Below, piece by piece: positions 1 through 64,000 of a stretch of 64,000 nucleotides of DNA. Source of the stretch: Ferrovibrio terrae. Lineage in GTDB: Bacteria; Pseudomonadota; Alphaproteobacteria; Ferrovibrionales; Ferrovibrionaceae. The stretch is taken from positions 1,896,001-1,960,000 of the forward strand of contig NZ_CP041636.1 in assembly GCF_007197755.1 (NCBI RefSeq). The letters are read 5' to 3'. Made by a program: the position numbers and the translations under genes. The notes below the pieces were generated by a model. The model saw only the letters and a list, made by a program, of their open reading frames with translations. It did not search any database and was not told the origin of the DNA. Position 1 is the first letter of the stretch, and the number at the start of each line of letters is the position of its first letter.

Positions 1-552
1 GGCCACCGCGGGCGTCTGGCCGGCCACCACCTTGGTGATCTTGTCGACGGTGTGGACCTTGTCGCCGGGATTGATGCGCTCAGGCGAATAGCCGAGGAAG
101 AAATCCTTGCCGCAGGTCAGTCCGGAGATCTGTTCCAGCAGCGGGCCGCAGATATCCTCGGTCACACCGGGATAGACGGTGCTTTCGTAGACCACGATCG
201 CACCCGGCGCCGTCTTGATTTTCAGGGCCTGGCCGACGGTGCGCGAGGCCGAGCGCACCGGACCGAGATCGGGGACATTCTTGTCATCCACCGGCGTCGG
301 GACGGTCACGATATAGATGGCATGGCCGGGCAGTTCGGCGGCATCGGCGCTCAGGCGCAGGCTGGAACTGCGCAGGATTTCCGGCTCGATCTCCCGGGTG
401 CGGTCTTCGCCACGGCCAAGCTCTTCCACCCGGCTGCGGTCGATATCGAAGCCCAGAACGGGGAAATGCCGGGCCAGGGCGACGGCCAGCGGCAGGCCGA
501 CATAGCCAAGGCCGATGACGGCGATCGAGGGGGAAGGTGCGGAGTCGGGCAA
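1..552 (-). CDS. Nucleotide-sugar dehydrogenase, N-terminal part (C-terminus outside window)
   Basis: The minus-strand frame reads from a TTG at 552 to the window edge, about 184 residues. It opens with a Rossmann motif IAVIGLGYVGLPLAVA, followed by YIVTVPTPVDD, the ESTVYPGVTED stretch and GYSPERINPGDK. These are hallmarks of the UDP-glucose/GDP-mannose dehydrogenase family, and the EIEPEIL spacing resembles TviB/CapL/WbpO enzymes that oxidise UDP-N-acetylhexosamines to uronates. An in-frame TGA lies three codons before the TTG and no ATG or GTG precedes the NAD motif, so TTG is the only workable start. The catalytic cysteine would lie beyond the window. It is divergent from the polysaccharide genes to its right and probably supplies them with an activated sugar (inference). 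Confidence 0.85.
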   Translation of the reverse strand, partial: MPDSAPSPSIAVIGLGYVGLPLAVALARHFPVLGFDIDRSRVEELGRGEDRTREIEPEILRSSSLRLSADAAELPGHAIYIVTVPTPVDDKNVPDLGPVRSASRTVGQALKIKTAPGAIVVYESTVYPGVTEDICGPLLEQISGLTCGKDFFLGYSPERINPGDKVHTVDKITKVVAGQTPAVA

Positions 553-672
553 AGGCGGGGACTTTCACTGAAACTGCCCGTAGGGGGTAGCCGCCCGGCC
601 CGCAACTGTCAATAAAGTCAGGACTTCAACCTTACCGGCGTGGGTTGCCGCCAATTGAGGGATTCCAGCATC

Positions 673-701
673 TTGACCCGCCCTCCGGCAGCCGGTAGAG
701 C
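673..701 (+). promoter_or_regulatory. Weak sigma70-like promoter candidate before the GT4 gene
   Basis: TTGACC at 673-678, a 17-base spacer, then TAGAGC at 696-701. The start codon is at 708, so initiation here would give an almost leaderless message. The -10 box is poor, so this is only a candidate. Confidence 0.25.
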
Positions 702-707
702 GCGGGG

Positions 708-1880
708 ATGGCCCGTCGGTTACTGATCGTCGTCCAGGAAGCCCTGTTCTTCACCACCCACCGGCTGCCGGTGGGCCGGGCGATGCGACAGCGTGGCTGG
801 GCGGTGCATGTCGCCGCTCCGGAAGACCCCGCGATTGCCGCCCAGCTGGCGGCCGAGGGTTTCACTTTCCATCCGATCCCGCTGACCCGCAGCCGGCAGA
901 ACCCGATTGCCGAGTTGCGGTTGCTGCTGGCGCTGAGCGCCCTGTATCTGAAGCTGCGGCCTGACCTGCTGCATCTGGTCTCGGTCAAGCCGGTGGTCTG
1001 GGGCGGGGCGGCCGCGCGGCTGCTCGGCCTGCCGGCCGTGGTGCATGCCATCACCGGGCTGGGCTATGTCTTCATCCGTGCGGGCAATGGCGGGGCGGGC
1101 GGCAGGTCCGGCCTGCTGCGTCGCCTGCTCGAGGTGCTGTACCGGCTCGCACTGGCGCATCGCAACAGCGTGACGATTTTCCAGAATCCCGACGACCGCA
1201 CGGTGTTTGAGACCCTGAACCTGGTGCCGGCCGGCCGTTCGGTGATGATCCGTGGCTGCGGCGTCGACATGCAGGTGTTTGCCGCACAGCCCGAGCCGGT
1301 CATCGATGCCGCGCATCCGCCTGTGGTGATGTTTCCGGCCCGCCTGCTGGGCGACAAGGGCGTGCGCGAATTCGTCGTCGCCGCCGAACGGTTGCGCGCG
1401 GAAGGCGTCAGCGCGCGCTTCGTCCTCGTGGGCCGGCGCGATCCCGACAACAAGACCGATATCGGCGAGGCGGTGCTGCAGGACTGGATCGAGAGCGGTA
1501 CAGTCGAATACTGGGGTTTTGCGCAGGAGATGCCCGCCATGCTGGCGCGCGCGCATATCATCGTCCTGCCGTCGTATCGCGAGGGCCTGCCGCGCGGCCT
1601 GATCGAGGCAGCGGCGATCGGTCGCGCCATCGTCACCACCGATGCACCGGGCTGCCGCGAAGTGGTGCGGCATGAGGAAAACGGCCTGTTGGTGCCGGTC
1701 GGCGACGGTGACGCCGTGGCAGCCGCAATCCGCCGTCTGCTGGAAGACCCAATGCTGCGTCAGCGGCTGGCGACGCGCGGCCGTGCGATTGCCGAGAGCG
1801 AATTCTCTGTCGAGTCTTTCATCGAAGCCAGTCTGGCGGCCTACGACCGCGTGCTGCGCATGCAGGGGGCCGGGCTGTGA
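708..1880 (+). CDS. Glycosyltransferase family 4 (PglA/CapM-like)
   Basis: 390 residues with a GT-B fold pattern. The N-terminus has LIVVQEALFFTTHRLP and a SVKPVVWGG segment, then GLGYVF. The C-terminal half carries VMFPARLLGDKGV, VLVGRRDP and the GT4 signature EGLPRGLIEAAAIGRAIV followed by PGCREVV and ENGLLVPVGD. Such enzymes add a hexose or acetamido sugar from a nucleotide donor to an undecaprenyl-linked acceptor at the cytoplasmic membrane face. The next gene begins at 1877 inside the last codons (GTGA overlap), so the two are translationally coupled. The exact sugar cannot be read from the sequence. Confidence 0.88.
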   Translation: MARRLLIVVQEALFFTTHRLPVGRAMRQRGWAVHVAAPEDPAIAAQLAAEGFTFHPIPLTRSRQNPIAELRLLLALSALYLKLRPDLLHLVSVKPVVWGGAAARLLGLPAVVHAITGLGYVFIRAGNGGAGGRSGLLRRLLEVLYRLALAHRNSVTIFQNPDDRTVFETLNLVPAGRSVMIRGCGVDMQVFAAQPEPVIDAAHPPVVMFPARLLGDKGVREFVVAAERLRAEGVSARFVLVGRRDPDNKTDIGEAVLQDWIESGTVEYWGFAQEMPAMLARAHIIVLPSYREGLPRGLIEAAAIGRAIVTTDAPGCREVVRHEENGLLVPVGDGDAVAAAIRRLLEDPMLRQRLATRGRAIAESEFSVESFIEASLAAYDRVLRMQGAGL

Positions 1881-2911
1881 GCGGCGCGGACGGCAATTGG
1901 GCCGATAACTGGATGATTGCCGCAGCCGTGGCTGCCGGCACCGGGCTGTTCGTTTATCTGCTGCTGAAGCCGCTGATCGGCTGGCTGCATCGCCGCGCGA
2001 TCATGGACATCCCGAACGACCGCTCCAGCCATGTCGAACTGACGCCACGTGGCGGCGGCATCGCAACCACGGCCGGCATGCTGCTGGGGTTGGCAATTTG
2101 GATCACCCTGCGCCCGGATGCCACTGCGCCGCTGGTGCTGCTGGGCATGGCAGTGCTGGCAATGGTGTCCTGGCTGGATGATCGCAGTGGCGGACTGCCG
2201 GTCGGCGTCCGTCTTGGCGCGCAGGCTGTCAGCGTCGGCGTCGTGCTGGCGATGCTGCCGATGGAGGCGACGGTCACACAGGGACTCGCCCCCGCCTGGC
2301 TCGAACGTGTCGTGCTGTTCTTTGCCTGGATGTGGTTCACCAACCTGTTCAATTTCATGGACGGCATCAATGGCATCACCGGCGTTGAGATGGTGACGAT
2401 CGGCGCCGGCGCCGCATTGGTGGGCGGGATTTCCCAGACGGGGGGGGATGTAGAAGCATCCGGGCTGATCGTGGCGGCCGCGGCGCTGGGCTTCCTGCCG
2501 TGGAACTGGGGCAAGGCAAAAGTCTTCCTGGGCGATGTCGGCAGTATTCCGGCGGGCTACCTGCTCGGTGGCCTGCTGCTGGCCCTGGCGCTTTCAGGCC
2601 ACTGGGCTGCGGCGCTGATACTCCCAATGTATTACTGGGTCGACGCCACCTACACTTTGCTGCGCCGGCTGCTGCGCGGCGAAAAGGTCTGGCAGGCGCA
2701 TCGCAGCCATTTCTACCAGCAGGGCGCGCGCAAGCTGGGCAGTCATGCGGCCGTGGCAGTACGGATTGCCGCGCTGAACCTGCTGCTGGTCGTCCTTGCC
2801 GTGGCCAGCAGCCTGGGCTGGCAAATCGCCGTTGGCGCCATCGTGATTGCCATTGCGGCCACGATCACCCTTTGCAGGCATTTCGCGGAGCCGGTTCAAC
2901 CGTTAGGATGA
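1877..2911 (+). CDS. Undecaprenyl-phosphate sugar-1-phosphate transferase (WecA/WbpL family)
   Basis: 344 residues and strongly hydrophobic, with about ten membrane segments. Family landmarks are DIPNDRSSH near the N-terminus, SWLDDRSGG (the paired Asp motif), NLFNFMDGINGI, and KVFLGDVGSIPAGYLLG, with HRSHFYQQGARK near the end. The family transfers a sugar phosphate from UDP-sugar to undecaprenyl phosphate, the first committed step of O-antigen or capsule repeat synthesis. The GTG start overlaps the TGA of the GT4 gene by 4 bases, and the WbpM-like gene follows after 9 bases, so this is an operon. WbpL (FucNAc/QuiNAc transferase) is the closest named relative I would suggest, without certainty about substrate. 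Confidence 0.87.
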   Translation: MSGADGNWADNWMIAAAVAAGTGLFVYLLLKPLIGWLHRRAIMDIPNDRSSHVELTPRGGGIATTAGMLLGLAIWITLRPDATAPLVLLGMAVLAMVSWLDDRSGGLPVGVRLGAQAVSVGVVLAMLPMEATVTQGLAPAWLERVVLFFAWMWFTNLFNFMDGINGITGVEMVTIGAGAALVGGISQTGGDVEASGLIVAAAALGFLPWNWGKAKVFLGDVGSIPAGYLLGGLLLALALSGHWAAALILPMYYWVDATYTLLRRLLRGEKVWQAHRSHFYQQGARKLGSHAAVAVRIAALNLLLVVLAVASSLGWQIAVGAIVIAIAATITLCRHFAEPVQPLG

Positions 2912-2920
2912 CCGCCGCCC

Positions 2921-4885
2921 ATGAAAGACAAGCCGCGATTCGCCTTTTCCTTGCGCCTGAACCACCGCGTCCTGCTGGTGGCGGCGCATGACATCGTCAT
3001 GGCGGCAGTGTCGCTGCCGTTGGCGATCTGGCTGCGATTCTGGATTGTCGATATCGAATGGTCGCCGCTGGAAGCCTGGCTGCCGACCCTGATCTTTGCC
3101 GGCGTGGCCGGTGTGGTCTTCCAGTATACTGGACTCTATCGTGGCATCTGGCACTTCGCCTCGCTGCGCGACATGCTGGCGATCCTGCGCGGCAGCCTGC
3201 TGTCGCTGCTGATCTTCCTGCCGCTGCTGTTTGTCTTCACCCGCCTCGCCGACTACCCGCGCAGCGCGCTGGTGATGCAGTTCTTCATCCTGATGCTGCT
3301 GCTGGCGGGCCCACGCATCCTGTATCGCAGCTGGAAGGACGGCAGCCTGGCCACGGTGCTGTGGCGCGGCGACGACAAGCGGGTGCCGGTGGTGCTGATC
3401 GGTTCCAGCCTCGCCGCTGATACTTTCATCCGCGAGATGGAACGCGGTCCGGCCTCCTATCGCGTTGTCGGGATCATCGATGATTCAGCGGGCCGGCATG
3501 GTCGCGACATGCGTGGTATCCGCGTGCTCGGACGGCTGGCCGATTTGCCTGCCATCGTAAACAACATGCGCGAGATCGACCGGCCGCGTCGCGCCATCAT
3601 CGCCGATGACCGGCTGGATGGCCGCGTGATCCGCGAGCTGGTCGAGACCGCCTCGCAGTTCGGCATCAGTGTGGCACGACTGCCGCGCATGACCGAGTTC
3701 CGCAAGGAAAGCGAGGCGGGGCAAGTGCAGTCGATCGATGTGGAAGACCTGCTGGGCCGGCCGCAGCGCGTGCTGGATCGCAGCGCGGTGACGCAGCTGA
3801 TTGCCGGCCGTCGTGTCCTGGTCACCGGCGCTGGCGGCACCATCGGCTCCGAACTGGTGCGCCAGGTGGCAGCGCTGCAGCCAGCTGCCATCGTGCTGTT
3901 CGAGCAGAGCGAACACGCGCTCTATCAGATCGACATGGAATTGGCCGAGCGCATGCCGGAGCTGCCGCGCGTGGCCGTGCTGGGCGATGTGCGCGATGCC
4001 GATGCGGTGGAAACCGTCTTCGCGGCGCAGCGGCCCGATATCGTGCTGCATGCCGCGGCCTACAAACATGTGCCGCTGGTGGAAGCCAATGCCGGCGAAG
4101 GACTGCTGACCAATGTGCGCGGCACCCATGTTGTGGCGCAGGCCTGCCAGCGCCACAACGTCGCCGTGATGGTGATGATCTCCACCGACAAGGCGGTCAA
4201 TCCGACCAACGTGATGGGCGCCACCAAGCGTATCGCCGAGATGGTCTGCCAGAGCCTCGATCTCGAACGCGTCACCAGCCAGCGCAACTCGACCCAGTAT
4301 GTGACCGTGCGGTTCGGCAATGTGCTCGGCTCGTCGGGCTCGGTCGTGCCGCTGTTCCAGCGCCAGCTCGCCAGTGGCGGTCCGCTGACGGTGACGCATC
4401 CCGATGTCACGCGCTTCTTCATGACCACACGCGAGGCGGTCGAACTGATCCTGCAGGCCGCCGCCATGCCGAACGACGTGGTGCATGCCGAGGGCAAGAT
4501 TTTCGTGCTCGACATGGGTGAGCCGGTGCGCATCCAGGATCTGGCGCGCCAGATGATCCGGCTGACCGGCCGTCAGCCCGACAAGGATGTGAAGATCGTC
4601 TTCACCGGACTGCGGCCGGGCGAGAAGCTGTATGAAGAAGTGCTGCACAGCGCCGAGACCACCATGCCGACGCCGCAGGAAGGCGTGATGCTGGCGGCAC
4701 CGCGCATCATTGACCGCGCCGAACTCGAGCGTGCGATTGCCACGCTGATCCATCATGCCGAGCGGCGCGACACGGCGGCGGTGGTGGCCGGCATCGCCGC
4801 GCTGGTGCCAGAATTCGAACATGCACCGAACGGACAGGGCAGCAGCAGCGAGACTGCCGCGCCCGTGAATCGCCCCGCGGCTTGA
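2921..4885 (+). CDS. Membrane-bound nucleotide-sugar 4,6-dehydratase (WbpM/CapD family)
   Basis: 654 residues, the normal length for WbpM. The first ~150 residues hold four hydrophobic segments. A cytoplasmic linker follows, then the short-chain dehydrogenase module with VTGAGGTIGSELVRQ near residue 300, LHAAAYKHVPLVE, and STDKAVNPTNVMGATKR near 420-437. The last motif has Met in place of the usual catalytic Tyr, the Ser-Met-Lys arrangement known for WbpM-type enzymes. They convert UDP-GlcNAc to the 4-keto-6-deoxy intermediate for FucNAc/QuiNAc sugars. That fits the WbpL-like transferase directly upstream. The palindromic repeat begins 8 bases after the stop. Confidence 0.92.
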   Translation: MKDKPRFAFSLRLNHRVLLVAAHDIVMAAVSLPLAIWLRFWIVDIEWSPLEAWLPTLIFAGVAGVVFQYTGLYRGIWHFASLRDMLAILRGSLLSLLIFLPLLFVFTRLADYPRSALVMQFFILMLLLAGPRILYRSWKDGSLATVLWRGDDKRVPVVLIGSSLAADTFIREMERGPASYRVVGIIDDSAGRHGRDMRGIRVLGRLADLPAIVNNMREIDRPRRAIIADDRLDGRVIRELVETASQFGISVARLPRMTEFRKESEAGQVQSIDVEDLLGRPQRVLDRSAVTQLIAGRRVLVTGAGGTIGSELVRQVAALQPAAIVLFEQSEHALYQIDMELAERMPELPRVAVLGDVRDADAVETVFAAQRPDIVLHAAAYKHVPLVEANAGEGLLTNVRGTHVVAQACQRHNVAVMVMISTDKAVNPTNVMGATKRIAEMVCQSLDLERVTSQRNSTQYVTVRFGNVLGSSGSVVPLFQRQLASGGPLTVTHPDVTRFFMTTREAVELILQAAAMPNDVVHAEGKIFVLDMGEPVRIQDLARQMIRLTGRQPDKDVKIVFTGLRPGEKLYEEVLHSAETTMPTPQEGVMLAAPRIIDRAELERAIATLIHHAERRDTAAVVAGIAALVPEFEHAPNGQGSSSETAAPVNRPAA

Positions 4886-4893
4886 AGTTCAAG

Positions 4894-5021
4894 TCGTCAT
4901 GCCCGCGGAAGCGGGCATCCAGTGTCGGAACAGCCCGTGTGCTGCAATCAGTATCCCCACCCGTCGCGCTTTGCGCGACAATATATGTAAGGCGGCAATG
5001 CCGCCGGGCGCGGGGATGACA
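4894..5021. repeat. Palindromic intergenic repeat element, copy 1
   Basis: About 128 bp with near-inverted ends (TCGTCATGCCCGCG at the left; CGCGGGGATGACA at the right) and three internal hairpins: GCCCGC-ggaa-GCGGGC, GTCGCGC-ttt-GCGCGAC and GGCGGC-aat-GCCGCC. A second copy lies at 35435-35550 and shares the ends, the second and third hairpins and the linker ATATGTAAGGCGGCAA. It has no coding capacity and looks like a non-autonomous, MITE- or REP-like dispersed repeat. It sits between convergent genes (wbpM-like and CoA lyase) and may also stop transcription. Confidence 0.75.
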
Positions 5022-5032
5022 AATTAAGGGCC

Positions 5033-6010
5033 TCACCCCTTCGCGATCAGTTCCGCCTGCTTGACGATGCCTTCGGCCTGACGGATCGAGGCGATGTCGA
5101 TCAGCTTGCCGTCCAGCGCCACGGCGCCCTGGCCCTTGGCCTGCGCTTCCTTCATCGCTTCGAGAATCCGGCGCGCCTTGGTCACTTCAGCTTCCGGCGG
5201 CGTGTAGACCGTGTTGGCCAGCGGAATCTGCGCCGGATGGATCGCCCACTTTCCTTCGCAGCCGAGAATGGCGGCGCGGTTGGCCTGCGCGGTGTAGCCT
5301 TCGTTGTCCGAGAAATCGCCGAACGGACCGTCGATGGGACGCAGGCCGTTGGCGCGCGCCGCCACCACCATGCGCGAAATCGCGTAGTGCCACATATCGC
5401 CCCAGAAATAGTCGCGCGGCTTGTCACCGTCCTTGTCGGTCAGCACGCCGTAGAGCGCGTTCGGCCCGCCGATCGAGGTCGTGCGCGCCCGCGTCGAGGC
5501 GGCGTAATCCGCGACGCCGAAATGCAGGCTTTCCATCCGCGGTGAGGCGGCGGCGATCTCGTGGATATTCTGCATGCCGAGCGCGGTCTCGATGATCGCC
5601 TCGATGCCGATGCGCTTCTTGAAGCCCTTGGCGGTCTCGATCTGGGTCAGCAGCATGTCGACGGCGTAGATATCCGCCGCGGTGCCGACCTTGGGCACCA
5701 TGATCAGGTCGAGCTTGTCGCCGGCGCCTTCGATCACCTCGACGACGTCGCGATACATGTAATGGGTATCGAGGCCGTTGATACGCACCGACATCACCTT
5801 GCGGCCCCAGTCGATATCATGGAGCGCCTGCACGATATTCTTGCGCGCCTGCGGCTTGTCGTCGGGCGCCACGGCGTCTTCAAGATCAAGGAAGACCACA
5901 TCGGCGGCGCTTTTCGCGGCCTTCTCGAACAGCTTCACACTGCTGCCGGGCACCGCCAGTTCGCAGCGATTCAGCCGGGCGGGGGCGGGGGTGATGGTCT
6001 TGAAGCTCAT
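5033..6010 (-). CDS. CoA-ester lyase, malyl-CoA/citramalyl-CoA lyase family
   Basis: 325 residues from the ATG at 6010; the frame stays open further upstream but that extension lies antisense to the end of xerD and is not homologous. The protein has the HpcH/HpaI aldolase signature: RCELAVPGSS, VVFLDLEDAV (metal-binding acidic residues), MSVRINGLDTHYMYRD (CoA-site Arg), LDLIMVPKVG, IEAIIETALGM (Glu ligand) and LHFGVADYAAS. The length and the last motif match L-malyl-CoA/beta-methylmalyl-CoA lyase, which splits malyl-CoA to acetyl-CoA and glyoxylate using Mg2+. The substrate is inferred, since citramalyl-CoA lyases look very similar. A GGAGAA ribosome-binding site lies about 12 bases before the ATG. 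Confidence 0.85.
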   Translation of the reverse strand: MSFKTITPAPARLNRCELAVPGSSVKLFEKAAKSAADVVFLDLEDAVAPDDKPQARKNIVQALHDIDWGRKVMSVRINGLDTHYMYRDVVEVIEGAGDKLDLIMVPKVGTAADIYAVDMLLTQIETAKGFKKRIGIEAIIETALGMQNIHEIAAASPRMESLHFGVADYAASTRARTTSIGGPNALYGVLTDKDGDKPRDYFWGDMWHYAISRMVVAARANGLRPIDGPFGDFSDNEGYTAQANRAAILGCEGKWAIHPAQIPLANTVYTPPEAEVTKARRILEAMKEAQAKGQGAVALDGKLIDIASIRQAEGIVKQAELIAKG

Positions 6011-6113
6011 GGCGCGCCTGTTCTCCCTGTTTTTCCCTATGCTGCACCTGCTAACTGGCGCGCGAGGATTTGGCAAGCCTGACGTTGGGGTAACCTGGAA
6101 ATGCCTGTGAAAT

Positions 6114-7025
6114 CTATGCTTTAGAGAGCGGATGGTGCTGGCGCACCAGGGCCTGCTTCCGCGCTTCCAGCACGTGGGTGTAAATCTGGGTCGTGCTGAT
6201 ATCGGCATGCCCCAGCATCTTCTGCACGGCGCGCAGGTCGGCGCCGCGTGCCAGCAGGTGGCTGGCGAAGGCATGGCGCAGCACATGCGGCGAAACCTTG
6301 GCCGGATCGATGCCGGCGACAACGGCAAGGTCCTTCAGCAGCTGGCCGAAACGCTGGCGTGTCAGATGGCCGCTCTCGCCGCGCGACGGAAACAGCCAGG
6401 GCGAGGTCTTGCCTTCGATGAAGTCGCTGCGCCAGCTGGCATAGTCCTTGATGGCCTGCCGCGCCGGCTCAGACAGGGGCACCAGCCGTTCCTTGTTGCC
6501 CTTGCCGCGGATCACCAGAAAGCGCGCATCGTCGCCAAATGGCGGCCAGCGCAGGCCGACCAGTTCGCTGACGCGTAAGCCTGTGGCGTAGAGCACTTCC
6601 AGCAAGGCGGTGAGGCGCGCGGATTCTGCCGGATCGTCGCGCAAGTGCCGCGCTTCAGTCAGCAGCCGGTCGACGTCGTCCTCGCTCAGCAGCTTAGGGA
6701 GAGGCCGTGCGCGTTTTGGCGCATCCAGCAAAGCGGCCGGATCGTCCTTGCGGATATTCTCCTGCACCAGGAATTTGAAGAACTGCCGCAGTGCCGACAG
6801 CCGCCGCGCCGCCGTGGCAGCAGTCATGCCTTCATCCGACAGGCCCTGCATGTAGAGCCGCAGCGCATCGGTGCCGATAGTTTCGGGGTTTTCATTGCGG
6901 CCGGCGAGGAAGCCGCTGAAATCGGCGAGATCGGTGCGATAGGCCAGCAGCGAATTCTGCGCCAGCCCGCGCTCGGCGCTCAGCATTTCCAGGAAGCTGT
7001 CGAAATGGCGGCTGGCGCGGGCCAT
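6114..7025 (-). CDS. xerD: Site-specific tyrosine recombinase XerD
   Basis: 303 residues, the normal Xer length. The N-terminal SAM-like core-binding domain contains ERGLAQNSLLAYRTDL. The catalytic domain shows ATGLRVSEL (first Arg), VIRGKGNKERLVPL (Lys), HVLRHAFASHLL (His-x-x-Arg), LGHADISTTQIYTHV (His and the Tyr nucleophile). XerD with XerC resolves chromosome dimers at dif near FtsK. Nothing next to it suggests an integron or phage, so a housekeeping role is likely. It lies 6 bases after the unknown secreted-protein gene, forming an operon. XerC cannot be formally excluded, but the C-terminal motifs favour XerD. Confidence 0.88.
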   Translation of the reverse strand: MARASRHFDSFLEMLSAERGLAQNSLLAYRTDLADFSGFLAGRNENPETIGTDALRLYMQGLSDEGMTAATAARRLSALRQFFKFLVQENIRKDDPAALLDAPKRARPLPKLLSEDDVDRLLTEARHLRDDPAESARLTALLEVLYATGLRVSELVGLRWPPFGDDARFLVIRGKGNKERLVPLSEPARQAIKDYASWRSDFIEGKTSPWLFPSRGESGHLTRQRFGQLLKDLAVVAGIDPAKVSPHVLRHAFASHLLARGADLRAVQKMLGHADISTTQIYTHVLEARKQALVRQHHPLSKA

Positions 7026-7031
7026 CCGCGT

Positions 7032-8975
7032 TTACAAACCGCGCAGCAGCGCCGCTTCCAGCGCGATCTGCTTGGCTTCCGCCGTCAGGCCCTGATCGCG
7101 CAGCGCGCCGAGCGCGCTGGCCAGGCCCTGGCCGTCGATCTCCAGGCTGCCCTTGCCGCCCAGCATGGCGAGCGCCAACGCAACGGTTTCGGCTTTTGCC
7201 TTGGCGGCATTCGCGCGTTGCAGGTTGCGCCACACGGCCACAGAGGGCGAGCCGCGGCGGTCGTTGCCGGCGGCCGCGGCCAGCAGGCTGTCCCATTTCT
7301 CCGGCGGCACGGCAATGCCGGCGGCTTCGGCCAGCGTCAGCAGCTGCGCGGCGCGGTTGTTGCGTTCGGCGGCCGGCAGTTCGGCCTGCGCGGTCATCCA
7401 GGCTTCGTAACGGCTGTCGCGCCAGTCGCCGTCTTCGCCGGCGATCAGCAGCAAAGGCCAGGCCTCGGCGACAATCTCGCCGGCATTGTCGCGCTCCGGC
7501 GGCAGGGCCAGCAGGATGTTGCGCCACAGCCGCGCCGTGCCGGTCTCGCCGGCGGCCAGCGCCATGCGGATCACCGCAGGTGCGGCGGCGATGCTGGCTT
7601 CGTTCGGCACCAGGTTGTTCAGCAGCGGTTTGTAGACTGCCGCCGTCACCAGCAGCAGGTCGCGCGCTACCGCCAGATCGTAGGCGCGCTTGATCAGGTC
7701 GGCCCGCGTCCTGGCGTCGGTCGCGTTTTTGGTCGCCTGGTACAGCAGAGCCGCGGCACGCACGCTCTTGTCCTTGCCGGCCACAATATTGGCCAGCAGC
7801 GCGGTGCGCTGTGCCTCGGGGATTTCAGCGGCCGCATAGGCCTCGCCCAGCAGTTCGGGCGTCAGCGCGCCGTATTGCACGGCGCGTTCGGCTGCCATCA
7901 GCCGCAATTCGGCATCGGCCTTGTCGTATCCGGCCAGCGCCACCAGCAGGGCCGGCGTGGCGACGTCCAGCACATCCTTGGGCAGCGGCCGTCCGGCGGC
8001 GCGCAGCATGGCGAAATGCAGCGGGCTGGCGCCGCCCAATGTCTCGACCTTGGCGCGCGCATCGCCGCGCAAAGCGGCGGCCAGCGTGTTGAAGGAAGGG
8101 TCATTCCCGCCGCCATCGCGCCACAGGCTGAGCGCCAGGTCGCCGCCTGCGATGTCCTTGGCGTTGTAGCGGCACAGCACGGCGGCCTTCTGCCAGACGG
8201 CCGAGGCGTCTTCGCGCAGGCCATTGGCGGCGATCTCGCAGGCCTTGGGCAGGTCGTTCTTCAGCAGCGCCAGATCGAAGGGCAGTTCGCGGAAGACTGG
8301 ATCCTTCAGATCGCGCGACGGCAGCGATGCCAGCCGCTCGGCCTCGGCCAGGCGGCCCAGGCGATAAAGCTGCGCCACGCGCAGGCCAAGGATGCTGGGG
8401 GTGGCCGCAGTGCCGGGCGGCACTTCGGCGACGCTCAGCAGCAGGCGGCGCTGCAGATCGCGCAGGGCGGTACCTGACACCGGTGCCGGCAGCACGCCGA
8501 GCGCCTGCACGGCCTGTGCGCGATTCGAGCTCTGCCACATCGCCGTGCCGAGGCCGCCATTGCCATCATCGAGCAATCCGCCTGACGACGGGTCGGGCGC
8601 ATTCAGCGGCTGGATGACGAATTCAGCAGCCTTCGGATTGCTGCTGCCGCTTTCCGTGGCCTGAGCGCCAGTCGTCTCGCCGAGCACCGGTTGCGGGGCT
8701 GGCAATGTCTGAGCTTGGGGTGCAGGCGGCATCACGGGCGATGGCATGGCCGGAGGCGCCAGAGGCTGGCTGCCAGCGGGCATCGTATTCGTCTGGACGG
8801 GTGGCGTGAGTTGCGGTGCCGGTTCCTGCTGGGCAGCCGGTTCCTGGCTGCCGCCCGGGGGTGTCAGGCGGATCGGCTGGGCCTGCGCCGGCAGGATTGC
8901 CAGGGCCAGAGGCAGAGCCAGGCTGGCGGCCAGCAGCAGGCTGGCCCTCGAACCGACCTTCCCCCGCGACGACAT
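7032..8975 (-). CDS. Uncharacterised exported alanine-rich helical protein
   Basis: 647 residues from the ATG at 8975. The N-terminus is a clear signal peptide (basic MSSRGKVGSRAS, hydrophobic core LLLAASLALPLALAIL, AQA cleavage site). A proline/glutamine-rich low-complexity stretch follows to about residue 110. The remainder is alanine- and leucine-rich amphipathic helix with TPR-like pieces such as LYRLGRLAEAERLASL. I do not recognise the family and see no catalytic motif. It is sandwiched between a tiny membrane protein (stop 2 bases upstream) and xerD (6 bases downstream), so all three are probably co-transcribed. A periplasmic or envelope scaffold role is only a guess. Confidence 0.75.
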   Translation of the reverse strand: MSSRGKVGSRASLLLAASLALPLALAILPAQAQPIRLTPPGGSQEPAAQQEPAPQLTPPVQTNTMPAGSQPLAPPAMPSPVMPPAPQAQTLPAPQPVLGETTGAQATESGSSNPKAAEFVIQPLNAPDPSSGGLLDDGNGGLGTAMWQSSNRAQAVQALGVLPAPVSGTALRDLQRRLLLSVAEVPPGTAATPSILGLRVAQLYRLGRLAEAERLASLPSRDLKDPVFRELPFDLALLKNDLPKACEIAANGLREDASAVWQKAAVLCRYNAKDIAGGDLALSLWRDGGGNDPSFNTLAAALRGDARAKVETLGGASPLHFAMLRAAGRPLPKDVLDVATPALLVALAGYDKADAELRLMAAERAVQYGALTPELLGEAYAAAEIPEAQRTALLANIVAGKDKSVRAAALLYQATKNATDARTRADLIKRAYDLAVARDLLLVTAAVYKPLLNNLVPNEASIAAAPAVIRMALAAGETGTARLWRNILLALPPERDNAGEIVAEAWPLLLIAGEDGDWRDSRYEAWMTAQAELPAAERNNRAAQLLTLAEAAGIAVPPEKWDSLLAAAAGNDRRGSPSVAVWRNLQRANAAKAKAETVALALAMLGGKGSLEIDGQGLASALGALRDQGLTAEAKQIALEAALLRGL

Positions 8976-8977
8976 GG

Positions 8978-9118
8978 CTATTTCCCGAGCCGGTCGGCCG
9001 GGATGACCTTTTCGACCTTGGAACGAGGGGCGGGAATATCCCAGCTGGCCAGGAAGGCGACGCCGCCGCCCACCAGCAGGATAAGGACCAGCCCCATGAT
9101 CATCGACAAACGGGCCAT
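8978..9118 (-). CDS. Small single-pass membrane protein (46 residues)
   Basis: The ATG at 9118 opens a 46-codon frame: a short basic start (MARLS), one long hydrophobic helix (roughly residues 6-25, including GLVLILLVGGGVAFLAS), then a soluble tail with DIPAPRSKVEKVIPADRLGK. The TAG is followed by CC and then the ATG of the exported-protein gene, which is tight operon spacing. The helix, charged tail and spacing argue that it is real. Topology would be N-in with a periplasmic tail that could touch the exported partner (inference). Confidence 0.65.
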   Translation of the reverse strand: MARLSMIMGLVLILLVGGGVAFLASWDIPAPRSKVEKVIPADRLGK

Positions 9119-9307
9119 TCAGATACACTCCCGACTTGCACAAACCGGCTGGCAACCGGTTCGGCTGCGGCGGGCGTGCTGGAAATATGACTCGATTGCT
9201 CTATTGTATCGGCGCTGCCGGCCCCAGGCAATTGGCGGGCAGCAAAGGCAAATCCGGCTATTTGGCCTGCCTGATCATCGAAGCGCCCGGTAATTACGGA
9301 ATTCAGC

Positions 9308-9943
9308 GTGAGCAGCACCGACACCGTTTCCGCCATGGCCGCTCCGTCCGCTGCCGCGGACGTTGACGGCGATGCCGCGGCCGCGCTGCGCAGCCTGGTT
9401 CTGGTCGGCCTGATGGGCGCGGGCAAAAGCTCGGTCGGCCGCCGGCTGGCCACCCGGCTCGGCTTCGATTTCATTGATGCCGATACCGAAATCGAAAAGG
9501 CGGCCGGCGCCACCATCCCGGAAATTTTCGCCGAACATGGCGAGGCGGCCTTCCGCGACGGCGAGCGCAAGGTAATCGCCCGCCTGCTGGACCAGCCGCG
9601 CATCGTGCTGGCCACCGGCGGCGGCGCCTTCATGAATGGCGAGACGCGCGCGCGCATCCGCGAGCGCAGCCATTCGATCTGGATCAAGGCCTCGCTGGAT
9701 GTGCTGGTCAAACGCTGTGCGCGCCGCAGCAACCGCCCGCTGCTGGCCAACGGCGATCTGCGCAGCACGCTGGACCGGCTGATGCGCGAACGCTATCCGG
9801 TCTACGCCGAGGCCGAATTCACCGTCACCAGCCTGGATGGTCCGCATGAGGCGGTGGTCGAAGAGATTCTCCAGGTGCTGCCCGAAGCCTATCGCCAGGC
9901 AGCACATGTCGCAGACGATGGCAGGATTGGTCCGATAGAATGA
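9308..9943 (+). CDS. aroK: Shikimate kinase
   Basis: 211 residues. After a 30-residue N-terminal extension comes the Walker A motif LVGLMGAGKSSVGRRLA, then FIDADTEIEKAAG, HGEAAFRDGERKVI, the shikimate-binding ATGGGAF, and RSNRPLL of the lid. It phosphorylates shikimate at the 3-hydroxyl using ATP, step five of the chorismate pathway, in the cytoplasm. The GTG start at 9308 lies about 8 bases after an ACGGA sequence; a later ATG (codon 10) is possible. The stop overlaps the aroB ATG (ATGA), the usual aroKB arrangement. Confidence 0.95.
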   Translation: MSSTDTVSAMAAPSAAADVDGDAAAALRSLVLVGLMGAGKSSVGRRLATRLGFDFIDADTEIEKAAGATIPEIFAEHGEAAFRDGERKVIARLLDQPRIVLATGGGAFMNGETRARIRERSHSIWIKASLDVLVKRCARRSNRPLLANGDLRSTLDRLMRERYPVYAEAEFTVTSLDGPHEAVVEEILQVLPEAYRQAAHVADDGRIGPIE

Positions 9944-11064
9944 ACACCACGCCGAAAACTGTGCGCGTCGATCTCGGCCAGCGCGCTTATGACATCAAGG
10001 TGGGTGGTGGCCTGCTGGAGACTGCGGGCGATCATATCGCGCCGCTGCTGCGCCGGCCTTTTGCGGTGATCGTCACCGACCAGAATGTCGCGGCCACGCA
10101 TCTCGACACGCTGAAGCGCGCGCTGGCGCAGAAGAATATCGGCTGCGAGGCAATTATTCTGCCGCCGGGCGAGTCGCAGAAATCCTATGCCGGCTTCGAA
10201 CATCTGTGCGAAGCGCTGGTGGCGCTGAAGATCGAGCGGCGCGACCACCTGATCGCGCTCGGTGGCGGCGTGATCGGCGACCTCGTCGGCTTCGCAGCCT
10301 CCGTGCTGCGCCGGGGCATGGATTTCATCCAGGTGCCGACCTCGCTGCTGGCCCAGGTGGACAGTTCCGTGGGCGGCAAGACCGCGATCAACAGCCGCCA
10401 GGGCAAGAACCTGATCGGCGCTTTCCATCAGCCGAAACTCGTGCTGGCCGATGTCGCGCTGCTGGATACGCTGTCGCCGCGCGAGTTGCGCGCCGGCTAT
10501 GCCGAGGTGGTGAAATACGGCCTGCTCGGCGATGCCGACTTCTACGCCTGGCTGGAAAAGAACGGCGCCAAACTGCTGGCCGGCGATATCGCCCTGCGCA
10601 CCGAAGCCGTGGCGCGCTGCTGTGCCCACAAGGCGCGCATCGTGGCGGCGGACGAGCGCGAGGAAGGCGAGCGCGCGCTGTTGAATCTGGGTCATACCTT
10701 TGGTCATGCGCTGGAAGCTGAAACCGGCTATTCGCAGCGCCTGCTGCATGGCGAGGGCGTGGCGGTCGGCATGGCGCTGGCATTCCATCTCTCGGGCCGG
10801 CTCGGGCTCTGCGCCGCCGATCTGGCGCCGCGCGTGGAAAGCCATCTGGCCGAGAGCGGCCTGCCGGCGCGACTCGCCGATGTCGATGGTGCGAAGCAGT
10901 TCAAGCCGGCCGTGCTGCTCGAGCATATGAAGCAGGACAAGAAGGTGCGCGACGGCAAGCTGGTCTTCATCCTGGCCGAGGCGATCGGCCGCGCGGTGGA
11001 GCGCAGCGATGTGACACCGCAAGCGGTTGAAACCCTGCTCGCCGAACAGCTCGTGGCGGCCTGA
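9940..11064 (+). CDS. aroB: 3-dehydroquinate synthase
   Basis: 374 residues. It has the NAD-binding GGGVIGDLVGFAASVLRRGM, PTSLLAQVDSSVGGKTAIN, KNLIGAFHQP and the metal-site region LNLGHTFGHALE with HGEGVAVGM. AroB closes DAHP to 3-dehydroquinate with NAD and a divalent metal, step two of the shikimate pathway. It begins inside the aroK stop (4-base overlap), so the two are translationally coupled. Length and motifs are complete, with nothing unusual. Confidence 0.96.
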   Translation: MNTTPKTVRVDLGQRAYDIKVGGGLLETAGDHIAPLLRRPFAVIVTDQNVAATHLDTLKRALAQKNIGCEAIILPPGESQKSYAGFEHLCEALVALKIERRDHLIALGGGVIGDLVGFAASVLRRGMDFIQVPTSLLAQVDSSVGGKTAINSRQGKNLIGAFHQPKLVLADVALLDTLSPRELRAGYAEVVKYGLLGDADFYAWLEKNGAKLLAGDIALRTEAVARCCAHKARIVAADEREEGERALLNLGHTFGHALEAETGYSQRLLHGEGVAVGMALAFHLSGRLGLCAADLAPRVESHLAESGLPARLADVDGAKQFKPAVLLEHMKQDKKVRDGKLVFILAEAIGRAVERSDVTPQAVETLLAEQLVAA

Positions 11065-11080
11065 AGCGTCGCCGCCCGCC

Positions 11081-11971
11081 ATGCCATTCGCCTTGCTTGC
11101 GGAAATTTTCTCGGTCATCGCGCCGCTGGTGATGCTGGCCGGATCCGGCTGGGTCTGGGCCAAGCGCGGCAAGCCCTATCAGGTCGATCAGATCAGCCTG
11201 CTGGTCACCAACTTCGGCACACCCTGCCTGGTGATCCATTCGCTGCTGGTGGCCGAGATCGATCGCGCGATGATCGGCACCATGGCCTTCGCCACTGTCG
11301 TGGCAATGGCGGTGTTCATGGCGATCAATGCCGTCGTGCTGCGTCTGATGAGCCTGTCGGTGCGCGATTATGTGGCGGGACTGACATTTCCCAATGCCGG
11401 CAATGCCGGGCTTTCCTTGAGCCTGTTCGCCTATGGCCAGCCCGGCCTTGCGCTCGGCATCATATTCTTCGCAGTCACGTCGCTGAGCAATTTCACCGTC
11501 GGCCAGACGATCCTCGCGGGCCGTGGCAATCTCGGCGCCGTGCTGCGCTCGCCGATGATCTATGCGGTGCTAATCGGCATCGCGGGCAACCTGCTGCAGG
11601 TGCATCCGCCGGTCTGGATCATGCGCAGTCTGCAGGTGGCCGGCGGCATCGCCATTCCGCTGATGCTGTTCACGCTCGGCGTGTCGCTCGCGACATTGCA
11701 GGTCAACGATCTGAAGCGCGGCCTGCTGCTGTCGGCCCTGCGGCTGGCTGTCGGCATCGCTGCAGGCTTCGGCCTGAGCGAACTGCTGGCGCTGGACGGT
11801 GTCGCGCGCGGCGTCTTCATCATCCAGTGCGCGATGCCGGTGGCGGTGGTGAATTATATCTTCGCGGTGCGCTACAACCGTGATCCGCAGACCATGGCCA
11901 GCCTGGTGGTGATTTCCACCCTGCTCAGTTTCGCGACTCTTCCCGCTCTGCTGGCGTTTGTGCTGCGCTAA
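11081..11971 (+). CDS. AEC-family (auxin efflux carrier) transporter
   Basis: 296 residues from the ATG at 11081, just 16 bases after aroB; an earlier in-frame start would lie inside aroB and is not needed. The protein has about ten hydrophobic helices in two halves, with the internal TFPNAGNAGLSLSLFAYG and LMLFTLGVSLA stretches characteristic of the AEC/malonate-transporter superfamily. Members export or import small organic anions across the inner membrane; the substrate here is unknown. Its last 47 bases overlap the convergent ribbon-helix-helix gene. Confidence 0.82.
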   Translation: MPFALLAEIFSVIAPLVMLAGSGWVWAKRGKPYQVDQISLLVTNFGTPCLVIHSLLVAEIDRAMIGTMAFATVVAMAVFMAINAVVLRLMSLSVRDYVAGLTFPNAGNAGLSLSLFAYGQPGLALGIIFFAVTSLSNFTVGQTILAGRGNLGAVLRSPMIYAVLIGIAGNLLQVHPPVWIMRSLQVAGGIAIPLMLFTLGVSLATLQVNDLKRGLLLSALRLAVGIAAGFGLSELLALDGVARGVFIIQCAMPVAVVNYIFAVRYNRDPQTMASLVVISTLLSFATLPALLAFVLR

Positions 11972-12272
11972 GACTGGCTGCCAGCCCGTTGCCGGGCTGC
12001 AGCACGATCAGGCCCGACCGCGCCACAAAATAGGAAAGGATGGCGCTGCGCACCCGTGAGGTCAGCGTCTTTTCCCGCCGCTGCGGGTCGCGGTCGACCT
12101 GCATGGCGAAATGGTGCCGGTCGACACCCTCGGCATTGCAGATCGCATCCAGCGCCGCCCATTCCAGACGTTCGAGCCGGATACTGGTGCGCCCCCGTCC
12201 CAGACGCAGGTTGCGCGTCACCAGGCTGGAGCCATGCAGGGCGGTGTGTTGCGAGCGGCGTGTCGTCGGCAT
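11925..12272 (-). CDS. Ribbon-helix-helix domain protein (RHH_4-like)
   Basis: 115 residues from the ATG at 12272 (a TTG 36 bases upstream is possible). The middle shows RTSIRLERLEWAALDAICNAEGVDRHHFAMQVD followed by LTSRVRSAILSYFVAR, the beta strand plus two helices of the alphaproteobacterial RHH_4 family of putative DNA-binding proteins. The C-terminal tail is low complexity. It could be a small transcription regulator, but its target is unknown. Its 3' end runs 47 bases antisense into the AEC transporter gene. Confidence 0.7.
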   Translation of the reverse strand: MPTTRRSQHTALHGSSLVTRNLRLGRGRTSIRLERLEWAALDAICNAEGVDRHHFAMQVDRDPQRREKTLTSRVRSAILSYFVARSGLIVLQPGNGLAASLSAAQTPAEREESRN

Positions 12273-12419
12273 ATCGCAACCTATAATGGATATTTTCCGA
12301 ATGATCAAAGGAAATAGGTTGTACCTTTTGCGGATTATCGGCTGGTGAAGTTGTATTTCCGAATCAACCTCTTGGCGGGGATCGCGGTTTGCCGCCCCAT
12401 GTCCGGTCCGGGCCGGCTT

Positions 12420-12692
12420 CTACTCCCCCGGCGCCTTGGCGGTGACGGCCAGGGCGTGCATTCCATCGGCGAATTCCTGCGCCAGCAGGCGATAGATCTC
12501 GCGCTGGCGCTGCACCCGGGGCATGTCCCGGAAAGCCTCGGCCACGACGGTGAGGCGGAAATGGGTTTCCTGCGCCGCCAGTCCCTGCATGCCGGCATGG
12601 CCGGCGTGATGCGAGGATTCATCCACCAGTTCGAGCCGGGCAGGGTTGAACGCCCCGGTCAGCTTGGTGCGGATGCGCGCGGCGATCGACAT
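12420..12692 (-). CDS. BolA-family protein
   Basis: 90 residues from the ATG at 12692, with AGGAG about 9 bases upstream. The sequence has LELVDESSHHAGHAG, THFRLTVVAEAF, and RQREIYRLLAQEFADGMHALAVTAKAP, the BolA fold with the conserved His pair and the C-terminal helix motif. BolA proteins bind [2Fe-2S] together with monothiol glutaredoxins and act in iron/redox and cell-envelope regulation. It is divergent from the J-domain gene, and bolA next to J-domain / cobS / cobT is common in alphaproteobacteria (from general knowledge). Confidence 0.88.
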   Translation of the reverse strand: MSIAARIRTKLTGAFNPARLELVDESSHHAGHAGMQGLAAQETHFRLTVVAEAFRDMPRVQRQREIYRLLAQEFADGMHALAVTAKAPGE

Positions 12693-12797
12693 GATGAAAA
12701 CTCCTCGTCCACTCAAGAAAATTGCAGCTTTACGACAGGGTAGGATGTCGCCTCTGGTCTTGCCAGTGCTGTGCGGCGGACCCATACTTTAAGGGTC

Positions 12798-13409
12798 ATG
12801 GCACGCGCACGCGCACAGCAGAAATTCTTCCTTGGCCTCGAAGCCGAAGCCGCCTTCGGCCGGCAGGGGCTGCGGCGCTGCGACCATCCGAGTTGCAGTG
12901 AGGAAGGCCGTTTTCCGGCACCGAAAAGCCGGGAATCGCGCGACGGACGCTGGCTGTTCTGCCTCGATCACGTGCGGCAATACAATCTGGGCTGGGATTT
13001 CTTCCGCGGCATGACCGATGCCGATATCGAGAAATACCAGCGCGAGGATGCGCTGGGCCACCGCCCGACCTGGCGGATCGGCACCAAGCCGCAGACCGAA
13101 GATCCGCAGGTCTGGGTCAAGGACGATCTCGGCATCCTGGCCGATGTGGGATTGCGGATGGGCGAGCCGAAGCCCAAAAGCACCGCCGAGCTGCGCCTGC
13201 CGCCGCGCGAGCGCGAGGCCATGGTGGCGCTGGGTTTCGATCTGGCCGGACTCGAACTGCCTTTTGGCAAGGGCGTCCTGAAAAAGCAATATAAAACAAT
13301 GGTGAAGCGCTATCATCCGGACGCCAATGGCGGCGATCGGGAGGCCGAGGAACGGCTGAAAAGCATCACCCAAGCCTATGCCTATCTGCAATCGCGCGGC
13401 TATACTTAG
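12798..13409 (+). CDS. J-domain protein with N-terminal cysteine cluster
   Basis: 203 residues from the ATG at 12798. The N-terminal part has CDHPSC and FCLDHVRQYN, a possible metal-binding site. The C-terminal ~60 residues are a J domain with YHPDANGG (His-Pro-Asp near residues 173-175) and ITQAYAYLQ. J domains stimulate the ATPase of DnaK-type chaperones, and the unusual C-terminal position indicates a specialised co-chaperone. Position upstream of cobS/cobT suggests a link to assembly of the cobaltochelatase AAA+ complex, which is inference only. A huge antisense open frame across this gene and cobST is a GC artefact. Confidence 0.85.
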   Translation: MARARAQQKFFLGLEAEAAFGRQGLRRCDHPSCSEEGRFPAPKSRESRDGRWLFCLDHVRQYNLGWDFFRGMTDADIEKYQREDALGHRPTWRIGTKPQTEDPQVWVKDDLGILADVGLRMGEPKPKSTAELRLPPREREAMVALGFDLAGLELPFGKGVLKKQYKTMVKRYHPDANGGDREAEERLKSITQAYAYLQSRGYT

Positions 13410-13463
13410 GCGAACAATCTCCCCACGGCGTAATAATAAAGCCCAAAAAACCCGAGAGTGACG

Positions 13464-14465
13464 ATGACGGCCCTTCAGACAAAGCCCGTTTCCATGCCGG
13501 CGAATGATTTGCCGGACACCACGGTTTCCGTGCGCGATGTGTTCGGGATCGACAGCGACATGAAGGTGCCGGCGTACAGCCAGCCGACCGAGCATGTGCC
13601 GGATCTGGATCCGACCTACCGTTTCGACCGCGAGACTACGCTCGCCATCCTCGCCGGCTTTGCCTACAACCGCCGCGTCATGGTGCAGGGCTATCATGGC
13701 ACCGGCAAATCCACGCATATCGAGCAGGTCGCCGCGCGGCTGAACTGGCCCTGCGTGCGCGTCAACCTCGACAGCCATATCAGCCGTATTGATCTCGTCG
13801 GCAAGGACGCCATCGTGCTGCGCGACGGCAAGCAGGTGACGGAATTCCGTGAAGGCATCCTGCCCTGGGCGCTGCAGTCGCCGGTGGCACTGGTGTTCGA
13901 CGAATACGATGCCGGCCGTCCGGATGTGATGTTCGTGATCCAGCGTATCCTGGAGGTCGAAGGCAAGCTCACGCTGCTCGACCAGAACCGCGTCATTCGC
14001 CCGCACAAGGGCTTCCGCCTGTTCTCGACCGCCAACACCGTTGGCCTGGGCGATACGACGGGCCTCTATCATGGCACGCAGCAGATCAACCAGGGTCAGA
14101 TGGACCGCTGGAGCATCGTCTGCACGCTCAACTACCTGCCGGCCGATGACGAGGTCGCCATCGTGCTGGCCAAGTCGCCGACCTATACCGGCGACAAGGG
14201 CAAGAAGACGATCCAGAGCATGGTGGCGGTAGCCGAACTCACCCGCGCCGGTTTCATCAACGGCGACATCTCGACCGTGATGAGCCCGCGGACCGTGATC
14301 ACCTGGGCCGAGAATGCACGCATCTTCGGCAGCGTCGGCTTCGCCTTCCGCCTCACCTTCCTCAACAAGTGTGACGAACTCGAGCGGCCGCTGGTGGCCG
14401 AGTATTACCAGCGCAGCTTCGGCGAGGAACTGCCGGAAACGGCTGCCAAGGCCGACCTCGCCTAA
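13464..14465 (+). CDS. cobS: Aerobic cobaltochelatase subunit CobS (AAA+ ATPase)
   Basis: 333 residues from the ATG at 13464, with GAGAG about 6 bases before it; the GTG two codons earlier is possible. It is a MoxR-like AAA+ protein with Walker [10 protein letters not shown] near residues 76-84, Walker [11 protein letters not shown], and the sensor region [11 protein letters not shown]. CobS forms a hexameric ring with CobT and, with CobN, drives ATP-dependent insertion of cobalt into hydrogenobyrinate a,c-diamide in aerobic B12 synthesis. cobT follows after 18 bases. CobN is not in this window. Confidence 0.94.
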
Positions 14466-14483
14466 ACCGGAGCAAGGCGCCGC

Positions 14484-16367
14484 ATGGCGAACAAGCCGGA
14501 AAGCCCGATCGAGCCGTTCAAGCGTGCGCTGACCGCAGCGACGCGCGCGATCTCGCATGACCGCGACCTGCAGGTCAGCTTCGGGCCGGAAACGCCCGGT
14601 CTGCGCGGCAAGCGCGCGCGCCTGCCGGTGCCGGGGCGCGATCTGCCGGCCGCCGAAGTGGCGCAGATCCGCGGCCTTGCCGATTCCATGGCCTTGCGCC
14701 TGCGCCATCACGACGACAGCCTGCATTCCCGTCTGCTGCCGCAGGGCGGCACCGCACGCGCCGTGTTCGACGCCATCGAACAGGCCCGTGTGGAGGCCAT
14801 CGGCGCCACGCGGATGGCTGGCGTGGCGCAGAACCTGAACGCGGCGCTGGATGAGCGCTGCCGCTCGAAAGGCTATGCCAAGGTCAAGGATCGCTCCGAG
14901 GCGCCGCTGGCCGATGTGGTAGGCCTGATGGCGCGCGAGCGGCTGACCGGCGAGAAGGTGCCGGCGCAGGCACAGAAGATGGTCTCGCTGTGGCGCGACT
15001 GGGTCGAGGAAAAGGGCGGTACCGATCTCGATGGCCTGCTCGCCAACCTCAACGACCAGCGCGCCTTCGCGAAAGTCGCGCGCAGGCTGATCAAGGATCT
15101 CGAACTCGTCGATGACGAAGACGGCGATCTCGACGACGAGGATGAAGGCGAGGACCAGGACAGCCAGGGCCAGCAGCCGCAGAGCCAGTCGGACGGGTCT
15201 GATTCCGAACAGGGCGAAGCCGCCTCGTCGGGCATGGACCAGGCCGATGCCGCCGACGCTTCGGGCGGTGAATCCGTCGAGATGGAAGCCGAAGCCGGCA
15301 TGGAAGAGCAGGTCGCAGGCTCGGGTGAGGAAGCCGGCAAGGGCCGCCGTCCGCCAGCGTCCGACATGATGGGCCATAACCGCGAAGCGCTGTACAAGCC
15401 CTATACCAAGCAGTTCGACGAAGTGGTCGGTGCCGACGATCTGTGTGATGCCGAGGAACTGGCCCGGCTGCGCCATCATCTCGACCAGCAGCTCAACCAC
15501 CTGCAGTCGGTGGTCGGCAAACTGGCCAACCGCCTGCAGCGCCGCCTGATGGCCAAGCAGTCGCGCTCGTGGCATTTTGATCTCGAGGAAGGCATGCTGG
15601 ATGCAGCGCGCCTTGCCCGTGTGGTTGCCAACCCCACGCTGCCGCTCAGCTACAAGCAGGAAAGCGACACCGATTTCCGCGACACCGTTGTCAGCCTGCT
15701 GATCGACAATTCCGGCTCGATGCGCGGCCGTCCGATCACGGTGGCGGCGATGTGCGCCGATATTCTCGCCCGGACGCTGGAACGCTGCGCGGTGAAGGTG
15801 GAAATCCTCGGTTTCACCACGCGCGCCTGGAAGGGCGGGCAGAGCCGCGAACGCTGGCTCTCCGACAACAAGCCGGCCCAGCCCGGCCGCCTGAACGACC
15901 TGCGCCATATCGTCTACAAGGGCGCCGACGCGCCCTGGCGCCGTGCCCGGCGCAATCTCGGCCTGATGCTCCGCGAAGGCCTGCTGAAGGAAAACATCGA
16001 CGGCGAGGCGCTGCTCTGGGCGCATGACCGCCTGCTGGCGCGCACCGAACAGCGCCGCATCCTGATGGTGATCTCCGATGGCGCGCCGGTGGACGATTCC
16101 ACGCTGTCGGTCAATCCGGGCAACTACCTGGATCGACATCTGCGCGAAACCATCGACTGGATCGAGCGCCGCTCGCCGGTCGAACTCACCGCCATCGGCA
16201 TCGGCCATGACGTAACGCGTTATTACAAGCGCGCGGTCACCATCGTGGATGCCGAACAGCTCGGTGGCGTGATGATGGAAAAGCTCGCCGAACTGTTCGA
16301 CGAGACGCCGGAGCAGGGCAAAGGCAAAGGTCTGGGCCGGCTCAAGAAGACCAGCCGCGCCGCCTGA
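14484..16367 (+). CDS. cobT: Aerobic cobaltochelatase subunit CobT
   Basis: 627 residues, the typical size. The N-terminal region is basic and helical. Residues ~205-290 are a very acidic, Glu/Asp/Gln/Ser-rich linker, and the C-terminal third is a von Willebrand A domain with the MIDAS motif [11 protein letters not shown] near residues 408-418 and [10 protein letters not shown] further on. CobT pairs with CobS as the non-ATPase ring of the cobaltochelatase motor. It ends 34 bases before the stop of the convergent histidine kinase, with a 14-bp tandem repeat between them. Confidence 0.94.
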
Positions 16368-16376
16368 CTCCAGTCA

Positions 16377-16418
16377 GTTTCGCTTTTTCAGTTCAGCTTT
16401 TTCAGTTCAGCTTTTTCA
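16377..16418. repeat. Three copies of a 14-bp tandem repeat across the kinase stop codon
   Basis: The unit GTTCAGCTTTTTCA occurs exactly twice (16391-16404, 16405-16418), preceded by a copy with two differences (GTTTCGCTTTTTCA, 16377-16390). On the minus strand it encodes the last residues LKKLN of the histidine kinase and supplies its TGA at 16402-16404. Because 14 is not a multiple of three, the second unit creates the stop. The repeat points to slipped-strand duplication at the 3' end. Confidence 0.85.
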
Positions 16419-19400
16419 GTGAGGCCAGCAGGTTGCCCAGCCCGGCCTTGGCCTTTTCGTCCAGCGGCGCCGGGCCAGCGGCGGCTGCCGCATCATTGCC
16501 GGCGGCCTGTTCGCTGGCGCCCATCACGCGGTTCATCGCGGCAATCAGCAACGGCAGCGCAATCGGCTTGGCGACATAGTCGTCCATGCCGGCGCTGATA
16601 TAGCGCTCGCGGTCGCCTTCCATCGCGTTGGCAGTCAGCGCGATGATCGGAATCTTCGCTGCGGCATGCTGCATCTTGCGGATGGTGGTTGTTGCGGTCA
16701 TGCCGTCCATTTCCGGCATTTGCATGTCCATCAGCACCAGATCGTAAGGCGCCTTCTGCACCTGTTCGCAGGCCTCGATGCCGTTGGTGACGATATCGGA
16801 CTGGTGGCCGAGCTGGCGCAGCATCAGGCCGATCACCATCTGGTTCACCTGGTTGTCCTCGGCCACCAGGATGCGCAGGCTGCGCAGGGTGGCGGGGCCA
16901 TTGGCCGGCACCGGCAACGCCTCGGTCTGCACGGGCTGGCCTTCGGCGAGCGGCAGCTCGAACCAGAAGGTGCTGCCCTTGCCCTCCTCGCTATCCACAC
17001 CGATGCGGCCACCCATCAGCTCGGCCAGCTGCTTGGAAATGGCCAGGCCGAGGCCGGTGCCGCCGAAGCGGCGTGCGATGGAGCTGTCGGCCTGGTTGAA
17101 GCGGCTGAACAGACGGTCGATCTGGTCGGCGGCGATGCCGATACCGGTGTCGCGAACCTTGACCAGCAACATGTAGCGACCGTCATCGAGCTTGCGGGCA
17201 TCGACCAGGATACGCACCTCGCCCTTGTCGGTGAACTTGATGGCGTTGCCGGCCAGATTGAACAGGATCTGGCGCAGACGACCCGGATCGCCCTTGAGGA
17301 AGCGCGGCACGCCGTCGGCGAGTTCGCTCGACATGCGCAGGCCCTTCATCACGGCGCGGGGGTTCATCATCGAGATCGCGCTCTCGACCAGATGGGGGAG
17401 ATCGAAGTCGATTTCTTCCAGGTCGATACGCCCTGCCTCCAGCTTGGAGAAATCGAGAATGTCGTTGATCAGCGACAGCAGATGTTCGGCCGAATCACGC
17501 GCCGTGGTGATCAGTTTGTACTGATGCTTTGACAGGTCGGTATTCTGCAGCAGGCCGATGGTGCCCAGCACGCCATTCATCGGCGTGCGGATTTCGTGGC
17601 TCATCATCGCCAGGAATTCCGACTTGGCGCGGCTGGCGTCCTCGGCACGTTCCTTTTCTTCGGCATAGCGGTCGGCCAGTTCGCGCATATGGAAGGACTG
17701 CTGCTCCACCTGGCGCTTGGCCGCTTCCAGGTCGGCAATGTTCCGGTGCAGGATTTCCTGCTGTTCCTTCAGGGCGGTGATGTCGGTGCGGATACCGACG
17801 ACGCCGCCGTCCGAGGTGCGCCGTTCGGTGTTGCGCACCCAGCGTCCGGTGGCGAGCCGGGTTTCCGTGCTGCCGCTGCCGCGGCGGAACAGTTCCAGCC
17901 GCTCGTTCAGCCAGTCGTCGAGGAAGGTTGAGTCCATGCCGACCATGTCGCGCTGCAGGCTGGCCTTCAGGATGTCGGAGAAGCGCGCGCCCGGCACCAG
18001 AAGGTCCTCGATTTCGCGATAGAATTCGCGATAGCGCGAATTGCACAGGATCAGCCGCTCGTCCTTGTCGTAAAGCACGAAGCCGTCCGAGATGCTTTCG
18101 ATGGCATCATACATCTGCCGTTCGGCCTGTTTGACGGCGGTGATGTCGGTCCCGGTGCCGACAATGCCGCCATCGGCGGTGCGCTGCTCGCGCACCAGTA
18201 GCCAGCGACCGTCGGCAAGGCGGCGTTCGTGCGCGTCTTCGGAGTGGCCATGTTCGTGCACACGGCGCTGAATCCAAGCTTCCGGATCCAAATCGCCGGT
18301 CTGGAAGATACCGCGGGTGACGCCGGCGCGGGTGATCTCCTCGAATGTGACGCCGGGCTGGATGATGTCGGCAAGTTCGGGGAAATGGTCGCGTATGCGC
18401 TGGTTGAACAGCACCACGCGGTCATCCTTGTCGTAGAGGATGAAGCCTTCATTCACCGAATCGATGGCATCATACAGCCGGCGCTCGGCTTCCTTCACCG
18501 CGGTGATATCCGTGCCGATGCCGACGATGCCACCATCGGCGGTGCGCTGCTCATGCACCAGCAGCCAGCGGCCGTCCTGCAGATGGCGCTCGATCGGCTT
18601 GCCTGGATTGCGGTGCTGCTCCAGCCGTTGCGCGATCCAGGCTTCGGGCTCGGCGCCGCGCAGGTCGACAATGCCGGCGGAGATAGCCGCGCGCAGCAGG
18701 TCTTCGAATTTTATGCCGGGGCGGATCAGTTGCGCCAGGCCCGGATTGTGGTCGGTGAACTGCGCATTATACATCACGACGGCATCATCGGCGTCATAGA
18801 GCACGAAGCCGTCGCTGATCGACTGGATGGCGTCATGCAGGCGCTGCTCGGCGCGCTTCAGGTCGCTGATGTCATTGAATACCGTGATGATGCCGCCATC
18901 GACAGTGCGGCGGCGCTGCATGCGCAACCAGACGCCGGGGAAGGGCTGGGCATCGACCGGACGACCGGTCGGCTTGCGGAATTCCCGCGTCAGATTCTCG
19001 ATGTAGTTTTCCAGGTCGAGCTTCGTGTCGTAATCGGCATGGCGCATCGCGGTGATGCGCATGATCTCGCTGAAATGCGTGCCCGGGCGCACGATCTTCG
19101 GGTCGTGCCGGGTCATTTCGTAATAACGGCTGTTGGCCATCGCCAGATAGCCTTCCCTGTCGTACAGCACAAAGCCTTCGGTCAGGGTCTCGATGGCGTC
19201 GCGCAGGCGGGCTTCCGCCAGTTTCAGGTCGGTGATGTCGCTGGCGACCAGGATCACGCCGCCATCGGCGGTGCGGTGGCGCATGTTGCGCAGCCATTTG
19301 CCGGGCAGGAATTCGCCATCCACCGGCTTGCCCGAAGGATTGTGGTAGTCGGCGCGCGCCGCGGTGATGTAGCCCTGATGATCGAAATTCGGCCAAGACT

Positions 19401-21675
19401 TCTTGCGGCGCGCGGCTGCGACATCGACCACCTCATCGATGGTGGCCCCGGGCAGCAGGCTGTCCGGCGGCAGGTCGAAGGCGTCGTAATAGCGCCGGTT
19501 CGCCATGATCATGCGCTGATCCGGCCCGAACAGGATGAAGCCCTCCGACAGCGCCTCGATGGCGTCGCGCAGGCGCTGCTCGGTCTGCTTCAGGTCGGTG
19601 ATGTCGCTGACCACCGAGATGGTGCTGCCATCGGCAGCGCGATGCCGCACGCTGCGCAGCCACTGGCCGGGCAGGAATTCACGATCGATCGGCCGCCCGC
19701 TCGGGTTGGCATGTTCCGCACGCAGCATGGCGGCATAGCCGTCATAGTCGCGTTGTGGCCAGATTTTCTGGCGGCGCTCGATCACGATATCGATAATCTC
19801 GTCGTGGCTGATGCCGGGCTTCACCACGGCTGGATCGTGACCGGTGAGTTCGTAGAGTTTGTGGTTGGCCAGCATCATCCGGTTGTCGGGGCCATAGAGC
19901 ACGAAGCCGTCCGACAGGCTTTCGATGGCATCGCGCAGGCGCTGCTCGGCCTGCTTGAGGTCGGAGATGTTGGAAACGATGGCGATCACGTCGCCATCCA
20001 GCGTGCGGTGGCGCACGGTGCGCAGCCAGTAGCCGGGCCGCGCCTGGATGTCGAAGGGCAGACCCGAGGGATTTTCGAAATCCGCCCGCAGTGAAGCGAC
20101 ATAGGCCTCGGCCTCGGCTTCGCGACCCAGCGTGCGGCCGGTCGCCAGGACGTTCTCCATGATGTCGTCGTTATGCGCGCCGGGGCGCACCAGGCTGACA
20201 TCGTGGCCGGTCAGCTGGTAGTAGCGCTGGTTCACCTTCAGCAGGACGCCGTCGCGACTGAACAGCGCAAAGCCTTCGGCCAGCGCCTCGATGGCGTCGT
20301 TCAGGCGTTGCTCGGCCTGCTTCAGTGCGGTGATGTCGGTGATGATGTCGACCGCGCCGCCTTCCTGCGTGGGATTGACCGTGAAGCGCAGCCAGCGGCC
20401 GTCAGCGGTGCGGCGCTCGAACTGGTAGCCGCGTTTTTCCTCGAACAGCATCTTGTGGCGATAGGCGACGCGGCCGGCGCGACGCTCGGCCGAAGGCGGC
20501 GAACCGAAATCGTCTTCCAGCGCCATCATCACATCGGCGAACGGCGTCGGTCCGCGTCCGGAAAACCGTTCCAGCGCCGGCAGGATGGCGACGGTCTGCT
20601 GGTTGAAGCGCACCAGCCGGTCCTGTTCGTCGTAGAGCAGGAAGCCGTCCGACAGGCTGCCGATCGCATCCGACAGCCGTTGCTCGGCGAAGCGGCGGCT
20701 CAGCGTCTGGCGATGCAGCACCACCAGGAAGGCGATGCCGGCAACGATTGCCACGATCAGGGCAACGACGCTGAACTGCAGGTTGCCACGCCAGGAGGCC
20801 AGGATGTTGTCGCGCGCCAGACCCACACCAACTACCAGCGGATAGCCGCCAATGCGGTTGACGGCGAGATAACGCTCCACACCGTCGAGCCCGCCAGTGG
20901 TCAGCAGGTCACTGCGCGCCTGCTGGCTGTAAGGCGGATTGAACAGTGCGAGATTGGCCGCCGAACTGCCGATGCCCGGGCCGGTTTCAGGTACGCGGGC
21001 GATGCGCATGCCGGATGCGTGATACAGCGTCAGCGAATTGCCGGCGCCGATGGCGGCATCACGGAAGAAGGCGAGGAAATATTCCGGCTCGACGCTGACC
21101 GAGATCACGCCACCGAAGCTGCCATCCGGTTTGTTGATGCGGCGGCTGACGCTGATGCCCCACATGCCATTGATACGGCTTTGTACCGGCTCGCCGACAA
21201 ACACGCCGGCATGCGGGCGCTCGGCATGGATACGAAAATACGCGCGGTCGGCGCCGTTGAAGTGGCGCGGTACCACCGCAGCGCTGTCGATGATCGAATC
21301 GCCCTTGTCGTCCAGCACGATATAGGCACGCGCCTGCGGCAGTTCGCTCAGGCGCGAATTCATACGCTGCCGCAGCGCCGACAGGCTGCCGACAGGCGAG
21401 GTGCCGGCCATGCCGCTCATGGTTTCGGCGAAATTGAGCAGGAAAATGTCGACGGCGCCAAAGCTGCGGCTGGTATGTTCTTCCAGCAGATTGGCCAGCG
21501 AGCGCGCGGTGGCGCGGCCTGCCGCGATTTCGTCATGATACTGGCGATAGAGTTGCAGCCCGAGCATGGCACCGAGCAGGACCAGCATCGCGATGACGAA
21601 CAGCGCCGGAGCGCGCATCATGCTGCTCGCGCGCCGTTCTGTAATATGGGATGCGCCTGTTACCCTGTCAGCCAT
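16402..21675 (-). CDS. Hybrid sensor histidine kinase with eight tandem PAS units
   Basis: 1757 residues from the ATG at 21675; longer in-frame extensions overlap the divergent gene and lack sense. Order: TM1 (about 23-43), a periplasmic Cache-like sensor region, TM2 (301-321), then eight repeats of ~120 residues from 333 to ~1315, each opening with a variant of [24 protein letters not shown] coiled linker follows, then HisKA with the phospho-His in [10 protein letters not shown] (about 1360), HATPase with [15 protein letters not shown] and GGTGLGL, and a receiver domain with [11 protein letters not shown] (Asp about 1650) and an AKP motif near the end. It should autophosphorylate and pass phosphate through its own receiver. 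The signal is unknown and no response regulator gene is adjacent. Confidence 0.93.
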
Positions 21676-21712
21676 GATTGACGTCTGGTCCTCCGCCCGG
21701 AAAGCATAGCGA

Positions 21713-22720
21713 ATGATGACTGCCGCGAGCAAAGCTAAACATCGGAATGGCCTGATTCTGTTGGGCTTTGCCGGCCTGCTCTGCCTCCTGGCCGGGCCGT
21801 CCGTCCGCGCCGAACCGGTCGTGGTGCGTACCGCTGTACTCGAGCTCAATCCGACCGCCCCCGCCGCGGCGAAGCTGGGCCGGCTGGACTATCTGGGTGG
21901 CCTGATCCTGGCCAGTGAAGGTGGCGGCTTCGGCGGCTATTCCGGCATAGCGGTAGATGCAGATGGCGCCGGCCTGTGGGCGATTGCCGATACCGGCCAC
22001 TGGCTGCGGCTCGATTTTCGGTGCAACGATGCCGGCCTGCCGGTGGAGATCGCGGCAGCCGAGATTCTGCCGCTGCGCGACGCCAATGGCGCCGAGATCA
22101 CGCGCAAGACACTGAGCGATGCCGAAGCATTGCGGCATCTGGCGGACGGACGCTGGCTCGTCTCGTTCGAGCGCGCGCATCGCCTGTGGTTCTACGACCG
22201 GCCGGGCGGCGTCGCGACCGCCACATTATCCACGCCCGCCAGTATCACGCAGCAGCCCGGCAATGGCGGCATCGAGGCGGTCGCCGCCTTTGCCAATGGC
22301 GATCTGCTGCTGCTGAGCGAGGATATGACGGCCGCAAACGGCGGCGACGGTAATGCCGCATGGCTATGGCGCAATGGTGCTTGGCGCGATCTGGTCTGGC
22401 CGGCGCGCGATGATTTCAAGCCGACCGATGCGGTCGCGCTCGACAACGGCGACGTGATCGTGCTGGAGCGCTATTTCAAACCGGTGATCGGTCCGAAGGC
22501 GCGGCTGCAGCGCATTCCAGCCGCGTCGATGCAGGGGACGGAGGCCGTATTGCAGCCGGAACTGCTGGCGGAATGGGCCGCACCTTACTCGGTCGACAAC
22601 ATGGAAGCGCTCGATGTGCGCCGCATGCCCGATGGCAGCCTGTGGCTCTATGTGATGTCGGACGACAACCAGAATATCCTGCAGCGCACGCTGCTCATGG
22701 TGTTCCGCTACCAGCCCTGA
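21713..22720 (+). CDS. Secreted phytase-like esterase domain protein
   Basis: 335 residues with a signal peptide (hydrophobic GLILLGFAGLLCLLAG, cleavage near VRA-EP). The mature part reads as a beta-propeller of the phytase-like esterase family: FGGYSGIAVDADGAGLWAIADTG, WLVSFERAHRLWFYD, GNGGIEAVAAFANGDLLLLSED, and a C-terminal DNMEALDVRRMPDGSLWLYVMSDDN. Family members are exported proteins of uncertain substrate; a phosphoesterase or lactonase activity is possible but unproven. The gene is divergent from the histidine kinase (37 bases between starts) and is followed by a strong terminator. Confidence 0.8.
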   Translation: MMTAASKAKHRNGLILLGFAGLLCLLAGPSVRAEPVVVRTAVLELNPTAPAAAKLGRLDYLGGLILASEGGGFGGYSGIAVDADGAGLWAIADTGHWLRLDFRCNDAGLPVEIAAAEILPLRDANGAEITRKTLSDAEALRHLADGRWLVSFERAHRLWFYDRPGGVATATLSTPASITQQPGNGGIEAVAAFANGDLLLLSEDMTAANGGDGNAAWLWRNGAWRDLVWPARDDFKPTDAVALDNGDVIVLERYFKPVIGPKARLQRIPAASMQGTEAVLQPELLAEWAAPYSVDNMEALDVRRMPDGSLWLYVMSDDNQNILQRTLLMVFRYQP

Positions 22721-22741
22721 AAAGACCGGGCTCTGAAAAGC

Positions 22742-22772
22742 AAAACGCCCGCCGTTTGACCGGCGGGCGTTT
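22742..22772. terminator. Terminator hairpin between phytase-like gene and rpmB
   Basis: Arms AAACGCCCGCCG (22743-22754) and CGGCGGGCGTTT (22761-22772) pair over 12 bp around a six-base loop. Flanking A and T runs let it work in both directions, which suits the convergent genes on either side. Confidence 0.8.
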
Positions 22773-22807
22773 GCGAAATTCTGAAAGAAGACTTAGGCGG
22801 CCCAATA

Positions 22808-23101
22808 TCAGGCAGCGCGGGCGGCCAGGGCCTTCTTGATCTTGCGCTTGAACGACAGGGCGTCGCTCGACAGGAGCTCGTCCTTGGTCTTGATCAGCCA
22901 GTTGTCGATGCCGCCATTGTGCTCGACCGAGCGCAGGCCATGCGAAGACACGCGCAGCGTGATGTCGCGGCCCAGAACTTCGCTGATCAGCGACACGACA
23001 TGCAGGTTCGGCAGGAACCGGCGACGGGTCTTGTTGTTGGCGTGGCTGACGTTGTTACCGGACTGAACGCCCTTGCCGGTCACTTCGCAACGACGGGCCA
23101 T
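22808..23101 (-). CDS. rpmB: 50S ribosomal protein L28
   Basis: 97 residues. It starts [29 protein letters not shown], continues with LPNLH and [18 protein letters not shown], and ends in a basic tail: the standard L28 pattern at full length. It is part of the large ribosomal subunit. It has its own sigma70-type promoter at 23148-23176, divergent from the rpmH promoter. Confidence 0.97.
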
Positions 23102-23147
23102 GATGAACCTCTAACTTTCCAAGTGTTGGTCGTAAATTCGGTGGCCG

Positions 23148-23176
23148 GTTATAGGGGTCTGATCCGGGAGCGTCAA
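23148..23176 (-). promoter_or_regulatory. sigma70 promoter of rpmB
   Basis: On the minus strand TTGACG (23176-23171), a 17-base spacer, and TATAAC (23153-23148). The -10 lies about 47 bases before the rpmB ATG. Both boxes are one base from consensus and spacing is optimal. Confidence 0.8.
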
Positions 23177-23283
23177 CCGGCAAAAGCCCTCCAAAAGCCT
23201 GTTGTGGCGGGGTAAGAGGGCAGCCCCGGCAAGGCTGCGACAAAATGGCGGAAAAGCCCGCCAAATCACTGCCAAATCCCGCG

Positions 23284-23312
23284 TTGACTCTACGCAGGCT
23301 ACCCCGTATACA
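23284..23312 (+). promoter_or_regulatory. sigma70 promoter of the rpmH operon
   Basis: TTGACT (23284-23289), an exact 17-base spacer, and TATACA (23307-23312). Transcription would start near 23319, leaving a leader of about 100 bases before the rpmH GTG. It probably drives rpmH-rnpA-yidD-yidC-engB and perhaps argB. The gene-free stretch 23102-23419 holds only this promoter, the rpmB promoter and the leader hairpin. Confidence 0.8.
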
Positions 23313-23327
23313 GCGGGACCGATTTTC

Positions 23328-23349
23328 CGGGGGCCTTCGCGGGCCCCCG
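23328..23349 (+). other. Leader hairpin of the rpmH transcript
   Basis: CGGGGGCC (23328-23335) and GGCCCCCG (23342-23349) form a perfect 8-bp GC stem with loop TTCGCG, starting about 9 bases after the expected transcription start. There is no T-tract at its foot. It could stabilise the 5' end of the mRNA or act in attenuation. Confidence 0.6.
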
Positions 23350-23419
23350 ACGTGTTTATGTTGAACCATCTTTTTAGCGGTTTTCCGCGAAAAGCTGGGA
23401 AGTCAGACGGAGAGCCGCT

Positions 23420-23557
23420 GTGTCGAAACGGACTTATCAACCTTCCAAGCTGGTGCGCAAGCGCCGCCATGGCTTCCGCGCCCGCATGGCCACCGTGGGC
23501 GGTCGCAACGTGATTGCCTCGCGTCGCGCCCAGGGCCGCAAGAAGCTCTCGGCGTAA
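23420..23557 (+). CDS. rpmH: 50S ribosomal protein L34
   Basis: A 45-residue frame starts with GTG at 23420, with CGGAGAG about 7 bases upstream. It reads [19 protein letters not shown], then [18 protein letters not shown] and QGRKKLSA, which is L34 from end to end. It is a component of the 50S subunit near the peptidyl transferase region. rnpA begins 10 bases downstream, the near-universal bacterial order. Confidence 0.97.
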
Positions 23558-23567
23558 TTTACCCGCG

Positions 23568-23936
23568 ATGGCGTCGGGCGGTGTCGAGCGACTCCGCCGC
23601 CGCGCGGATTATCTCCGGGTGCAGGCGGCCGAGCGGCGCATAGCGCTGCCGGGACTGCTGCTGCAGGCCGCGCCCGGCGAGACCGGCTGTTGCCGGGTTG
23701 GCTTCACTGCTTCGCGTAAAGTGGGCAATGCCGTGACCCGCAATCTGGCCCGTCGTCGCCTCAAGGCGCTGGCCGGTGAAATCCTGCCCAAACATGCGAC
23801 CCCCGGTCACGACTACGTGCTTGTGGCGCGTCAGGCCACGCCGCAGCGAGACTATTCCGCGCTGCGTCGCGACCTCGAAGCCGCGTTGAAAAAACTGCGC
23901 CTGTGGTCGGATCCGTCGCCGGCAGGCGCCGCATGA
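23568..23936 (+). CDS. rnpA: Ribonuclease P protein component
   Basis: 122 residues from the ATG at 23568; the frame is open further upstream but that part lies within rpmH. It starts with [16 protein letters not shown], followed by [28 protein letters not shown], containing the RNR-type RNA-binding signature of RnpA. It assists the RNase P RNA in trimming the 5' ends of tRNA precursors. The stop overlaps the yidD start. Confidence 0.95.
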
Positions 23937-24190
23937 CGCCGGCCGCACAGCTGCTCAGCCTGCCGATCAAGGCCTATCGACTCGTGCTGTCGCCCTGGGT
24001 CGGGCATAACTGCCGTTATCAGCCGACCTGCTCCTGCTATGCGCTCGAGGCGCTGGCGACTCATGGCGCGGCGCGCGGCGGTTACCTCGCGGTGCGACGA
24101 TTGGCCAGTTGCAATCCCTTTGGCGGTAGTGGCTACGATCCTGTCCCGCCGGTTCGACCCGTTTCCTCCGTACAACAAGGCTCAGTCTGA
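23933..24190 (+). CDS. yidD: Membrane protein insertion efficiency factor YidD
   Basis: 85 residues from the ATG at 23933, which overlaps the rnpA TGA. It has the family core [32 protein letters not shown], then [24 protein letters not shown], with the conserved Cys residues and an amphipathic N-terminus. YidD is a small inner-membrane-associated protein that helps YidC-dependent insertion. It overlaps yidC by one base (TGATG). Confidence 0.95.
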
Positions 24191-26034
24191 TGTCCGACCA
24201 GAAGAATCTCATCATCGCGATCGCCGTGTCGGTGGCGATCATGCTCGGCTTCCAGTTCTTCGTCGAAGCGCCGAAGCAGGAAAAGCTGCGTCAGCAGCAG
24301 GTCGCGCAGCAGCAGGCCCAGACCCCGACTGCCCCGGGTGCGGCGCCCGGTGCAGTTCCGGGTGCGCCCGATGCCAGCGGCCTGCCGGCGCTGCCCAGCC
24401 TGGCGCAGCAGGTGGATCAGGCGGCCTCGCGCGACAAGGCGCTGGGCGAAACCCCGCGCGTGAAGATCGAAGGCAAGCGCCTGTTCGGTTCGCTCAGCCT
24501 GGTCGGCGGCCGCATCGACGACGTGGTGCTGCCGGAATATCGCGAGACCATCGAGAAGGATTCGAAACCGATCCATCTGTTCTCGCCCACCGGCGGCCCG
24601 TCGCCCTATTACGCCGAATTCGGCTGGACCGCGTCAGGCAGCAGCGTTGCATTGCCGACCGGCCAGACGCGCTGGACCGCCGACAAGGATGTGCTGCGCC
24701 CCGGCCAGCCGGTGACGCTGACCTGGGAGAACGGCCAGGGCCTGGTGTTCAGCCGCAAGATCGAGATCGACGAGAATTATCTCTTCACCGTCACCCAGTC
24801 GGTGGAGAACAAGGGCGGCACTGCCGTCACGCTCTTCCCCTATGCGCTGGTGTCGCGCCATGGCACGCCGCATACCGATGGTCTCTACATTCTGCATGAA
24901 GGCCCGGTCGGCGTGTTCCGCGAGAAGGCGTCCGACGGCGGCACGCTGAAGGAGCTGAGCTACAAGGACCTGTCCGACGACAAGGCCCGCGAATACGACT
25001 CGGTCGGCGGCTGGGTCGGCTTCACCGACAAATACTGGCAGGCCGTGCTGGTGCCCGGCGCGGAGCAGAGCGTGAAGGCGCGCTTCACCCATGCCAAGCC
25101 GGCCAGCGGCGTCGACCGCTATCAGGCCGACTATCTCGGCGGCGGCCAGCAGCTTGAAGCCGGCAAGAGCATCAGCGCCACGTCGCTGCTGTTTGCCGGC
25201 GCCAAGGAAGTGAAGCTGATCGATCGCTACGAAGAGACGCATAAGATCGCCAAGTTTGAATTGTCGATCGACTGGGGCTGGTTCCACTTCCTGACCAAGC
25301 CGATGTTCTACAGCATCGACTACCTGAAGGGCCTGCTGGGCAATATCGGCCTCGCCATGCTGGCGGTCACCGTGATCGTCAAGCTGATCTTCTTCCCGCT
25401 CGCCTACAAATCCTATGTGGCGATGAGCTCGATGAAGAAGCTGCAGCCCGAAATGCAGAAGATGCGCGAGAAATACGGCGAAGACCGCGCCAAGATGCAG
25501 CAGGAGCTGATGGCGCTGTACAAGAAGGAAAAGGTCAATCCGGCCGCCGGCTGCTTGCCGATCCTTCTGCAGATCCCGGTCTTCTTCGCGCTCTACAAGG
25601 TGCTCTATATCGCCATCGAAATGCGCCATGCCCCCTTCTATGGCTGGATTCGCGACCTTTCGGCGCCCGATCCGACGACCTGGATGAACGGCTTCGGCCT
25701 GCTGCCCTGGGATGTGCCGCATCTCGGCCCGCTGCAGATTCTTTCGATCGGCGTCTGGCCGATCATCATGGGCATTTCCATGTTCCTGCAGATGAAGATG
25801 AATCCGACGCCGCCCGATCCGGTGCAGCAGAAGATTTTCGCGCTGATGCCGCTGGTCTTCACCTTCATGCTGGGCAGCTTCGCCGCCGGCCTGGTGATCT
25901 ACTGGAGCTGGAACAACACGCTGTCGATCCTGCAGCAGTATGTGATCATGCGGCGCATGGGCGTGAAAATCGGCGGCGGTGCCGAGACGCCCGATCCTGC
26001 GCAGAAGCCCCCTGCGGCCAAGCCGAAGAAGTAA
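24190..26034 (+). CDS. yidC: Membrane protein insertase YidC
   Basis: 614 residues, typical of Gram-negative YidC. An N-terminal membrane anchor (LIIAIAVSVAIMLGFQFF) is followed by a Gln/Ala/Pro-rich linker, the large periplasmic beta domain to about residue 355, then the insertase core. The core shows LFFPLAYKSYVAMSSMKKLQPEMQKM (hydrophilic groove region) and NPAAGCLPILLQIPVFFALYKVL, with further membrane helices ending at VIYWSWNNTLSILQQY. A Lys/Pro-rich tail ends the protein. It inserts inner-membrane proteins with or without SecYEG. engB follows after 5 bases. Confidence 0.97.
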   Translation: MSDQKNLIIAIAVSVAIMLGFQFFVEAPKQEKLRQQQVAQQQAQTPTAPGAAPGAVPGAPDASGLPALPSLAQQVDQAASRDKALGETPRVKIEGKRLFGSLSLVGGRIDDVVLPEYRETIEKDSKPIHLFSPTGGPSPYYAEFGWTASGSSVALPTGQTRWTADKDVLRPGQPVTLTWENGQGLVFSRKIEIDENYLFTVTQSVENKGGTAVTLFPYALVSRHGTPHTDGLYILHEGPVGVFREKASDGGTLKELSYKDLSDDKAREYDSVGGWVGFTDKYWQAVLVPGAEQSVKARFTHAKPASGVDRYQADYLGGGQQLEAGKSISATSLLFAGAKEVKLIDRYEETHKIAKFELSIDWGWFHFLTKPMFYSIDYLKGLLGNIGLAMLAVTVIVKLIFFPLAYKSYVAMSSMKKLQPEMQKMREKYGEDRAKMQQELMALYKKEKVNPAAGCLPILLQIPVFFALYKVLYIAIEMRHAPFYGWIRDLSAPDPTTWMNGFGLLPWDVPHLGPLQILSIGVWPIIMGISMFLQMKMNPTPPDPVQQKIFALMPLVFTFMLGSFAAGLVIYWSWNNTLSILQQYVIMRRMGVKIGGGAETPDPAQKPPAAKPKK

Positions 26035-26039
26035 CGATC

Positions 26040-26705
26040 ATGGCCGATCTGCCGGCCCCTGACGAAAGCTTCACTCCGGCCGCGCTGGAACGCGGCCGGC
26101 TGCTGTTTGCCGCGCAGTGCGATTTCTTTGCCGGCGCGATGACGGTGCCGCAACTGGCGCCGGCGCGCGGGCCGGAGATTGCCTTTGCCGGTCGCTCCAA
26201 TGTCGGCAAGTCGTCGCTGGTCAATGCACTCACCGGGCGCAAGACGCTGGCGCGCGTCTCCAACACGCCGGGCCGCACCCAGCAGCTCAATTTCTTCGAC
26301 CTCAACCTTGGCGCGATCAGCCTGGTCGATCTGCCGGGCTACGGCTATTCCTCGGTCGGCAAATCCAAGGCGGCGGCCTGGACCGAAACCACGCGCGCCT
26401 ATCTCAAGGGTCGGGTGGAGCTGAAGCGGGTCTGCCTGCTGGTCGACAGCCGCCATGGCCTCAAGCCCGGCGATGAAGACATCATGACGCTGCTGGACAA
26501 GTCGGCCGTGATCTACCAGGTGGTGCTGACCAAGGCCGACAAGACCGGCCCGACGGCGCTGGCCGAGGTGAAGGCGGCCACGGCAGAGACACTGAAACGT
26601 CATGTGGCCGCGCATCCGATCATCCGCGTCACCTCCAGTGAAACCGGCGCCGGTATCCCGGAGCTGCGAGCCGAGCTTGCGGCCCTGGCCGGACGCGATT
26701 TATAA
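26040..26705 (+). CDS. engB: Ribosome-biogenesis GTPase EngB (YihA/YsxC)
   Basis: 221 residues. G1 GRSNVGKSS near residue 51, the RVSNTPGRTQQLNFF switch region, G3 DLPGYGYS, G4 TKAD and the G5 region near SSETGAG are all in place. The protein assists late 50S subunit assembly and is essential in many bacteria. It is in the yidC operon, and the order yidC-engB-argB is a familiar alphaproteobacterial arrangement. argB begins 36 bases later. Confidence 0.94.
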   Translation: MADLPAPDESFTPAALERGRLLFAAQCDFFAGAMTVPQLAPARGPEIAFAGRSNVGKSSLVNALTGRKTLARVSNTPGRTQQLNFFDLNLGAISLVDLPGYGYSSVGKSKAAAWTETTRAYLKGRVELKRVCLLVDSRHGLKPGDEDIMTLLDKSAVIYQVVLTKADKTGPTALAEVKAATAETLKRHVAAHPIIRVTSSETGAGIPELRAELAALAGRDL

Positions 26706-26741
26706 CTTTCTGAACCACAGAAAACGCCGAGAAGCACAGCC

Positions 26742-27656
26742 ATGAAGACGACCGGGCCGCAACCGCTGGAACAGCATCTGCAGCAGACCGCCAAGGTCCT
26801 GTCCGAGGCGCTGCCCTATATGCGCCGCTTCGCCGGCCAGACCATGGTCATCAAATACGGCGGCCATGCCATGGGCGACGAGGCGCTGGCGCATCAGTTC
26901 GCCCGCGATGTGGTGCTGATCAAGCAGGTCGGCATCAATCCCATCGTGGTGCATGGTGGCGGTCCACAGATCGGCGCGATGCTGGAGCGGCTGAAGATCA
27001 AGAGCGAATTCATCGATGGCCTGCGCGTCACCGATCAGGCCACTGTCGAGATCGTCGAGATGGTGCTGGCCGGCTCGATCAACAAGCAGATCGTCACCGC
27101 CATCAACGGCGCCGGCGGCACCGGCATCGGCCTCTCGGGCAAGGATGGTCGCCTGATCGAGGCGCGTAAATTACGTCGCTCGGTGCGCGATCCGGGTTCG
27201 AATATCGAGAAGCTGCTCGACCTCGGCTTCGTTGGCGAGCCGACGCGCATCAATCCGGATATCCTGCGCACCATGCAGACTTCCAACCTCATCCCCGTCG
27301 TGGCCCCGATCGGCATCGGTGAGAATGGCGAGACCTACAACATCAATGCCGATACCTCGGCTGGCGCGATTGCCGCCGCCATGGGCGCGACGAAGCTGCT
27401 GATGCTCACCGATGTGGCCGGCGTGCTGAACAAGGACAAGAAGCTGATCCCCAACCTCACCGCCAAGGAAGCGCTGGTGCTGATGGGTGATGGCACCATC
27501 TCGGGCGGCATGATCCCGAAGGTGGAAACCTGCCTGGATGCGGTGCGTGGCGGCGTGAATGCCGTGCATATCCTGGATGGCCGCATCCCGCATGTGCTGC
27601 TGCTGGAACTGTTCACCGCGCATGGCGTCGGTACGATGATCGAACGCACGCCGTAA
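26742..27656 (+). CDS. argB: Acetylglutamate kinase
   Basis: 304 residues. It has [14 protein letters not shown] (phosphate-binding Lys and Gly-Gly), [60 protein letters not shown] and SGGMIPKVE. It phosphorylates N-acetyl-L-glutamate, the second step of arginine synthesis. The N-terminal helix before the first strand resembles that of arginine-inhibited hexameric enzymes, so feedback by arginine is likely. A strong terminator follows at 27678-27710. Confidence 0.96.
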
Positions 27657-27677
27657 CAGGTCTGCATCAACGTTCTG

Positions 27678-27710
27678 AAAACCGCCGGTGTAAAAACCGG
27701 CGGTTTTTTT
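27678..27710 (+). terminator. Rho-independent terminator after argB
   Basis: AAAACCGCCGGT (27678-27689) and ACCGGCGGTTTT (27696-27707) form a 12-bp perfect stem with a GTAAAA loop, ending in a run of seven T. It touches the stop codon of the convergent transporter gene. Confidence 0.92.
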
Positions 27711-28599
27711 ATATCTTTCTGCGGTTCACCAGCAGGATGCCGGCAATGATCACCACCACCGCCGACCAGACCAGCAGGCCATAGCGTTCGCCGAAGACAA
27801 AATGCCCGATGCCCAGGCTGGTGGCTGCCATCACATAGCCGATCTGGCTCAGGTAAACTGGGCCGGCCACGCGCTGCAGTTCGAAATAGGGAATGAAGCT
27901 GAGGCATGAGAAGAAGCCGGCTGCCAGCAACACCCAGTCGGCAGGCGCCGTATTCGATGGCAGGTAAAGTCCGCCATTGAGAACAAGACTGCCGAGCAGC
28001 AGCCAGAAGGCCGCGCCCAGCAAGGTGCCGGCGGCGAGCGCCAGCGGCGGCGCATCCTTGGGCCAGTAGCGGGTGCGATAGATGTTGCCGGCCGCGAGCG
28101 ACACCGGCGCCAGCATGGCCAACAGCATCCAGGGCAGGTGGGCGTCGCTGATCGGGCCGGTGCGCGGCAGCAGGATGATCAGGATGCCGACCACGCCTAG
28201 GCCGATCCCGGCGGCGCGCGTCCAGATCAGTTTCTCCATCCGCAAGCCCAGCGCGAAGGCATAGGTCAGCATGGCGGGGAAAGCGTAGGCGATGCTGGGC
28301 AGCCCGGCGCCGACGCGTGCGACCGCCAGGAAAATCAGCAGGCTGGGCAGCGCCAGCGTGATCAGACCGCTGATCACATAGAAGCGCAGATGCCGCAGCG
28401 GCGGTCGTGCGCCGGTCATGACAGCAAGTGCGAGCAGCAGCAGGCCGCCGACCAGATTCTGCCAGAAGGCAAAGGCAATCGGCGAGACACCGCTGCCGAT
28501 GGCGATTTTGGCGAACGGCGGTGCCAGACCGAGCGTGACGCCGGTGGCGATCAGCAGCAGCAGGGGATAGGAACGCGACTGGCGCAGCGAGGCGAGCAT
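27709..28599 (-). CDS. EamA/DMT-superfamily transporter
   Basis: 296 residues in ten hydrophobic helices, arranged as two EamA repeats of five: the first starts LLLLIATGVTLGLAPPFAK, the second near LPWMLLAMLAPVSLAAGNIY. It is an inner-membrane permease of the drug/metabolite superfamily; the substrate cannot be inferred. It lies 72 bases downstream of a LysR-type regulator on the same strand, so co-expression is possible. Its stop lies in the T-tract of the argB terminator. Confidence 0.82.
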   Translation of the reverse strand: MLASLRQSRSYPLLLLIATGVTLGLAPPFAKIAIGSGVSPIAFAFWQNLVGGLLLLALAVMTGARPPLRHLRFYVISGLITLALPSLLIFLAVARVGAGLPSIAYAFPAMLTYAFALGLRMEKLIWTRAAGIGLGVVGILIILLPRTGPISDAHLPWMLLAMLAPVSLAAGNIYRTRYWPKDAPPLALAAGTLLGAAFWLLLGSLVLNGGLYLPSNTAPADWVLLAAGFFSCLSFIPYFELQRVAGPVYLSQIGYVMAATSLGIGHFVFGERYGLLVWSAVVVIIAGILLVNRRKI

Positions 28600-28671
28600 G
28601 TTTTGTGTCTTGCGAGGTGGGAGGGAAGGCGATGCCGAGCGATATATGGCAGTGCCGAGGCCTGTCCAGTC

Positions 28672-29583
28672 TCAGCTGAACAGCCAGTTGCGGAAGCCGC
28701 GGATGGCGGGCTCGCGTTCGCGGCCCTTGAGGCAGAGCAGGTAATAGCCGCCCGGCCGCCGCAGGCGGAATTCCGGTAATGGCTCGACCAGTCGTCCGTC
28801 ACGCAGCTCCTGCACCACGAAGAAATCCGGCACCAGCGCGAGACCAAGCCCGTTCACGGCGGCCTCGATCGACATGAAGAAATGTTCGAACGCCGGGCCT
28901 TTGCCGGCGCTGCCTTTCAGCCCGGCTGAGGCGAACCATTCGGCCCAGGCCTCGGGCCGGGTCGAATGCGTCAGCAGCACATGGCGCTTCACATCATCCG
29001 GTTTTCGTAGTGCTTTGCTTTTCAGCAGGGCCGGACTCGCCACCAGGGTGACGGTTTCGGGAAACAGGAATTCGGCATGCAGTTCGGCGGACCAGTTTCC
29101 GCTGCCGTACTGGATGCCGACATCGACGGGCTCGCTGGCGAAATCCACCGGCCGGTCGGCGCTGGTGACATCCACCGCGATCTCGGGATTCAGCTGGTGG
29201 AAGTCGGCCAGCCGCGGCATGAACCAGCGCATGGCAAATGTCGGCAGCATGGTGATCGCCAGACGATTGGCGGGGCGGGTGCTGCGCATGATCAGCTTGG
29301 TGGCGGCCAGCATGCGCTCGAAGGCCTCGGTCAGTGGCGGCAGATAGGCGCCGCCGGCCTCGGTCAGTTCCAGGCCGCGCGGGCCGCGGCTGAACAGGCT
29401 GACGCCGAGATCTTCCTCCAGCTGCTTTACCAGCCGGCTGACGGCGCCCTGCGTCACATGCAGCTCGTCGGCGGCACGCGTGAAGCTGAGATGCCGGCCG
29501 GCCGCAACAAAGGCGCGCAGTGCATTCAGCGAAGGCAGTCCGCCCGGAATCCGGGCAGGATCGATATGAGATAAACTCATCAT
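28672..29583 (-). CDS. LysR-family transcriptional regulator (GcvA-like)
   Basis: 303 residues. The N-terminal winged helix reads LNALRAFVAAGRHLSFTRAADELHVTQGAVSRLVKQLEEDLGVSLF, followed by RGPRGLELTEAG. The effector domain shows LAITMLPTFAMRWFMPRLADF, typical of the GcvA/AmpR branch. It is divergent from the VOC gene (87 bases between the starts), the usual position for controlling it, and upstream of the DMT transporter. Either may be its target. The effector is unknown. Confidence 0.88.
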   Translation of the reverse strand: MMSLSHIDPARIPGGLPSLNALRAFVAAGRHLSFTRAADELHVTQGAVSRLVKQLEEDLGVSLFSRGPRGLELTEAGGAYLPPLTEAFERMLAATKLIMRSTRPANRLAITMLPTFAMRWFMPRLADFHQLNPEIAVDVTSADRPVDFASEPVDVGIQYGSGNWSAELHAEFLFPETVTLVASPALLKSKALRKPDDVKRHVLLTHSTRPEAWAEWFASAGLKGSAGKGPAFEHFFMSIEAAVNGLGLALVPDFFVVQELRDGRLVEPLPEFRLRRPGGYYLLCLKGREREPAIRGFRNWLFS

Positions 29584-29601
29584 GGGGCGAGTTTAAATCG
29601 G

Positions 29602-29629
29602 TTGCCGGCTGAGCGCCAGCCGCTAATAT
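29602..29629 (+). promoter_or_regulatory. Promoter candidate for the VOC gene
   Basis: TTGCCG (29602-29607), a 16-base spacer, and TAATAT (29624-29629), about 40 bases before the ATG at 29670. A good -10 and a fair -35; it lies in the space between divergent LysR and VOC genes. Confidence 0.4.
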
Positions 29630-29669
29630 CCGGCCCAGTTCAAGCCCCCCAGAACGAGGATAACTCATA

Positions 29670-30134
29670 ATGAATGCCCTTGCTCCGTTGACCGCCCCGG
29701 CTCAGAACCAGGCGAAGGCGCTGCGTCCCTTCCATCTCGCGTTTCCGGTCAAGGACATTGCCGCCACGCGCAAGTTCTACGGCGAGCTGCTCGGCTGCGC
29801 GGAAGGCCGCTCGGCGGAGCATTGGGTCGATTTCGATTTCTACGGCCACCAGCTGGTGGCGCATCTGGCGCCGGAAGAATGCACCATCAAGGCCTACAGC
29901 TCGGTCGACGACCACCAGGTGCCGGCCAAGCATTTCGGCGTGATCCTCTCGATCCCGGACTGGAAGGCGCTGGCGAAGAAGCTGACCGAAGCCGGCATGG
30001 ACTTCATCATCGAGCCCTATGTGCGGTTCGAGGGCGAAGTGGGCGAGCAGCACACCATGTTCTTCCTCGATCCCTCGGGCAACGCGCTCGAGTTCAAGGC
30101 CTTCGCCAACGACTCGGCGATCTTCGCCAAGTAA
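29670..30134 (+). CDS. VOC-family (glyoxalase/bleomycin-resistance fold) protein
   Basis: 154 residues. The VOC pattern is clear: PFHLAFPVKDIAATRKFYGELLG with the first His ligand, the middle HWVDFDFYGHQLVAHL, and the second half HFGVILSIPDWKALAKKLTEAG ending MFFLDPSGNALEFKAF with the Glu ligand. It may be a metal-dependent lyase, dioxygenase or binding protein; the reaction is not readable. Its stop abuts the stop of the convergent dehalogenase gene with no spacer. Confidence 0.85.
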   Translation: MNALAPLTAPAQNQAKALRPFHLAFPVKDIAATRKFYGELLGCAEGRSAEHWVDFDFYGHQLVAHLAPEECTIKAYSSVDDHQVPAKHFGVILSIPDWKALAKKLTEAGMDFIIEPYVRFEGEVGEQHTMFFLDPSGNALEFKAFANDSAIFAK

Positions 30135-31016
30135 TCAGAACCGGCTGAGCGCCTCGGTCGCGACGCGCTCGCCCCATTCCTGCACGAAATGCCCGGCGTC
30201 AGCTAATTCCAGCGGCGCCGGGCAATTTTTTATCTGGCTGCGCAGTGCGTTCATCACCGACGGGCCCAGCACCGGATCGGTCATGCCGATCGCCATGAAG
30301 CTGGTGCCGGTCCAATCATTTTTCCAGAAGTCGCGCGCGCGCTGCGATGTCGCGGCGCCCGGCGCATCGGGCGCATCGGGCACCAGGTTGGGGAAGCGCC
30401 GCACACCGCCCTTGTAGTCCTTGTCGGGATAGGGCGCTGCATAGGCGGCGGATTCTTCAGCGCTCAGATGCGGGCAGCTGCGTTGCATCAGCTTGGCCAC
30501 CGCCATGTCCGGGTTCTTGTTGTTCCAGGCGCGCCAGTCGAGGAAGCCCTGCGTGAGCGGCATGTCGCCGGTGCCGAGCGCGGTGTTCATCACCAGCAAT
30601 CCGCTGAAGCGCTCGGGCATCTTCATCGGGATGGTGAGACCCAGCAGGCCGCCCCAGTCCTGACAGACCAGCACGATGTCATGCAGGTCGAGCGCGCGGA
30701 TCAGCGCGATCAGGCTGTCGCGGTGGAAATCGAAAGTGTAGGTGGCGTCGTCGCGCGGCTTGTCGGATTTTCCGAAACCGAAGAGGTCCGGCGCCACCAC
30801 GCGATGGCCGGCGGCCGTGAAGACCGGGATCATCTTGCGGTAGAGGTAGCTCCAGGTCGGCTGGCCATGCAGGCAGAGGAAGGTCTTGCCGGCATGCTTG
30901 CCCTCATCGAGGTAATGCATGCGCAGGCCATTGGCCTGGGTCAGGTAATGTGGCCGGAAACTGTAACCGGGAAGATTGTCGAACCGCTCGTCCGGCGTGC
31001 GCAGGGCTTCGATCAT
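30135..31016 (-). CDS. Haloalkane dehalogenase (alpha/beta hydrolase, HLD-I-like)
   Basis: 293 residues. It has HGQPTWSYLYR (oxyanion loop with the halide-region Trp), VVAPDLFGFGKSDKP, and the nucleophile elbow VCQDWGG with Asp120 followed by Trp121. A cap domain follows with FLDWRAWN, then MTDPVLG and the catalytic His in DAGHFVQEWGE. An Asp rather than Ser nucleophile followed by Trp is the dehalogenase mark. Members hydrolyse C-halogen bonds to alcohol plus halide. The real substrate is unknown; some relatives act on other compounds. Confidence 0.85.
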   Translation of the reverse strand: MIEALRTPDERFDNLPGYSFRPHYLTQANGLRMHYLDEGKHAGKTFLCLHGQPTWSYLYRKMIPVFTAAGHRVVAPDLFGFGKSDKPRDDATYTFDFHRDSLIALIRALDLHDIVLVCQDWGGLLGLTIPMKMPERFSGLLVMNTALGTGDMPLTQGFLDWRAWNNKNPDMAVAKLMQRSCPHLSAEESAAYAAPYPDKDYKGGVRRFPNLVPDAPDAPGAATSQRARDFWKNDWTGTSFMAIGMTDPVLGPSVMNALRSQIKNCPAPLELADAGHFVQEWGERVATEALSRF

Positions 31017-31099
31017 GGCGTCCCTCTCCCGTTGTTACAGGGAGAGGCTGTCACGATTACCCCAGCCGGATCAATCCTGACGTTTGGGCCGACGTAAGG

Positions 31100-32479
31100 T
31101 CAGCGCTTCTTCGGCTTGCTCTTTTGGGCCGCCTTCTTCTTCGGTGCGGCCTTTTTGGCCTTCTTCGCCTTGGGGATTACCCCCTCCTTGCCGAAGACGC
31201 GGACGAAGATGGTGTCGACATGCTTGAGATGGTAGCCGAGGTCGAACAGCGCGGTGAGCTGCTTGGGCTTGATCTTGGCGGTCACTTCCTTTTCAGCCAG
31301 GAGCGCCTGCAGGAAATCGCCGCCATGCTGCCAGATCTTCAGCGCATGCTTCTGCACCAGGCGATAGCTGTCCTCGCGGGAGAGGCCCGCCTGGGTCAGC
31401 GCCAGCAGGATACGCTGCGAATGCACCAGGCCGCCGAAGCGGTCGAGATTCTTCATCATGTTGTCGGGATAGACCACCAGCTTCTCGACCACGCCGGCCA
31501 GGCGATGCAGGGCGAAATCGAGATGGATGGTGGCATCCGGCCCGATGCCGCGCTCGACCGACGAGTGGCTGATGTCGCGCTCATGCCACAGCGCCACGTT
31601 TTCCAGCGCCGGCACCACGGCCGAGCGCACGAGGCGGGCCAGGCCGGTCAGGTTTTCGGTCAGCACCGGGTTGCGCTTGTGCGGCATCGCGCTCGACCCC
31701 TTCTGGCCGGGCGAGAAGAATTCTTCCGCTTCCATCACCTCAGAACGCTGCAGATGGCGGATCTCGGTGGCCAGACGTTCAATCGAAGACGCCACCACGG
31801 CGAGATGCGCGAAATAGGCGGCATGGCGGTCGCGCGGGATCACCTGCGTCGACACCGGCTCAGGCTGCAGGCCGAGCTTCTTCGCCACCCATTCCTCGAC
31901 GAAGGGGTCGACATTGGCAAAGGTGCCGACGGCGCCGGAAATCGCGCAGGTGGCGACTTCCTCGCGCGCCGCGACCAGGCGCTTGCGCGCGCGCTGGAAC
32001 TCGGCATGGAAGCCGGCCAGCTTGAGGCCGAAGGTGGTCGGCTCGGCATGGATGCCGTGGCTGCGGCCAATCGTGGGCAGCAGCTTGAATTCAAAGGCGC
32101 GGTCTTTCAGCGCGGCCAGCACGCGATCAGTGCCGGCAATCAGCAGATCGGCAGCGCGCACCAGCTGCACGTTGAGGCAGGTGTCCAGCACATCCGACGA
32201 GGTCATGCCCTGGTGCACGAAGCGTGCGGCCGGACCGACATATTCGGCCAGGTTGGTCAGGAAGGCGATGACGTCATGCTTGGTCTCGCGTTCGATCTCG
32301 TCGATGCGGTCGACCTTCCACTTGCCCTTCTTCCAGACTTCCTTCGCCGCGGCCTTGGGGATCACGCCCAGTTCGGCCTGGGCATCGCAGGCATGCGCCT
32401 CGATCTCGAACCAGATGCGGAAGCGCTGCTCCGGCTCCCAGATGGCGGCCATTTCAGGACGGGTATAGCGCGGGATCAT
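31100..32479 (-). CDS. purB: Adenylosuccinate lyase with lysine-rich tail
   Basis: 459 residues. The fumarase-superfamily signature SSAMPHKRNP is present, with RSHGIHAEPTTFG (catalytic His), QGMTSSDVLD and the ATCAISGAVGTFANVD region. PurB cleaves fumarate from SAICAR and from adenylosuccinate in purine synthesis. The core ends near residue 435. The last ~23 residues are almost entirely Lys, Ala and Pro, a histone-like basic tail absent from ordinary PurB. The upstream space holds the 10-bp-period repeat array. Confidence 0.95.
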   Translation of the reverse strand: MIPRYTRPEMAAIWEPEQRFRIWFEIEAHACDAQAELGVIPKAAAKEVWKKGKWKVDRIDEIERETKHDVIAFLTNLAEYVGPAARFVHQGMTSSDVLDTCLNVQLVRAADLLIAGTDRVLAALKDRAFEFKLLPTIGRSHGIHAEPTTFGLKLAGFHAEFQRARKRLVAAREEVATCAISGAVGTFANVDPFVEEWVAKKLGLQPEPVSTQVIPRDRHAAYFAHLAVVASSIERLATEIRHLQRSEVMEAEEFFSPGQKGSSAMPHKRNPVLTENLTGLARLVRSAVVPALENVALWHERDISHSSVERGIGPDATIHLDFALHRLAGVVEKLVVYPDNMMKNLDRFGGLVHSQRILLALTQAGLSREDSYRLVQKHALKIWQHGGDFLQALLAEKEVTAKIKPKQLTALFDLGYHLKHVDTIFVRVFGKEGVIPKAKKAKKAAPKKKAAQKSKPKKR

Positions 32480-32580
32480 CGAAGCCTCAGCGAGAAGAAG
32501 AATGGCGGAATCGGAAGGGGCGGTTAGGCCGGCTGGCCGCGGCTGGTTTAGACGCTCGGGCCATGCGGATCAAGCGAAGG

Positions 32581-32700
32581 TTCGGGGCTCGTTTTGGTTC
32601 GTGGCGGTTCGTACGTGTTCGTAGCGCTTCGCCAGCGTTCGTGACGGTTCGTGGGTGTTCGTGGGCGTTCGTAGCGGTTCGCGCGCGTTCGTTTCGCTTT
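32581..32700. repeat. Tandem array with a 10-bp period
   Basis: From about 32591 to 32690 ten consecutive decamers fit GTNNNNNTTC (for example GTGGCGGTTC, GTAGCGGTTC), with weaker units at both ends. On the minus strand the unit reads GAAC followed by a C-rich hexamer ending in AC. It fills most of the gene-free gap 32480-32831 between divergent purB and the PRC-barrel gene. There are no spacers, so it is not CRISPR, and no start signal supports translation. Confidence 0.85.
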
Positions 32701-32831
32701 TTCCTTGTCCTGGATGCAGCCCGATACAACCACAAGAACATATATAGAACATGTATCCGGTTTCAAGAGGGCGGAACAGACCTCCACCGCCGGGGTTGGT
32801 TTGGCAGGACAACCACGCACAGGAGATCCAC

Positions 32832-33401
32832 ATGAAAGCACGACTCATCGCGACCGCCGCTGTGATCAGCCTCGGCCTGGGGGGCGCGGCTTTCGCCCAG
32901 ACCGACCCGAGCCGGAGCCCCACCAGCACGCCGCCCGGTGCAGGAACGCCTCCGGCGGCCTCGGACCAGACCACACCCTCAACCGGTTCCCCGGGCATGG
33001 GCAGCGGCACGACCAACATGCCGGGCAGCAGCACCATGACAACCGCGCCCGCCGGCACCGGTGGCGGGATGGGCGGCGGCGCCATGGCAGGCGTCGATGC
33101 CAGGGAGCTGCTCGGCGCCGATCTCAAGAATGCCCAGAATGAAAAGATCGGCGAAGTGCAGGCGGTCCAGCTCGATTCGGCTGGCAAGGTCCGGTCGCTG
33201 ATCGTCGGGGTCGGCGGTGTCCTTGGCCTGGGCGCCCGCGCGGTTGCCGTGGAGCCCTCCGCGCTGAGCGTGGCGGATGGCGGCGACACGGTTCGCACCA
33301 CCCTGACCAAGGATCAGCTCAAGGCGATGCCGGAATACGAATATTCCGACAAGAGCTATCGCGGTGAAGTCTTCAGCGACAGCGGTGTCGTGAAGAAGTA
33401 A
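32832..33401 (+). CDS. Secreted PRC-barrel domain protein
   Basis: 189 residues from the ATG at 32832, with AGGAGA 6 bases upstream. A signal peptide (MKARLIATAAVISLGLGGAAFA-Q) is followed by a ~65-residue Pro/Thr/Ser/Gly/Met-rich disordered segment. The C-terminal ~100 residues are a PRC barrel: LLGADLKNAQNEKIGEVQAVQLDSAGKVRSLIV, then VAVEPSALSV. Periplasmic PRC-barrel proteins are common in alphaproteobacteria, often stress-related, but function is not established. A strong terminator follows. Confidence 0.85.
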   Translation: MKARLIATAAVISLGLGGAAFAQTDPSRSPTSTPPGAGTPPAASDQTTPSTGSPGMGSGTTNMPGSSTMTTAPAGTGGGMGGGAMAGVDARELLGADLKNAQNEKIGEVQAVQLDSAGKVRSLIVGVGGVLGLGARAVAVEPSALSVADGGDTVRTTLTKDQLKAMPEYEYSDKSYRGEVFSDSGVVKK

Positions 33402-33428
33402 CGCACTGGCAGCCGCATGACGAAAGAG

Positions 33429-33462
33429 CGGGCGGTCCGGTTTCCGGGCCGCCCGTTTTTTT
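33429..33462 (+). terminator. Rho-independent terminator after PRC-barrel gene
   Basis: CGGGCGGTCCGG (33429-33440) pairs with CCGGGCCGCCCG (33444-33455) over 12 bp with one G-U pair, loop TTT, followed by seven T (33456-33462). Confidence 0.93.
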
Positions 33463-33481
33463 GCCGCCATGCCGTGTCAGC

Positions 33482-33952
33482 TCACGCCGGCATGTCCCAG
33501 CCGCCGATATTCTTGTAGATCGTGTCGCGCAGTTGCCGGACCTCGCGGTTCAGGCTGCCGAGATTTGCCAGCGGCTGTCCCGAGATCGACAGCAGCGCGT
33601 CATTGAGGCAACCGGCCCTGGATTGCAGCGCGCGACCCTGATCGGTCAGGGCGACGACAACCTGGCGCTCATTCTCAGGATTGCGCGCGCGCCGCAGGAA
33701 ACCTGCAGCTTCCAGCCGCTTGAGCAGCGGCGTCAGCGTGCTCGATTCCAGCGCCAGCTTGTCGGCGATGGCGCCCACCGTCAGGTCGTCGTCGCGCCAG
33801 AGCACATTCAGCACGAGATATTGCGGATAAGTCAGCCCCAGTTCGTCGAGCAGGGGCTTGTAGACCCGCTGGATGGCCATGCCGGCAGAATAAATCGCGT
33901 AGCAGAGCTGATCATCTAAGGGTGCGGGATTGCTGGGCTTTTTCTGGGTCAT
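33482..33952 (-). CDS. ohrR: Organic-peroxide-sensing MarR regulator OhrR
   Basis: 156 residues. The winged-helix MarR core has LTYPQYLVLNVLWRDDDLTVGAIADKLALESSTLTPLLKRLEAAGFLRRARNPENERQV, and the N-terminal LCYAIYSAGMAIQRVYKPLL places the sensing Cys at residue 17, as in OhrR. Oxidation of that Cys by organic hydroperoxides releases DNA and induces ohr. It is divergent from ohr with palindromic operators in between. Confidence 0.92.
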   Translation of the reverse strand: MTQKKPSNPAPLDDQLCYAIYSAGMAIQRVYKPLLDELGLTYPQYLVLNVLWRDDDLTVGAIADKLALESSTLTPLLKRLEAAGFLRRARNPENERQVVVALTDQGRALQSRAGCLNDALLSISGQPLANLGSLNREVRQLRDTIYKNIGGWDMPA

Positions 33953-33980
33953 GGCGGGTCTCCTGCGCCTTCATATGGGG

Positions 33981-33986
33981 ATTATA
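33981..33986 (-). promoter_or_regulatory. -10 box of ohrR
   Basis: TATAAT on the minus strand, a perfect -10 about 29 bases before the ohrR ATG. The matching -35 region is poor and overlaps the TATCGCGATA palindrome, so the operator would cover the promoter and allow autorepression. Confidence 0.6.
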
Positions 33987-34000
33987 ATCGCAAAAATACA

Positions 34001-34010
34001 TATCGCGATA
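34001..34010. promoter_or_regulatory. OhrR operator palindrome 1
   Basis: Perfect palindrome TATCGCGATA over the ohrR -35 region. It is the inner core of the 12-bp palindrome at 34054-34065, and AT-rich half-sites flank it (ATTATAATCGC at 33981). Confidence 0.6.
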
Positions 34011-34020
34011 AAAATTATGC

Positions 34021-34049
34021 TTGACGGTTGGCGGGGATGGGGTTAGATA
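34021..34049 (+). promoter_or_regulatory. Promoter of ohr
   Basis: TTGACG (34021-34026), a 17-base spacer, and TAGATA (34044-34049). The 12-bp palindrome starts 5 bases further on, at the expected transcription start. Confidence 0.65.
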
Positions 34050-34053
34050 ATCT

Positions 34054-34065
34054 TTATCGCGATAA
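34054..34065. promoter_or_regulatory. OhrR operator palindrome 2
   Basis: Perfect palindrome TTATCGCGATAA just downstream of the ohr -10 box, followed by a further half-site AATTATCGC. A bound repressor here would block ohr initiation. Confidence 0.65.
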
Positions 34066-34096
34066 CAATTATCGCTATTTAATTAGGAGAGACGCC

Positions 34097-34522
34097 ATGA
34101 ACATTCTCTATCGCACCGAAGCCACTGCCACCGGCGGCCGCACCGGCCGCGCCGCCACCGCTGACGGCGCCTTCAGTGTCGCGCTGGTCACGCCGAAGGA
34201 ACTCGGCGGCCCCGGCGGCGCCGGTAATAATCCCGAGCAGCTGTTCGCCTCGGGCTATGCCGCCTGCTTCCTCGGCGCGCTCAAGTTCGTCGCCAGCCAG
34301 CGCAAGGTGAAGATCACCGATGACAGCAGCGTCACGGCTGCGGTCGGCATCGGCAAGCGCGTGGACGGCCAGGGCTTCGGCCTTGATGTCGAACTGACCA
34401 TCGCACTGCCCGGCGTCGACGAAGAGGTTGCGCGCCAGCTGGTCGATCAGGCGCACATCGTCTGCCCGTATTCGCACGCCACCCGCAACGGCCTGGATGT
34501 CCGCCTGACGCTGGCGGACTGA
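34097..34522 (+). CDS. ohr: Organic hydroperoxide resistance protein Ohr
   Basis: 141 residues from the ATG at 34097, with AGGAGA 6 bases upstream. The OsmC fold shows GGPGGAGNNPEQLFASGYAACFLGAL with Cys57 and AHIVCPYSHATRNGLDV with Cys123, the reactive pair of Ohr peroxidases. It reduces fatty-acid and other organic hydroperoxides using lipoylated proteins as electron donors. It is paired with ohrR, and a secreted hydrolase gene follows on the same strand after 53 bases. Confidence 0.95.
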   Translation: MNILYRTEATATGGRTGRAATADGAFSVALVTPKELGGPGGAGNNPEQLFASGYAACFLGALKFVASQRKVKITDDSSVTAAVGIGKRVDGQGFGLDVELTIALPGVDEEVARQLVDQAHIVCPYSHATRNGLDVRLTLAD

Positions 34523-34575
34523 CGCTGGCCGACTGACCTTCCCAACTTCCTCCCCGAGAAAAAGGACCATTTCCC

Positions 34576-35367
34576 ATGTTGACGAATATCCGCACTGCTT
34601 TGGCATCCGCCGTTGTTGCCACCGTCTTCGCTGCCGTTGGCGTCCAGGCCGCCGAGCGCATCCCCGCAACCCAGGCCGTCAAGAATGTCGTGCTGGTGCA
34701 TGGCGCTTTCGCCGACGGTTCCGGCTGGCGCGGCGTCTACGATAACCTGACGGCGCGCGGCTACCGCGTCACCATCGTGCAGAATCCGCTGACCTCGCTG
34801 GCCGACGATGTGGCGGCCACGCAGCGCGCGCTGGCCCGCGTGAACGGTCCGGCCATCCTGGTCGGCCATTCCTGGGGCGGCACGGTGATCACCGAAGCCG
34901 GTACCGCGCCAAACGTGGCGGGTCTGGTCTATGTCTCGGCGCTGTCGCCCGATGCCAATGAGACCACGGCGCAGCAGTATGAAGGCTTCACCACGCCGCC
35001 CGAATTCGTGCTCGACGTGCACAGCGACGGCTATGGCTATGTGAAGCCGGAGCAGTTCAAGGCCGGCTTCGCCGCCGACACGACGGATGCCGATGCCGCC
35101 TTCATGCGCGACTCGCAGGTGCCGATCGCCATGTCGGCCTTCGGCACCAGGCTGACGAATGCCGCCTGGCGCAGCAAGCCCAGCTGGGCGGTGATCGCCA
35201 CCGACGACAAGGCCTTTGACCAGAAGATGCTGCAGCATATGGCGAAGCGCATCAACGCGAAGGTGACAAATGTCGCCGCCAGCCATGCGGTGTTCATGAC
35301 GCAGCCCAAGGTGGTGGCGGACGTGATCGACCAGGCGGCGAAAGAGTCCGTGACGGCCGCGCGTTAA
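34576..35367 (+). CDS. Exported alpha/beta hydrolase
   Basis: 263 residues with a signal peptide (hydrophobic ALASAVVATVFAAVGV, cleavage near QAA-E). The fold is clear: VVLVHGAFADGSGWRGVYDNL, the nucleophile elbow ILVGHSWGGTVI with Ser, and the catalytic His in ASHAVFMTQP near the end. Proteins of this type are often found beside peroxide or stress regulators and are annotated only as hydrolases. Position after ohr suggests shared induction, which is inference. Confidence 0.82.
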   Translation: MLTNIRTALASAVVATVFAAVGVQAAERIPATQAVKNVVLVHGAFADGSGWRGVYDNLTARGYRVTIVQNPLTSLADDVAATQRALARVNGPAILVGHSWGGTVITEAGTAPNVAGLVYVSALSPDANETTAQQYEGFTTPPEFVLDVHSDGYGYVKPEQFKAGFAADTTDADAAFMRDSQVPIAMSAFGTRLTNAAWRSKPSWAVIATDDKAFDQKMLQHMAKRINAKVTNVAASHAVFMTQPKVVADVIDQAAKESVTAAR

Positions 35368-35387
35368 GCGGCAATCACGGTACGCGG

Positions 35388-35428
35388 CGGGCAGGCGGCT
35401 GACCTTGGGGGTCCCGCCTGCCCGTTTG
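35388..35428 (+). terminator. Terminator hairpin after the hydrolase gene
   Basis: CGGGCAGGCGG (35388-35398) and CCGCCTGCCCG (35414-35424) pair perfectly over 11 bp, with an inner GACC/GGTC pairing, and a short TTT follows. Confidence 0.75.
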
Positions 35429-35434
35429 TAGAGA

Positions 35435-35550
35435 TCGTCATTCCCGCGAAAGCGGGAATTCAGCGCAAGCGGATCGACTGGGCTCCGCCCGTCGCGCCGT
35501 GCGCGACAGCATATGTAAGGCGGCAAAGCCGCCGGGTGCGGGAGCGACGA
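35435..35550. repeat. Palindromic intergenic repeat element, copy 2
   Basis: About 116 bp. Left end TCGTCATTCCCGCG, right end GTGCGGGAGCGACGA, with hairpins TTCCCGC-gaaa-GCGGGAA, GTCGCGC-cgt-GCGCGAC and GGCGGC-aaa-GCCGCC. The right part aligns closely with 4951-5016 of copy 1, while the part between the first two hairpins differs. It lies between the terminator of the hydrolase gene and lysE. Confidence 0.75.
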
Positions 35551-35637
35551 CTAAAGAATGTCTCCCGACAATTCCGCTGCTGAAACGCGTCGATCACCCG
35601 GCTAGGATGGGGAAAACTCCAGACAGCGAGTCTCCCC

Positions 35638-36270
35638 ATGCCGACCACCGCAAACCTGCTGGCCTTTGCCCTTGTCGCCCTCGGCATGGTGCTGACGCCG
35701 GGTCCGAACATGATCTACCTGATCTCGCGCTCGATCTGTCAGGGGCGCGTGGCGGGCCTGATCTCGCTGGGCGGCGTGGCGCTTGGCTTCGTCTTCTACA
35801 TGCTGGCCGCTGCCTTCGGCATCACGGCCCTGCTGCTGGTGGTGCCTTACGCTTACGAGGCTTTGTGCTACGGCGGCGCGGCCTATCTGTTGTTCCTGGC
35901 CTGGCAGGCGATCAAGCCCGGCGGCCGCTCACCGTTCCAGGTGAAGGAACTGCCGCAGGACAGCCCGCGCAAGCTGTTCACCATGGGGCTGATCACCAAC
36001 CTGCTCAATCCCAAGATCGCCATGCTGTACCTCTCGCTGCTGCCGCAGTTCATCAATCCCGAGCAGGGCAACGTGCTGGGCCAGTCGATCACGCTGGGCT
36101 TCGTGCAGATCCTGATCAGCGTCAGCGTCAATGCGGTGATCGCCATTACGGCGGGCAGCATCGCCGGCTTCCTGGCCGGTCGCCCCGTCTGGCTGCTGGT
36201 GCAACGCTGGCTGATGGGCACGGTGCTCGCCGGCCTCGCCGTGCGCATGGCGCTTGAAGCCAAGCGCTAA
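35638..36270 (+). CDS. LysE/RhtB-family amino-acid exporter
   Basis: 210 residues with six hydrophobic helices. The family start FALVALGMVLTPGPNMIYLISRSI is present, with GGVALGFVFYMLAAAFGI and the conserved NLLNPKIAMLYLSLLPQFI. Members export amino acids or related small molecules; the substrate is unknown. The GST gene starts 4 bases after the stop, so the two are likely co-transcribed. Confidence 0.88.
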   Translation: MPTTANLLAFALVALGMVLTPGPNMIYLISRSICQGRVAGLISLGGVALGFVFYMLAAAFGITALLLVVPYAYEALCYGGAAYLLFLAWQAIKPGGRSPFQVKELPQDSPRKLFTMGLITNLLNPKIAMLYLSLLPQFINPEQGNVLGQSITLGFVQILISVSVNAVIAITAGSIAGFLAGRPVWLLVQRWLMGTVLAGLAVRMALEAKR

Positions 36271-36274
36271 GCCC

Positions 36275-36916
36275 GTGTCGGTCACGCTTTTCGGCGCGGC
36301 CTACAGCGTCTATACGCGCAGCGCCCGGCTGGCGCTGATCGAGAAGGGCGTGCCGTATCGCTTCGACGAGGTGCATGTCTTTGGTCCCGGCGGCGCACCC
36401 ACTGAGCATCTGGCGCGGCAGCCGTTCGGCAAGGTGCCGGCCTTCGAGCATGACGGCTTCGCGCTGTTCGAGACGGCCGCCATCCTGCGCTATGTCGATG
36501 AGGCCTTTTCAGGCCCGGCGCTGCAGCCGGTGGATACGCGCTCACGCGCCCGGATGACGCAGGCGATGTCGGTCTGCGACAGCTATCTCTACGGCCACGG
36601 CGTCTGGGGCATTTTTGTCGAACGCGTCGCGAAGGCCAAACGCGGCGAAGCGGCGGATGAGCAGAAGGTCGCGGCGAGCCTGCCAAAGGTGGCGGCGTGC
36701 CATGCGGTGCTGGCGGATATTCTCGGCGATCAGGACCATCTCTGCGGTGATGCGCTCACACTCGCCGATCTGCACGCTGCGCCGATGCTGGCCTGTCTGG
36801 CGATGACGGACGAGGGCCGCGCCATGATGGCGGCGCATCCGCGGCTGGAGAAGTGGTGGCAGCGCATGGGCGCGTGGCCTGCGATGGTGCAGACTCGCGC
36901 CGGCACAGATGTCTGA
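36275..36916 (+). CDS. Glutathione S-transferase family protein
   Basis: 213 residues from the GTG at 36275; a TTG seven codons earlier overlaps lysE. The thioredoxin-like N-terminal domain has LFGAAYSVYTRSARLALIEKGVPYRFDEV, QPFGKVPAFEHDGFALFETAAILRYVDEAF (cis-Pro and the Glu-Thr that binds glutathione), and the all-helical C-terminal domain has GDALTLADLHAAPMLACL. It probably conjugates or reduces electrophiles. It is the last GC-rich gene before the AT-rich insert at 36917. Confidence 0.87.
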   Translation: MSVTLFGAAYSVYTRSARLALIEKGVPYRFDEVHVFGPGGAPTEHLARQPFGKVPAFEHDGFALFETAAILRYVDEAFSGPALQPVDTRSRARMTQAMSVCDSYLYGHGVWGIFVERVAKAKRGEAADEQKVAASLPKVAACHAVLADILGDQDHLCGDALTLADLHAAPMLACLAMTDEGRAMMAAHPRLEKWWQRMGAWPAMVQTRAGTDV

Positions 36917-36959
36917 GGATTATTATCTAAATACTTTGAGCCACAGTTTGAAAGTAAAG

Positions 36960-37142
36960 CTATGCTTTCTTTCTCACTGGCTGATCAGTATGAGGCGAGC
37001 TATCGCGAAGCTTTCCAGAACTTCCAACCTCTATGGATCGAGCTTGATCTTTCATCCATTGAGGCCAGCTATCAAGCTCTTTTGAAACCTGGTCAAGTTG
37101 AGCTTTTAGCCACTCACTTCCAATCTTTGGCTTTTCGCTCAT
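36960..37142 (-). CDS. Small ORF coupled to the antiphage deaminase
   Basis: 60 residues, start ATG at 37142. GGAGGAG lies about 7 bases before the ATG, and the ATG shares its A with the deaminase TGA (TGATG), so translation is coupled. The product is charged and soluble: the first half (GSEWLKAQLDQVSKELDSW, then PQWMKDQARS) looks like amphipathic helix, and the tail is Lys/Arg-rich (PVRKKA). I do not recognise it. It could be a regulator, inhibitor or co-factor of the deaminase. Base composition matches the AT-rich insert, not the flanks. Confidence 0.6.
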   Translation of the reverse strand: MSEKPKIGSEWLKAQLDQVSKELDSWPQWMKDQARSIEVGSSGKLRDSSPHTDQPVRKKA

Positions 37143-38773
37143 CAGAGTTCTCCTCCAGCAGTCGCATGGCCGAAGCCTTTAGCTTCAAGCGTATTTCTGA
37201 GTGCCAACTTAGCCATCTGCTCAATGAAGATGTAGGAGGGGACTAACCGCTTTAACCGAGGAAGTGCGGCTGCGGGTTGCCATTCAACTGCATCTCCATT
37301 GTCTATTTTGCGTTTGGTTTTCTCAAACAAATCCATAAAACGGCCTGGAGCTATGCCAATAAAAGGATCAAACGTCACATGATCGGATTCTATTCCACTG
37401 TCAACGCGAATAGAATCCCTATAAAGGCCTTTTGCCATGCTTTTTGGGTAAGGCTCAATGTAGATCACCCTTTTAATTCCCGCCGCGACGATATGTCGTG
37501 CGCACATGTGACACGGGAAGGTTGTGCAGTAAAGCTTCGCTTCTTTTAAAGGGGTGCCTCTTCTGGCGGCATCGGTAATCGCCGCCATTTCGGCATGGAC
37601 AATTCGGCCAAACTCCAAAAGTTCGGAAATTCGTGTTCCTCGTAAAGGCCGAGCAGTTCCTCGAAGTGCTTGCTCAGCTAATTCAGCCGCATCTAGTTCG
37701 ACTTTTTCATCCGTTAGCCATTTAGATTCTTTCAAGCGCTGCAAGAGTTCTTGCAACAATATTTGTTTATTCTTGGCGCTAGAGTCGTAGCCAACTTTAA
37801 AGTCGCGAGCATCGTTATTGTCTCCATCCCAATACAGGCCACCGCCAAATTTTGGCACCTCATTGCAGCCTACGGATAGAAGGTCGCCATCTGTTGTGGT
37901 TATTGCCGCACCTACCTGCCTTGATAGATCAGCAGATCGCAGCGCGGTTGCTCGCGCATAAAACATCGCCAATTCATCTTTTGTCGGTGTGTGGAATGGA
38001 TGGCCAAAAATGAGTTCGACGAAGCGGCGCAAAGATTTTTCAACAGTGGCCTTCTCTGTCGCAACGATAAAAAGATCTGCAAGCGGGAAGGTATCTCTGA
38101 CTCGTTGTCCATACTCAACATTGGCCTCTTCTTCATCCCAAACGATCAGTTCCTCTGCTTTCGGTAAATACTCGTCGGACCCTGGAGGTTTGTGTCTGGA
38201 CTTTGCAATTTTCTCCGCCAGAGCGGATTTGCGGGAGTCTCTTGGGGCAGTCGCAGCGACAAGATAAAATGCGCGGCCATATATATTCCGTAAGACCTCA
38301 ACTTCCTCAGGGTGTTTTAACGACCGAATGATATAGGCTTGTCTTTTTGCAGGGCTGTTTGGATCTTGAGTCAGATTGGCGCGTTCAGCAGAAATCTTTG
38401 CCGAAGACAGTAATGCAAACAGGTCTTCGCCCAACTCTCCGCGCAGCCTCGTCCCAGCTTGCATATGTGTTGAATAGCGCTCGTCTTCCGGACCGGAAGT
38501 GGGGAGGTCGGAATCTAAGATGTGCATTAATTGGCTAATCTGCACTAAGCAGGTCTTGTAATTTACCCGGCCTAATTCTTCCTCAAGAACATGTGAGACC
38601 ATATTTAGATCGGTCCCAATTGGTCCGACTAAGCCAAATACCAGTTCGGGACCGGTTAACGGCTCGAGGCTTTTATGAGCAGTTTTCTGTTGTGGGGTGC
38701 GGGCAGCTTTATCTCGTGCCCGCTTTTCCGCGTGCTTAGTCTTTTTCGGAATTACTTTTGAGCGATTCGCCAT
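37142..38773 (-). CDS. Antiphage dCTP/dCMP deaminase (AvcD/DCD type)
   Basis: 543 residues from the ATG at 38773 (a GTG two codons earlier is possible). After a basic start, residues ~42-260 form a P-loop-NTPase-like domain beginning ELVFGLVGPIGTDL, a Gly-rich loop without the usual GK(S/T). The C-terminal half is a cytidine-deaminase fold with the zinc site HAE (His393, Glu395) in IVHAEMAAI and FPCHMCARHI (Cys421, Cys424). This NTPase-plus-deaminase layout and length match the AvcD family, which on phage infection deaminates dCTP/dCMP and starves phage replication of deoxycytidine nucleotides. The gene is markedly AT-rich (25 G+C in the 60 bases from 37681), which suggests transfer. Confidence 0.85.
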   Translation of the reverse strand: MANRSKVIPKKTKHAEKRARDKAARTPQQKTAHKSLEPLTGPELVFGLVGPIGTDLNMVSHVLEEELGRVNYKTCLVQISQLMHILDSDLPTSGPEDERYSTHMQAGTRLRGELGEDLFALLSSAKISAERANLTQDPNSPAKRQAYIIRSLKHPEEVEVLRNIYGRAFYLVAATAPRDSRKSALAEKIAKSRHKPPGSDEYLPKAEELIVWDEEEANVEYGQRVRDTFPLADLFIVATEKATVEKSLRRFVELIFGHPFHTPTKDELAMFYARATALRSADLSRQVGAAITTTDGDLLSVGCNEVPKFGGGLYWDGDNNDARDFKVGYDSSAKNKQILLQELLQRLKESKWLTDEKVELDAAELAEQALRGTARPLRGTRISELLEFGRIVHAEMAAITDAARRGTPLKEAKLYCTTFPCHMCARHIVAAGIKRVIYIEPYPKSMAKGLYRDSIRVDSGIESDHVTFDPFIGIAPGRFMDLFEKTKRKIDNGDAVEWQPAAALPRLKRLVPSYIFIEQMAKLALRNTLEAKGFGHATAGGEL

Positions 38774-38866
38774 CCCCACCCAGCCCGATTCGCGAGGTGG
38801 AGATTAGCAGGAATTTTACACCTGACGTTAATTGAAGTGCGACATAATATGGTACTCGGGTAACCA

Positions 38867-39268
38867 TCAGCCCTTGCCCTCGCCGCCGATGCGGCCGTAG
38901 CGGTCTTCCTTCGGCTTGGCGGTCGGGCGCAGCGGACCACCCTGCGGATCGCACAGGCCTTCGGGCAGCTCGCGGTCATTTACGAAATCGTCGTGATGCT
39001 CGGCGGCGAACTGGTCGTTGCCATAGGTGCCGGGTCCGACGCGTTCCTGCTGCGGCGAATGCTTCACCAGCGGTTCGGTATGCAGCGGCCCGCTGCCGCG
39101 GCCGTGATCGCCGGGCTCCAGCGTGAACTGCTGCTGCGGCTGCACGGTCTGCGGCTTTTCCCTGCTGGGCGGATCGCCGATGGGCTTTTTGTAATCGGGC
39201 GTGTCGCCGGGCACCTTGTCCTTTGGTGCCTTGTCGTCGGGCGGGGTCTGCGGTTTCGGCTCTGACAT
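38867..39268 (-). CDS. Uncharacterised proline-rich, probably disordered protein
   Basis: 133 residues from the ATG at 39268, with AGGAGG about 10 bases upstream. The sequence is Pro, Lys, Asp, Gly and Gln-rich (for example PPDDKAPKDKVPGDTPDYKK) and nearly lacks hydrophobic clusters, so it is probably unstructured and cytoplasmic. The C-terminal half has DQFAAEHHDDFVNDRELPEGL and RYGRIGGEGKG. I recognise no family. It is GC-rich like the chromosome and marks the right edge of the AT-rich insert. A good ribosome-binding site supports it as real. Confidence 0.6.
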   Translation of the reverse strand: MSEPKPQTPPDDKAPKDKVPGDTPDYKKPIGDPPSREKPQTVQPQQQFTLEPGDHGRGSGPLHTEPLVKHSPQQERVGPGTYGNDQFAAEHHDDFVNDRELPEGLCDPQGGPLRPTAKPKEDRYGRIGGEGKG

Positions 39269-39330
39269 GGCGGGTTCCTCCTGAAAGGTTAACCCGCTGC
39301 CACCGCCGAGGTTCCGCTCAAGATGGCTGT

Positions 39331-40515
39331 TCAGCCTTGGCGCTTCCACCGCGTCAGCGCCAGGATCGCGCCGCCGGCGACCAGGCCCCAGAAAGCGCCG
39401 CCGATGCCGAACAGCGTCAGGCCGCTGGCCGCGACGATAAAGGTAATCGCGGCGGCCTCGCGGCTTTCGATGTCGCTCAGCGCCGTGACCAGCGAATTGG
39501 CGAAGGCGCCTAGTAGAGCGAGACCCGCGACAGCTTGAATCAAAACAGGGGGCGCGGCGCTGAACACCGCCGTCGCCGCCGTGGCCAGCAGGCCGAAGAC
39601 GATATAGCCGACACCGGCGACGACGGCGGCGATCCAGCGCTTGCCCGGATCGGGATGTGCCTCGGGCCCGGCACAGATGGCGGCGGTGATGGCGGCGAGA
39701 TTGACGGCATGGCCGCCGAAGGGCGCGCCGAGCACGGAGAAGATGCCGGTCTCGCGGAACAGCGGCGCCGGATCGGGCTTGTAGCCGTTGGCCTGCAGCA
39801 CGGCGATGCCGGGAATGTTCTGCGACGCCATGGTGACGATGAACAGCGGCAGTGCGATGCCGAGCAGCGCCTCGAACGAAAACTGCGGCGCTACCCACAC
39901 CGGCTGCGGCCACAGCGTGGCGACATCGAGCGCGCCGAGTTCGCCGCCGGCAACGATGAAGCCGAGCGTGACCAGCACGGCGGCCGGCATCGCCCAGAGG
40001 CGCTTGAGTTTGGCCACCAGTGCCCAGACGATCACGATGCTCAAGCCAGCCACGGGAAGTGCTGCGACGGCTTTGACCGGCGCAAGACAAAGCCCGAGCA
40101 GGATGCCGGCCAGCATGGCGTTGGCGAGTGCGGAGGGAATCGCAGCGACGGCGCGGCCGAGCGGTTTCCACAGGCCAGCCAACGTCAGCAGCGCGCCGCA
40201 GATCAGAAACGCGCCGACCGCGCCGGCAAAGCCGCCGGCGATCTCATGGCCGGCGCTGGCGGCGAGCAGCGCGCCGCCCGGCGTCGACCAGGCGATGCTG
40301 ACCGGCATGCGCGTGCGTAAAGACAGCCAGATCGCGCAAACGCCCATCGCGAGGCTGAGCGCCATCAGGCCGCTGGCGGCCTGCGCCTGTGTCGCACCGA
40401 CTGCGATCAGGCCCTGCAGGATGACGGCAAAGGACGAGGCAAAGCCGACGAAAGCCGAGAGCAGGCCGGCGGCAATGGCGGGGGCAAGGGAGGGGGAGGG
40501 GGCGGTGGGTGACAT
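39331..40515 (-). CDS. Benzoate/H+ symporter family (BenE) transporter
   Basis: 394 residues with about 12 hydrophobic helices. BenE landmarks are the opening GLLSAFVGFASSFAVILQGL, SIAWSTPGGALLAAS, LPLFIVTMASQNIPGIAVL, and GAPFGGHAVNLAAITAAICAG. The family contains benzoate-proton symporters, but many members have no known substrate. No aromatic degradation genes lie nearby, so benzoate is not certain. The start at 40515 faces the hairpin following the HlyD gene. Confidence 0.86.
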   Translation of the reverse strand: MSPTAPSPSLAPAIAAGLLSAFVGFASSFAVILQGLIAVGATQAQAASGLMALSLAMGVCAIWLSLRTRMPVSIAWSTPGGALLAASAGHEIAGGFAGAVGAFLICGALLTLAGLWKPLGRAVAAIPSALANAMLAGILLGLCLAPVKAVAALPVAGLSIVIVWALVAKLKRLWAMPAAVLVTLGFIVAGGELGALDVATLWPQPVWVAPQFSFEALLGIALPLFIVTMASQNIPGIAVLQANGYKPDPAPLFRETGIFSVLGAPFGGHAVNLAAITAAICAGPEAHPDPGKRWIAAVVAGVGYIVFGLLATAATAVFSAAPPVLIQAVAGLALLGAFANSLVTALSDIESREAAAITFIVAASGLTLFGIGGAFWGLVAGGAILALTRWKRQG

Positions 40516-40554
40516 GGGCGAATACTAAGCGAGATATCGCCACCAAAACCACCA

Positions 40555-40579
40555 TCATCCCCCACCTGCTCGGGGATGA
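40555..40579. terminator. Hairpin after the HlyD gene
   Basis: TCATCCCC (40555-40562) and GGGGATGA (40572-40579) form a perfect 8-bp stem with a nine-base loop, 7 bases past the HlyD stop. There is no T-tract, so a terminator role is only probable. Confidence 0.4.
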
Positions 40580-40586
40580 GGCCGGG

Positions 40587-41618
40587 TCAGAAAATCGTGC
40601 CGATGATCCGGCCGATGACGCCGCCGCTGTGGATGCCGACCTTGGCAAACAACGGCGGCAGGCTGGCCCGGTCGCTCGCATCCTCGAACTCGATGCGCAG
40701 CAGCTGGTTGCGCGCCACCGGCTTGAAGGCAGTCTGGAATTCCTTCGGCAGCGCCATCGCCACCGGTTCGATCGCGGCGATGCGTCCATATGCGCTGCGC
40801 ACGCCCCATTCCACCACCACGCGATCCCCGGCCTTCACGCTGTAGAGCGTGCCGGTCGGAACATAGGCCAGCACATAGCTTTCATTGCCGTAAATCTCGA
40901 CAAGCACATCGCCCGGCGTGATCACCGTGCCGGTCTCGACATTGCGGCGGCCGATAATGCCGTCGATGGGCGCGATGACATCGCCGCTGCCGTAGAGGCG
41001 ATCCATGTTGTCCAGCGCGGCCTCGGCCTTGTCGATGACCGAGGCCAGACGCGGCAGCTGCTGCTCGATCGCATCCGTCTCGGCCTTCAGTGCGCCGGAA
41101 TCCAGCAGGCTGCGGTATTCGCTGTCCATCGCCGCCATGCGCTTGTCCATCGGCAGGATGCCGCGGCGCTGCAGCGTCTCATATCGTTCGCGGGTTTCAC
41201 TGGCGAGCTGGCTGCGTTGCGAGGCGAGGCCGAGCAGCGAGCCGTTGCGTTCGCCCTGGATGCGCAGCTGGGCTTCCTGGGTGCGCAGCCGCGCCAGCTC
41301 ACTGGTCAGCCGGGCCACGCTTTCCGACACCTGCTGCGACGACACTCCGGCAATGCGCTGGCCGGCGGTGACGTGGTCGCCTTCGCGCACGCTGACATCG
41401 CGCACGGTGGCGGGATATTCGGTCGAGATCGTCGCGCTCGGCGCAATCACCATGCCCTCGCTCTTGAGATAGAGATACGAGCCGAACAGGAAATCGCCGA
41501 ACCACAGGCCGAGCAGCAGCAGGACGCCGAAATAGACCAGTCGGGTCCAGGCCACGGTGCTGCGGCGGATGTCGTTGTTGAGGGTGTCGGCGCGGGGACG
41601 GAGACGCAGGCGTCGCAT
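40587..41618 (-). CDS. HlyD-family membrane fusion protein (exopolysaccharide export)
   Basis: 343 residues. One N-terminal membrane helix (RLVYFGVLLLLGLWFGDFLFG) is followed by a biotinyl-lipoyl-like half motif near SEGMVIAP, a coiled-coil hairpin (about residues 95-200, rich in Arg/Glu/Leu), the second lipoyl half with VIAPIDGIIGRRNVETGTVI, and a beta-barrel region. Membrane fusion proteins bridge inner-membrane synthases to the envelope. The GT2 gene ends 25 bases upstream on the same strand, a synthase-plus-HlyD pair like bgsA/bgsB or alg8/alg44 (comparison by layout only). No PilZ domain is visible. Confidence 0.82.
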   Translation of the reverse strand: MRRLRLRPRADTLNNDIRRSTVAWTRLVYFGVLLLLGLWFGDFLFGSYLYLKSEGMVIAPSATISTEYPATVRDVSVREGDHVTAGQRIAGVSSQQVSESVARLTSELARLRTQEAQLRIQGERNGSLLGLASQRSQLASETRERYETLQRRGILPMDKRMAAMDSEYRSLLDSGALKAETDAIEQQLPRLASVIDKAEAALDNMDRLYGSGDVIAPIDGIIGRRNVETGTVITPGDVLVEIYGNESYVLAYVPTGTLYSVKAGDRVVVEWGVRSAYGRIAAIEPVAMALPKEFQTAFKPVARNQLLRIEFEDASDRASLPPLFAKVGIHSGGVIGRIIGTIF

Positions 41619-41643
41619 GAGGCAGCCTTTTTATCGTTTCTGA

Positions 41644-42981
41644 TTAGTAGTCTTCGACCTGACGCATCACACGCCGGGGCACATAGGAATCCTGATAGGA
41701 ATTGCGGAACACCCATTCATCCACCGCGGCGTAGAAGCGCACGGCGCGCATCACGAAACAGGCAAACACCACGTAATAGGGCAGATAGAGAAACCGCCGC
41801 AGCACGTCGCGGTCGTTGTCGGCCAGGCCGGCGATCAGCAGCATCATGGCGGCCATCACCGTGTAGACGGCGAGCGTGGCGAACAGCAGTACGAAGCCGA
41901 ACCAGCCAAAGGTGACGATCAGCCAGCCGAGATAGACGAAGAAGAATCCGGCGACCACCACCTGCATGAAAAACACATCCCAGATCACCAGCGCGTTGGT
42001 GATGCGGAAATTCTCGTGGAAGGGATTGAGCAGCTGCTTGTATTTGCGCAGCCAGATGGTGATCACCGAGCGGTCCCAGCGCAGGCGCTGGCGGATCAGC
42101 GCAATCGGCGTTTCGGGCACGTCGGTGCCGGCACGCGCGCGCGGCTCGAAGACCAGCTTCCAGCCGGCTGAACGCAGCTTCATGGTCAGGTCGGCATCCT
42201 CGCCGATCTCGACATCGAAGCCGCCGACGGAATCAAGCGCGCTGCGACGAAAGGCGCCGAAGGCGCCCGAGACGATACCGAGGATATCCAGCATCTCGCT
42301 GACGCGGCGGCCGAGCGAGATCGAGATGCGGTATTCGATATCCTGGAACATGGTGGTCAGGCTGTGGCCGGCATTGCGCACGAACAGGTTGCCGCCCACC
42401 GCGCCGACCCTGGGGTCGTCGAAAGGTGCGATCAGGCGTTCGAAGGCGTCGCGGTCGAAGGTGGTGTCGGCATCCACGACGATCACCACATCATGGTGAC
42501 AATGCGCCAGCGCGAGATTGGTGGCGGCCGATTTGCCTCCCCGCAGTTTCAGCGACAGCGCGATATCCACCAGGCCCTGACGCTGCAGGTCGGCGATCGC
42601 ATCCGCCGTATTGTCGCTGGAGCCATCGTCCACCACCACGATCTGGCCGCGCCGGAAGCCCTGCACCGTGTCATGCATGACGGATTGTTCGAGGATCGAG
42701 CGGATGCAGGAAGGCAGCGCCAGTGCTTCATTATGGCCGGCGATAATGACGCTGAAGCTCCGGCGTTCCAGTGCCGGCTGGCCGGGGTCTTCGGCCGAGG
42801 CATCGTAGAAATGCAGCAGGCCGATGCGGCGCAGGCTGAAACCAAAGAAGACCAGCGCGCCGATCAGGTAGCGCGGCAGTTCCAGCACGATCATGAACCA
42901 GAACAGCCGGATCAGGTCGCGCGCATCCAGCGCGAAGACGAGCTGAACGCCGGAAACAACGGTGGCGATGATGTCCTGCAT
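41644..42981 (-). CDS. Processive glycosyltransferase family 2 (exopolysaccharide synthase)
   Basis: 445 residues. An N-terminal membrane pair precedes the GT-A domain: FSVIIAGHNEALALPSCIRSIL, VVVDDGSSDNTADAI, the DXD-type VVDADTTF, the acceptor/base motif GEDADLT, and RQRLRWDRS, the Q(Q/R)xRW mark of processive synthases. Further membrane helices follow near 330-410. Such enzymes polymerise and extrude a beta-linked glucan or related polymer from UDP-sugar. It has no obvious C-terminal PilZ domain. It forms an operon with the TackOD1 gene upstream and the HlyD gene downstream. The polymer is unknown. Confidence 0.87.
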   Translation of the reverse strand: MQDIIATVVSGVQLVFALDARDLIRLFWFMIVLELPRYLIGALVFFGFSLRRIGLLHFYDASAEDPGQPALERRSFSVIIAGHNEALALPSCIRSILEQSVMHDTVQGFRRGQIVVVDDGSSDNTADAIADLQRQGLVDIALSLKLRGGKSAATNLALAHCHHDVVIVVDADTTFDRDAFERLIAPFDDPRVGAVGGNLFVRNAGHSLTTMFQDIEYRISISLGRRVSEMLDILGIVSGAFGAFRRSALDSVGGFDVEIGEDADLTMKLRSAGWKLVFEPRARAGTDVPETPIALIRQRLRWDRSVITIWLRKYKQLLNPFHENFRITNALVIWDVFFMQVVVAGFFFVYLGWLIVTFGWFGFVLLFATLAVYTVMAAMMLLIAGLADNDRDVLRRFLYLPYYVVFACFVMRAVRFYAAVDEWVFRNSYQDSYVPRRVMRQVEDY

Positions 42982-42993
42982 CGGTCCGCCGCC

Positions 42994-44310
42994 TTATGCC
43001 GTCGCGGCCAGTTCGTCCAGCATCAGGCCGGCGCGTTCGGCCGGCACGGCTTCAAACTCGAGCTGTACCGGCAGCGCCAGATGGCGGTCGGCCGCCGCGC
43101 CGATGCGGGTGAATACGCCTTCGGCCTGCTGCGGGCTGGTTTCCGGCATGGCGACCAGCAGCAGGTCGTCGCGCGGACTGCTGACGAAATCGGTATCACG
43201 CAGGGACTCGACCAGGATCTGCGAGAACAGCCGGATGGTGGCGCCGCCGGCGGCAATACCGGCCTGCTGGCGGAGCGCAGCCAGGTTGCCGATGCCGATG
43301 CGGCCCAGGGTGAGCGGCCGGCGATAGCGCTGCGCCACCAGCAGCTGGCCGCGCAGCAGCAGTACGAAATCCTTCAATGCGAAAGTGCGCGGGAAGATGC
43401 CTGTGACCTCAACGCCCTCGGCCGGCAGTTCGCCGCTGCGCAGCGCCGCGATGCCGCGTTCGGTCAGGCTGTAGTCGAACCAGTCCAGCGGCCGCGCCTG
43501 TTCGCCGCGTGACACGGTGTGGCAATCGAGGCAGTGGAAACGCGGCTGCGGCTCGCTCATCACCTGCATGCAGCTGAGGCAGCGCTGCATCACGCCGGGC
43601 CGGCCGTAGTCGACGCCGAAATGGCGGAGTTCCTGGTTGCATTTCGGGCAGATCAGGTCATTGCCCTGCAGGAAGCGGCTTTCGCCATCCTGAAAGCCGC
43701 AGCGATAGTGATGCACGATGGCTTCTTCGGTCAGGTTACCGCTGCCACAGGCGGTGCAGGCCTCAAACGCCGCGAGGCGACCGTTGCGACAGGCCGGGCA
43801 GCACAGCACGCGCGCGGCGAAACGACGTTCCAGCAGGTTCTGGCCGGCCAGGCTTTCCAGTGCCGTGCGCTGCGCCATGATGTCGAGCGCGGCGCGGCCC
43901 CGCAGCAGCGGATAGTTGAGCGTGGCGGGCGAGGCCGGATCGCGCGCGGCGCGGATCGGCTGCGCGCGGCTGTGGCTGAGGCACAGGATGTCGAGCCCGC
44001 TGCCCGGCGCATGCAACCCGCCACTGGAACAGTCGCCCAGCCGCTCGCTGATCGGCGCCAGTGCTGCCAGCATGGCGTCGAGCTGTTCGGGACTGGACAG
44101 CACCGGGGCGGCAAAGTCGGCGGCGAGGCTGGAGGTTTCGCCACTGAACTCGATCACCGGCAAAGCTGGTGGCAGACCGGGTGGCAAAGCTGCGCCATCG
44201 AACAGGGCGACGGCATCGGCTGGCTGTTGCGGATCGTCCAGCCAGTGAATCTCGTCATGCGCCGGCAGCGTGCTCTTGATGCGGCCGATTGCCAGAATAT
44301 GCCAGGGCAT
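42994..44310 (-). CDS. TackOD1 zinc-binding domain protein with degenerate GGDEF
   Basis: 438 residues from the ATG at 44310, with AAAGAGAG upstream. The middle (about 175-290) is a cysteine-rich module: CCPACRNG, ACTACGSG, HHYRCG, ICPKCNQELRHFGVDYGRP, RCLSCMQ and HCLDCHTV, which fits the TackOD1 family. The C-terminal ~130 residues resemble a GGDEF domain, but the signature position reads SSPRDDLL before LVAMPET, so cyclase activity is unlikely. It sits first in the operon with GT2 and HlyD (12-base gap), suggesting a sensor or regulator of exopolysaccharide synthesis. Confidence 0.72.
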   Translation of the reverse strand: MPWHILAIGRIKSTLPAHDEIHWLDDPQQPADAVALFDGAALPPGLPPALPVIEFSGETSSLAADFAAPVLSSPEQLDAMLAALAPISERLGDCSSGGLHAPGSGLDILCLSHSRAQPIRAARDPASPATLNYPLLRGRAALDIMAQRTALESLAGQNLLERRFAARVLCCPACRNGRLAAFEACTACGSGNLTEEAIVHHYRCGFQDGESRFLQGNDLICPKCNQELRHFGVDYGRPGVMQRCLSCMQVMSEPQPRFHCLDCHTVSRGEQARPLDWFDYSLTERGIAALRSGELPAEGVEVTGIFPRTFALKDFVLLLRGQLLVAQRYRRPLTLGRIGIGNLAALRQQAGIAAGGATIRLFSQILVESLRDTDFVSSPRDDLLLVAMPETSPQQAEGVFTRIGAAADRHLALPVQLEFEAVPAERAGLMLDELAATA

Positions 44311-44599
44311 CGTGTCTCTCTTTGGTTCGTCGGCACACTCGTAAATCGCGCATGGCATCGGCGAGACTTGCGTTTGTATGCAGCATCCGAACGGTCGAGC
44401 TGAGAGATAATTGCAGAAGAATGCGGAAAAAATTTATTGAACTTGTCTGCACATCTCTCGGAACCGCCCGTTCTGCTTGTGTTACTCGTCTCAGCGTGGC
44501 GTGGCAGTAGGCAGGCGCGGCGAGAGTTGCCCCCGAGAGCGCGCAGCGACACATCCAGCCGAAATGGGCTGGCGCGCAGTGGTGTGGGGATATGTGCAG

Positions 44600-45619
44600 T
44601 TACTGGGAGAGCAGGCGGCTCGACCAGTGGACGCCAAACGGCGTGACTGGATCGAGACCCGGGATATCCGTCGGTGTGGGGGGCTGCAGGCGGCTCAGCG
44701 TCTGGCGCAGGCCGTCTTCCAGCGCGGTGGTGGCGGCGATGCGCAGATGGCGGATCGCTGCCGACGGATCGCCGAGCGAGCGGCGAATGTCGCCAGTGCG
44801 GGCCGGCGTGGATTGCAGTTGCAGCGGACGACCGCTCAGCCGCGCGATCACGGCGGCCAGTTCGCGGATGCGCGTGGGTTGGCCGGTGCAGACATTGAAA
44901 ACGGCGCTGGCGGCGGCCTTGCCGTCGCGCTGGCGCTCGAGCAGACGGTCCATGGCCGCCACCAGATGCGCGGCGACATCGGCCACGAAGATGAAATCGC
45001 GCGTCTGTTCGCCATCGCCATGCATCGTCATGGCTTCGCCCTCCAGGGCGCGGGCGGCAAAGATGCTGATCACGCCGGCATAGGACGAGGCGGGGTCCTG
45101 GCGCGGACCATAGACATTGAAGAAGCGCAGGCCGGCGGTGGGCACGCCATGCAGGCTGGCGGCGATGCGGCCATGCAGTTCGCAGCCCAGCTTGTCGGCG
45201 CCATAGGCGCTGAGTGGCCTGGTCGGCGCCATTTCCGACAGGCGCTGGTCTGCGCTGTCGCCGTAGACGGCGGCTGACGAGGCGTAGACCACCGGCACGG
45301 CACGGCTGCGCGCGGCCTCAAACACGGTGATGGTGCCGGTGAGGTTGGTGCGATGGGCGCCGAGCCAGTCTTCCGTCGAGGCCTGCACGCTGGCATTGGC
45401 GGCGAGATGGAAGCAGCCGGTGACGCCCTTCATCGCCAGCGTGACGATGGCGACATCGGCGACATCGCCGATCATCAGTTCGGCTTCGGGCGCGAGGTTG
45501 TGGGTGCGGCCACTGGAAAGATCGTCCAGCACGCGCACGCGATGGCCCTGGCGCACCAGAAGATCCACCAGATGGGACCCGATAAAGCCGCAGCCGCCGG
45601 TGACAAGGTAAGTGGGCAT
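44600..45619 (-). CDS. NAD-dependent sugar epimerase/dehydratase (GalE-like SDR)
   Basis: 339 residues. It has the NAD motif LVTGGCGFIGSHLVDLL, the catalytic set ASSAAVYGDS and YGADK (Tyr-x-x-x-Lys), and FNVYGPRQDP. It is an extended SDR of the UDP-hexose 4-epimerase type, acting on nucleotide sugars in the cytoplasm. It lies upstream of the TackOD1-GT2-HlyD operon on the same strand, so it may supply precursor. The C-terminal 25 residues (after DPVTPFGV) are unlike the family. The 289-base space to the TackOD1 start shows only AT-rich sequence and no gene. Confidence 0.88.
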   Translation of the reverse strand: MPTYLVTGGCGFIGSHLVDLLVRQGHRVRVLDDLSSGRTHNLAPEAELMIGDVADVAIVTLAMKGVTGCFHLAANASVQASTEDWLGAHRTNLTGTITVFEAARSRAVPVVYASSAAVYGDSADQRLSEMAPTRPLSAYGADKLGCELHGRIAASLHGVPTAGLRFFNVYGPRQDPASSYAGVISIFAARALEGEAMTMHGDGEQTRDFIFVADVAAHLVAAMDRLLERQRDGKAAASAVFNVCTGQPTRIRELAAVIARLSGRPLQLQSTPARTGDIRRSLGDPSAAIRHLRIAATTALEDGLRQTLSRLQPPTPTDIPGLDPVTPFGVHWSSRLLSQ

Positions 45620-45630
45620 GTCGCGCGTCC

Positions 45631-45651
45631 CAGTTCAAACGGACTGAACTG
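45631..45651. other. Inverted repeat before the epimerase start
   Basis: CAGTTCA (45631-45637) and TGAACTG (45645-45651) are a perfect 7-bp inverted repeat with a 7-base loop, 11 bases upstream of the epimerase ATG. It could be an operator or an mRNA hairpin over the weak ribosome-binding region. Confidence 0.4.
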
Positions 45652-45788
45652 AAAAACGCTTGCAGGAACAATCGGTTCCTTACGGCGGAGGCGGTGGCCG
45701 ATATGGCCGGAAAACCGGCAATTGCGGAGCGCCGGGGAACAGGCATGGCCGACGGCGCGCGTGGCGGCGCCGTCGGCCGCACTGATTC

Positions 45789-46526
45789 TTAAGCGTTGGT
45801 GCCGCCATCGACGGCGATCTGCGCGCCGGTGATGTAGCTGGCGGCCTCGCTGGCCAGGAAGACCACCGTATCGGCGATCTCTCGGGTATGGCCGTAGCGG
45901 CCGAGCGCGGTATTGGCGACCTGCGACGCGGCATATTCGCTGTCGGCCGGGTTCATGTCGGTGTCGATCGGGCCGGGTTGCACCACGTTGACGGTGATGC
46001 CACGAGGTCCAAGATCGCGGGCCAGGCCGCGGGTCATGCCGGTCATCGCCGCCTTGCTCATCGAATAGAGCGTGATGCCGGCCTGGCGCACGTTTTCACC
46101 GAGGCAGGAGCCGATGGTGATGATGCGGCCACCCTGTTTCATCACCTCTGCGGCGGCCAGTGCCGCCACATAGGGTGCGCGCGTGTTCACCGCCAGCACC
46201 TTGTCGATGTTTTCCAGCGTGTCCTCATAGGTCACGATACCGGCATTGTTCACCAGGATGTCGAAGCGGCCAAAGGCCCTGGCGGTCTGCGTCACGGCCT
46301 CCTGCACGGCTTTGGCATCGGCGCTGTCGGCCCGGATGGCGATTGCCTTGCCGCCAAGCTCCTTGACGACGGCCGCCGCCTTGTCGGGCGAGCTGGAATA
46401 GGTGATGGCGACATCGGCGCCGGCGGCGGCGAGTGCTTTGGCGATGGCGGCGCCGATGCCGCGGCTGGCGCCGGTCACCAGGGCGGCTTTGCCCTTCAGG
46501 TTCAGGTTGGTCCCGAAATTTGTCAT
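45789..46526 (-). CDS. SDR-family oxidoreductase (FabG-like)
   Basis: 245 residues of a classical short-chain dehydrogenase: AALVTGASRGIGAAIAKALA, ILVNNAGIV, IITIGSCLGE (Ser), LYSMSKAAMTGMTRGLARDLGPRGITVNVVQPGPIDTDM (Tyr-x-x-x-Lys) and the C-terminal SYITGAQIAVDGG. It likely uses NADPH to reduce a carbonyl; the substrate is unknown. It is divergent from a TetR-family regulator, with two matching operator-like sites between, a common regulator/target pair. Confidence 0.9.
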   Translation of the reverse strand: MTNFGTNLNLKGKAALVTGASRGIGAAIAKALAAAGADVAITYSSSPDKAAAVVKELGGKAIAIRADSADAKAVQEAVTQTARAFGRFDILVNNAGIVTYEDTLENIDKVLAVNTRAPYVAALAAAEVMKQGGRIITIGSCLGENVRQAGITLYSMSKAAMTGMTRGLARDLGPRGITVNVVQPGPIDTDMNPADSEYAASQVANTALGRYGHTREIADTVVFLASEAASYITGAQIAVDGGTNA

Positions 46527-46547
46527 GGGGGAGGTTTCCTTTGTTTA

Positions 46548-46563
46548 TGTAGTGATCGATACA
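46548..46563. promoter_or_regulatory. TetR operator candidate A
   Basis: TGTAGTGATCGATACA; its reverse complement TGTATCGATCACTACA matches site B in 13 of 16 positions. The site is a partial palindrome with TGTA/TACA ends and a GATC centre, 22 bases upstream of the SDR start. Confidence 0.5.
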
Positions 46564-46612
46564 GAATGAGAAGCGGAGGATAGGGCCTTGCCGGGAGGGG
46601 TCAAGCGCTTTA

Positions 46613-46628
46613 TTTATCGATTGCTACA
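46613..46628. promoter_or_regulatory. TetR operator candidate B
   Basis: TTTATCGATTGCTACA, in inverted orientation to site A. It lies 30 bases upstream of the chosen TetR start, so one repressor could act on both divergent genes. Confidence 0.5.
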
Positions 46629-46657
46629 GAATTGGAATGAGACAGCAGGAAACGGTC

Positions 46658-47296
46658 ATGGCCGTGCGCAAGGTCACAAAGTCGAAAGCCGCGAAAAAGG
46701 GCCGCCCGCGCAGCTTCGACCGCGCGGCAGCTCTCACGGCCGCCATGCAGGTTTTCTGGCAGCGCGGCTATGAAGCGACGTCTCTAAGCGATCTGACAGG
46801 GGCGATGGGTATCAACGCGCCCAGCCTTTACGCGGCCTTTGACTGCAAGGAAGCGCTGTTCGAGGAAGCGCTCGCGCTCTATCAGGCAAGTGAAGGCGCC
46901 GCGCCGCAGCGGCTGCTGCAGGAAGCGCCGACCGCGAAGCAGGGTTTCGCCGCCATGCTGCGCTTTCATGCGATGGACTATGTCAATCCGCAGAAGCCGC
47001 CGGGCTGCATGGCGGTGCTGGCCGCCATCACCGGCACACCGGAGAACAAAAGCGTGCGTGCCCTGATGACCAGAACCCGGCGTTCGGCGGTGGATGGCCT
47101 GGCGGCACGGATCAGGCGAGGCATCGCGGCTGGCGATGTGCCGAAAGCCGCCGATCCGGTGGCGATGGCGATGTTTTACACGACGCTGATGCAGGGCATG
47201 TCGATCCAGGCCCGCGATGGCGCGACCAAGAAGCAGCTGCTGGCGACCGTGGAGGGCGCGATGGCGGCCTGGGATGGGATGGCGGGAAAGATTTAG
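46658..47296 (+). CDS. TetR/AcrR-family transcriptional regulator
   Basis: 212 residues from the ATG at 46658, chosen because AGGAAA lies 6-8 bases upstream; an ATG seven codons earlier has no such site. After a basic stretch (VTKSKAAKKGRPRSF) comes the helix-turn-helix AAMQVFWQRGYEATSLSDLTGAMGINAPSLYAAFDCKEALFEEAL. The ligand domain contains RFHAMDYVNPQKPPGCMAVLA. This pattern fits TetR repressors of small oxidoreductase or efflux genes. It probably controls the divergent SDR gene and itself. Confidence 0.9.
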   Translation: MAVRKVTKSKAAKKGRPRSFDRAAALTAAMQVFWQRGYEATSLSDLTGAMGINAPSLYAAFDCKEALFEEALALYQASEGAAPQRLLQEAPTAKQGFAAMLRFHAMDYVNPQKPPGCMAVLAAITGTPENKSVRALMTRTRRSAVDGLAARIRRGIAAGDVPKAADPVAMAMFYTTLMQGMSIQARDGATKKQLLATVEGAMAAWDGMAGKI

Positions 47297-47391
47297 CCAA
47301 CCCCGTCACGGTCGGGTCCAGGGAGATCTTATTGGCCGACCATCCCCGGCCGACCGGAGAAAGGTCTTCAGGTCGAGCCCGAGAACGACGA

Positions 47392-48375
47392 TCAGGCGGC
47401 CTTGAACGGATGCACTGTCTTCCAGTGCTGCGCGATGTCGATGCGGCGCGCGATCCACACCTTATCGTGTTTCTGGATGTAATCCATCAGCCGCGCCAAT
47501 GCGGCGGCGCGACCCGGTCGGCCGATCAGGCGGCAATGCAGCGCAATGGTCATCATCTTGGGTGCGCCCTCGCTGCCTTCGCGATAGAGCACATCGAAGG
47601 CATCCTTCACATGGCTCTCGAACTCTGCGCCGGTGGCGAAGCCGTGCAGCTGGCCGAATTTCATGTCGTTGTTGTCAAACGTATAGGGCAGCATCAGCAG
47701 CGGCTTCTTGCCGATGCTGGTCCAGTAGGGCAGGTCGTCGTCGTAGGAGTCCGAGGCGTAGACCAGGCTCTTTTCCTCAGTCACCAGTTTCAGCGTGTTT
47801 GACGACAGCCGCCCGGTATACCAGCCCTGCGGCGCCACGCCGGTCGCCTGTTTGATGGCCTCGATGGCCAGCTTCATATGCGCGCGCTCGGTGGCGAGCG
47901 GTATGCGTGAATAGTCGAACCAGCGCCAGCCATGGCTGGCGACTTCGTGACCCTGCTCCTGCATCGCGGCTGCCGCTTCGGGATAACGCGCCACCGCCAT
48001 GCCGACGGCCCAGGAGGTGAAGGGAATACCGCGCTCCCTGAACAGGCGCAGGATGCGCCACAATCCGGCACGGCTGCCGTAGTCGTAGACGGATTCCACC
48101 TGCTCATCGCGCATCTTTTCGCGCGGCGTGCCGCCCGGCACTTCGGTCAGGAAGACTTCCGAGGTCTTGTCGCCATGCAGGATACTGCGTTCGCCGCCCT
48201 CTTCGTAGTTGAGCACGAAACTGACCGCGACCTTCGCGCCGCCGGGCCATTTCGGATCGGGCGTATTCGGGCCGTAGCCTTTCAGGTCGCGCGGATAGGG
48301 TGTCTTGCCCAATGCGGCCGCAACAATGTCGACTTTCTTCGCAGTCTTCTTCGGGTTTTTCTTTTTGGCGGCCAT
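47392..48375 (-). CDS. puuE: Allantoinase PuuE (polysaccharide-deacetylase fold)
   Basis: 327 residues. It has PRDLKGYGPNTPDPKWPGGAKVAVSFVLNYEEGGERS, SRAGLWRILRLFRERGIPFTSWAVGMA, GHEVASHGWRW and APQGWYTGRLSSNT, the pattern of the metal-independent PuuE allantoinase. It hydrolyses allantoin to allantoate in the cytoplasm. The N-terminus is Lys-rich (AAKKKNPKKTAKKV), which is unusual. It is the last gene of a three-gene operon with the M20 deacylase (5 bases upstream) and the allantoate-amidohydrolase-like gene. Confidence 0.93.
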   Translation of the reverse strand: MAAKKKNPKKTAKKVDIVAAALGKTPYPRDLKGYGPNTPDPKWPGGAKVAVSFVLNYEEGGERSILHGDKTSEVFLTEVPGGTPREKMRDEQVESVYDYGSRAGLWRILRLFRERGIPFTSWAVGMAVARYPEAAAAMQEQGHEVASHGWRWFDYSRIPLATERAHMKLAIEAIKQATGVAPQGWYTGRLSSNTLKLVTEEKSLVYASDSYDDDLPYWTSIGKKPLLMLPYTFDNNDMKFGQLHGFATGAEFESHVKDAFDVLYREGSEGAPKMMTIALHCRLIGRPGRAAALARLMDYIQKHDKVWIARRIDIAQHWKTVHPFKAA

Positions 48376-48380
48376 GATGT

Positions 48381-49616
48381 TCAGCTCAGCAGTTCGTACA
48401 GCGTGCGGGCCACCACTTCGGTGGCCTTGTAGAGGTCGCTCAACACCAGCTTCTCGTCGGCGCGATGGCCGTTGGCTTCCAGCAGGTTGCGCGGCCCGGC
48501 GCCATACAGCACGGTCTTCACGCCGGCCGCCGAATAATGCCGCGCATCCGTATACAGGGGGATGCCCTCGGTGCCGACCGGCTTGCCCATCACCTCGGTC
48601 GCATGGCGCGTCAGCATATCGATCAGTTTTTCCACGCCGGGCACGTCGCCAAACGGCCGCGCCAGCAGCACGCGGTTGATCTGCACGCTGATGCCCGGCA
48701 GACCCTGCACGGTCTTTGCGATCAGGTCGCGCAGACCGGCTTCGACCTGCTCGGGATTTTCCTCCGGGATCATGCGGCGGTCGAGACGCAAGGACACGCG
48801 ATCCGGCACCACATTGGTGTTGATGCCGCCCTTGATCAGCCCCACGACCAGCGACGGCGTGGTGATGCCTTCCACCTTCGAGCGCGTGCCACTCAGCGTA
48901 TCGCGATAGGCGTAGAGTGCGGTCAGCACCTTGTTCGCGGCTTCCAGTGCGTCATGGCCGGTATCGGGCCGCGCGGCATGGGCGGACAGCCCGTTGACGA
49001 TCACTTCCAGATGCAGGCAGCCGTTATGCGCGGTCGTCACGGCGTAAGAAAAGCCGGCCGAGAAGGCATAGTCGGGTTTCGACAGGCCGGTTTTCAGAAT
49101 CCACTCCGGGCCAATGCCGCCGCCGACCTCTTCGTCGTAGGTCAGGTGCAGTTCGATCGTGCCCCTGATCGGCTTGCCAAGTTTCTGCAGCGCCAGCAGA
49201 GCATAGGCATAGGTGACGAAATCGGATTTCGACACCGCCACGCCGCGACCATACATCACGCCGTCTTTCACGGCGGCGGCAAAGGGATCGACGCTCCAGC
49301 CCTCGCCGGGCGGCACCACGTCGCCATGCGCGTTCATGGCGACGACGGGGCCTTCGCCAAATTTTTTCCGCACGATCAGGTTGGTGCAGGTGATCATGCC
49401 GTTGGCCTGCACCAGATCGGCCGGCACCGGGTGCTGCTCGACGGTGAAGCCGAGCTGCTCGAGCAACGCCGTGGCTCTTTTTGCGTGGGGCGCGCAGTCG
49501 CCCGGCGGATTGTCGGACGGCACCTTCACCAGCTCGGCCAGCATGCCGGCCATGTTGCGCTGCTCGGCAGTGACGAAATCGTGGATCGCCGTGGCAACGG
49601 CCTTGTCGATGGTCAT
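48381..49616 (-). CDS. M20 peptidase, ArgE/DapE-type deacylase
   Basis: 411 residues. Metal-site motifs are present: NAHGDVVPPGEGWSVDPF (His and Asp), LTYDEEVGGGIGPEWI (Glu-Glu), a dimerisation domain with NGLSAHAARPDTGHDA, and a final His in EANGHRADEK. It hydrolyses an N-acyl or N-carbamoyl amino acid; the substrate is not determined. The location between puuE and the allantoate amidohydrolase-like gene suggests a purine-ring breakdown intermediate such as a ureidoglycolate-related compound (inference). Confidence 0.83.
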   Translation of the reverse strand: MTIDKAVATAIHDFVTAEQRNMAGMLAELVKVPSDNPPGDCAPHAKRATALLEQLGFTVEQHPVPADLVQANGMITCTNLIVRKKFGEGPVVAMNAHGDVVPPGEGWSVDPFAAAVKDGVMYGRGVAVSKSDFVTYAYALLALQKLGKPIRGTIELHLTYDEEVGGGIGPEWILKTGLSKPDYAFSAGFSYAVTTAHNGCLHLEVIVNGLSAHAARPDTGHDALEAANKVLTALYAYRDTLSGTRSKVEGITTPSLVVGLIKGGINTNVVPDRVSLRLDRRMIPEENPEQVEAGLRDLIAKTVQGLPGISVQINRVLLARPFGDVPGVEKLIDMLTRHATEVMGKPVGTEGIPLYTDARHYSAAGVKTVLYGAGPRNLLEANGHRADEKLVLSDLYKATEVVARTLYELLS

Positions 49617-49629
49617 GGGAAAAGCCTGA

Positions 49630-50865
49630 TCACTGGACGGGTTTGAAATTCTCGATGAAATGCATCAATGCGGCGGTGGCGACTTCCACATCCTCGGGCA
49701 GCACGGCTTCCAGCGGATTGTGGCTGATGCCGCGGGTGCAGCGCATGAAGATCATGCCGATGGGGCAGAGCGGCGCCAGCGTGGCGGCGTCATGGCCGGC
49801 GCCGGATGGAAGCCGCATGGTCGGCAGCCCCTGCGCCTTGATAGCAGTCTCGGCGGCATCCATCAGGGCGGGATGGCAGGGAGTCGAGGTGCTGGCATAC
49901 AACTCGGTGATCTTCACTTCGAGCGTGCGGCGGGCGCAGATCGCCTTGATCTCTTTCAGCACGTCTGCGATCGCGGCATCACGCACGGTGTCCTCGGCGG
50001 CGCGGATGTCGATGGAGAAATTCACCTTGCCCGGGATCACGTTCATCGCGCCGGGCAGGCATTCCAGCACACCCACGGTGCCGACGAGTGTCGGCGTGCC
50101 GGTGCAGCGCGTCTCGATATACTGCACGGCTTCGGCGGCGGCGAGCAGCGCATCCTGGCGCTGGCCCATCGGCACGGTGCCGGCATGGCCGGCGAGGCCG
50201 GTGACCTCGACGCGCAGCCGCTTGGCGCCGGAAATCGCGGTGACGACGCCGAGCGCCAGGCCTTCATTCTCCAGCACCGGGCCCTGTTCGATATGCAGTT
50301 CCATGAAGGCGGCGATGCTGCCCGGTTTGCGGGCGCAGCTGCCGACCCTGGCCGGGTCGAGGCCGTAAGCCTGGTAGGCCTCGCCCATGCTGATGCCCTG
50401 CTTGTCGGTCTGCTTCAGCATGGAATTGTCGAACACGCCGGCGACCGCGCGGCTGCCGGCCATGGAGGCGCCGAAGCGGGTGCCCTCCTCATTGGCGAAG
50501 CCGACCAGTTCGATGGCGAATGGCAGCCGCTTGCCGCGCCTGTGCAGGTCGGCGATGCAGGCCAGCGGCGCGATCACGCCCAGCATGCCGTCGTACTTGC
50601 CGGCATTGCGCACGGTATCCAGATGCGATCCGGTCATCAGGGCGGGCGCCGATGCGTCGGTGCCGGCATAGCGGCCGACCACGTTGCCGGCGGAATCATG
50701 TTCCACCTCCATGCCGGCCTCGCGCATCCACTCGGCGACGCGCAGATGGGCGGTCTGGTGCTCGGGCGTCAGGAAGGTGCGCTGCAGGACGTCGGGGCTT
50801 TCGCTGATGCGGCCGAGTTCGTCGAGCTGCGCGAGCATGCGGTCGGCGAAGCGGGTGGCGGCCAT
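49630..50865 (-). CDS. Allantoate amidohydrolase / N-carbamoyl-L-amino acid hydrolase family
   Basis: 411 residues from the ATG at 50865; the open extension upstream is not needed. Zn-binding motifs GSHLDTVRNAGKYDGMLGV, FANEEGTRFG, ELHIEQGPVLE, GLAGHAGTVPM and SGAGHDAATLAP match the AllC/HyuC group of M20 enzymes. AllC removes ammonia and CO2 from allantoate to give ureidoglycine. Next to puuE this is the most economical assignment, but carbamoyl-amino-acid and beta-ureidopropionase activities share the same motifs, so no symbol is given. Confidence 0.85.
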   Translation of the reverse strand: MAATRFADRMLAQLDELGRISESPDVLQRTFLTPEHQTAHLRVAEWMREAGMEVEHDSAGNVVGRYAGTDASAPALMTGSHLDTVRNAGKYDGMLGVIAPLACIADLHRRGKRLPFAIELVGFANEEGTRFGASMAGSRAVAGVFDNSMLKQTDKQGISMGEAYQAYGLDPARVGSCARKPGSIAAFMELHIEQGPVLENEGLALGVVTAISGAKRLRVEVTGLAGHAGTVPMGQRQDALLAAAEAVQYIETRCTGTPTLVGTVGVLECLPGAMNVIPGKVNFSIDIRAAEDTVRDAAIADVLKEIKAICARRTLEVKITELYASTSTPCHPALMDAAETAIKAQGLPTMRLPSGAGHDAATLAPLCPIGMIFMRCTRGISHNPLEAVLPEDVEVATAALMHFIENFKPVQ

Positions 50866-50999
50866 GGCTGTAGTCCTGTCGTGACGCGGGGAGATTGTAT
50901 ACAGTTTCCGAAACATAGCATCGGGCCACAGCCGAGGCCAAGCGGGGTTGCCGCAGGTCCGGAAAAGGTTCGGGATAAATTTGTCGGGAGAAGGCCTCA

Positions 51000-52274
51000 G
51001 TGTCCGGGAATGGCTCGAATTCTGCCGCCGGACGTGGCAATGAAAGCGCCGTGACCAAATCCTCGCCTGTCATGCCCTTTACCGAACCGCAGCGTGCCGC
51101 CGCGCAGCGCTTCATCACCCATGCTTTTACCGACACGGCCAGGCTCTGGCTTGAGCATGGCTGGGATGCCGCCGGCGGGCATAGTATCGAACGCCTGCAG
51201 GCTGCCAATCTGACGCCCGTGCTGGTGGGCTATCGCCGCAGCATGGCGGTGGCGCGGCAGCTCTTCTTCTTTTCGCAGGCCTGGCGCATCACCGGCGACG
51301 AGCGCTGTGCCGCGCGGGCGCACGCGCTCTACGCCGATCTCACCGGTCGTTTCTGGGACCATCAGCATGATGGCTGGTTCTTCAGCCTGAGGACCGGCGC
51401 GGATGCACATGCTCCGGCCGATCCGCGCAAGGATACCTATGGCCACGCCTTCGCGATCTTCGCGCTGGCCGAGTATGGCGCGGTGTTCGGCAAACCTGCC
51501 GCCATCGACTGGGCGCGGCGCACGCTGGAGATCGTGAAACGGCGCCTGCTGCTGCCGCAGGGCTGGCTCGCCCAGAGCGCCAGCCGCGACTGGCGCGCGC
51601 TGGACATGGTGCTGGAACAGAATCCGCACATGCACATGCTGGAGGGCCTGCTGGCGCTGCATGGCGCCACCCGCGACGCAGCCGTGCTGCAGGAGGCCGG
51701 CATGCCGGTCATGCTGTTCATGCAGCGCCTGCGCTCCGATGACGGTACCAAGGTGCTGGAGCATTTCGATGCCGCCGGCCGGCCGAACGGTGAAAGCGGA
51801 CGCATCGTCGAGCCCGGGCATTCCTACGAATGGGTTGGCCTGCTGCGTGATTACGCGATGGCCCGCGGCGAGGCGGAGTATCGCGCGATCACCGCGCCAA
51901 TGGTGGCCTGGGCCGATGCGCATGGTTTCGACCCGCAGCATGGCGGCATCCATGACCAGCTCGACACCGAAGGCCGGGTGATCAGCGACCGCAAGCGCAT
52001 CTGGCCGCTGACCGAATGCATCAAGGTGCAGGCGATGCGCGCGACCGACACGGCGGAACCGGCGGCCTATGCCGCGCTAGACCGCCGCATCGCCTTCCTC
52101 ACCCGGCATTATCTGACACCGGGCGGCGGCTGGCGCGAGTTCCTGCGCCGCGATCTCACGCCCGACAGCGACTACCTGCCGGCCACCACGCCCTATCACA
52201 TTGCCACCGCGGCGCTGAAAGTGGCGGAGGCCTATGGCCTGGCCGGGCGGGCCCATGCGAAGGTGACGGTATGA
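51000..52274 (+). CDS. AGE-family sugar epimerase/isomerase
   Basis: 424 residues. The GTG at 51000 is chosen because GGGAGAAGG ends about 6 bases before it; later GTG/ATG codons are possible. The (alpha/alpha)6-barrel family shows WLEHGWDAAGGHSIERL, RRSMAVARQLFFFSQAWRITGD, HDGWFFSLR, QNPHMHMLEGLLALH, EPGHSYEWVGLLRDY and IWPLTECIK, with the catalytic His residues conserved. Members interconvert N-acylglucosamine/mannosamine or mannose/fructose/glucose. The specific sugar is unknown. It overlaps the glycerate kinase gene by 4 bases. Confidence 0.87.
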   Translation: MSGNGSNSAAGRGNESAVTKSSPVMPFTEPQRAAAQRFITHAFTDTARLWLEHGWDAAGGHSIERLQAANLTPVLVGYRRSMAVARQLFFFSQAWRITGDERCAARAHALYADLTGRFWDHQHDGWFFSLRTGADAHAPADPRKDTYGHAFAIFALAEYGAVFGKPAAIDWARRTLEIVKRRLLLPQGWLAQSASRDWRALDMVLEQNPHMHMLEGLLALHGATRDAAVLQEAGMPVMLFMQRLRSDDGTKVLEHFDAAGRPNGESGRIVEPGHSYEWVGLLRDYAMARGEAEYRAITAPMVAWADAHGFDPQHGGIHDQLDTEGRVISDRKRIWPLTECIKVQAMRATDTAEPAAYAALDRRIAFLTRHYLTPGGGWREFLRRDLTPDSDYLPATTPYHIATAALKVAEAYGLAGRAHAKVTV

Positions 52275-53557
52275 CGGGCGATCCGGCAACCCTGCTGCAG
52301 GCGATGTTCACGGCGGCGCGCGACGCGGCCGATCCGGCGCATTGCGTCGCGCCGCATCTGCCGAAGGCTCCGAAAGGCCGGACAGTTGTGGTCGGCGCCG
52401 GCAAGGCTGCCGCCAGCATGGCGCGCGCGGTCGAGCTGGCCTGGCCGGCCGAGGCTCCGCTGGAGGGCCTGGTGGTGACGCGCTATGGCCATGACCTGCC
52501 CTGCGACCGCATCCAGGTGGTGGAGGCCTCGCATCCGGTGCCGGATTCCGCCGGCGAGAAAGCCGCCGCGCTGATCCTGCAGAAGGTGAAGGGGCTGGGG
52601 CCCGACGATCTGGTGCTCTGCCTGATCTCGGGCGGTGGCTCGGCCTTGCTGTCGCTGCCGGCGGAGGGGCTGACGCTCGCCGACAAGCAGGCGGTGAACC
52701 GCGCGCTGCTGTCCTGCGGCGCGAATATCGCGGAGATGAACTGCCTGCGCAAACATCTCTCCGCCATCAAGGGCGGTCGGCTGGCGGCGGCGGCCGCGCC
52801 GGCGCCGCTGGTGTCGCTGCTGATCTCGGATGTGCCGGGCGACGATCCCGCGGTGATCGCTTCGGGGCCGACCGTGCCCGATCCGACGACTTACGCCGAT
52901 GCGATGGCGGTGATCGAGAAATACGGCATCGACCTGCCGGCCAATGTGAAAAAGCATCTGGCCGCCGCGAGAGATGAGTCACCCAAGTCCGGCGACAAGG
53001 TTTTTGCCAATACCAGCATGAAAATGATCGCCACGCCGCAGATGGCGCTGGAAGCTGCCGCGAAAGTGGCGGCTGCGGCCGGGATCACGCCGCTGATCCT
53101 GGGCGATGCCATCGAGGGCGAGGCGCGCGATGTCGCCATGGTGATGGCGGGGATCGCGCGGCAGGTGCGCCGCCATGGCCAGCCGGTGAAAGCACCCTGC
53201 GTGCTGCTGTCGGGCGGTGAGACGACGGTGACGCTGCGCGGCAAGGGCCGCGGCGGGCGCAATGTCGAATTCCTCACGGCACTGGCGGTCGCGCTGGCCG
53301 ATTCTTCATCTGGTATGGGGGCCGAGGGTATCTATGCGCTGGCCGCCGATACCGATGGCATCGACGGCAGCGAGGACAATGCCGGCGCCTGGCTTGCGCC
53401 CGACAGCATCGCGCGGGCCGCGAGGAAGGGCATCGACGTGAAGGCCTGTCTCGCCAACAACGACGGCTACAGCTTCTTCCAGGCCGCCGGCAGCCTGGTC
53501 GTCACCGGTCCGACGCTGACCAACGTCAATGACTTCCGCGCCATCCTGGTGTTGTGA
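52271..53557 (+). CDS. Glycerate 2-kinase (MOFRL family)
   Basis: 428 residues from the ATG at 52271, which overlaps the epimerase stop. The GckA/TtuD pattern is intact: VVVGAGKAAASMARAVE, HPVPDSAG, LVLCLISGGGSALLSLP, LRKHLSAIKGGRLA, LISDVPGDDPAVIASGPTVPD, and the MOFRL end with LSGGETTVTLRGKGRGGRNVEFL. It phosphorylates D-glycerate to 2-phosphoglycerate with ATP. In a purine-degradation region it could receive glycerate made from glyoxylate via tartronate semialdehyde (inference). The serine-hydrolase gene overlaps its stop (TGATG). Confidence 0.93.
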   Translation: MTGDPATLLQAMFTAARDAADPAHCVAPHLPKAPKGRTVVVGAGKAAASMARAVELAWPAEAPLEGLVVTRYGHDLPCDRIQVVEASHPVPDSAGEKAAALILQKVKGLGPDDLVLCLISGGGSALLSLPAEGLTLADKQAVNRALLSCGANIAEMNCLRKHLSAIKGGRLAAAAAPAPLVSLLISDVPGDDPAVIASGPTVPDPTTYADAMAVIEKYGIDLPANVKKHLAAARDESPKSGDKVFANTSMKMIATPQMALEAAAKVAAAAGITPLILGDAIEGEARDVAMVMAGIARQVRRHGQPVKAPCVLLSGGETTVTLRGKGRGGRNVEFLTALAVALADSSSGMGAEGIYALAADTDGIDGSEDNAGAWLAPDSIARAARKGIDVKACLANNDGYSFFQAAGSLVVTGPTLTNVNDFRAILVL

Positions 53558-54834
53558 TGCGCTCTGCCGCTCTGCTGGTGGTCCTGGCTCTGCCTCTGGC
53601 CGCCTGCACCACCAGCGGCAGGGCGCCGACAGCGCAACCGGCCTCCGCGCCCTCTGCAACCGGCATCCGCGTCAATCCCGGCGGCCCGGATCTCGAACGT
53701 TACACCAATAATGCCGGCGAATATCCGCGTGCCACAGCGGCCAACTGGCGGTCGCCGGCCTACAGCGTGGACGGCTTCTCCCGGCTTGAGGACATTCTCA
53801 ATACGCGCAGGGTACCTCGGGCCGAAACGCCAAGTCCGTGGCGGCGCGCGGCAGCCGAGCCGGCGGTACAGTATCTGATCCCGCCGGTGCGCGGCGGCGG
53901 GCGCGCCACCATCGACGGTTATCTCGCGCGCAATCCCGCCACCGGCCTGCTGGTGGCGGTGGACGACACGATCCAGATCGAACGCTACCAGTATGCCCGC
54001 AGCGAAACGCATCGCTTCGTGTCGTTCTCGATGGCCAAGACGATCTGCGCCATCCTGGTCGGACTGGCCGTCGCCGACGGCGCGATTACGTCCATCGAGG
54101 ACACGGCCGAAAAATATGTGCCGGCGCTGACCGGCAGCGAATATGGCCGCACGCCGATCCGGCATCTGCTCACCATGTCGTCGGGCGTGCAGTTCCGCGA
54201 GGATTACGATGGCGCCGATGACGCGGCGAGACTTTCACGCGCGCTGCTTCTCGGGCCTGGCGGTGCCGGCGCAGTGCGGCAGTTCAACACGCGAGACGCC
54301 GAGCCCGGTGCGCGCTGGTATTACGCCTCGTCCGAGACCTTCGTGCTGGGCCTGGTGCTGACCGGCGCACTCAAACGACCAGTGGCCGAGTATCTGTCGG
54401 AGCGCCTGTGGCAGCCGATCGGCGCCGAGGCCGATGCCAATTGGGTCATCGACCGTACCGGACAGGAAACCACCCACGGCACTTTCAGCGCCGTGCTGCG
54501 GGACTATGCGCGGCTCGGCCGACTGCTGGCCAATGGCGGCAAAGCGGGCGACAGACAGGTGATCCCGGCCGACTGGCTGCGCGAGATGACGCGACCGCAT
54601 TTCAACAGCAACCAGACCGGCCGCTGGCTCGGCTACGGTTTTCAGACCTGGATATTCCCCGAGAATGACGGCAGCTTCGCCCTGCTCGGCGTGCGTGGCC
54701 AGACCCTGTTTGTCGATCCGGCGCGCAAGCTGATCATGGTGCATACCGCCGTGCGGCCCGATGCGCGTGATGCCGGCGGCGCCGAAGCCACGGCGCTATG
54801 GCGCGGCCTGCGCTTGCATTTCCCGCGCCAGTAA
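53557..54834 (+). CDS. Beta-lactamase-fold serine hydrolase lipoprotein
   Basis: 425 residues from the ATG at 53557. A lipoprotein signal peptide ends in the lipobox LAAC. The penicillin-binding/class C beta-lactamase fold has FSMAKTICAILVG (Ser-x-x-Lys), the WYYASSE region in place of Tyr-x-Asn, and late LGYGFQTWI. The Tyr-Ala-Ser triad variant suggests an esterase or amidase rather than a beta-lactamase. It would be anchored in the envelope. It is translationally coupled to glycerate kinase, although no metabolic link is evident. Confidence 0.82.
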   Translation: MRSAALLVVLALPLAACTTSGRAPTAQPASAPSATGIRVNPGGPDLERYTNNAGEYPRATAANWRSPAYSVDGFSRLEDILNTRRVPRAETPSPWRRAAAEPAVQYLIPPVRGGGRATIDGYLARNPATGLLVAVDDTIQIERYQYARSETHRFVSFSMAKTICAILVGLAVADGAITSIEDTAEKYVPALTGSEYGRTPIRHLLTMSSGVQFREDYDGADDAARLSRALLLGPGGAGAVRQFNTRDAEPGARWYYASSETFVLGLVLTGALKRPVAEYLSERLWQPIGAEADANWVIDRTGQETTHGTFSAVLRDYARLGRLLANGGKAGDRQVIPADWLREMTRPHFNSNQTGRWLGYGFQTWIFPENDGSFALLGVRGQTLFVDPARKLIMVHTAVRPDARDAGGAEATALWRGLRLHFPRQ

Positions 54835-54898
54835 CACGGCTGCGCTGGCCTGATGCGGCCCTGATGGGGTATACAGGATGCTGCAGCCCGGAGGCTTC

Positions 54899-55420
54899 AT
54901 GCAGCATGTCACGCTGAGTCTTGTCGATCTGAACCGCATGAGCGACAGCGATTTCGTCGCGGCGTTAGGCGGCATTTTCGAGCATTCGCCCTGGGTGCCC
55001 GAACGCGCCGCGGCGAAGCGGCCGTTCGGCAGCCTCGACAGCCTGCATGGCGCCATGGTGCTGGCGATGTGGGCAGCGAACGAGTCCGAGAAGCTGGCTT
55101 TGCTGCGCGCGCATCCGCAGCTGGCCGGCAAAGAGGCAGACACCGGCACGCTGACGGCGCATTCCACCTCTGAACAGGACAGCGTGGGCCTGACGCGGCT
55201 GAGCGCCGACGAAAAGGCGAAGATCGTCGCGCTCAATGCCGCGTATCTGAAGGCGCACGGTTTCCCTTTCATCATCGCGGTGAAACTGCGTACCAGGCGC
55301 GAGATCTTTGCCGAATTTGAGCGGCGGGTGAACAATCCGCGCGAGATTGAATTCACCACGGCGCTGAGTGAGGTGGGCAAGATCGCCCGCATCCGCCTCG
55401 AAGCCCTGCTGGCTGCTTAA
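54899..55420 (+). CDS. uraD: OHCU decarboxylase
   Basis: 173 residues from the ATG at 54899 (GGAGG 4 bases upstream); an ATG seven codons earlier is possible. It has LGGIFEHSPWVPERA, FGSLDSLHGAMVLAMWAA with the catalytic His, LRAHPQLAGKEA, LTAHSTSEQDSVGL and LNAAYLKAHGFPFIIAVK. UraD decarboxylates 2-oxo-4-hydroxy-4-carboxy-5-ureidoimidazoline to S-allantoin, the last step from urate. hiuH follows after 11 bases. Confidence 0.94.
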   Translation: MQHVTLSLVDLNRMSDSDFVAALGGIFEHSPWVPERAAAKRPFGSLDSLHGAMVLAMWAANESEKLALLRAHPQLAGKEADTGTLTAHSTSEQDSVGLTRLSADEKAKIVALNAAYLKAHGFPFIIAVKLRTRREIFAEFERRVNNPREIEFTTALSEVGKIARIRLEALLAA

Positions 55421-55431
55421 GGAAGATATGA

Positions 55432-55785
55432 ATGGCCCGCCTCAGCACCCATGTCCTCGACACCATGAACGGCAGGCCGGCCGCCGGCGTGAAGATCGCG
55501 CTCTATCGCCTGGAGGGCGAGGCGCGCAGCCTGGTGAAAGAGGTTGTCACCAACGCAGACGGCCGCACCGATGCGCCGCTGCTGACCGGCGATGACTACA
55601 AGACCGGCCAGTATGAACTGGTCTTCCGCATCGGCGATTATTTCCGCGGGCTCGGCGCCAACCTGCCGCAGCCGGCGTTTCTCGATATCGTGCCGCTGCG
55701 GTTCGGCATTGCCGAGGCGGACGGGCATTACCATGTGCCGCTGCTGGCCTCACCCTGGAGTTATTCGACGTATCGCGGTTCGTAA
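55432..55785 (+). CDS. hiuH: 5-hydroxyisourate hydrolase (transthyretin-like)
   Basis: 117 residues. It starts [27 protein letters not shown], contains [31 protein letters not shown] and ends with the diagnostic Tyr-Arg-Gly-Ser, with the catalytic His residues in place. It hydrolyses 5-hydroxyisourate to OHCU. No export signal is visible, so it acts in the cytoplasm. It sits between uraD and a purine deaminase gene. Confidence 0.95.
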
Positions 55786-55805
55786 TCGTCACGGGAGGAT
55801 ATCCC

Positions 55806-56279
55806 ATGAGTGATCATGAGACTTTCATGCGGCAGGCGATTGCGCTCAGCCGCATTCATATGAGCGCCAATGCCGGCGGACCCTTCGGCGCGGTGATCGT
55901 GGCCGAGGGCAAGGTGGTGGGCGAAGGCTGGAACAAGGTCACCTCGACCAACGATCCCACGGCGCATGCGGAAGTCGTGGCGATCCGCGATGCCTGCACC
56001 CGGCTGGCCCGCTTCGACCTCAGGGGTTGCGTGCTCTATACCAGCTGCGAACCCTGCCCGATGTGCCTGTCGGCCACCTACTGGGCGCGGATCGACAAGG
56101 TGTATTACGCCAACGAACAGGCCGACGCGGCGGCGATCAACTTCGACGATGCCTTCCTGTATCGCCAGCTCGCCCTGCCGCGCGAACGCCGCTCGCTGGT
56201 CTGCGAGCAGATCCTGCGCGACGAGGCGCTGGAGGTGTTCCGCGAGTGGAATGTGAAGCCCGACAAGACGCCATATTGA
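55806..56279 (+). CDS. Nucleoside/guanine deaminase (CDA fold)
   Basis: 157 residues, with GGGAGG upstream of the ATG. The zinc motif is TAHAEVVAI and SCEPCPMCLSA, with GGPFGAVIV before it and a C-terminal segment DDAFLYRQLALPRERR that fits the guanine deaminase (GuaD of Bacillus) group rather than TadA. It would convert guanine to xanthine and ammonia, feeding urate formation. The context supports a purine substrate. Other CDA-fold deaminases cannot be excluded. Confidence 0.85.
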   Translation: MSDHETFMRQAIALSRIHMSANAGGPFGAVIVAEGKVVGEGWNKVTSTNDPTAHAEVVAIRDACTRLARFDLRGCVLYTSCEPCPMCLSATYWARIDKVYYANEQADAAAINFDDAFLYRQLALPRERRSLVCEQILRDEALEVFREWNVKPDKTPY

Positions 56280-56291
56280 ATGGGGCATAGG

Positions 56292-57089
56292 ATGCGTGCC
56301 GCCCTGGTATTTGCCGCCGCTGCAGCTTTTGCCGCGCCGGCCGTGGCGCTGGAAGTGGTGGTCGATATCCCGGCGCGTGGCGGCGTTATGCATGTGCTGG
56401 TCGATGCGCCCGACAATGCGAAGGCGGCAGTGATCCTGCTGGCCGGCGGTGCCGGACGGCTCGATATCGGTGCCTCCGGGCGGATCGGCAGTCTGGGCGG
56501 CAACCAGCTGGTGCGAACCCGCGCGGCCTATGCGAAAGCAGGGTTCATTGCCGCGACGCCGGATATCGCCGAAGACCTGAAAGAAGGCGCCAGCGGCGTG
56601 CGCAACAGCTATCGCTGGAATGCGGAGCAGGCGGCCGATCTCGGCGCACTGGTGGAGTATCTGCGGCGGCAGGCACCCAAAGTCTATCTGATCGGCACCA
56701 GCCGCGCGGCGCTCAGCGTCGCCAATGCCGCCGCGCGCCTGACCGGCATGCAAAAGCCCGATGCCATCGTCATCACCTCCGGGATGCTGATGCAGACCGA
56801 TGCGCGGCAGCCGTCCGTGCATCGCATGGTGAAGCCGCTGGAGGCCATCGTCATGCCGGTGTTGCTGCTGGCGCATGAGAATGACGCGTGCCCTTATACT
56901 CCGGCCAGCGCCACTGCGGCGTTCAGGTCTTTACTGACGGCCGCGCCGAAAGTCGACCTGATGATGCTGAAGGGCGGGACGCCGGACCGCAAGGGCGAGG
57001 AATGCGAGGCTGCCGGCCATCACGGTTTTGCCGGTCTCGACAGCGAGGTTGTGCAGACGATCACCGGCTGGCTGAAAGCGTTGCCTTAA
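56292..57089 (+). CDS. Exported alpha/beta-hydrolase-like protein
   Basis: 265 residues from the ATG at 56292; an ATG four codons earlier is possible. A signal peptide (MRAALVFAAAAAFAAPAVA-L) is followed by AAVILLAGGAGRLDIG, FIAATPDIAED, KVYLIGTSRAALSVANAAARL with the Ser nucleophile, and HHGFAGLDSEVVQ with the likely His. The GTSRA elbow is an odd variant. It is probably a periplasmic esterase with unknown substrate. It shares the run of plus-strand genes with uraD and hiuH. Confidence 0.75.
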   Translation: MRAALVFAAAAAFAAPAVALEVVVDIPARGGVMHVLVDAPDNAKAAVILLAGGAGRLDIGASGRIGSLGGNQLVRTRAAYAKAGFIAATPDIAEDLKEGASGVRNSYRWNAEQAADLGALVEYLRRQAPKVYLIGTSRAALSVANAAARLTGMQKPDAIVITSGMLMQTDARQPSVHRMVKPLEAIVMPVLLLAHENDACPYTPASATAAFRSLLTAAPKVDLMMLKGGTPDRKGEECEAAGHHGFAGLDSEVVQTITGWLKALP

Positions 57090-57116
57090 TTCACCTTCGC
57101 CCGGAATTGCATGTAA

Positions 57117-57144
57117 GGCGCATCGCTTATTTGAGCGATGCGCC
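57117..57144. terminator. Perfect 11-bp hairpin overlapping the puuD stop
   Basis: GGCGCATCGCT (57117-57127) pairs with AGCGATGCGCC (57134-57144) around loop TATTTG. The puuD TAA lies in the loop and stem edge. It sits between convergent genes and has no T-tract on either strand. Confidence 0.55.
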
Positions 57145-58314
57145 GGCGGCGATCCAGGCGCCCAGCACCTGGCGTTCTTCCGTCGTGATCTCGGTGACGT
57201 TGCCGGGTGGCATGGTTTCGGTGCGCACGGCCTGCTGGCTGATCAGTGAGGCGAAGCGGCGGATCTGCGCCGGGCTTTCCAGCATCACGCCCTTGGGCGC
57301 CTCGGTGATACCGTCAAAGGTCGGCCGGGCGGCATGACAGGTCGTGCAGCGCGCGGCGATCACGGCCTGCGCCTGCGCAAATGTCGCGCCTTCCGACAGC
57401 GTCACGCGGCGCGGATCCCAGTGCGTGAAGAACACCAGCCCGACGGTGAGCAGGAAGGCAACGACGAGGAATTCGTAGCGGATGCCGCGGCCCTGGTTCT
57501 TCAGGTTGAAGAAATGCCGCACCAGCCCGCCGATCACCATGACGACAGCAAGGATCACCCAGCCATAAGGATGGCCGTAAGTGACCGGGTAATGATTGCT
57601 GATCATGGCGAACAGCACCGGCAGGGTCAGGTAGTTGTTATGCAGCGAACGCTGCTTGGCCATCTTGCCGAAGCTGGGATCGGGCGCCTGGCCGGCGATC
57701 ATCTGGGCCACGGCGATCTTCTGGTTCGGGATGATGTTCATCGCCACATTGGCGGCCATGATCGTGCCGATCAGCGCACCGACATGCAGGTAGGCCGCGC
57801 GGGCCGAGAAAATCTGCGTGTAGCCCCAGGTGGCCAGCACCAGCAGGGCGAAACCGACGATAGCGAGTGCCGTATCGCTTTTGCCAAGCGGCGAGCGGCA
57901 GAGCAGGTCGTAGACCACCCAGCCCAGCACGAGCGAGATCAGGCTGAAGCTGATGGCCTCGCCCTGGCTGAGCGCCAGCACCTTGTCGTCAATGAGATAA
58001 AGGTCGGCGCTGACGTAATACAGCGCGCCCATCAGGAAGAAGCCGCTGATCCAGGTGAAATAGGCCTCGTATTTGAACCAGTGCAGTTCGGCTGGCAGCT
58101 GCGGCGGTGCCACCGAATACTTCTCGGTGAAATAGAAGCCGCCGCCATGGATCAGCCAGGCCTGGCCCAGCACGCCGGCCTGCTGGTCGGGCGCTTTACG
58201 CAGCGAGTTGTCGAGCCAGACGAAGAAGAAGGACGAGCCGATCCAGGCAATGCCGAAAATCAGGTGCATCCAGCGCAGCACCAGATTGAGCCATTCCATT
58301 GCCAGATCGAACAT
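57127..58314 (-). CDS. puuD: Membrane urate hydroxylase PuuD with C-terminal cytochrome c
   Basis: 395 residues. About eight membrane helices open with FDLAMEWLNLVLRWMHLIFGIAWIGSSFFF, then HGGGFYFTEKYSVAPPQLP, GWVVYDLLCRSPLGKS and NVAMNIIPNQKIAVAQM. The C-terminal ~80 residues form a c-type cytochrome with CTTCH near residues 322-326 and a distal Met in TMPPGNVTEIT. PuuD oxidises urate to 5-hydroxyisourate at the inner membrane, passing electrons through the heme instead of making H2O2. It faces the uraD-hiuH genes and completes the urate-to-allantoin route. Confidence 0.94.
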   Translation of the reverse strand: MFDLAMEWLNLVLRWMHLIFGIAWIGSSFFFVWLDNSLRKAPDQQAGVLGQAWLIHGGGFYFTEKYSVAPPQLPAELHWFKYEAYFTWISGFFLMGALYYVSADLYLIDDKVLALSQGEAISFSLISLVLGWVVYDLLCRSPLGKSDTALAIVGFALLVLATWGYTQIFSARAAYLHVGALIGTIMAANVAMNIIPNQKIAVAQMIAGQAPDPSFGKMAKQRSLHNNYLTLPVLFAMISNHYPVTYGHPYGWVILAVVMVIGGLVRHFFNLKNQGRGIRYEFLVVAFLLTVGLVFFTHWDPRRVTLSEGATFAQAQAVIAARCTTCHAARPTFDGITEAPKGVMLESPAQIRRFASLISQQAVRTETMPPGNVTEITTEERQVLGAWIAAGASLK

Positions 58315-58484
58315 GCCGGATCACCCCCGCGCTGGCACAACTGCAGCGCTTGCCCCAAGCCCTACCCAGACCGGCGGGGATCGTCAATCCGGATTGTGTG
58401 CAATTTTACCCACCAAGGTTCCGTCAGCGGCCCTCGCCGGAACGCAGCGGCACGCTATATCCGACATGCGACAGGGAGGCCGGC

Positions 58485-59048
58485 ATGATGTTTCGAACGG
58501 TGTGGTTTGCAGTCATCCTGTGCTGCGGTGCTGTCGGCGCGGAGGTGGCCCGCGCCAGCCCGCGGCTGTGGGAGGCTTTACGCAGCGGCGAGGCCGTGGC
58601 GCTGGTCCGCCATGCCGAAGCGCCGGGCACCGGCGACCCGGCCGGCTTCCGGCTCGATGACTGTGCGACCCAGCGCAATCTTTCGCCCGATGGCCGCGCC
58701 CAGGCGGCCCGATTGGGAGAGGCCTTCCGGCGGCAGGGGATCGCGGCGGCCGAAATTCGCAGCAGCGCCTGGTGCCGCTGTCGCGACACGGCAAGCGGCC
58801 TCGCGCTGGGCCCGGTGCAGGTGGCAGCGCCGCTCAACTCCTTCTTTGGGGCGTCGGGCGCCGCCGCCGACAGCACCACCGCGTTGCGCCAACTGATCGC
58901 CGCGCTGCCAGCGGCCAAGCCGGCCGTGCTGGTGACACATCAGGTCAATATCACGGCGCTGACCGGCATCTTTCCGCGCAGTGGCGAAGTCATCGTGGTG
59001 CGGCGCGACGGCCTGGCGACTCTCGGCCGCCTCGATGCGGGCGGCTGA
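58485..59048 (+). CDS. Exported histidine-phosphatase family protein
   Basis: 187 residues from the ATG at 58485, with AGGGAGG 5 bases upstream. A signal peptide (hydrophobic FAVILCCGAVGAEVARA) precedes VALVRHAEAPGTGDP, the Arg-His phospho-site of the phosphoglycerate-mutase-like family. LSPDGRAQAARLG, SAWCRCRDTA and VLVTHQVNITALTG with the second His follow. This is the short periplasmic branch; the substrate is unknown. Its stop is 1 base from the convergent phnF stop. Confidence 0.82.
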   Translation: MMFRTVWFAVILCCGAVGAEVARASPRLWEALRSGEAVALVRHAEAPGTGDPAGFRLDDCATQRNLSPDGRAQAARLGEAFRRQGIAAAEIRSSAWCRCRDTASGLALGPVQVAAPLNSFFGASGAAADSTTALRQLIAALPAAKPAVLVTHQVNITALTGIFPRSGEVIVVRRDGLATLGRLDAGG

Positions 59049-59049
59049 A

Positions 59050-59802
59050 TTATTCCAGGTGCTCGATGCTGAGTGTGACGTGATCCGCCGCGAAGCGCGC
59101 GCGGACATACTCCACCGGACGTCCGCGTTCATCGACATTCACGGTTTCGCTGATCAGCACCGGCCGCGTGCGCGGCAGATCCAGCAAGCGCGCGTCATTG
59201 GCGGCGATCAGTCTGGCCGCGATCTTCGTGGTGCGGCGGTGATAGTCGGCAACGCCGGCCAGTTTCAGCGCGCCGGTGATGGAGTTGGCGCGGCGGAACA
59301 GCTCGGGCATGTCGGGGAAGCGATCGGCACTGAAGAAATGGCTGCTCATGCTGACGGCGCGATCATCGGCGTGGTTGCGCGTCTCGATCTGCCACAGCGG
59401 CGCGCCGGTCGGGATGCCGAGCGCACGCGCGATATCGGCGGGGGCGGGGACCTGATCGGCCGAAATCAGTTCACGCAGCGGCTTCTTCTGCCGGGTCAGC
59501 AGGTTTTCGGTGAAACGCGTGCGTGCGCCGATGCGGTAATCCAGTGAACCTTCCGCGACGAACATGCCGCGGCCTTGCTCGATGCTGACCAGGCCGGTTT
59601 CGGCCAGGCGGTTCATGGCCTGGCGCACGGTATGGCGATTGACGCCGAAGCGGTCGGCCAGCTGTTTTTCGGTCGGCAGCTGGATGCCCGGCTTGTAGTC
59701 GCCGCGACGGATCGCCTGCTCCATGGCGAAGGCGATCTGTCGCCAGACCGCCGTGCCGACGCCGCGTTCGATATGTCCCGCGACCGCTGCTCGTTCAGAC
59801 AT
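59050..59802 (-). CDS. phnF: Phosphonate-metabolism regulator PhnF (GntR/HutC)
   Basis: 250 residues. The winged helix reads VWRQIAFAMEQAIRRGDYKPGIQLPTEKQLADRFGVNRHTVRQAMNRLAETGLVSIEQGRGMFVAE, and the UTRA effector domain follows, ending EYVRARFAADHVTLSIE. PhnF represses the C-P lyase operon until phosphate is short or phosphonate is present. It is divergent from phnG, and a TGTCTAGACA palindrome lies between them. Confidence 0.93.
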   Translation of the reverse strand: MSERAAVAGHIERGVGTAVWRQIAFAMEQAIRRGDYKPGIQLPTEKQLADRFGVNRHTVRQAMNRLAETGLVSIEQGRGMFVAEGSLDYRIGARTRFTENLLTRQKKPLRELISADQVPAPADIARALGIPTGAPLWQIETRNHADDRAVSMSSHFFSADRFPDMPELFRRANSITGALKLAGVADYHRRTTKIAARLIAANDARLLDLPRTRPVLISETVNVDERGRPVEYVRARFAADHVTLSIEHLE

Positions 59803-59895
59803 CGCTGCACTCCGCCTTCAAAGATTGGCCGTCATAAAAACTTCGCCAAGTCGTGGCTTGCTGAAGCCAGCCCGGCGGGGTATTGAATATATAGA

Positions 59896-59905
59896 TGTCT
59901 AGACA
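59896..59905. promoter_or_regulatory. PhnF operator candidate
   Basis: Perfect palindrome TGTCTAGACA in the phnF-phnG gap, with the repeat TTTAGAC a few bases on. HutC-type GntR repressors bind such sites. It is 30 bases before the phnG ATG. Confidence 0.55.
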
Positions 59906-59934
59906 AATTTAGACCATTGCGCAAGAGGTCGAGT

Positions 59935-60408
59935 ATGACAGCTCAAGCCACCCAGACGGACCCGGAGATCGGCGCGCGCCAGCGCCGCCTGCGCATCCTG
60001 GCCCGCACCGACCGCGCCACGCTGGAAGCCGCATTGGCCGCACTGCCGGCGCCGCCGGCCTGGCGCCGGCTGAAGCAGCCCGAGACGGGCCTCGCCATGG
60101 TGCGGGGGCGCGCCGGCGGGGTGGGGCAGCGGTTCAATCTCGGTGAGATGACGGTGTCGCGTTGCGTGGTGACGCTGGAGAGCGACGGCAAGATGGGCGT
60201 GGGCTACGTGCAGGGCCGCGATCGCCGCCGGGCCGAACTGGTCGCCGTCTTCGATGCGCTGAGTCAGGACGCGGACGGCGCCGAGAAGATCGAACAGCTG
60301 CTGATCGCGCCGGTCGAACAGAAACTGGCAACAGAGCGTGCGACCCGCGCGGCGAAAGTGGCCGCCACCAAGGTCGATTTCTTCACCCTGGTGCGCGGGG
60401 AGGACTGA
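59935..60408 (+). CDS. phnG: C-P lyase complex subunit PhnG
   Basis: 157 residues from the ATG at 59935, with AGAGGT upstream. It has RRLRILARTD, WRRLKQPETGLAMVRGRAGGVGQRFNLGEMTVSRCVVTL and VGYVQGRDRRRAELVAVFDAL, the PhnG pattern. PhnG is part of the PhnGHIJ core that activates phosphonates by attaching them to ribose triphosphate. phnH follows after 2 bases. Confidence 0.94.
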   Translation: MTAQATQTDPEIGARQRRLRILARTDRATLEAALAALPAPPAWRRLKQPETGLAMVRGRAGGVGQRFNLGEMTVSRCVVTLESDGKMGVGYVQGRDRRRAELVAVFDALSQDADGAEKIEQLLIAPVEQKLATERATRAAKVAATKVDFFTLVRGED

Positions 60409-60410
60409 GC

Positions 60411-61016
60411 ATGACTGAAATCCTTGAGACACCCGCGACCGGCTTCGATGATCCGGTGCAGCAGAGCCAGCAGGCCTTCCGCGCCCTGCTCGATGCCATG
60501 GCGCGGCCCGGCCGCGTGGTGACTGTGGAAACCGAAACTGGCCATCCCGACGGTTTGTCGCCGGCGCTGGCCGCCGCCTTGCTGACGCTGGCCGATCTCG
60601 ACACGCCGGTCTGGCTCGGCCCGGGTTTCGATACAGATGCCGTACGCACCTGGCTGCGTTTCCACAGCGGCGCGCCGCTGGCGGCGAAACCCGATCAGGC
60701 CGCGTTTGCAGTGCTTGATGCCGCGCAGATGCCCGCGCTCGAGACTTTCTCCTTCGGCACCGATGAATCGCCCGAACGCGGCGCGACGCTCCTCGTGCAG
60801 GTACAGAGCCTCGGCGGCCCATCTTTGATGACCTGGCGCGGGCCGGGCATCAAGGACAGCATCAGTATGTCCTTCTGCGGCCTGGATCAGAGCCTGTGGC
60901 GGCAACGCGCGGCGCTCTCTATCGAATTCCCGCGCGGTGTCGATCTTTATCTGGGCTGCGGCCGTGATCTGGTCGCCCTGCCGCGCAGCACAGCGATCAG
61001 CTTCGAGGGAGCCTGA
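60411..61016 (+). CDS. phnH: C-P lyase complex subunit PhnH
   Basis: 201 residues. It has FRALLDAMARPGRVVTVE, ALLTLADLDTPVWL, WLRFHSGAPLA, DESPERGATLLVQVQSL and FPRGVDLYLGCGRDLVALPRST, the PhnH family from end to end. It is a structural partner of PhnG and PhnI in the core complex. phnI begins 1 base after the stop, so expression is coupled. Confidence 0.94.
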   Translation: MTEILETPATGFDDPVQQSQQAFRALLDAMARPGRVVTVETETGHPDGLSPALAAALLTLADLDTPVWLGPGFDTDAVRTWLRFHSGAPLAAKPDQAAFAVLDAAQMPALETFSFGTDESPERGATLLVQVQSLGGPSLMTWRGPGIKDSISMSFCGLDQSLWRQRAALSIEFPRGVDLYLGCGRDLVALPRSTAISFEGA

Positions 61017-61017
61017 C

Positions 61018-62118
61018 ATGTATGTGGCAGTGAAAGGCGGCGAGACCGCCATCGGCAATGCCCATCAGCTGCTGGCGGAAGATCGCCGCGGCAATCCGGA
61101 CGTGCCCGAACTGAGCGTGGCACAAATTCGCGAACAGATGAGCGGCGGCGTCGACCGCGTGATGACCGAAGGCTCGGTCTACGATCCCGATCTGGCCGCA
61201 CTGGCGCTGAAGCAGTCGCGCGGTGACCAGGTCGAGGCGATCTTCCTGCTGCGCGCCTATCGCACCACCTTGCCGCGCCTGGCGGTGTCGCTGCCGATCG
61301 ATACCGGCAAGATGAAAGTATCGCGCCGCATTTCCTCCTGCTTCAAGGATATGCCGGGCGGCCAGCTGCTGGGGCCCACCTTCGACTACACGCATCGCCT
61401 GATCGATTTCGCGCTGGAAGCCGGGTCTGCTCCGCAGGCGGAAGGCAAGGGCGAGCTCGCCGATCACCTGCCGCAGGTGGTCGATCTGCTGAATGCCGAA
61501 GGCCTGATCGAACGCGAACTGCCCGATGCCGAGGATGCCGCGGTGGGCGACCTGACGCGCGAGCCGCTGACTTTCCCGGCCGGGCGCGACATCCGGCTGC
61601 AGAATCTGGCGCGCGCCGACGAGGGCTACCTGCTGGCGCTGGGCTACTCCACCCAGCGCGGTTATGCCCGCTCGCATCCCTTCGTCGGTGAAATCCGCAC
61701 CGGCGAAGTGGCCGTGGAAATCGATATTCCGGAACTCGGCTTCGCGGTCGATGTTGGCGACATCACCGTCACCGAATGCCAGATGGTCAACCAGTTCGTG
61801 GGCTCGAAATCCGAGCCGCCGAAATTCACCCGCGGCTACGGCCTCGCCTTCGGTTATGCCGAGCGCAAGGCGATGGCGATGTCGCTGGTGGATCGCGCGC
61901 TGCGCGCCGAGGAACTGGGCGAGGATATCACCGCGCCGGCGCAGGATGCCGAATTCGTGCTCTACCATGCCGACAATGTGGAGGCTTCGGGCTTCGTGCA
62001 GCATCTCAAGCTACCGCATCACGTCGATTTCCAGGCCGAGCTGACACTGGTGCGCACCATGCGGGCCGAGATTGCTGCTGCCAATGAACAGGCCGAGATG
62101 GCGGAGGCCGCACAATGA
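61018..62118 (+). CDS. phnI: C-P lyase complex subunit PhnI
   Basis: 366 residues. It starts MYVAVKGGETAIGNAHQLL and includes EGSVYDPDLAALALKQSRGDQVEAIFLLRAYRTTLPR, RRISSCFKDMPGGQLLGPTFDYTHRLIDF and FTRGYGLAFGYAERKAMAMSLVDRAL. PhnI with PhnG, PhnH and PhnL displaces adenine from ATP by the phosphonate. Length and motifs are normal. It overlaps phnJ by 4 bases. Confidence 0.96.
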   Translation: MYVAVKGGETAIGNAHQLLAEDRRGNPDVPELSVAQIREQMSGGVDRVMTEGSVYDPDLAALALKQSRGDQVEAIFLLRAYRTTLPRLAVSLPIDTGKMKVSRRISSCFKDMPGGQLLGPTFDYTHRLIDFALEAGSAPQAEGKGELADHLPQVVDLLNAEGLIERELPDAEDAAVGDLTREPLTFPAGRDIRLQNLARADEGYLLALGYSTQRGYARSHPFVGEIRTGEVAVEIDIPELGFAVDVGDITVTECQMVNQFVGSKSEPPKFTRGYGLAFGYAERKAMAMSLVDRALRAEELGEDITAPAQDAEFVLYHADNVEASGFVQHLKLPHHVDFQAELTLVRTMRAEIAAANEQAEMAEAAQ

Positions 62119-63026
62119 ACACGCAGGGCTATGAAGCCAGCGCCACGCTCGCGGGCTACAACTTCGCTTTCCTGGACGAACAGACCAAGCGCATGCTGCG
62201 TCGCGCGATCCTGAAGGCGGTGGCGATCCCGGGCTACCAGGTGCCGTTCGGCAGCCGTGAAATGCCGCTGCCCTATGGCTGGGGTACTGGCGGCATGCAG
62301 GTGACGGCGGCGGTGATCGGCGCGAAAGACGTGCTGAAGGTGATCGACCAGGGTGCCGATGACACGACCAATGCCGTGTCGATCCGGCGCTTCTTCGTGC
62401 GCATGACCAATGTCGCCACCACCGAGAAGACGCGCGAGGCCACGCTGATCCAGACGCGCCACCGCGTGCCGGAGACGCCGCTGTCGGAAGGCCAGATCCT
62501 GGTCTACCAGGTGCCGATCCCGGAGCCGCTACGCTGGCTCGAGCCGCGCGAGACCGAGACCCGCAAGATGCATGCGCTGTCGGAATATGGCGTGATGCAT
62601 GTGAAGCTGTATGAGGATATCGCCCAGCACGGCCATATCTCCACGGCCTACGATTATCCGGTGCTGGTGAACGGCCGCTACCTGATGCGCTGCTCGCCGA
62701 TCCCGAAATTCGATACGCCGAAGCTGCATATGAATGCAGCACTCCAGCTGTTCGGCGCCGGCCGCGAAAAGCGCATTTACGCGGTGCCACCCTACACCGA
62801 GGTCAGGCCGCTGGATTTCGAGGATCATCCCTTCGAAATCGAGCGCTGGCCGGAAGACTGCGCGCTGTGCGGCGCACATGACAGCTTCCTCGATGAGGTG
62901 ATCCTGGATGACAAGGGCAGCCGCATGTTCGTCTGCTCGGACACCGATTACTGCGGCGAGCGCCGCGAGGCCGGCCATACCGGCCGCATGAGTGCACCCT
63001 ACACGAAGGCGGAGGCCGCCGAATGA
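62115..63026 (+). CDS. phnJ: Alpha-D-ribose 1-methylphosphonate 5-phosphate C-P lyase PhnJ
   Basis: 303 residues. The radical-SAM catalytic subunit shows its unusual cysteine set Cys249-x2-Cys252-x21-Cys274-x5-Cys280 (CALC, then VCSDTDYC), which binds the iron-sulphur cluster and provides the thiyl radical residue. MPLPYGWGTGGMQVTAAVIG, EYGVMHVKLYEDIA and YPVLVNGRYLMRCSPIPKFDTPKLHMN are family blocks. It breaks the C-P bond to release methane or another hydrocarbon and the ribose cyclic phosphate. It overlaps phnK by 4 bases. Confidence 0.97.
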   Translation: MNTQGYEASATLAGYNFAFLDEQTKRMLRRAILKAVAIPGYQVPFGSREMPLPYGWGTGGMQVTAAVIGAKDVLKVIDQGADDTTNAVSIRRFFVRMTNVATTEKTREATLIQTRHRVPETPLSEGQILVYQVPIPEPLRWLEPRETETRKMHALSEYGVMHVKLYEDIAQHGHISTAYDYPVLVNGRYLMRCSPIPKFDTPKLHMNAALQLFGAGREKRIYAVPPYTEVRPLDFEDHPFEIERWPEDCALCGAHDSFLDEVILDDKGSRMFVCSDTDYCGERREAGHTGRMSAPYTKAEAAE

Positions 63027-63811
63027 CCCCCGATCTTGACCAGACCCCGCTGCTCAGCGTGGAAGCACTGAATAAGAGCTTCGGCCGCCATGCGGCCTGC
63101 TGCGATGTCTCCTTCGACCTGTGGCCGGGCGAAGTGCTCGGCATCGTCGGCGAATCCGGCTCGGGCAAATCGACCTTGCTGAATGCCATCGCCGGGCGGC
63201 TTGCCGTGGACAGCGGCCGGGTGCTGTATCGCACCGGCGCGAACAGCATTGTCGATCTGGCGTCCGCGTCGGATGCACAGCGCCGCCACCTGATGCGCAC
63301 CGAATGGGGCTTCGTGCAGCAGCATGCCCGCGACGGCCTGCGCATGGGTTTTTCCGCCGGCGCCAATATCGGCGAGCGGCTGATGGCGCTGGGCGACAAG
63401 CATTACGGCAAGCTGCGCGACACCGCGCTGGACTGGCTGCAGGCGGTGGAGATCGCGCCGGAACGCATCGACGACCTGCCGCGGACTTTCTCCGGCGGCA
63501 TGCAGCAGCGCCTGCAGATCGCCCGCAACCTGGTGACGCGACCGCGCATCGTGCTGATGGACGAGCCGACCGGCGGCCTGGATGTTTCGGTGCAGGCGCG
63601 CCTGCTCGACCTGATCCGCCGGCTGGTGCAGGAGCACAACGTCGCCTGCATCGTGGTGACGCATGATCTGGGTGTCGCCCGCCTGCTGGCGCATCGCCTG
63701 ATGGTGATGCGGCGCGGCCAGGTGGTGGAAGCCGGTCTGACCGACCAGTTGCTCGACGATCCGCAGCATGCCTATACGCAGCTGCTGGTCTCCTCCGTGC
63801 TGAGCGTGTGA
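63023..63811 (+). CDS. phnK: C-P lyase ABC-type ATPase PhnK
   Basis: 262 residues. It has Walker [10 protein letters not shown] near residues 43-51, the Q-loop [18 protein letters not shown], the ABC signature [15 protein letters not shown], Walker [15 protein letters not shown] and the switch HDLG. The [13 protein letters not shown] stretch is characteristic of PhnK rather than a peptide importer. It docks on PhnJ of the core complex and is not a transporter subunit. phnL starts 7 bases later. Confidence 0.95.
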
Positions 63812-63818
63812 GCCAATC

Positions 63819-64000
63819 ATGACCGAGATGATCAAGGTCGAGAGCCTCGACAAGACCTTCACCCTGCACTTACGCGGCGGCATCGCCCTGCCGGTGCTGC
63901 GCAACACCGGCTTCAGCGTCAATGCCGGCGAATGCGTCACCCTGCATGGGCCATCAGGTGCCGGCAAATCCACCTTGCTGCGCTCGATCTACGGCAACTA
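63819..64000 (+). CDS. phnL: C-P lyase ABC-type ATPase PhnL, N-terminal part (truncated by window)
   Basis: Sixty codons from the ATG at 63819 run to the window end. They read [17 protein letters not shown], then [33 protein letters not shown], with Walker [10 protein letters not shown]. The RSIYGNY end of the P-loop helix is typical of PhnL. PhnL assists the nucleosidase step of PhnI. The rest of the operon (phnM and others) would lie beyond the window. Confidence 0.9.

Follow-up and report, generated by a model that had tools for sequence, protein, structure and literature searches.

A DCD/AvcD-type antiphage deaminase gene of Ferrovibrio terrae and its translationally coupled small gene, a putative inhibitor gene

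The window analysed here, a stretch of 64,000 nt from Ferrovibrio terrae, carries a gene whose product does belong, by sequence, to the known family of antiphage dCTP deaminases (DCD/AvcD); this gene is followed by a coupled gene for a 60-aa protein (Table 1). Judged by computation, small genes of this kind are real and are linked to these deaminases in other bacteria. We propose that the two genes may form an antiphage module consisting of the deaminase and a cognate partner, most likely a labile protein inhibitor in the role of the AvcI RNA, a reading to which we give about an even chance.

Table 1. Positions of the deaminase gene, the small gene and associated features in the window.
Feature	Position	Strand	Remarks
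Predicted DCD/AvcD-type antiphage dCTP/dCMP deaminase gene	37142..38773	minus	543 aa + stop; P-loop kinase-like domain about residues 44-256, deaminase domain about residues 263-488
Small partner gene	36960..37142	minus	60 aa + stop (MSEKPKIGSEWLKAQLDQVSKELDSWPQWMKDQAR...); start codon ATG overlapping the stop codon of the deaminase gene (TGATG)
GGAGGAG, Shine-Dalgarno-like sequence of the small gene	37150..37156	minus	7 nt before the ATG; read from the sequence
Insert DNA 5' of the deaminase gene, presumed promoter and leader	38774..38866	minus	93 nt; probably too short to hold a separate AvcI-like RNA
AT-rich insert, variable chromosomal site between two convergent host genes	36919..38865 (approximate borders)	none	from GC content and comparison with congeners

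The reading frame of the deaminase gene (minus strand, 38773-37142) is uninterrupted over 543 aa. Its product matched the NCBI equivalog model 'anti-phage dCTP deaminase' (NF041025) with 462.1 bits against a curated cut-off of 400 bits and over nearly the full length of the model (profile positions 1-435 of 437), as well as the PADLOC dCTPase model (8.8e-163) and phrog_9198 (3e-102); these family matches are far beyond chance. The PF00383 deaminase domain was also present, whereas ComEB and the other housekeeping models of the profile search stayed far below their cut-offs. An earlier note on this DNA had proposed an AvcD-type antiphage deaminase, to be checked by profile search and to be given up if an ordinary dCMP deaminase or ComEB matched best; since those models match far worse, the proposed identity holds at the level of the family models.

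The same note had described an N-terminal P-loop domain joined to a C-terminal zinc deaminase, and this architecture was recovered in the structure prediction that it had called for. The AlphaFold2 model (57 sequences) had a mean pLDDT of 90.7 and a pTM of 0.88; its residues 44-256 matched adenylate-kinase-related P-loop proteins (3lw7, Z = 16.7 over 169 residues) and its residues 263-482 matched dCMP deaminases (5c2o, Z = 18.7 over 144 residues; a Foldseek list was also obtained), and no solved structure matching both domains together was found by sequence. The model thus confidently predicts an NMP-kinase-like P-loop domain at the N-terminus and a dCMP-deaminase domain at the C-terminus. The motifs HAE (residues 393-395) and PCHMC (residues 420-424) are intact, and the zinc/catalytic residues H393, E395, C421 and C424 were invariant in an alignment of 64 proteins. 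The P-loop string GLVGPIGTDL (residues 47-56) does lack the usual Lys, from which a different nucleotide sensing had been suspected. However, none of the relatives in this alignment carries the Walker Lys in the corresponding loop (one has Lys residues slightly further along, and one lacks the region), therefore the unusual P-loop is a trait of the family and not of the window member, and it can no longer be taken as a special feature or as a sign of altered sensing.

We were first led to the small gene by weak DNA matches 3' of the deaminase gene in two relatives. The deaminase gene had been said to stand alone, but in fact the TGATG overlap couples it to a conserved small gene, which accompanies it in relatives. 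Similarly, the span of 37142-38773 given for it correctly ended at the deaminase stop, but this stop overlaps the start of a second gene that had been missed. The small protein was modelled as two helices (residues 7-24 and 26-40, block pLDDT 74-90) with a low-confidence tail. It had no family match in Pfam, NCBIfam or PADLOC, contained no recognisable antitoxin or DNA-binding domain, and had no match at E<=1 in the plasmid collection. A 94-aa ORF on the plus strand (36962-37246), antisense to the small gene, was considered as well and was set aside, having no family match and no credible relative.

Previous studies reported that AvcD deaminates dCTP and dCMP and is inhibited by the AvcI RNA (PMC10511110), that phage-induced transcription shut-off removes AvcI and frees AvcD (PMC10511110; PMC12409362), and that AvcD over-produced without AvcI leads to filamentation (PMC9455884). 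The AvcI transcript of V. parahaemolyticus is about 280 nt long (PMC10511110), whereas the insert provides only 93 nt on the 5' side of the window deaminase. No space for a separate AvcI-like RNA was apparent there, although one that extends into the adjacent host gene is possible. Between positions 36000 and 40000 nothing credible was found with the Rfam models tried, a set without the AvcI model: the only matches were to miRNA and viral-leader families, far under the gathering scores. Folding 5' of the deaminase gene was at the level of shuffled sequences, and 3' of it, where ToxI-like tandem repeats were sought, there were only short imperfect repeats.

Because AvcD is restrained by AvcI and so little DNA is available on the 5' side, we favour the small protein as the inhibitor. 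The chemistry, the phage protection and the release by transcription shut-off are taken here from published work on relatives: the active deaminase would convert dCTP and dCMP into dUTP and dUMP, and the loss of dCTP and dCMP would starve a replicating phage of deoxycytidine nucleotides. The small protein, whose synthesis would be tied to that of the deaminase by the TGATG overlap, would keep the enzyme silent, as the AvcI RNA does with AvcD in Vibrio, and when a phage shuts off host transcription the labile small protein would be lost and the deaminase freed. We infer only from this comparison that the small protein is labile and that it acts as an inhibitor and not as an activator. Counted against an inhibitor are the enzyme-first order, the lack of a recognisable antitoxin domain, the poor conservation and the relatives with no detectable partner. 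An enzyme-then-partner gene order is less usual for an antitoxin.

The main rival to an inhibitor is a positive factor, i.e. a sensor, an activator or a subunit that is needed for the response to infection, and we consider such a role rather unlikely. Fixed-ratio coupling through TGATG and the conserved linkage would be equally compatible with a subunit and with an inhibitor, and the order of the two genes, atypical of antitoxins, would suit it. However, the known relatives consist of AvcD and the AvcI RNA without a protein activator (PMC10511110), and no partner was detectable in several relatives of the window's own clade (L022, L038, L059 and L140).

Less probable still is an ordinary single-gene DCD beside which the small gene is a hitch-hiking accessory, serving element maintenance or counter-defence and having no direct role in control. 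The models of the defence databases (PADLOC dCTPase, NF041025) do comprise a single gene, and the relatives in which the small gene is undetectable would agree with such an accessory; against it stands a linkage that spans several proteobacterial lineages, prophages and a plasmid. Related small ORFs (roughly WLxxQLxxAxKExxxWPxWK) were found directly 3' of related deaminases, their products being poorly conserved (about 15-31% identity to the small protein of the window). A five-protein HMM gave four matches in 240 genomes, namely one new strong match 32 nt 3' of a deaminase gene (G221), two training sequences, and one inside an unrelated frame with a stop. A second profile, run on 385 alphaproteobacterial genomes, had strong matches only beside deaminases, which again argues against a hitch-hiker, in a search that scored first-look candidates only and may miss rare other contexts; seven weaker matches were inspected and looked like chance. 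With a 10-sequence HMM, the top three of 4,812 ORFs from 41 further loci were all directly 3' of a deaminase gene, one on a Vibrio nigripulchritudo plasmid (6.4e-6, the sole one significant by itself) and two in closely related prophages. The more distant deaminases (22-40% identity) had no 3' ORF except for this plasmid. The plasmid ORF lies at L157:2918-3097, where the plasmid gene table lists no gene, so a protein partner also occurs in the genus in which the AvcI RNA was found.

Moreover, the linkage appears to survive a change of position, which speaks against a mere accessory. In the Rhizobiales branch, most deaminase genes had a 45-90-aa ORF immediately 5' and on the opposite strand. 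Thirteen of these divergent ORFs were taken as one set (R1), and when a profile made from R1 only was run against 14,738 ORFs, the seven best non-training matches were all small ORFs 3' of other deaminases, a zone that holds only about 2% of the ORFs searched. Profile comparison of R1 with the 3' type gave a local E of 7.3e-5 over 29 columns (probability 62%). We read R1 and the 3' type as probably one family, which moved between a 3' collinear and a 5' divergent position while staying with the deaminase. Nineteen other 5' divergent small ORFs (R2: L050, L056, L060, L057, L070, L080, L052, L064, L069, L072, L062, L065, L068, L082, L058, L048, L071, L054 and L061) had no detectable relation to the R1/3' family, and the R2 pairs tested had protein-type substitution patterns. 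The members of R1 and R2 were picked by eye, so their scores with their own profiles are true by construction, and the independent evidence comes from the cross-search and the untrained loci. Among the 41 further loci, partners were found for R1 in L106 and L143 and for R2 in L146-L149 and L151-L156, mostly prophages; L141, L144, L108 and L150 are near-copies of training loci. In a quick tree of the deaminases, the labelled 3' and 5' types fell on the two sides of one branch (SH-aLRT 99).

It is very improbable that the active product is instead the RNA of the small gene, acting as an AvcI-like antitoxin and containing an ORF by chance. AvcI is indeed an RNA (PMC10511110), and the folding of the 3' part of the small gene is somewhat more stable than that of shuffled sequences (z -1.84), but the small ORFs behave as protein genes. 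In 13 small-ORF pairs, substitutions were commonest at third positions, and dN was lower than dS wherever dS could be computed; a Shine-Dalgarno-like sequence was located at 45 of 51 small-ORF starts, versus 16% of random ATGs. In addition, the similarity among the small genes lies at the protein level, and Rfam offered nothing credible. What is expected of a protein antitoxin, a linked small gene selected as a protein, was thus observed, the selection having been measured on pairs of relatives and not on the window gene. A further pair of small ORFs was seen on an E. coli plasmid (NZ_CP148280.1, L098:705-887) and a Klebsiella plasmid (NZ_CP033778.1, L158:1195-1377), each an annotated hypothetical ORF of 60 aa just 5' of a deaminase gene, with a dN of 0.40, a dS of 1.38 and a third-position excess between the two plasmids, as for a protein. 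This is the side on which the AvcI RNA is described.

We further presume, with confidence somewhat short of even, that DCD/AvcD enzymes outside the Vibrio-type systems are commonly under small protein antitoxins, i.e. the family found in 3' and 5' divergent positions and, in other Rhizobiales, a second, unrelated 5' divergent family. If this is true, the toxin-antitoxin type would have changed while the toxin stayed the same, proteins having replaced RNA as the antitoxin of this antiphage enzyme.

A housekeeping dCMP deaminase or ComEB-like competence protein, which would share the PF00383 domain, is scarcely credible and already largely refuted, for the product scores above the cut-off of the curated antiphage model and far below that of ComEB, carries an N-terminal kinase-like domain, and has no full-length homologue in any of the nine other genomes of the genus, its gene sitting in a variable AT-rich insert. 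This insert of about 1.95 kb has 46-53% GC against mostly 60-70% in the flanks, and both it and the housekeeping-type neighbours of the deaminase gene were as the earlier note had them. Two congeners (G001 and G002) align on both flanks and have other cargo in the same gap, which is bounded by a glutathione S-transferase gene and a small host gene: in G001 a PIN-like protein (PIN_10, 77 bits) paired with one that just misses the HTH_66 cut-off, and in G002 a protein without a Pfam family. In G008 the transferase is also missing and the two flanking stops are about 10 nt apart (empty site), and G005 has two other genes at the site, one of which looks by eye like a fatty-acid desaturase. The site is a small hotspot, empty in one congener and filled with other genes in three. 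No integrase was seen at the site and no tRNA gene in the window. The claim that the window holds no other defence genes stood for the seven neighbours between about 33.5 and 41.6 kb, the scope of our check, where only weak generic HTH matches of a MarR-like regulator were found. At the same site, the G001 PIN_10 protein and its upstream partner (L093:6239-7428) are a possible toxin-antitoxin pair, and the gene without a Pfam family of G002 lies at L092:8258-9798; the site may merit mining for small defence cargo.

Compared with known systems, the window deaminase resembles DCD (NF041025; PADLOC dCTPase) in its full-length match over the cut-off, its two domains, its invariant catalytic residues and its Lys-less P-loop, but DCD is modelled as a single gene whereas a translationally coupled small gene follows the deaminase gene here. 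With AvcID of Vibrio it shares the type of enzyme and probably the need for restraint until infection, but the window has no visible separate AvcI-like RNA on the 5' side and has a conserved small protein gene on the 3' side; we therefore do not class it as AvcID, whose AvcI RNA is encoded 5' of avcD. The dCMP deaminases of S. mutans (5c2o), phage T4 (1vq2) and human (2w4l) have the fold and zinc-site motifs of the C-domain, but the matched chains cover this domain only and those enzymes have no kinase-like domain; we know of no small partner for them. The AdkA-like adenylate-kinase-related protein (3lw7, 3h0k) has the fold of the N-domain with 16% identity, but the deaminase family of the window lacks the Walker Lys at the aligned loop. 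Two-gene protein toxin-antitoxin modules likewise have a small partner coupled to a potentially toxic enzyme at a variable site, but the partner in the window has no known antitoxin domain and its binding to and neutralisation of the enzyme are putative, and we do not class the pair as a type II module.

The deaminase itself belongs to a known family, and the two-gene organisation is an apparently undescribed variant. No description of such a small partner was found in the open-access literature, a search outside which the founding 2022 papers lie, and its novelty is likely, not proven. Catalogues list each antiphage dCTP deaminase as a single gene, and the control of these enzymes has been established for the Vibrio type with its RNA restraint. 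A conserved small partner, hidden so far beside the deaminases of many Alphaproteobacteria and of some further lineages, would affect the annotation, cloning and testing of these systems, and a deaminase cloned alone could appear toxic or inactive. It also raises the question of whether the restraint of a single defence enzyme can fall to an RNA in one lineage but to a small protein in a different one.

When characterizing the partners, we observed that the one at L017:6544-6726 matched phrog_38465 (9.1e-6), a phage family of uncharacterised proteins. Small proteins of this kind may therefore occur away from deaminase loci too, a further point against our favoured reading; the L017 protein could be either a prophage-borne deaminase partner or a phage mimic. 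We also looked for copies of the partner in phages with tblastn, which gave weak matches in Pseudomonas phages (E 0.07-0.6), and the inspected match in PAK_P5 lay inside a much longer phage gene and was judged to be due to chance. Finally, two deaminase homologues (L067 and L079) came from a record labelled uncultured Cenarchaeum (OY282369.1); they branched among the bacterial ones and the letter make-up was odd, which would reflect either a mislabelled record or a transfer.

Follow-up and report, generated by a model that had tools for sequence, protein, structure and literature searches.

A translationally coupled small protein gene beside an AvcD-type anti-phage deaminase in Ferrovibrio terrae, a candidate proteic antitoxin

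The PADLOC and DefenseFinder schemes for dCTP deaminase defence list a single gene, and, to our knowledge, RNA is the only described regulator of dCTP/dCMP deaminases. A different kind of comparison is offered by the HigBA-like type II toxin–antitoxin pairs, where the toxin gene comes first. Among the closest described systems is also AvcID from Vibrio and E. coli, a type III toxin–antitoxin system consisting of the deaminase AvcD and the AvcI RNA. AvcI is a noncoding RNA encoded upstream of or adjacent to avcD; it is labile and restrains AvcD, a toxic enzyme that depletes dC nucleotides and is released once the phage stops host transcription (PMC10511110, PMC9455884). Rifampicin elicits a response of AvcID, whereas spectinomycin does not, nor does it lower the level of AvcI (PMC10511110). 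All statements on AvcI are drawn from PMC10511110, PMC9455884, and PMC12409362.

The window, i.e., the whole stretch of 64,000 nucleotides that was analysed (positions 1896001-1960000 of a genome that is complete in one contig of 4.26 Mb), holds an ordinary deaminase with an unusual, apparently undescribed protein partner. The features of the locus are the following:

36919..38870, minus strand: cassette of the deaminase and the small ORF only (comparison with two congeneric genomes)
37142..38773, minus strand: AvcD-type anti-phage dCTP/dCMP deaminase, 543 aa (NF041025, PADLOC, alignment, AF2/Foldseek)
36960..37142, minus strand: 60-aa partner ORF of the DS family (ORF reading, profiles, pN/pS)
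37150..37156, minus strand: ribosome-binding site GGAGGAG, within the 3' end of the deaminase gene, 7 nt before the small-ORF ATG
38774..38866, minus strand: 93-nt gap 5' of the deaminase, presumed promoter region (ORF coordinates, fold and Rfam tests)

Like AvcID, this locus combines a deaminase of the NF041025/PADLOC dCTPase type with an adjacent small regulator gene. Unlike AvcID, its candidate regulator is a protein, encoded 3' of the deaminase gene and coupled to it in translation, and an upstream AvcI-like RNA is not apparent. The deaminase is the same as in the one-gene defence systems, to which the unit in the window adds a conserved second gene. The HigBA-like pairs share with it the arrangement of two overlapping genes, an enzyme and then a small helical protein; here, however, the enzyme is a nucleotide deaminase, the small protein bears no recognisable DNA-binding domain, and neutralisation is a putative role.

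The deaminase matches NF041025 (NCBIfam 'anti-phage dCTP deaminase') over its full length with 462 bits, for a curated cut-off of 400, and the PADLOC dCTPase profile with 541 bits. The zinc-site residues H393 and E395 (H393-A-E395), and C421 and C424 (C421-x-x-C424), are invariant in a 35-row alignment, with the HAE and PCxxC motifs intact; the N-terminal domain holds a degenerate P-loop (GLVGPIGTDLN) lacking the Walker A lysine. The AlphaFold2 model (pLDDT 89, pTM 0.85) combines an N-terminal domain of the P-loop-kinase-like type with a C-terminal dCMP-deaminase domain, and Foldseek relates it to dCMP deaminases and adenylate-kinase-like proteins. Judged from its profiles and motifs, the enzyme is a bona fide AvcD-type deaminase with an intact active site.

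The small ORF (P0001) comprises 60 codons, and its product is MSEKPKIGSEWLKAQLDQVSKELDSWPQWMKDQARSIEVGSSGKLRDSSPHTDQPVRKKA. Its ATG (37142-37140) shares one base with the TGA stop codon of the deaminase (37144-37142; cTGATGag). The sequence-only reading had given the position of the ORF, the TGATG overlap, and the GGAGGAG site correctly, and the strand, left unstated there, is minus; it had also considered the ORF very likely translated, in agreement with its translation signals, its same-place homologues, and a pN well below pS. Pairwise Nei-Gojobori counts from protein-guided alignments, which favour low pN somewhat and most strongly in very divergent pairs, gave a pooled pN of 0.25 and pS of 0.59 for the DS small ORFs (Fisher p 1e-12), 0.24 and 0.72 for the divergent ones (DIV; p 1e-50), and 0.28 and 0.47 for those upstream (US; p 2e-4). 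The close pairs L003/L004, L150/L153, and L155/L156 also exhibit pN below pS. As far as codon patterns can tell, the small ORF is a real protein-coding gene under purifying selection, so that the refuting pattern named in the sequence-only reading is not seen, and the small proteins diverge faster than their deaminases.

No family match was found for P0001 at E <= 1 in Pfam, NCBIfam, PADLOC, or PHROGs, and none against plasmids when it was searched alone; its sole phage match (33%, E 0.8) was dismissed as chance. A core-profile scan in all frames yielded no natural fusion between the small protein and a deaminase. The AlphaFold2 model of the protein, computed with 18 relatives, contains two helices (residues 9-25 and 28-40) separated by a break at W26-P27, with pLDDT values of 91-92 over residues 11-30, whereas the tail (residues 41-60) is of low confidence and predicted to be disordered.

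A scan of genome contigs provided 66 deaminase loci, and the reading of each of them revealed short ORFs 3' of the deaminase with the common pattern L..Q...A..E...W..WK; about 13 of the 66 had no convincing small-ORF candidate or were cut by the contig end. Fourteen of the 3' small ORFs were used to build the profile A2, which was run on 289 class genomes regardless of deaminases. Self-matches aside, two matches were strong (2.6e-9 and 7.6e-9; next best 0.007), and each directly follows an AvcD-type deaminase gene on its 3' side. An 18-row profile run on 299 phylum genomes retrieved, beyond the window, two weak fragments (3e-4, within a 319-aa frame, and 0.004), and no convincing match of the small family away from a deaminase appeared across the 588 genome scans. 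Members outside the training set were also found in place: L172 on a faecal scaffold of phage-like character (2e-5), L165 on a plasmid of Vibrio nigripulchritudo (7e-4), and L174 in a genome of the phylum (2e-3). Several related deaminases, such as L007, L148, and a 9-row clade, have no recognisable small ORF. Further 3' small ORFs, with a start like 'K..QL.L.L', stand beside the distant deaminases L124, L134, and L135 and are unlinked to the DS profile.

The two genes also move together. Together they make up roughly 2 kb of AT-rich DNA, with 46-53% GC compared to 62-69% around it, and in two congeneric genomes (L184 and L185) the flanking genes are kept, at 84-87% DNA identity, while the segment 36919-38870 is replaced. 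In L185, the cargo (2145-3400) encodes an HTH protein (HTH_66) and a PIN_10/DUF5615 protein and resembles a toxin–antitoxin system; in L184 (34-1497), it is an unclassified 290-aa ORF, the distal side being weaker here because the flank matches over 33 bases at the locus end. What is exchanged at this site in the window is limited to the deaminase and the small ORF. The site, bordered by a GST-like gene and a minus-strand ORF of 132 aa, is an exchange hotspot, with three cargoes in three congeners.

Since translation signals, conservation beside relatives, purifying selection, and the exchanged two-gene cassette coincide, the designation of the small ORF as a partner of the deaminase, with which the sequence-only reading had associated it, is well founded. 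The more specific roles suggested there, as a regulator, antitoxin-like partner, or phage sensor, are putative. As in a type II pair, the small gene is consistently paired with its enzyme, and the conservation beside deaminase homologues that this reading had proposed to look for exists as a same-place family in many relatives. These small and fast-evolving proteins, encoded beside AvcD-type deaminases in many bacteria, apparently form a set that had not been described before; a search of the literature other than the primary Nat Microbiol 2022 papers on AvcID and dCTP deaminases found no paper on a protein partner.

On the 5' side of the deaminase, the neighbouring gene is a minus-strand ORF with its stop at 38867, so that the figure of 93 bases given in the sequence-only reading is correct; as far as testable, no obvious AvcI-like RNA lies upstream, where that reading had seen little room for one. 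The RNA fold of the gap is not unusual (z = -0.30), the gap has no match in Rfam, and a search for sigma-70 promoters and terminators found nothing better than in shuffles. An unstructured or short RNA regulator may be present within the transcript.

Where a 3' ORF is lacking, the deaminase mostly comes from a single clade, in which a divergent gene of 50-80 aa lies on the opposite strand, 5' of the deaminase. Most of these divergent small genes are covered by five profiles (D1-D5), and in one Pararhizobium plasmid record the gene is annotated as a hypothetical protein. At 114 loci, every match with E < 1e-3 falls in one of the two expected places, and the sole match flagged as off-position (L159) is the expected divergent gene inside a longer open frame. 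Viral contigs were scanned with the deaminase, and D1, D2, or D3, whose seed profiles do not include them, match at 12 of the 17 viral-contig loci, some of these contigs duplicating genome loci. The D1 profile produced two weak matches in 289 genomes. DS and D1 are probably homologous in part, according to HHalign (E 2.3e-5, probability 76%). A single family uniting US, D2, D3, and D4 with DS is not claimed, since HHalign detects no relationship of these four to DS. At a Methylobacterium locus (L034, about 2923-4565), the reading frame of the deaminase is broken within the first third of the gene, and the divergent small ORF is intact and resembles the DS family (E 0.007).

In a FastTree tree of 122 deaminases, the divergent arrangement sits in a supported clade, of which it makes up 49 of 55 rows; the upstream arrangement sits in another (8 of 12 rows), and the 3' arrangement, that of the window included, among the remaining branches. 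For loci without profile support, the arrangement was assigned by eye, from position and ribosome-binding site, which makes these labels softer. The position of the gene follows the tree of the enzyme, with two changes among DS, DIV, and US.

The upstream arrangement is seen with deaminases of Gammaproteobacteria, encoded on plasmids or in genomes (Photobacterium, Vibrio coralliilyticus, E. coli, Klebsiella, and others), which have a same-strand upstream ORF of 56-74 aa whose C-terminus, A..(I/L)(I/L)..(A/S).K(I/L).W-stop, is kept in most loci. At L121, L123, L167, L168, L170, L171, L175, and L179, this ORF, with the W-stop end and pN below pS, occupies the published position of the AvcI RNA. 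L168 and L170, plasmids of 4.6 kb from E. coli and Klebsiella pneumoniae, carry hardly any cargo besides the deaminase and the upstream ORF; matches came from 25 Klebsiella plasmid records. The chromosomal deaminases of E. coli near an integrase and yjjG (L176-L178) are preceded by a different 61-aa ORF (MNVIAF...) without the W-stop end. Protein coding at the gammaproteobacterial AvcI place, matched to AvcI by position, is offered as a lead only. With low probability, AvcD-type deaminases might in general be governed by dedicated small proteins, whose gene would have shifted among three positions (3'-coupled, divergent 5', and same-strand 5', the last including the gammaproteobacterial AvcI place), in which case the locus of the RNA antitoxin would encode a protein in addition to, or in place of, the RNA.

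The 60-aa protein is considered the dedicated partner of the deaminase and, on balance, most likely its proteic antitoxin, a labile inhibitor that would be the counterpart of AvcI. With little room upstream, neither a structured nor an Rfam RNA in the gap, and a paired protein instead, the simplest reading would be that the protein does the job of AvcI. According to this model, the small protein would be made from the deaminase mRNA through translational coupling and would bind the enzyme, probably via conserved positions in helix 1 (L12, A19, and W26) and at the beginning of helix 2, keeping it inactive. Upon infection, the phage would shut down or redirect host gene expression, and the small, partly disordered protein would be lost faster than the enzyme. 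The freed deaminase would then convert dCTP/dCMP into dUTP/dUMP, starving phage DNA synthesis. Binding, inhibition, lability, and trigger are proposed by analogy with AvcI, together with the obligate pairing, the small size, and the fast evolution of the protein. Purifying selection combined with an evolution faster than that of the enzyme fits the expectation for an inhibitor, and the presence of a divergent small gene of its own at nearly every sister-clade deaminase also speaks for an antitoxin. Against it, the toxin-first order is the less common one among protein antitoxins, several related deaminases lack a recognisable small ORF, and homology among all three arrangements is not demonstrable, with the link limited to DS and D1. 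Confidence is further limited because the same pattern in the genomes would be expected of an activator, sensor, co-factor, or assembly factor.

Among these, an activator, phage sensor, or adaptor appears unlikely. In such a case, the deaminase would be silent by default, e.g., by allosteric nucleotide control via its P-loop-like domain, and the partner would sense a phage product or recruit the enzyme. The fast evolution and the many divergent families would suit an arms race, and obligate pairing fits equally well, but in the only lineage studied AvcD depends on an inhibitor (PMC10511110, PMC9455884), and a protein of 60 aa with a 20-aa low-confidence tail offers little sensing surface. The translational coupling at DS loci would also ensure the stoichiometric co-translation of a structural subunit or a folding/assembly helper devoid of regulatory role. 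This explanation is distinctly improbable, given that divergent transcription in 49 of the 55 sister-clade rows is ill-suited to a stoichiometric subunit and that the AvcD of Vibrio reportedly functions with nothing but an RNA inhibitor (PMC10511110).

Control by RNA as in AvcID, the ORF being a by-product of the regulatory transcript or lying inside it, would agree with the description of AvcI as noncoding (PMC10511110) and with the gammaproteobacterial ORFs in the AvcI position. However, pN is well below pS in all three arrangements, the profiles match at the protein level, and the 93-nt gap lacks a stable fold, which leaves this reading with little probability. Finally, a chance ORF or functionless remnant is scarcely credible, since, despite its short length and the lack of matches in Pfam, NCBIfam, PADLOC, and PHROGs, the ORF has same-place homologues, is under purifying selection, and belongs to a two-gene cassette.

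A conserved protein partner alters what must be cloned to test defence by dCTP/dCMP deaminases, and provides a handle on how the enzyme stays off and how phages trigger it. If the partner is indeed a protein inhibitor, a block of translation, and not only of transcription, should activate the enzyme, unlike in AvcID.
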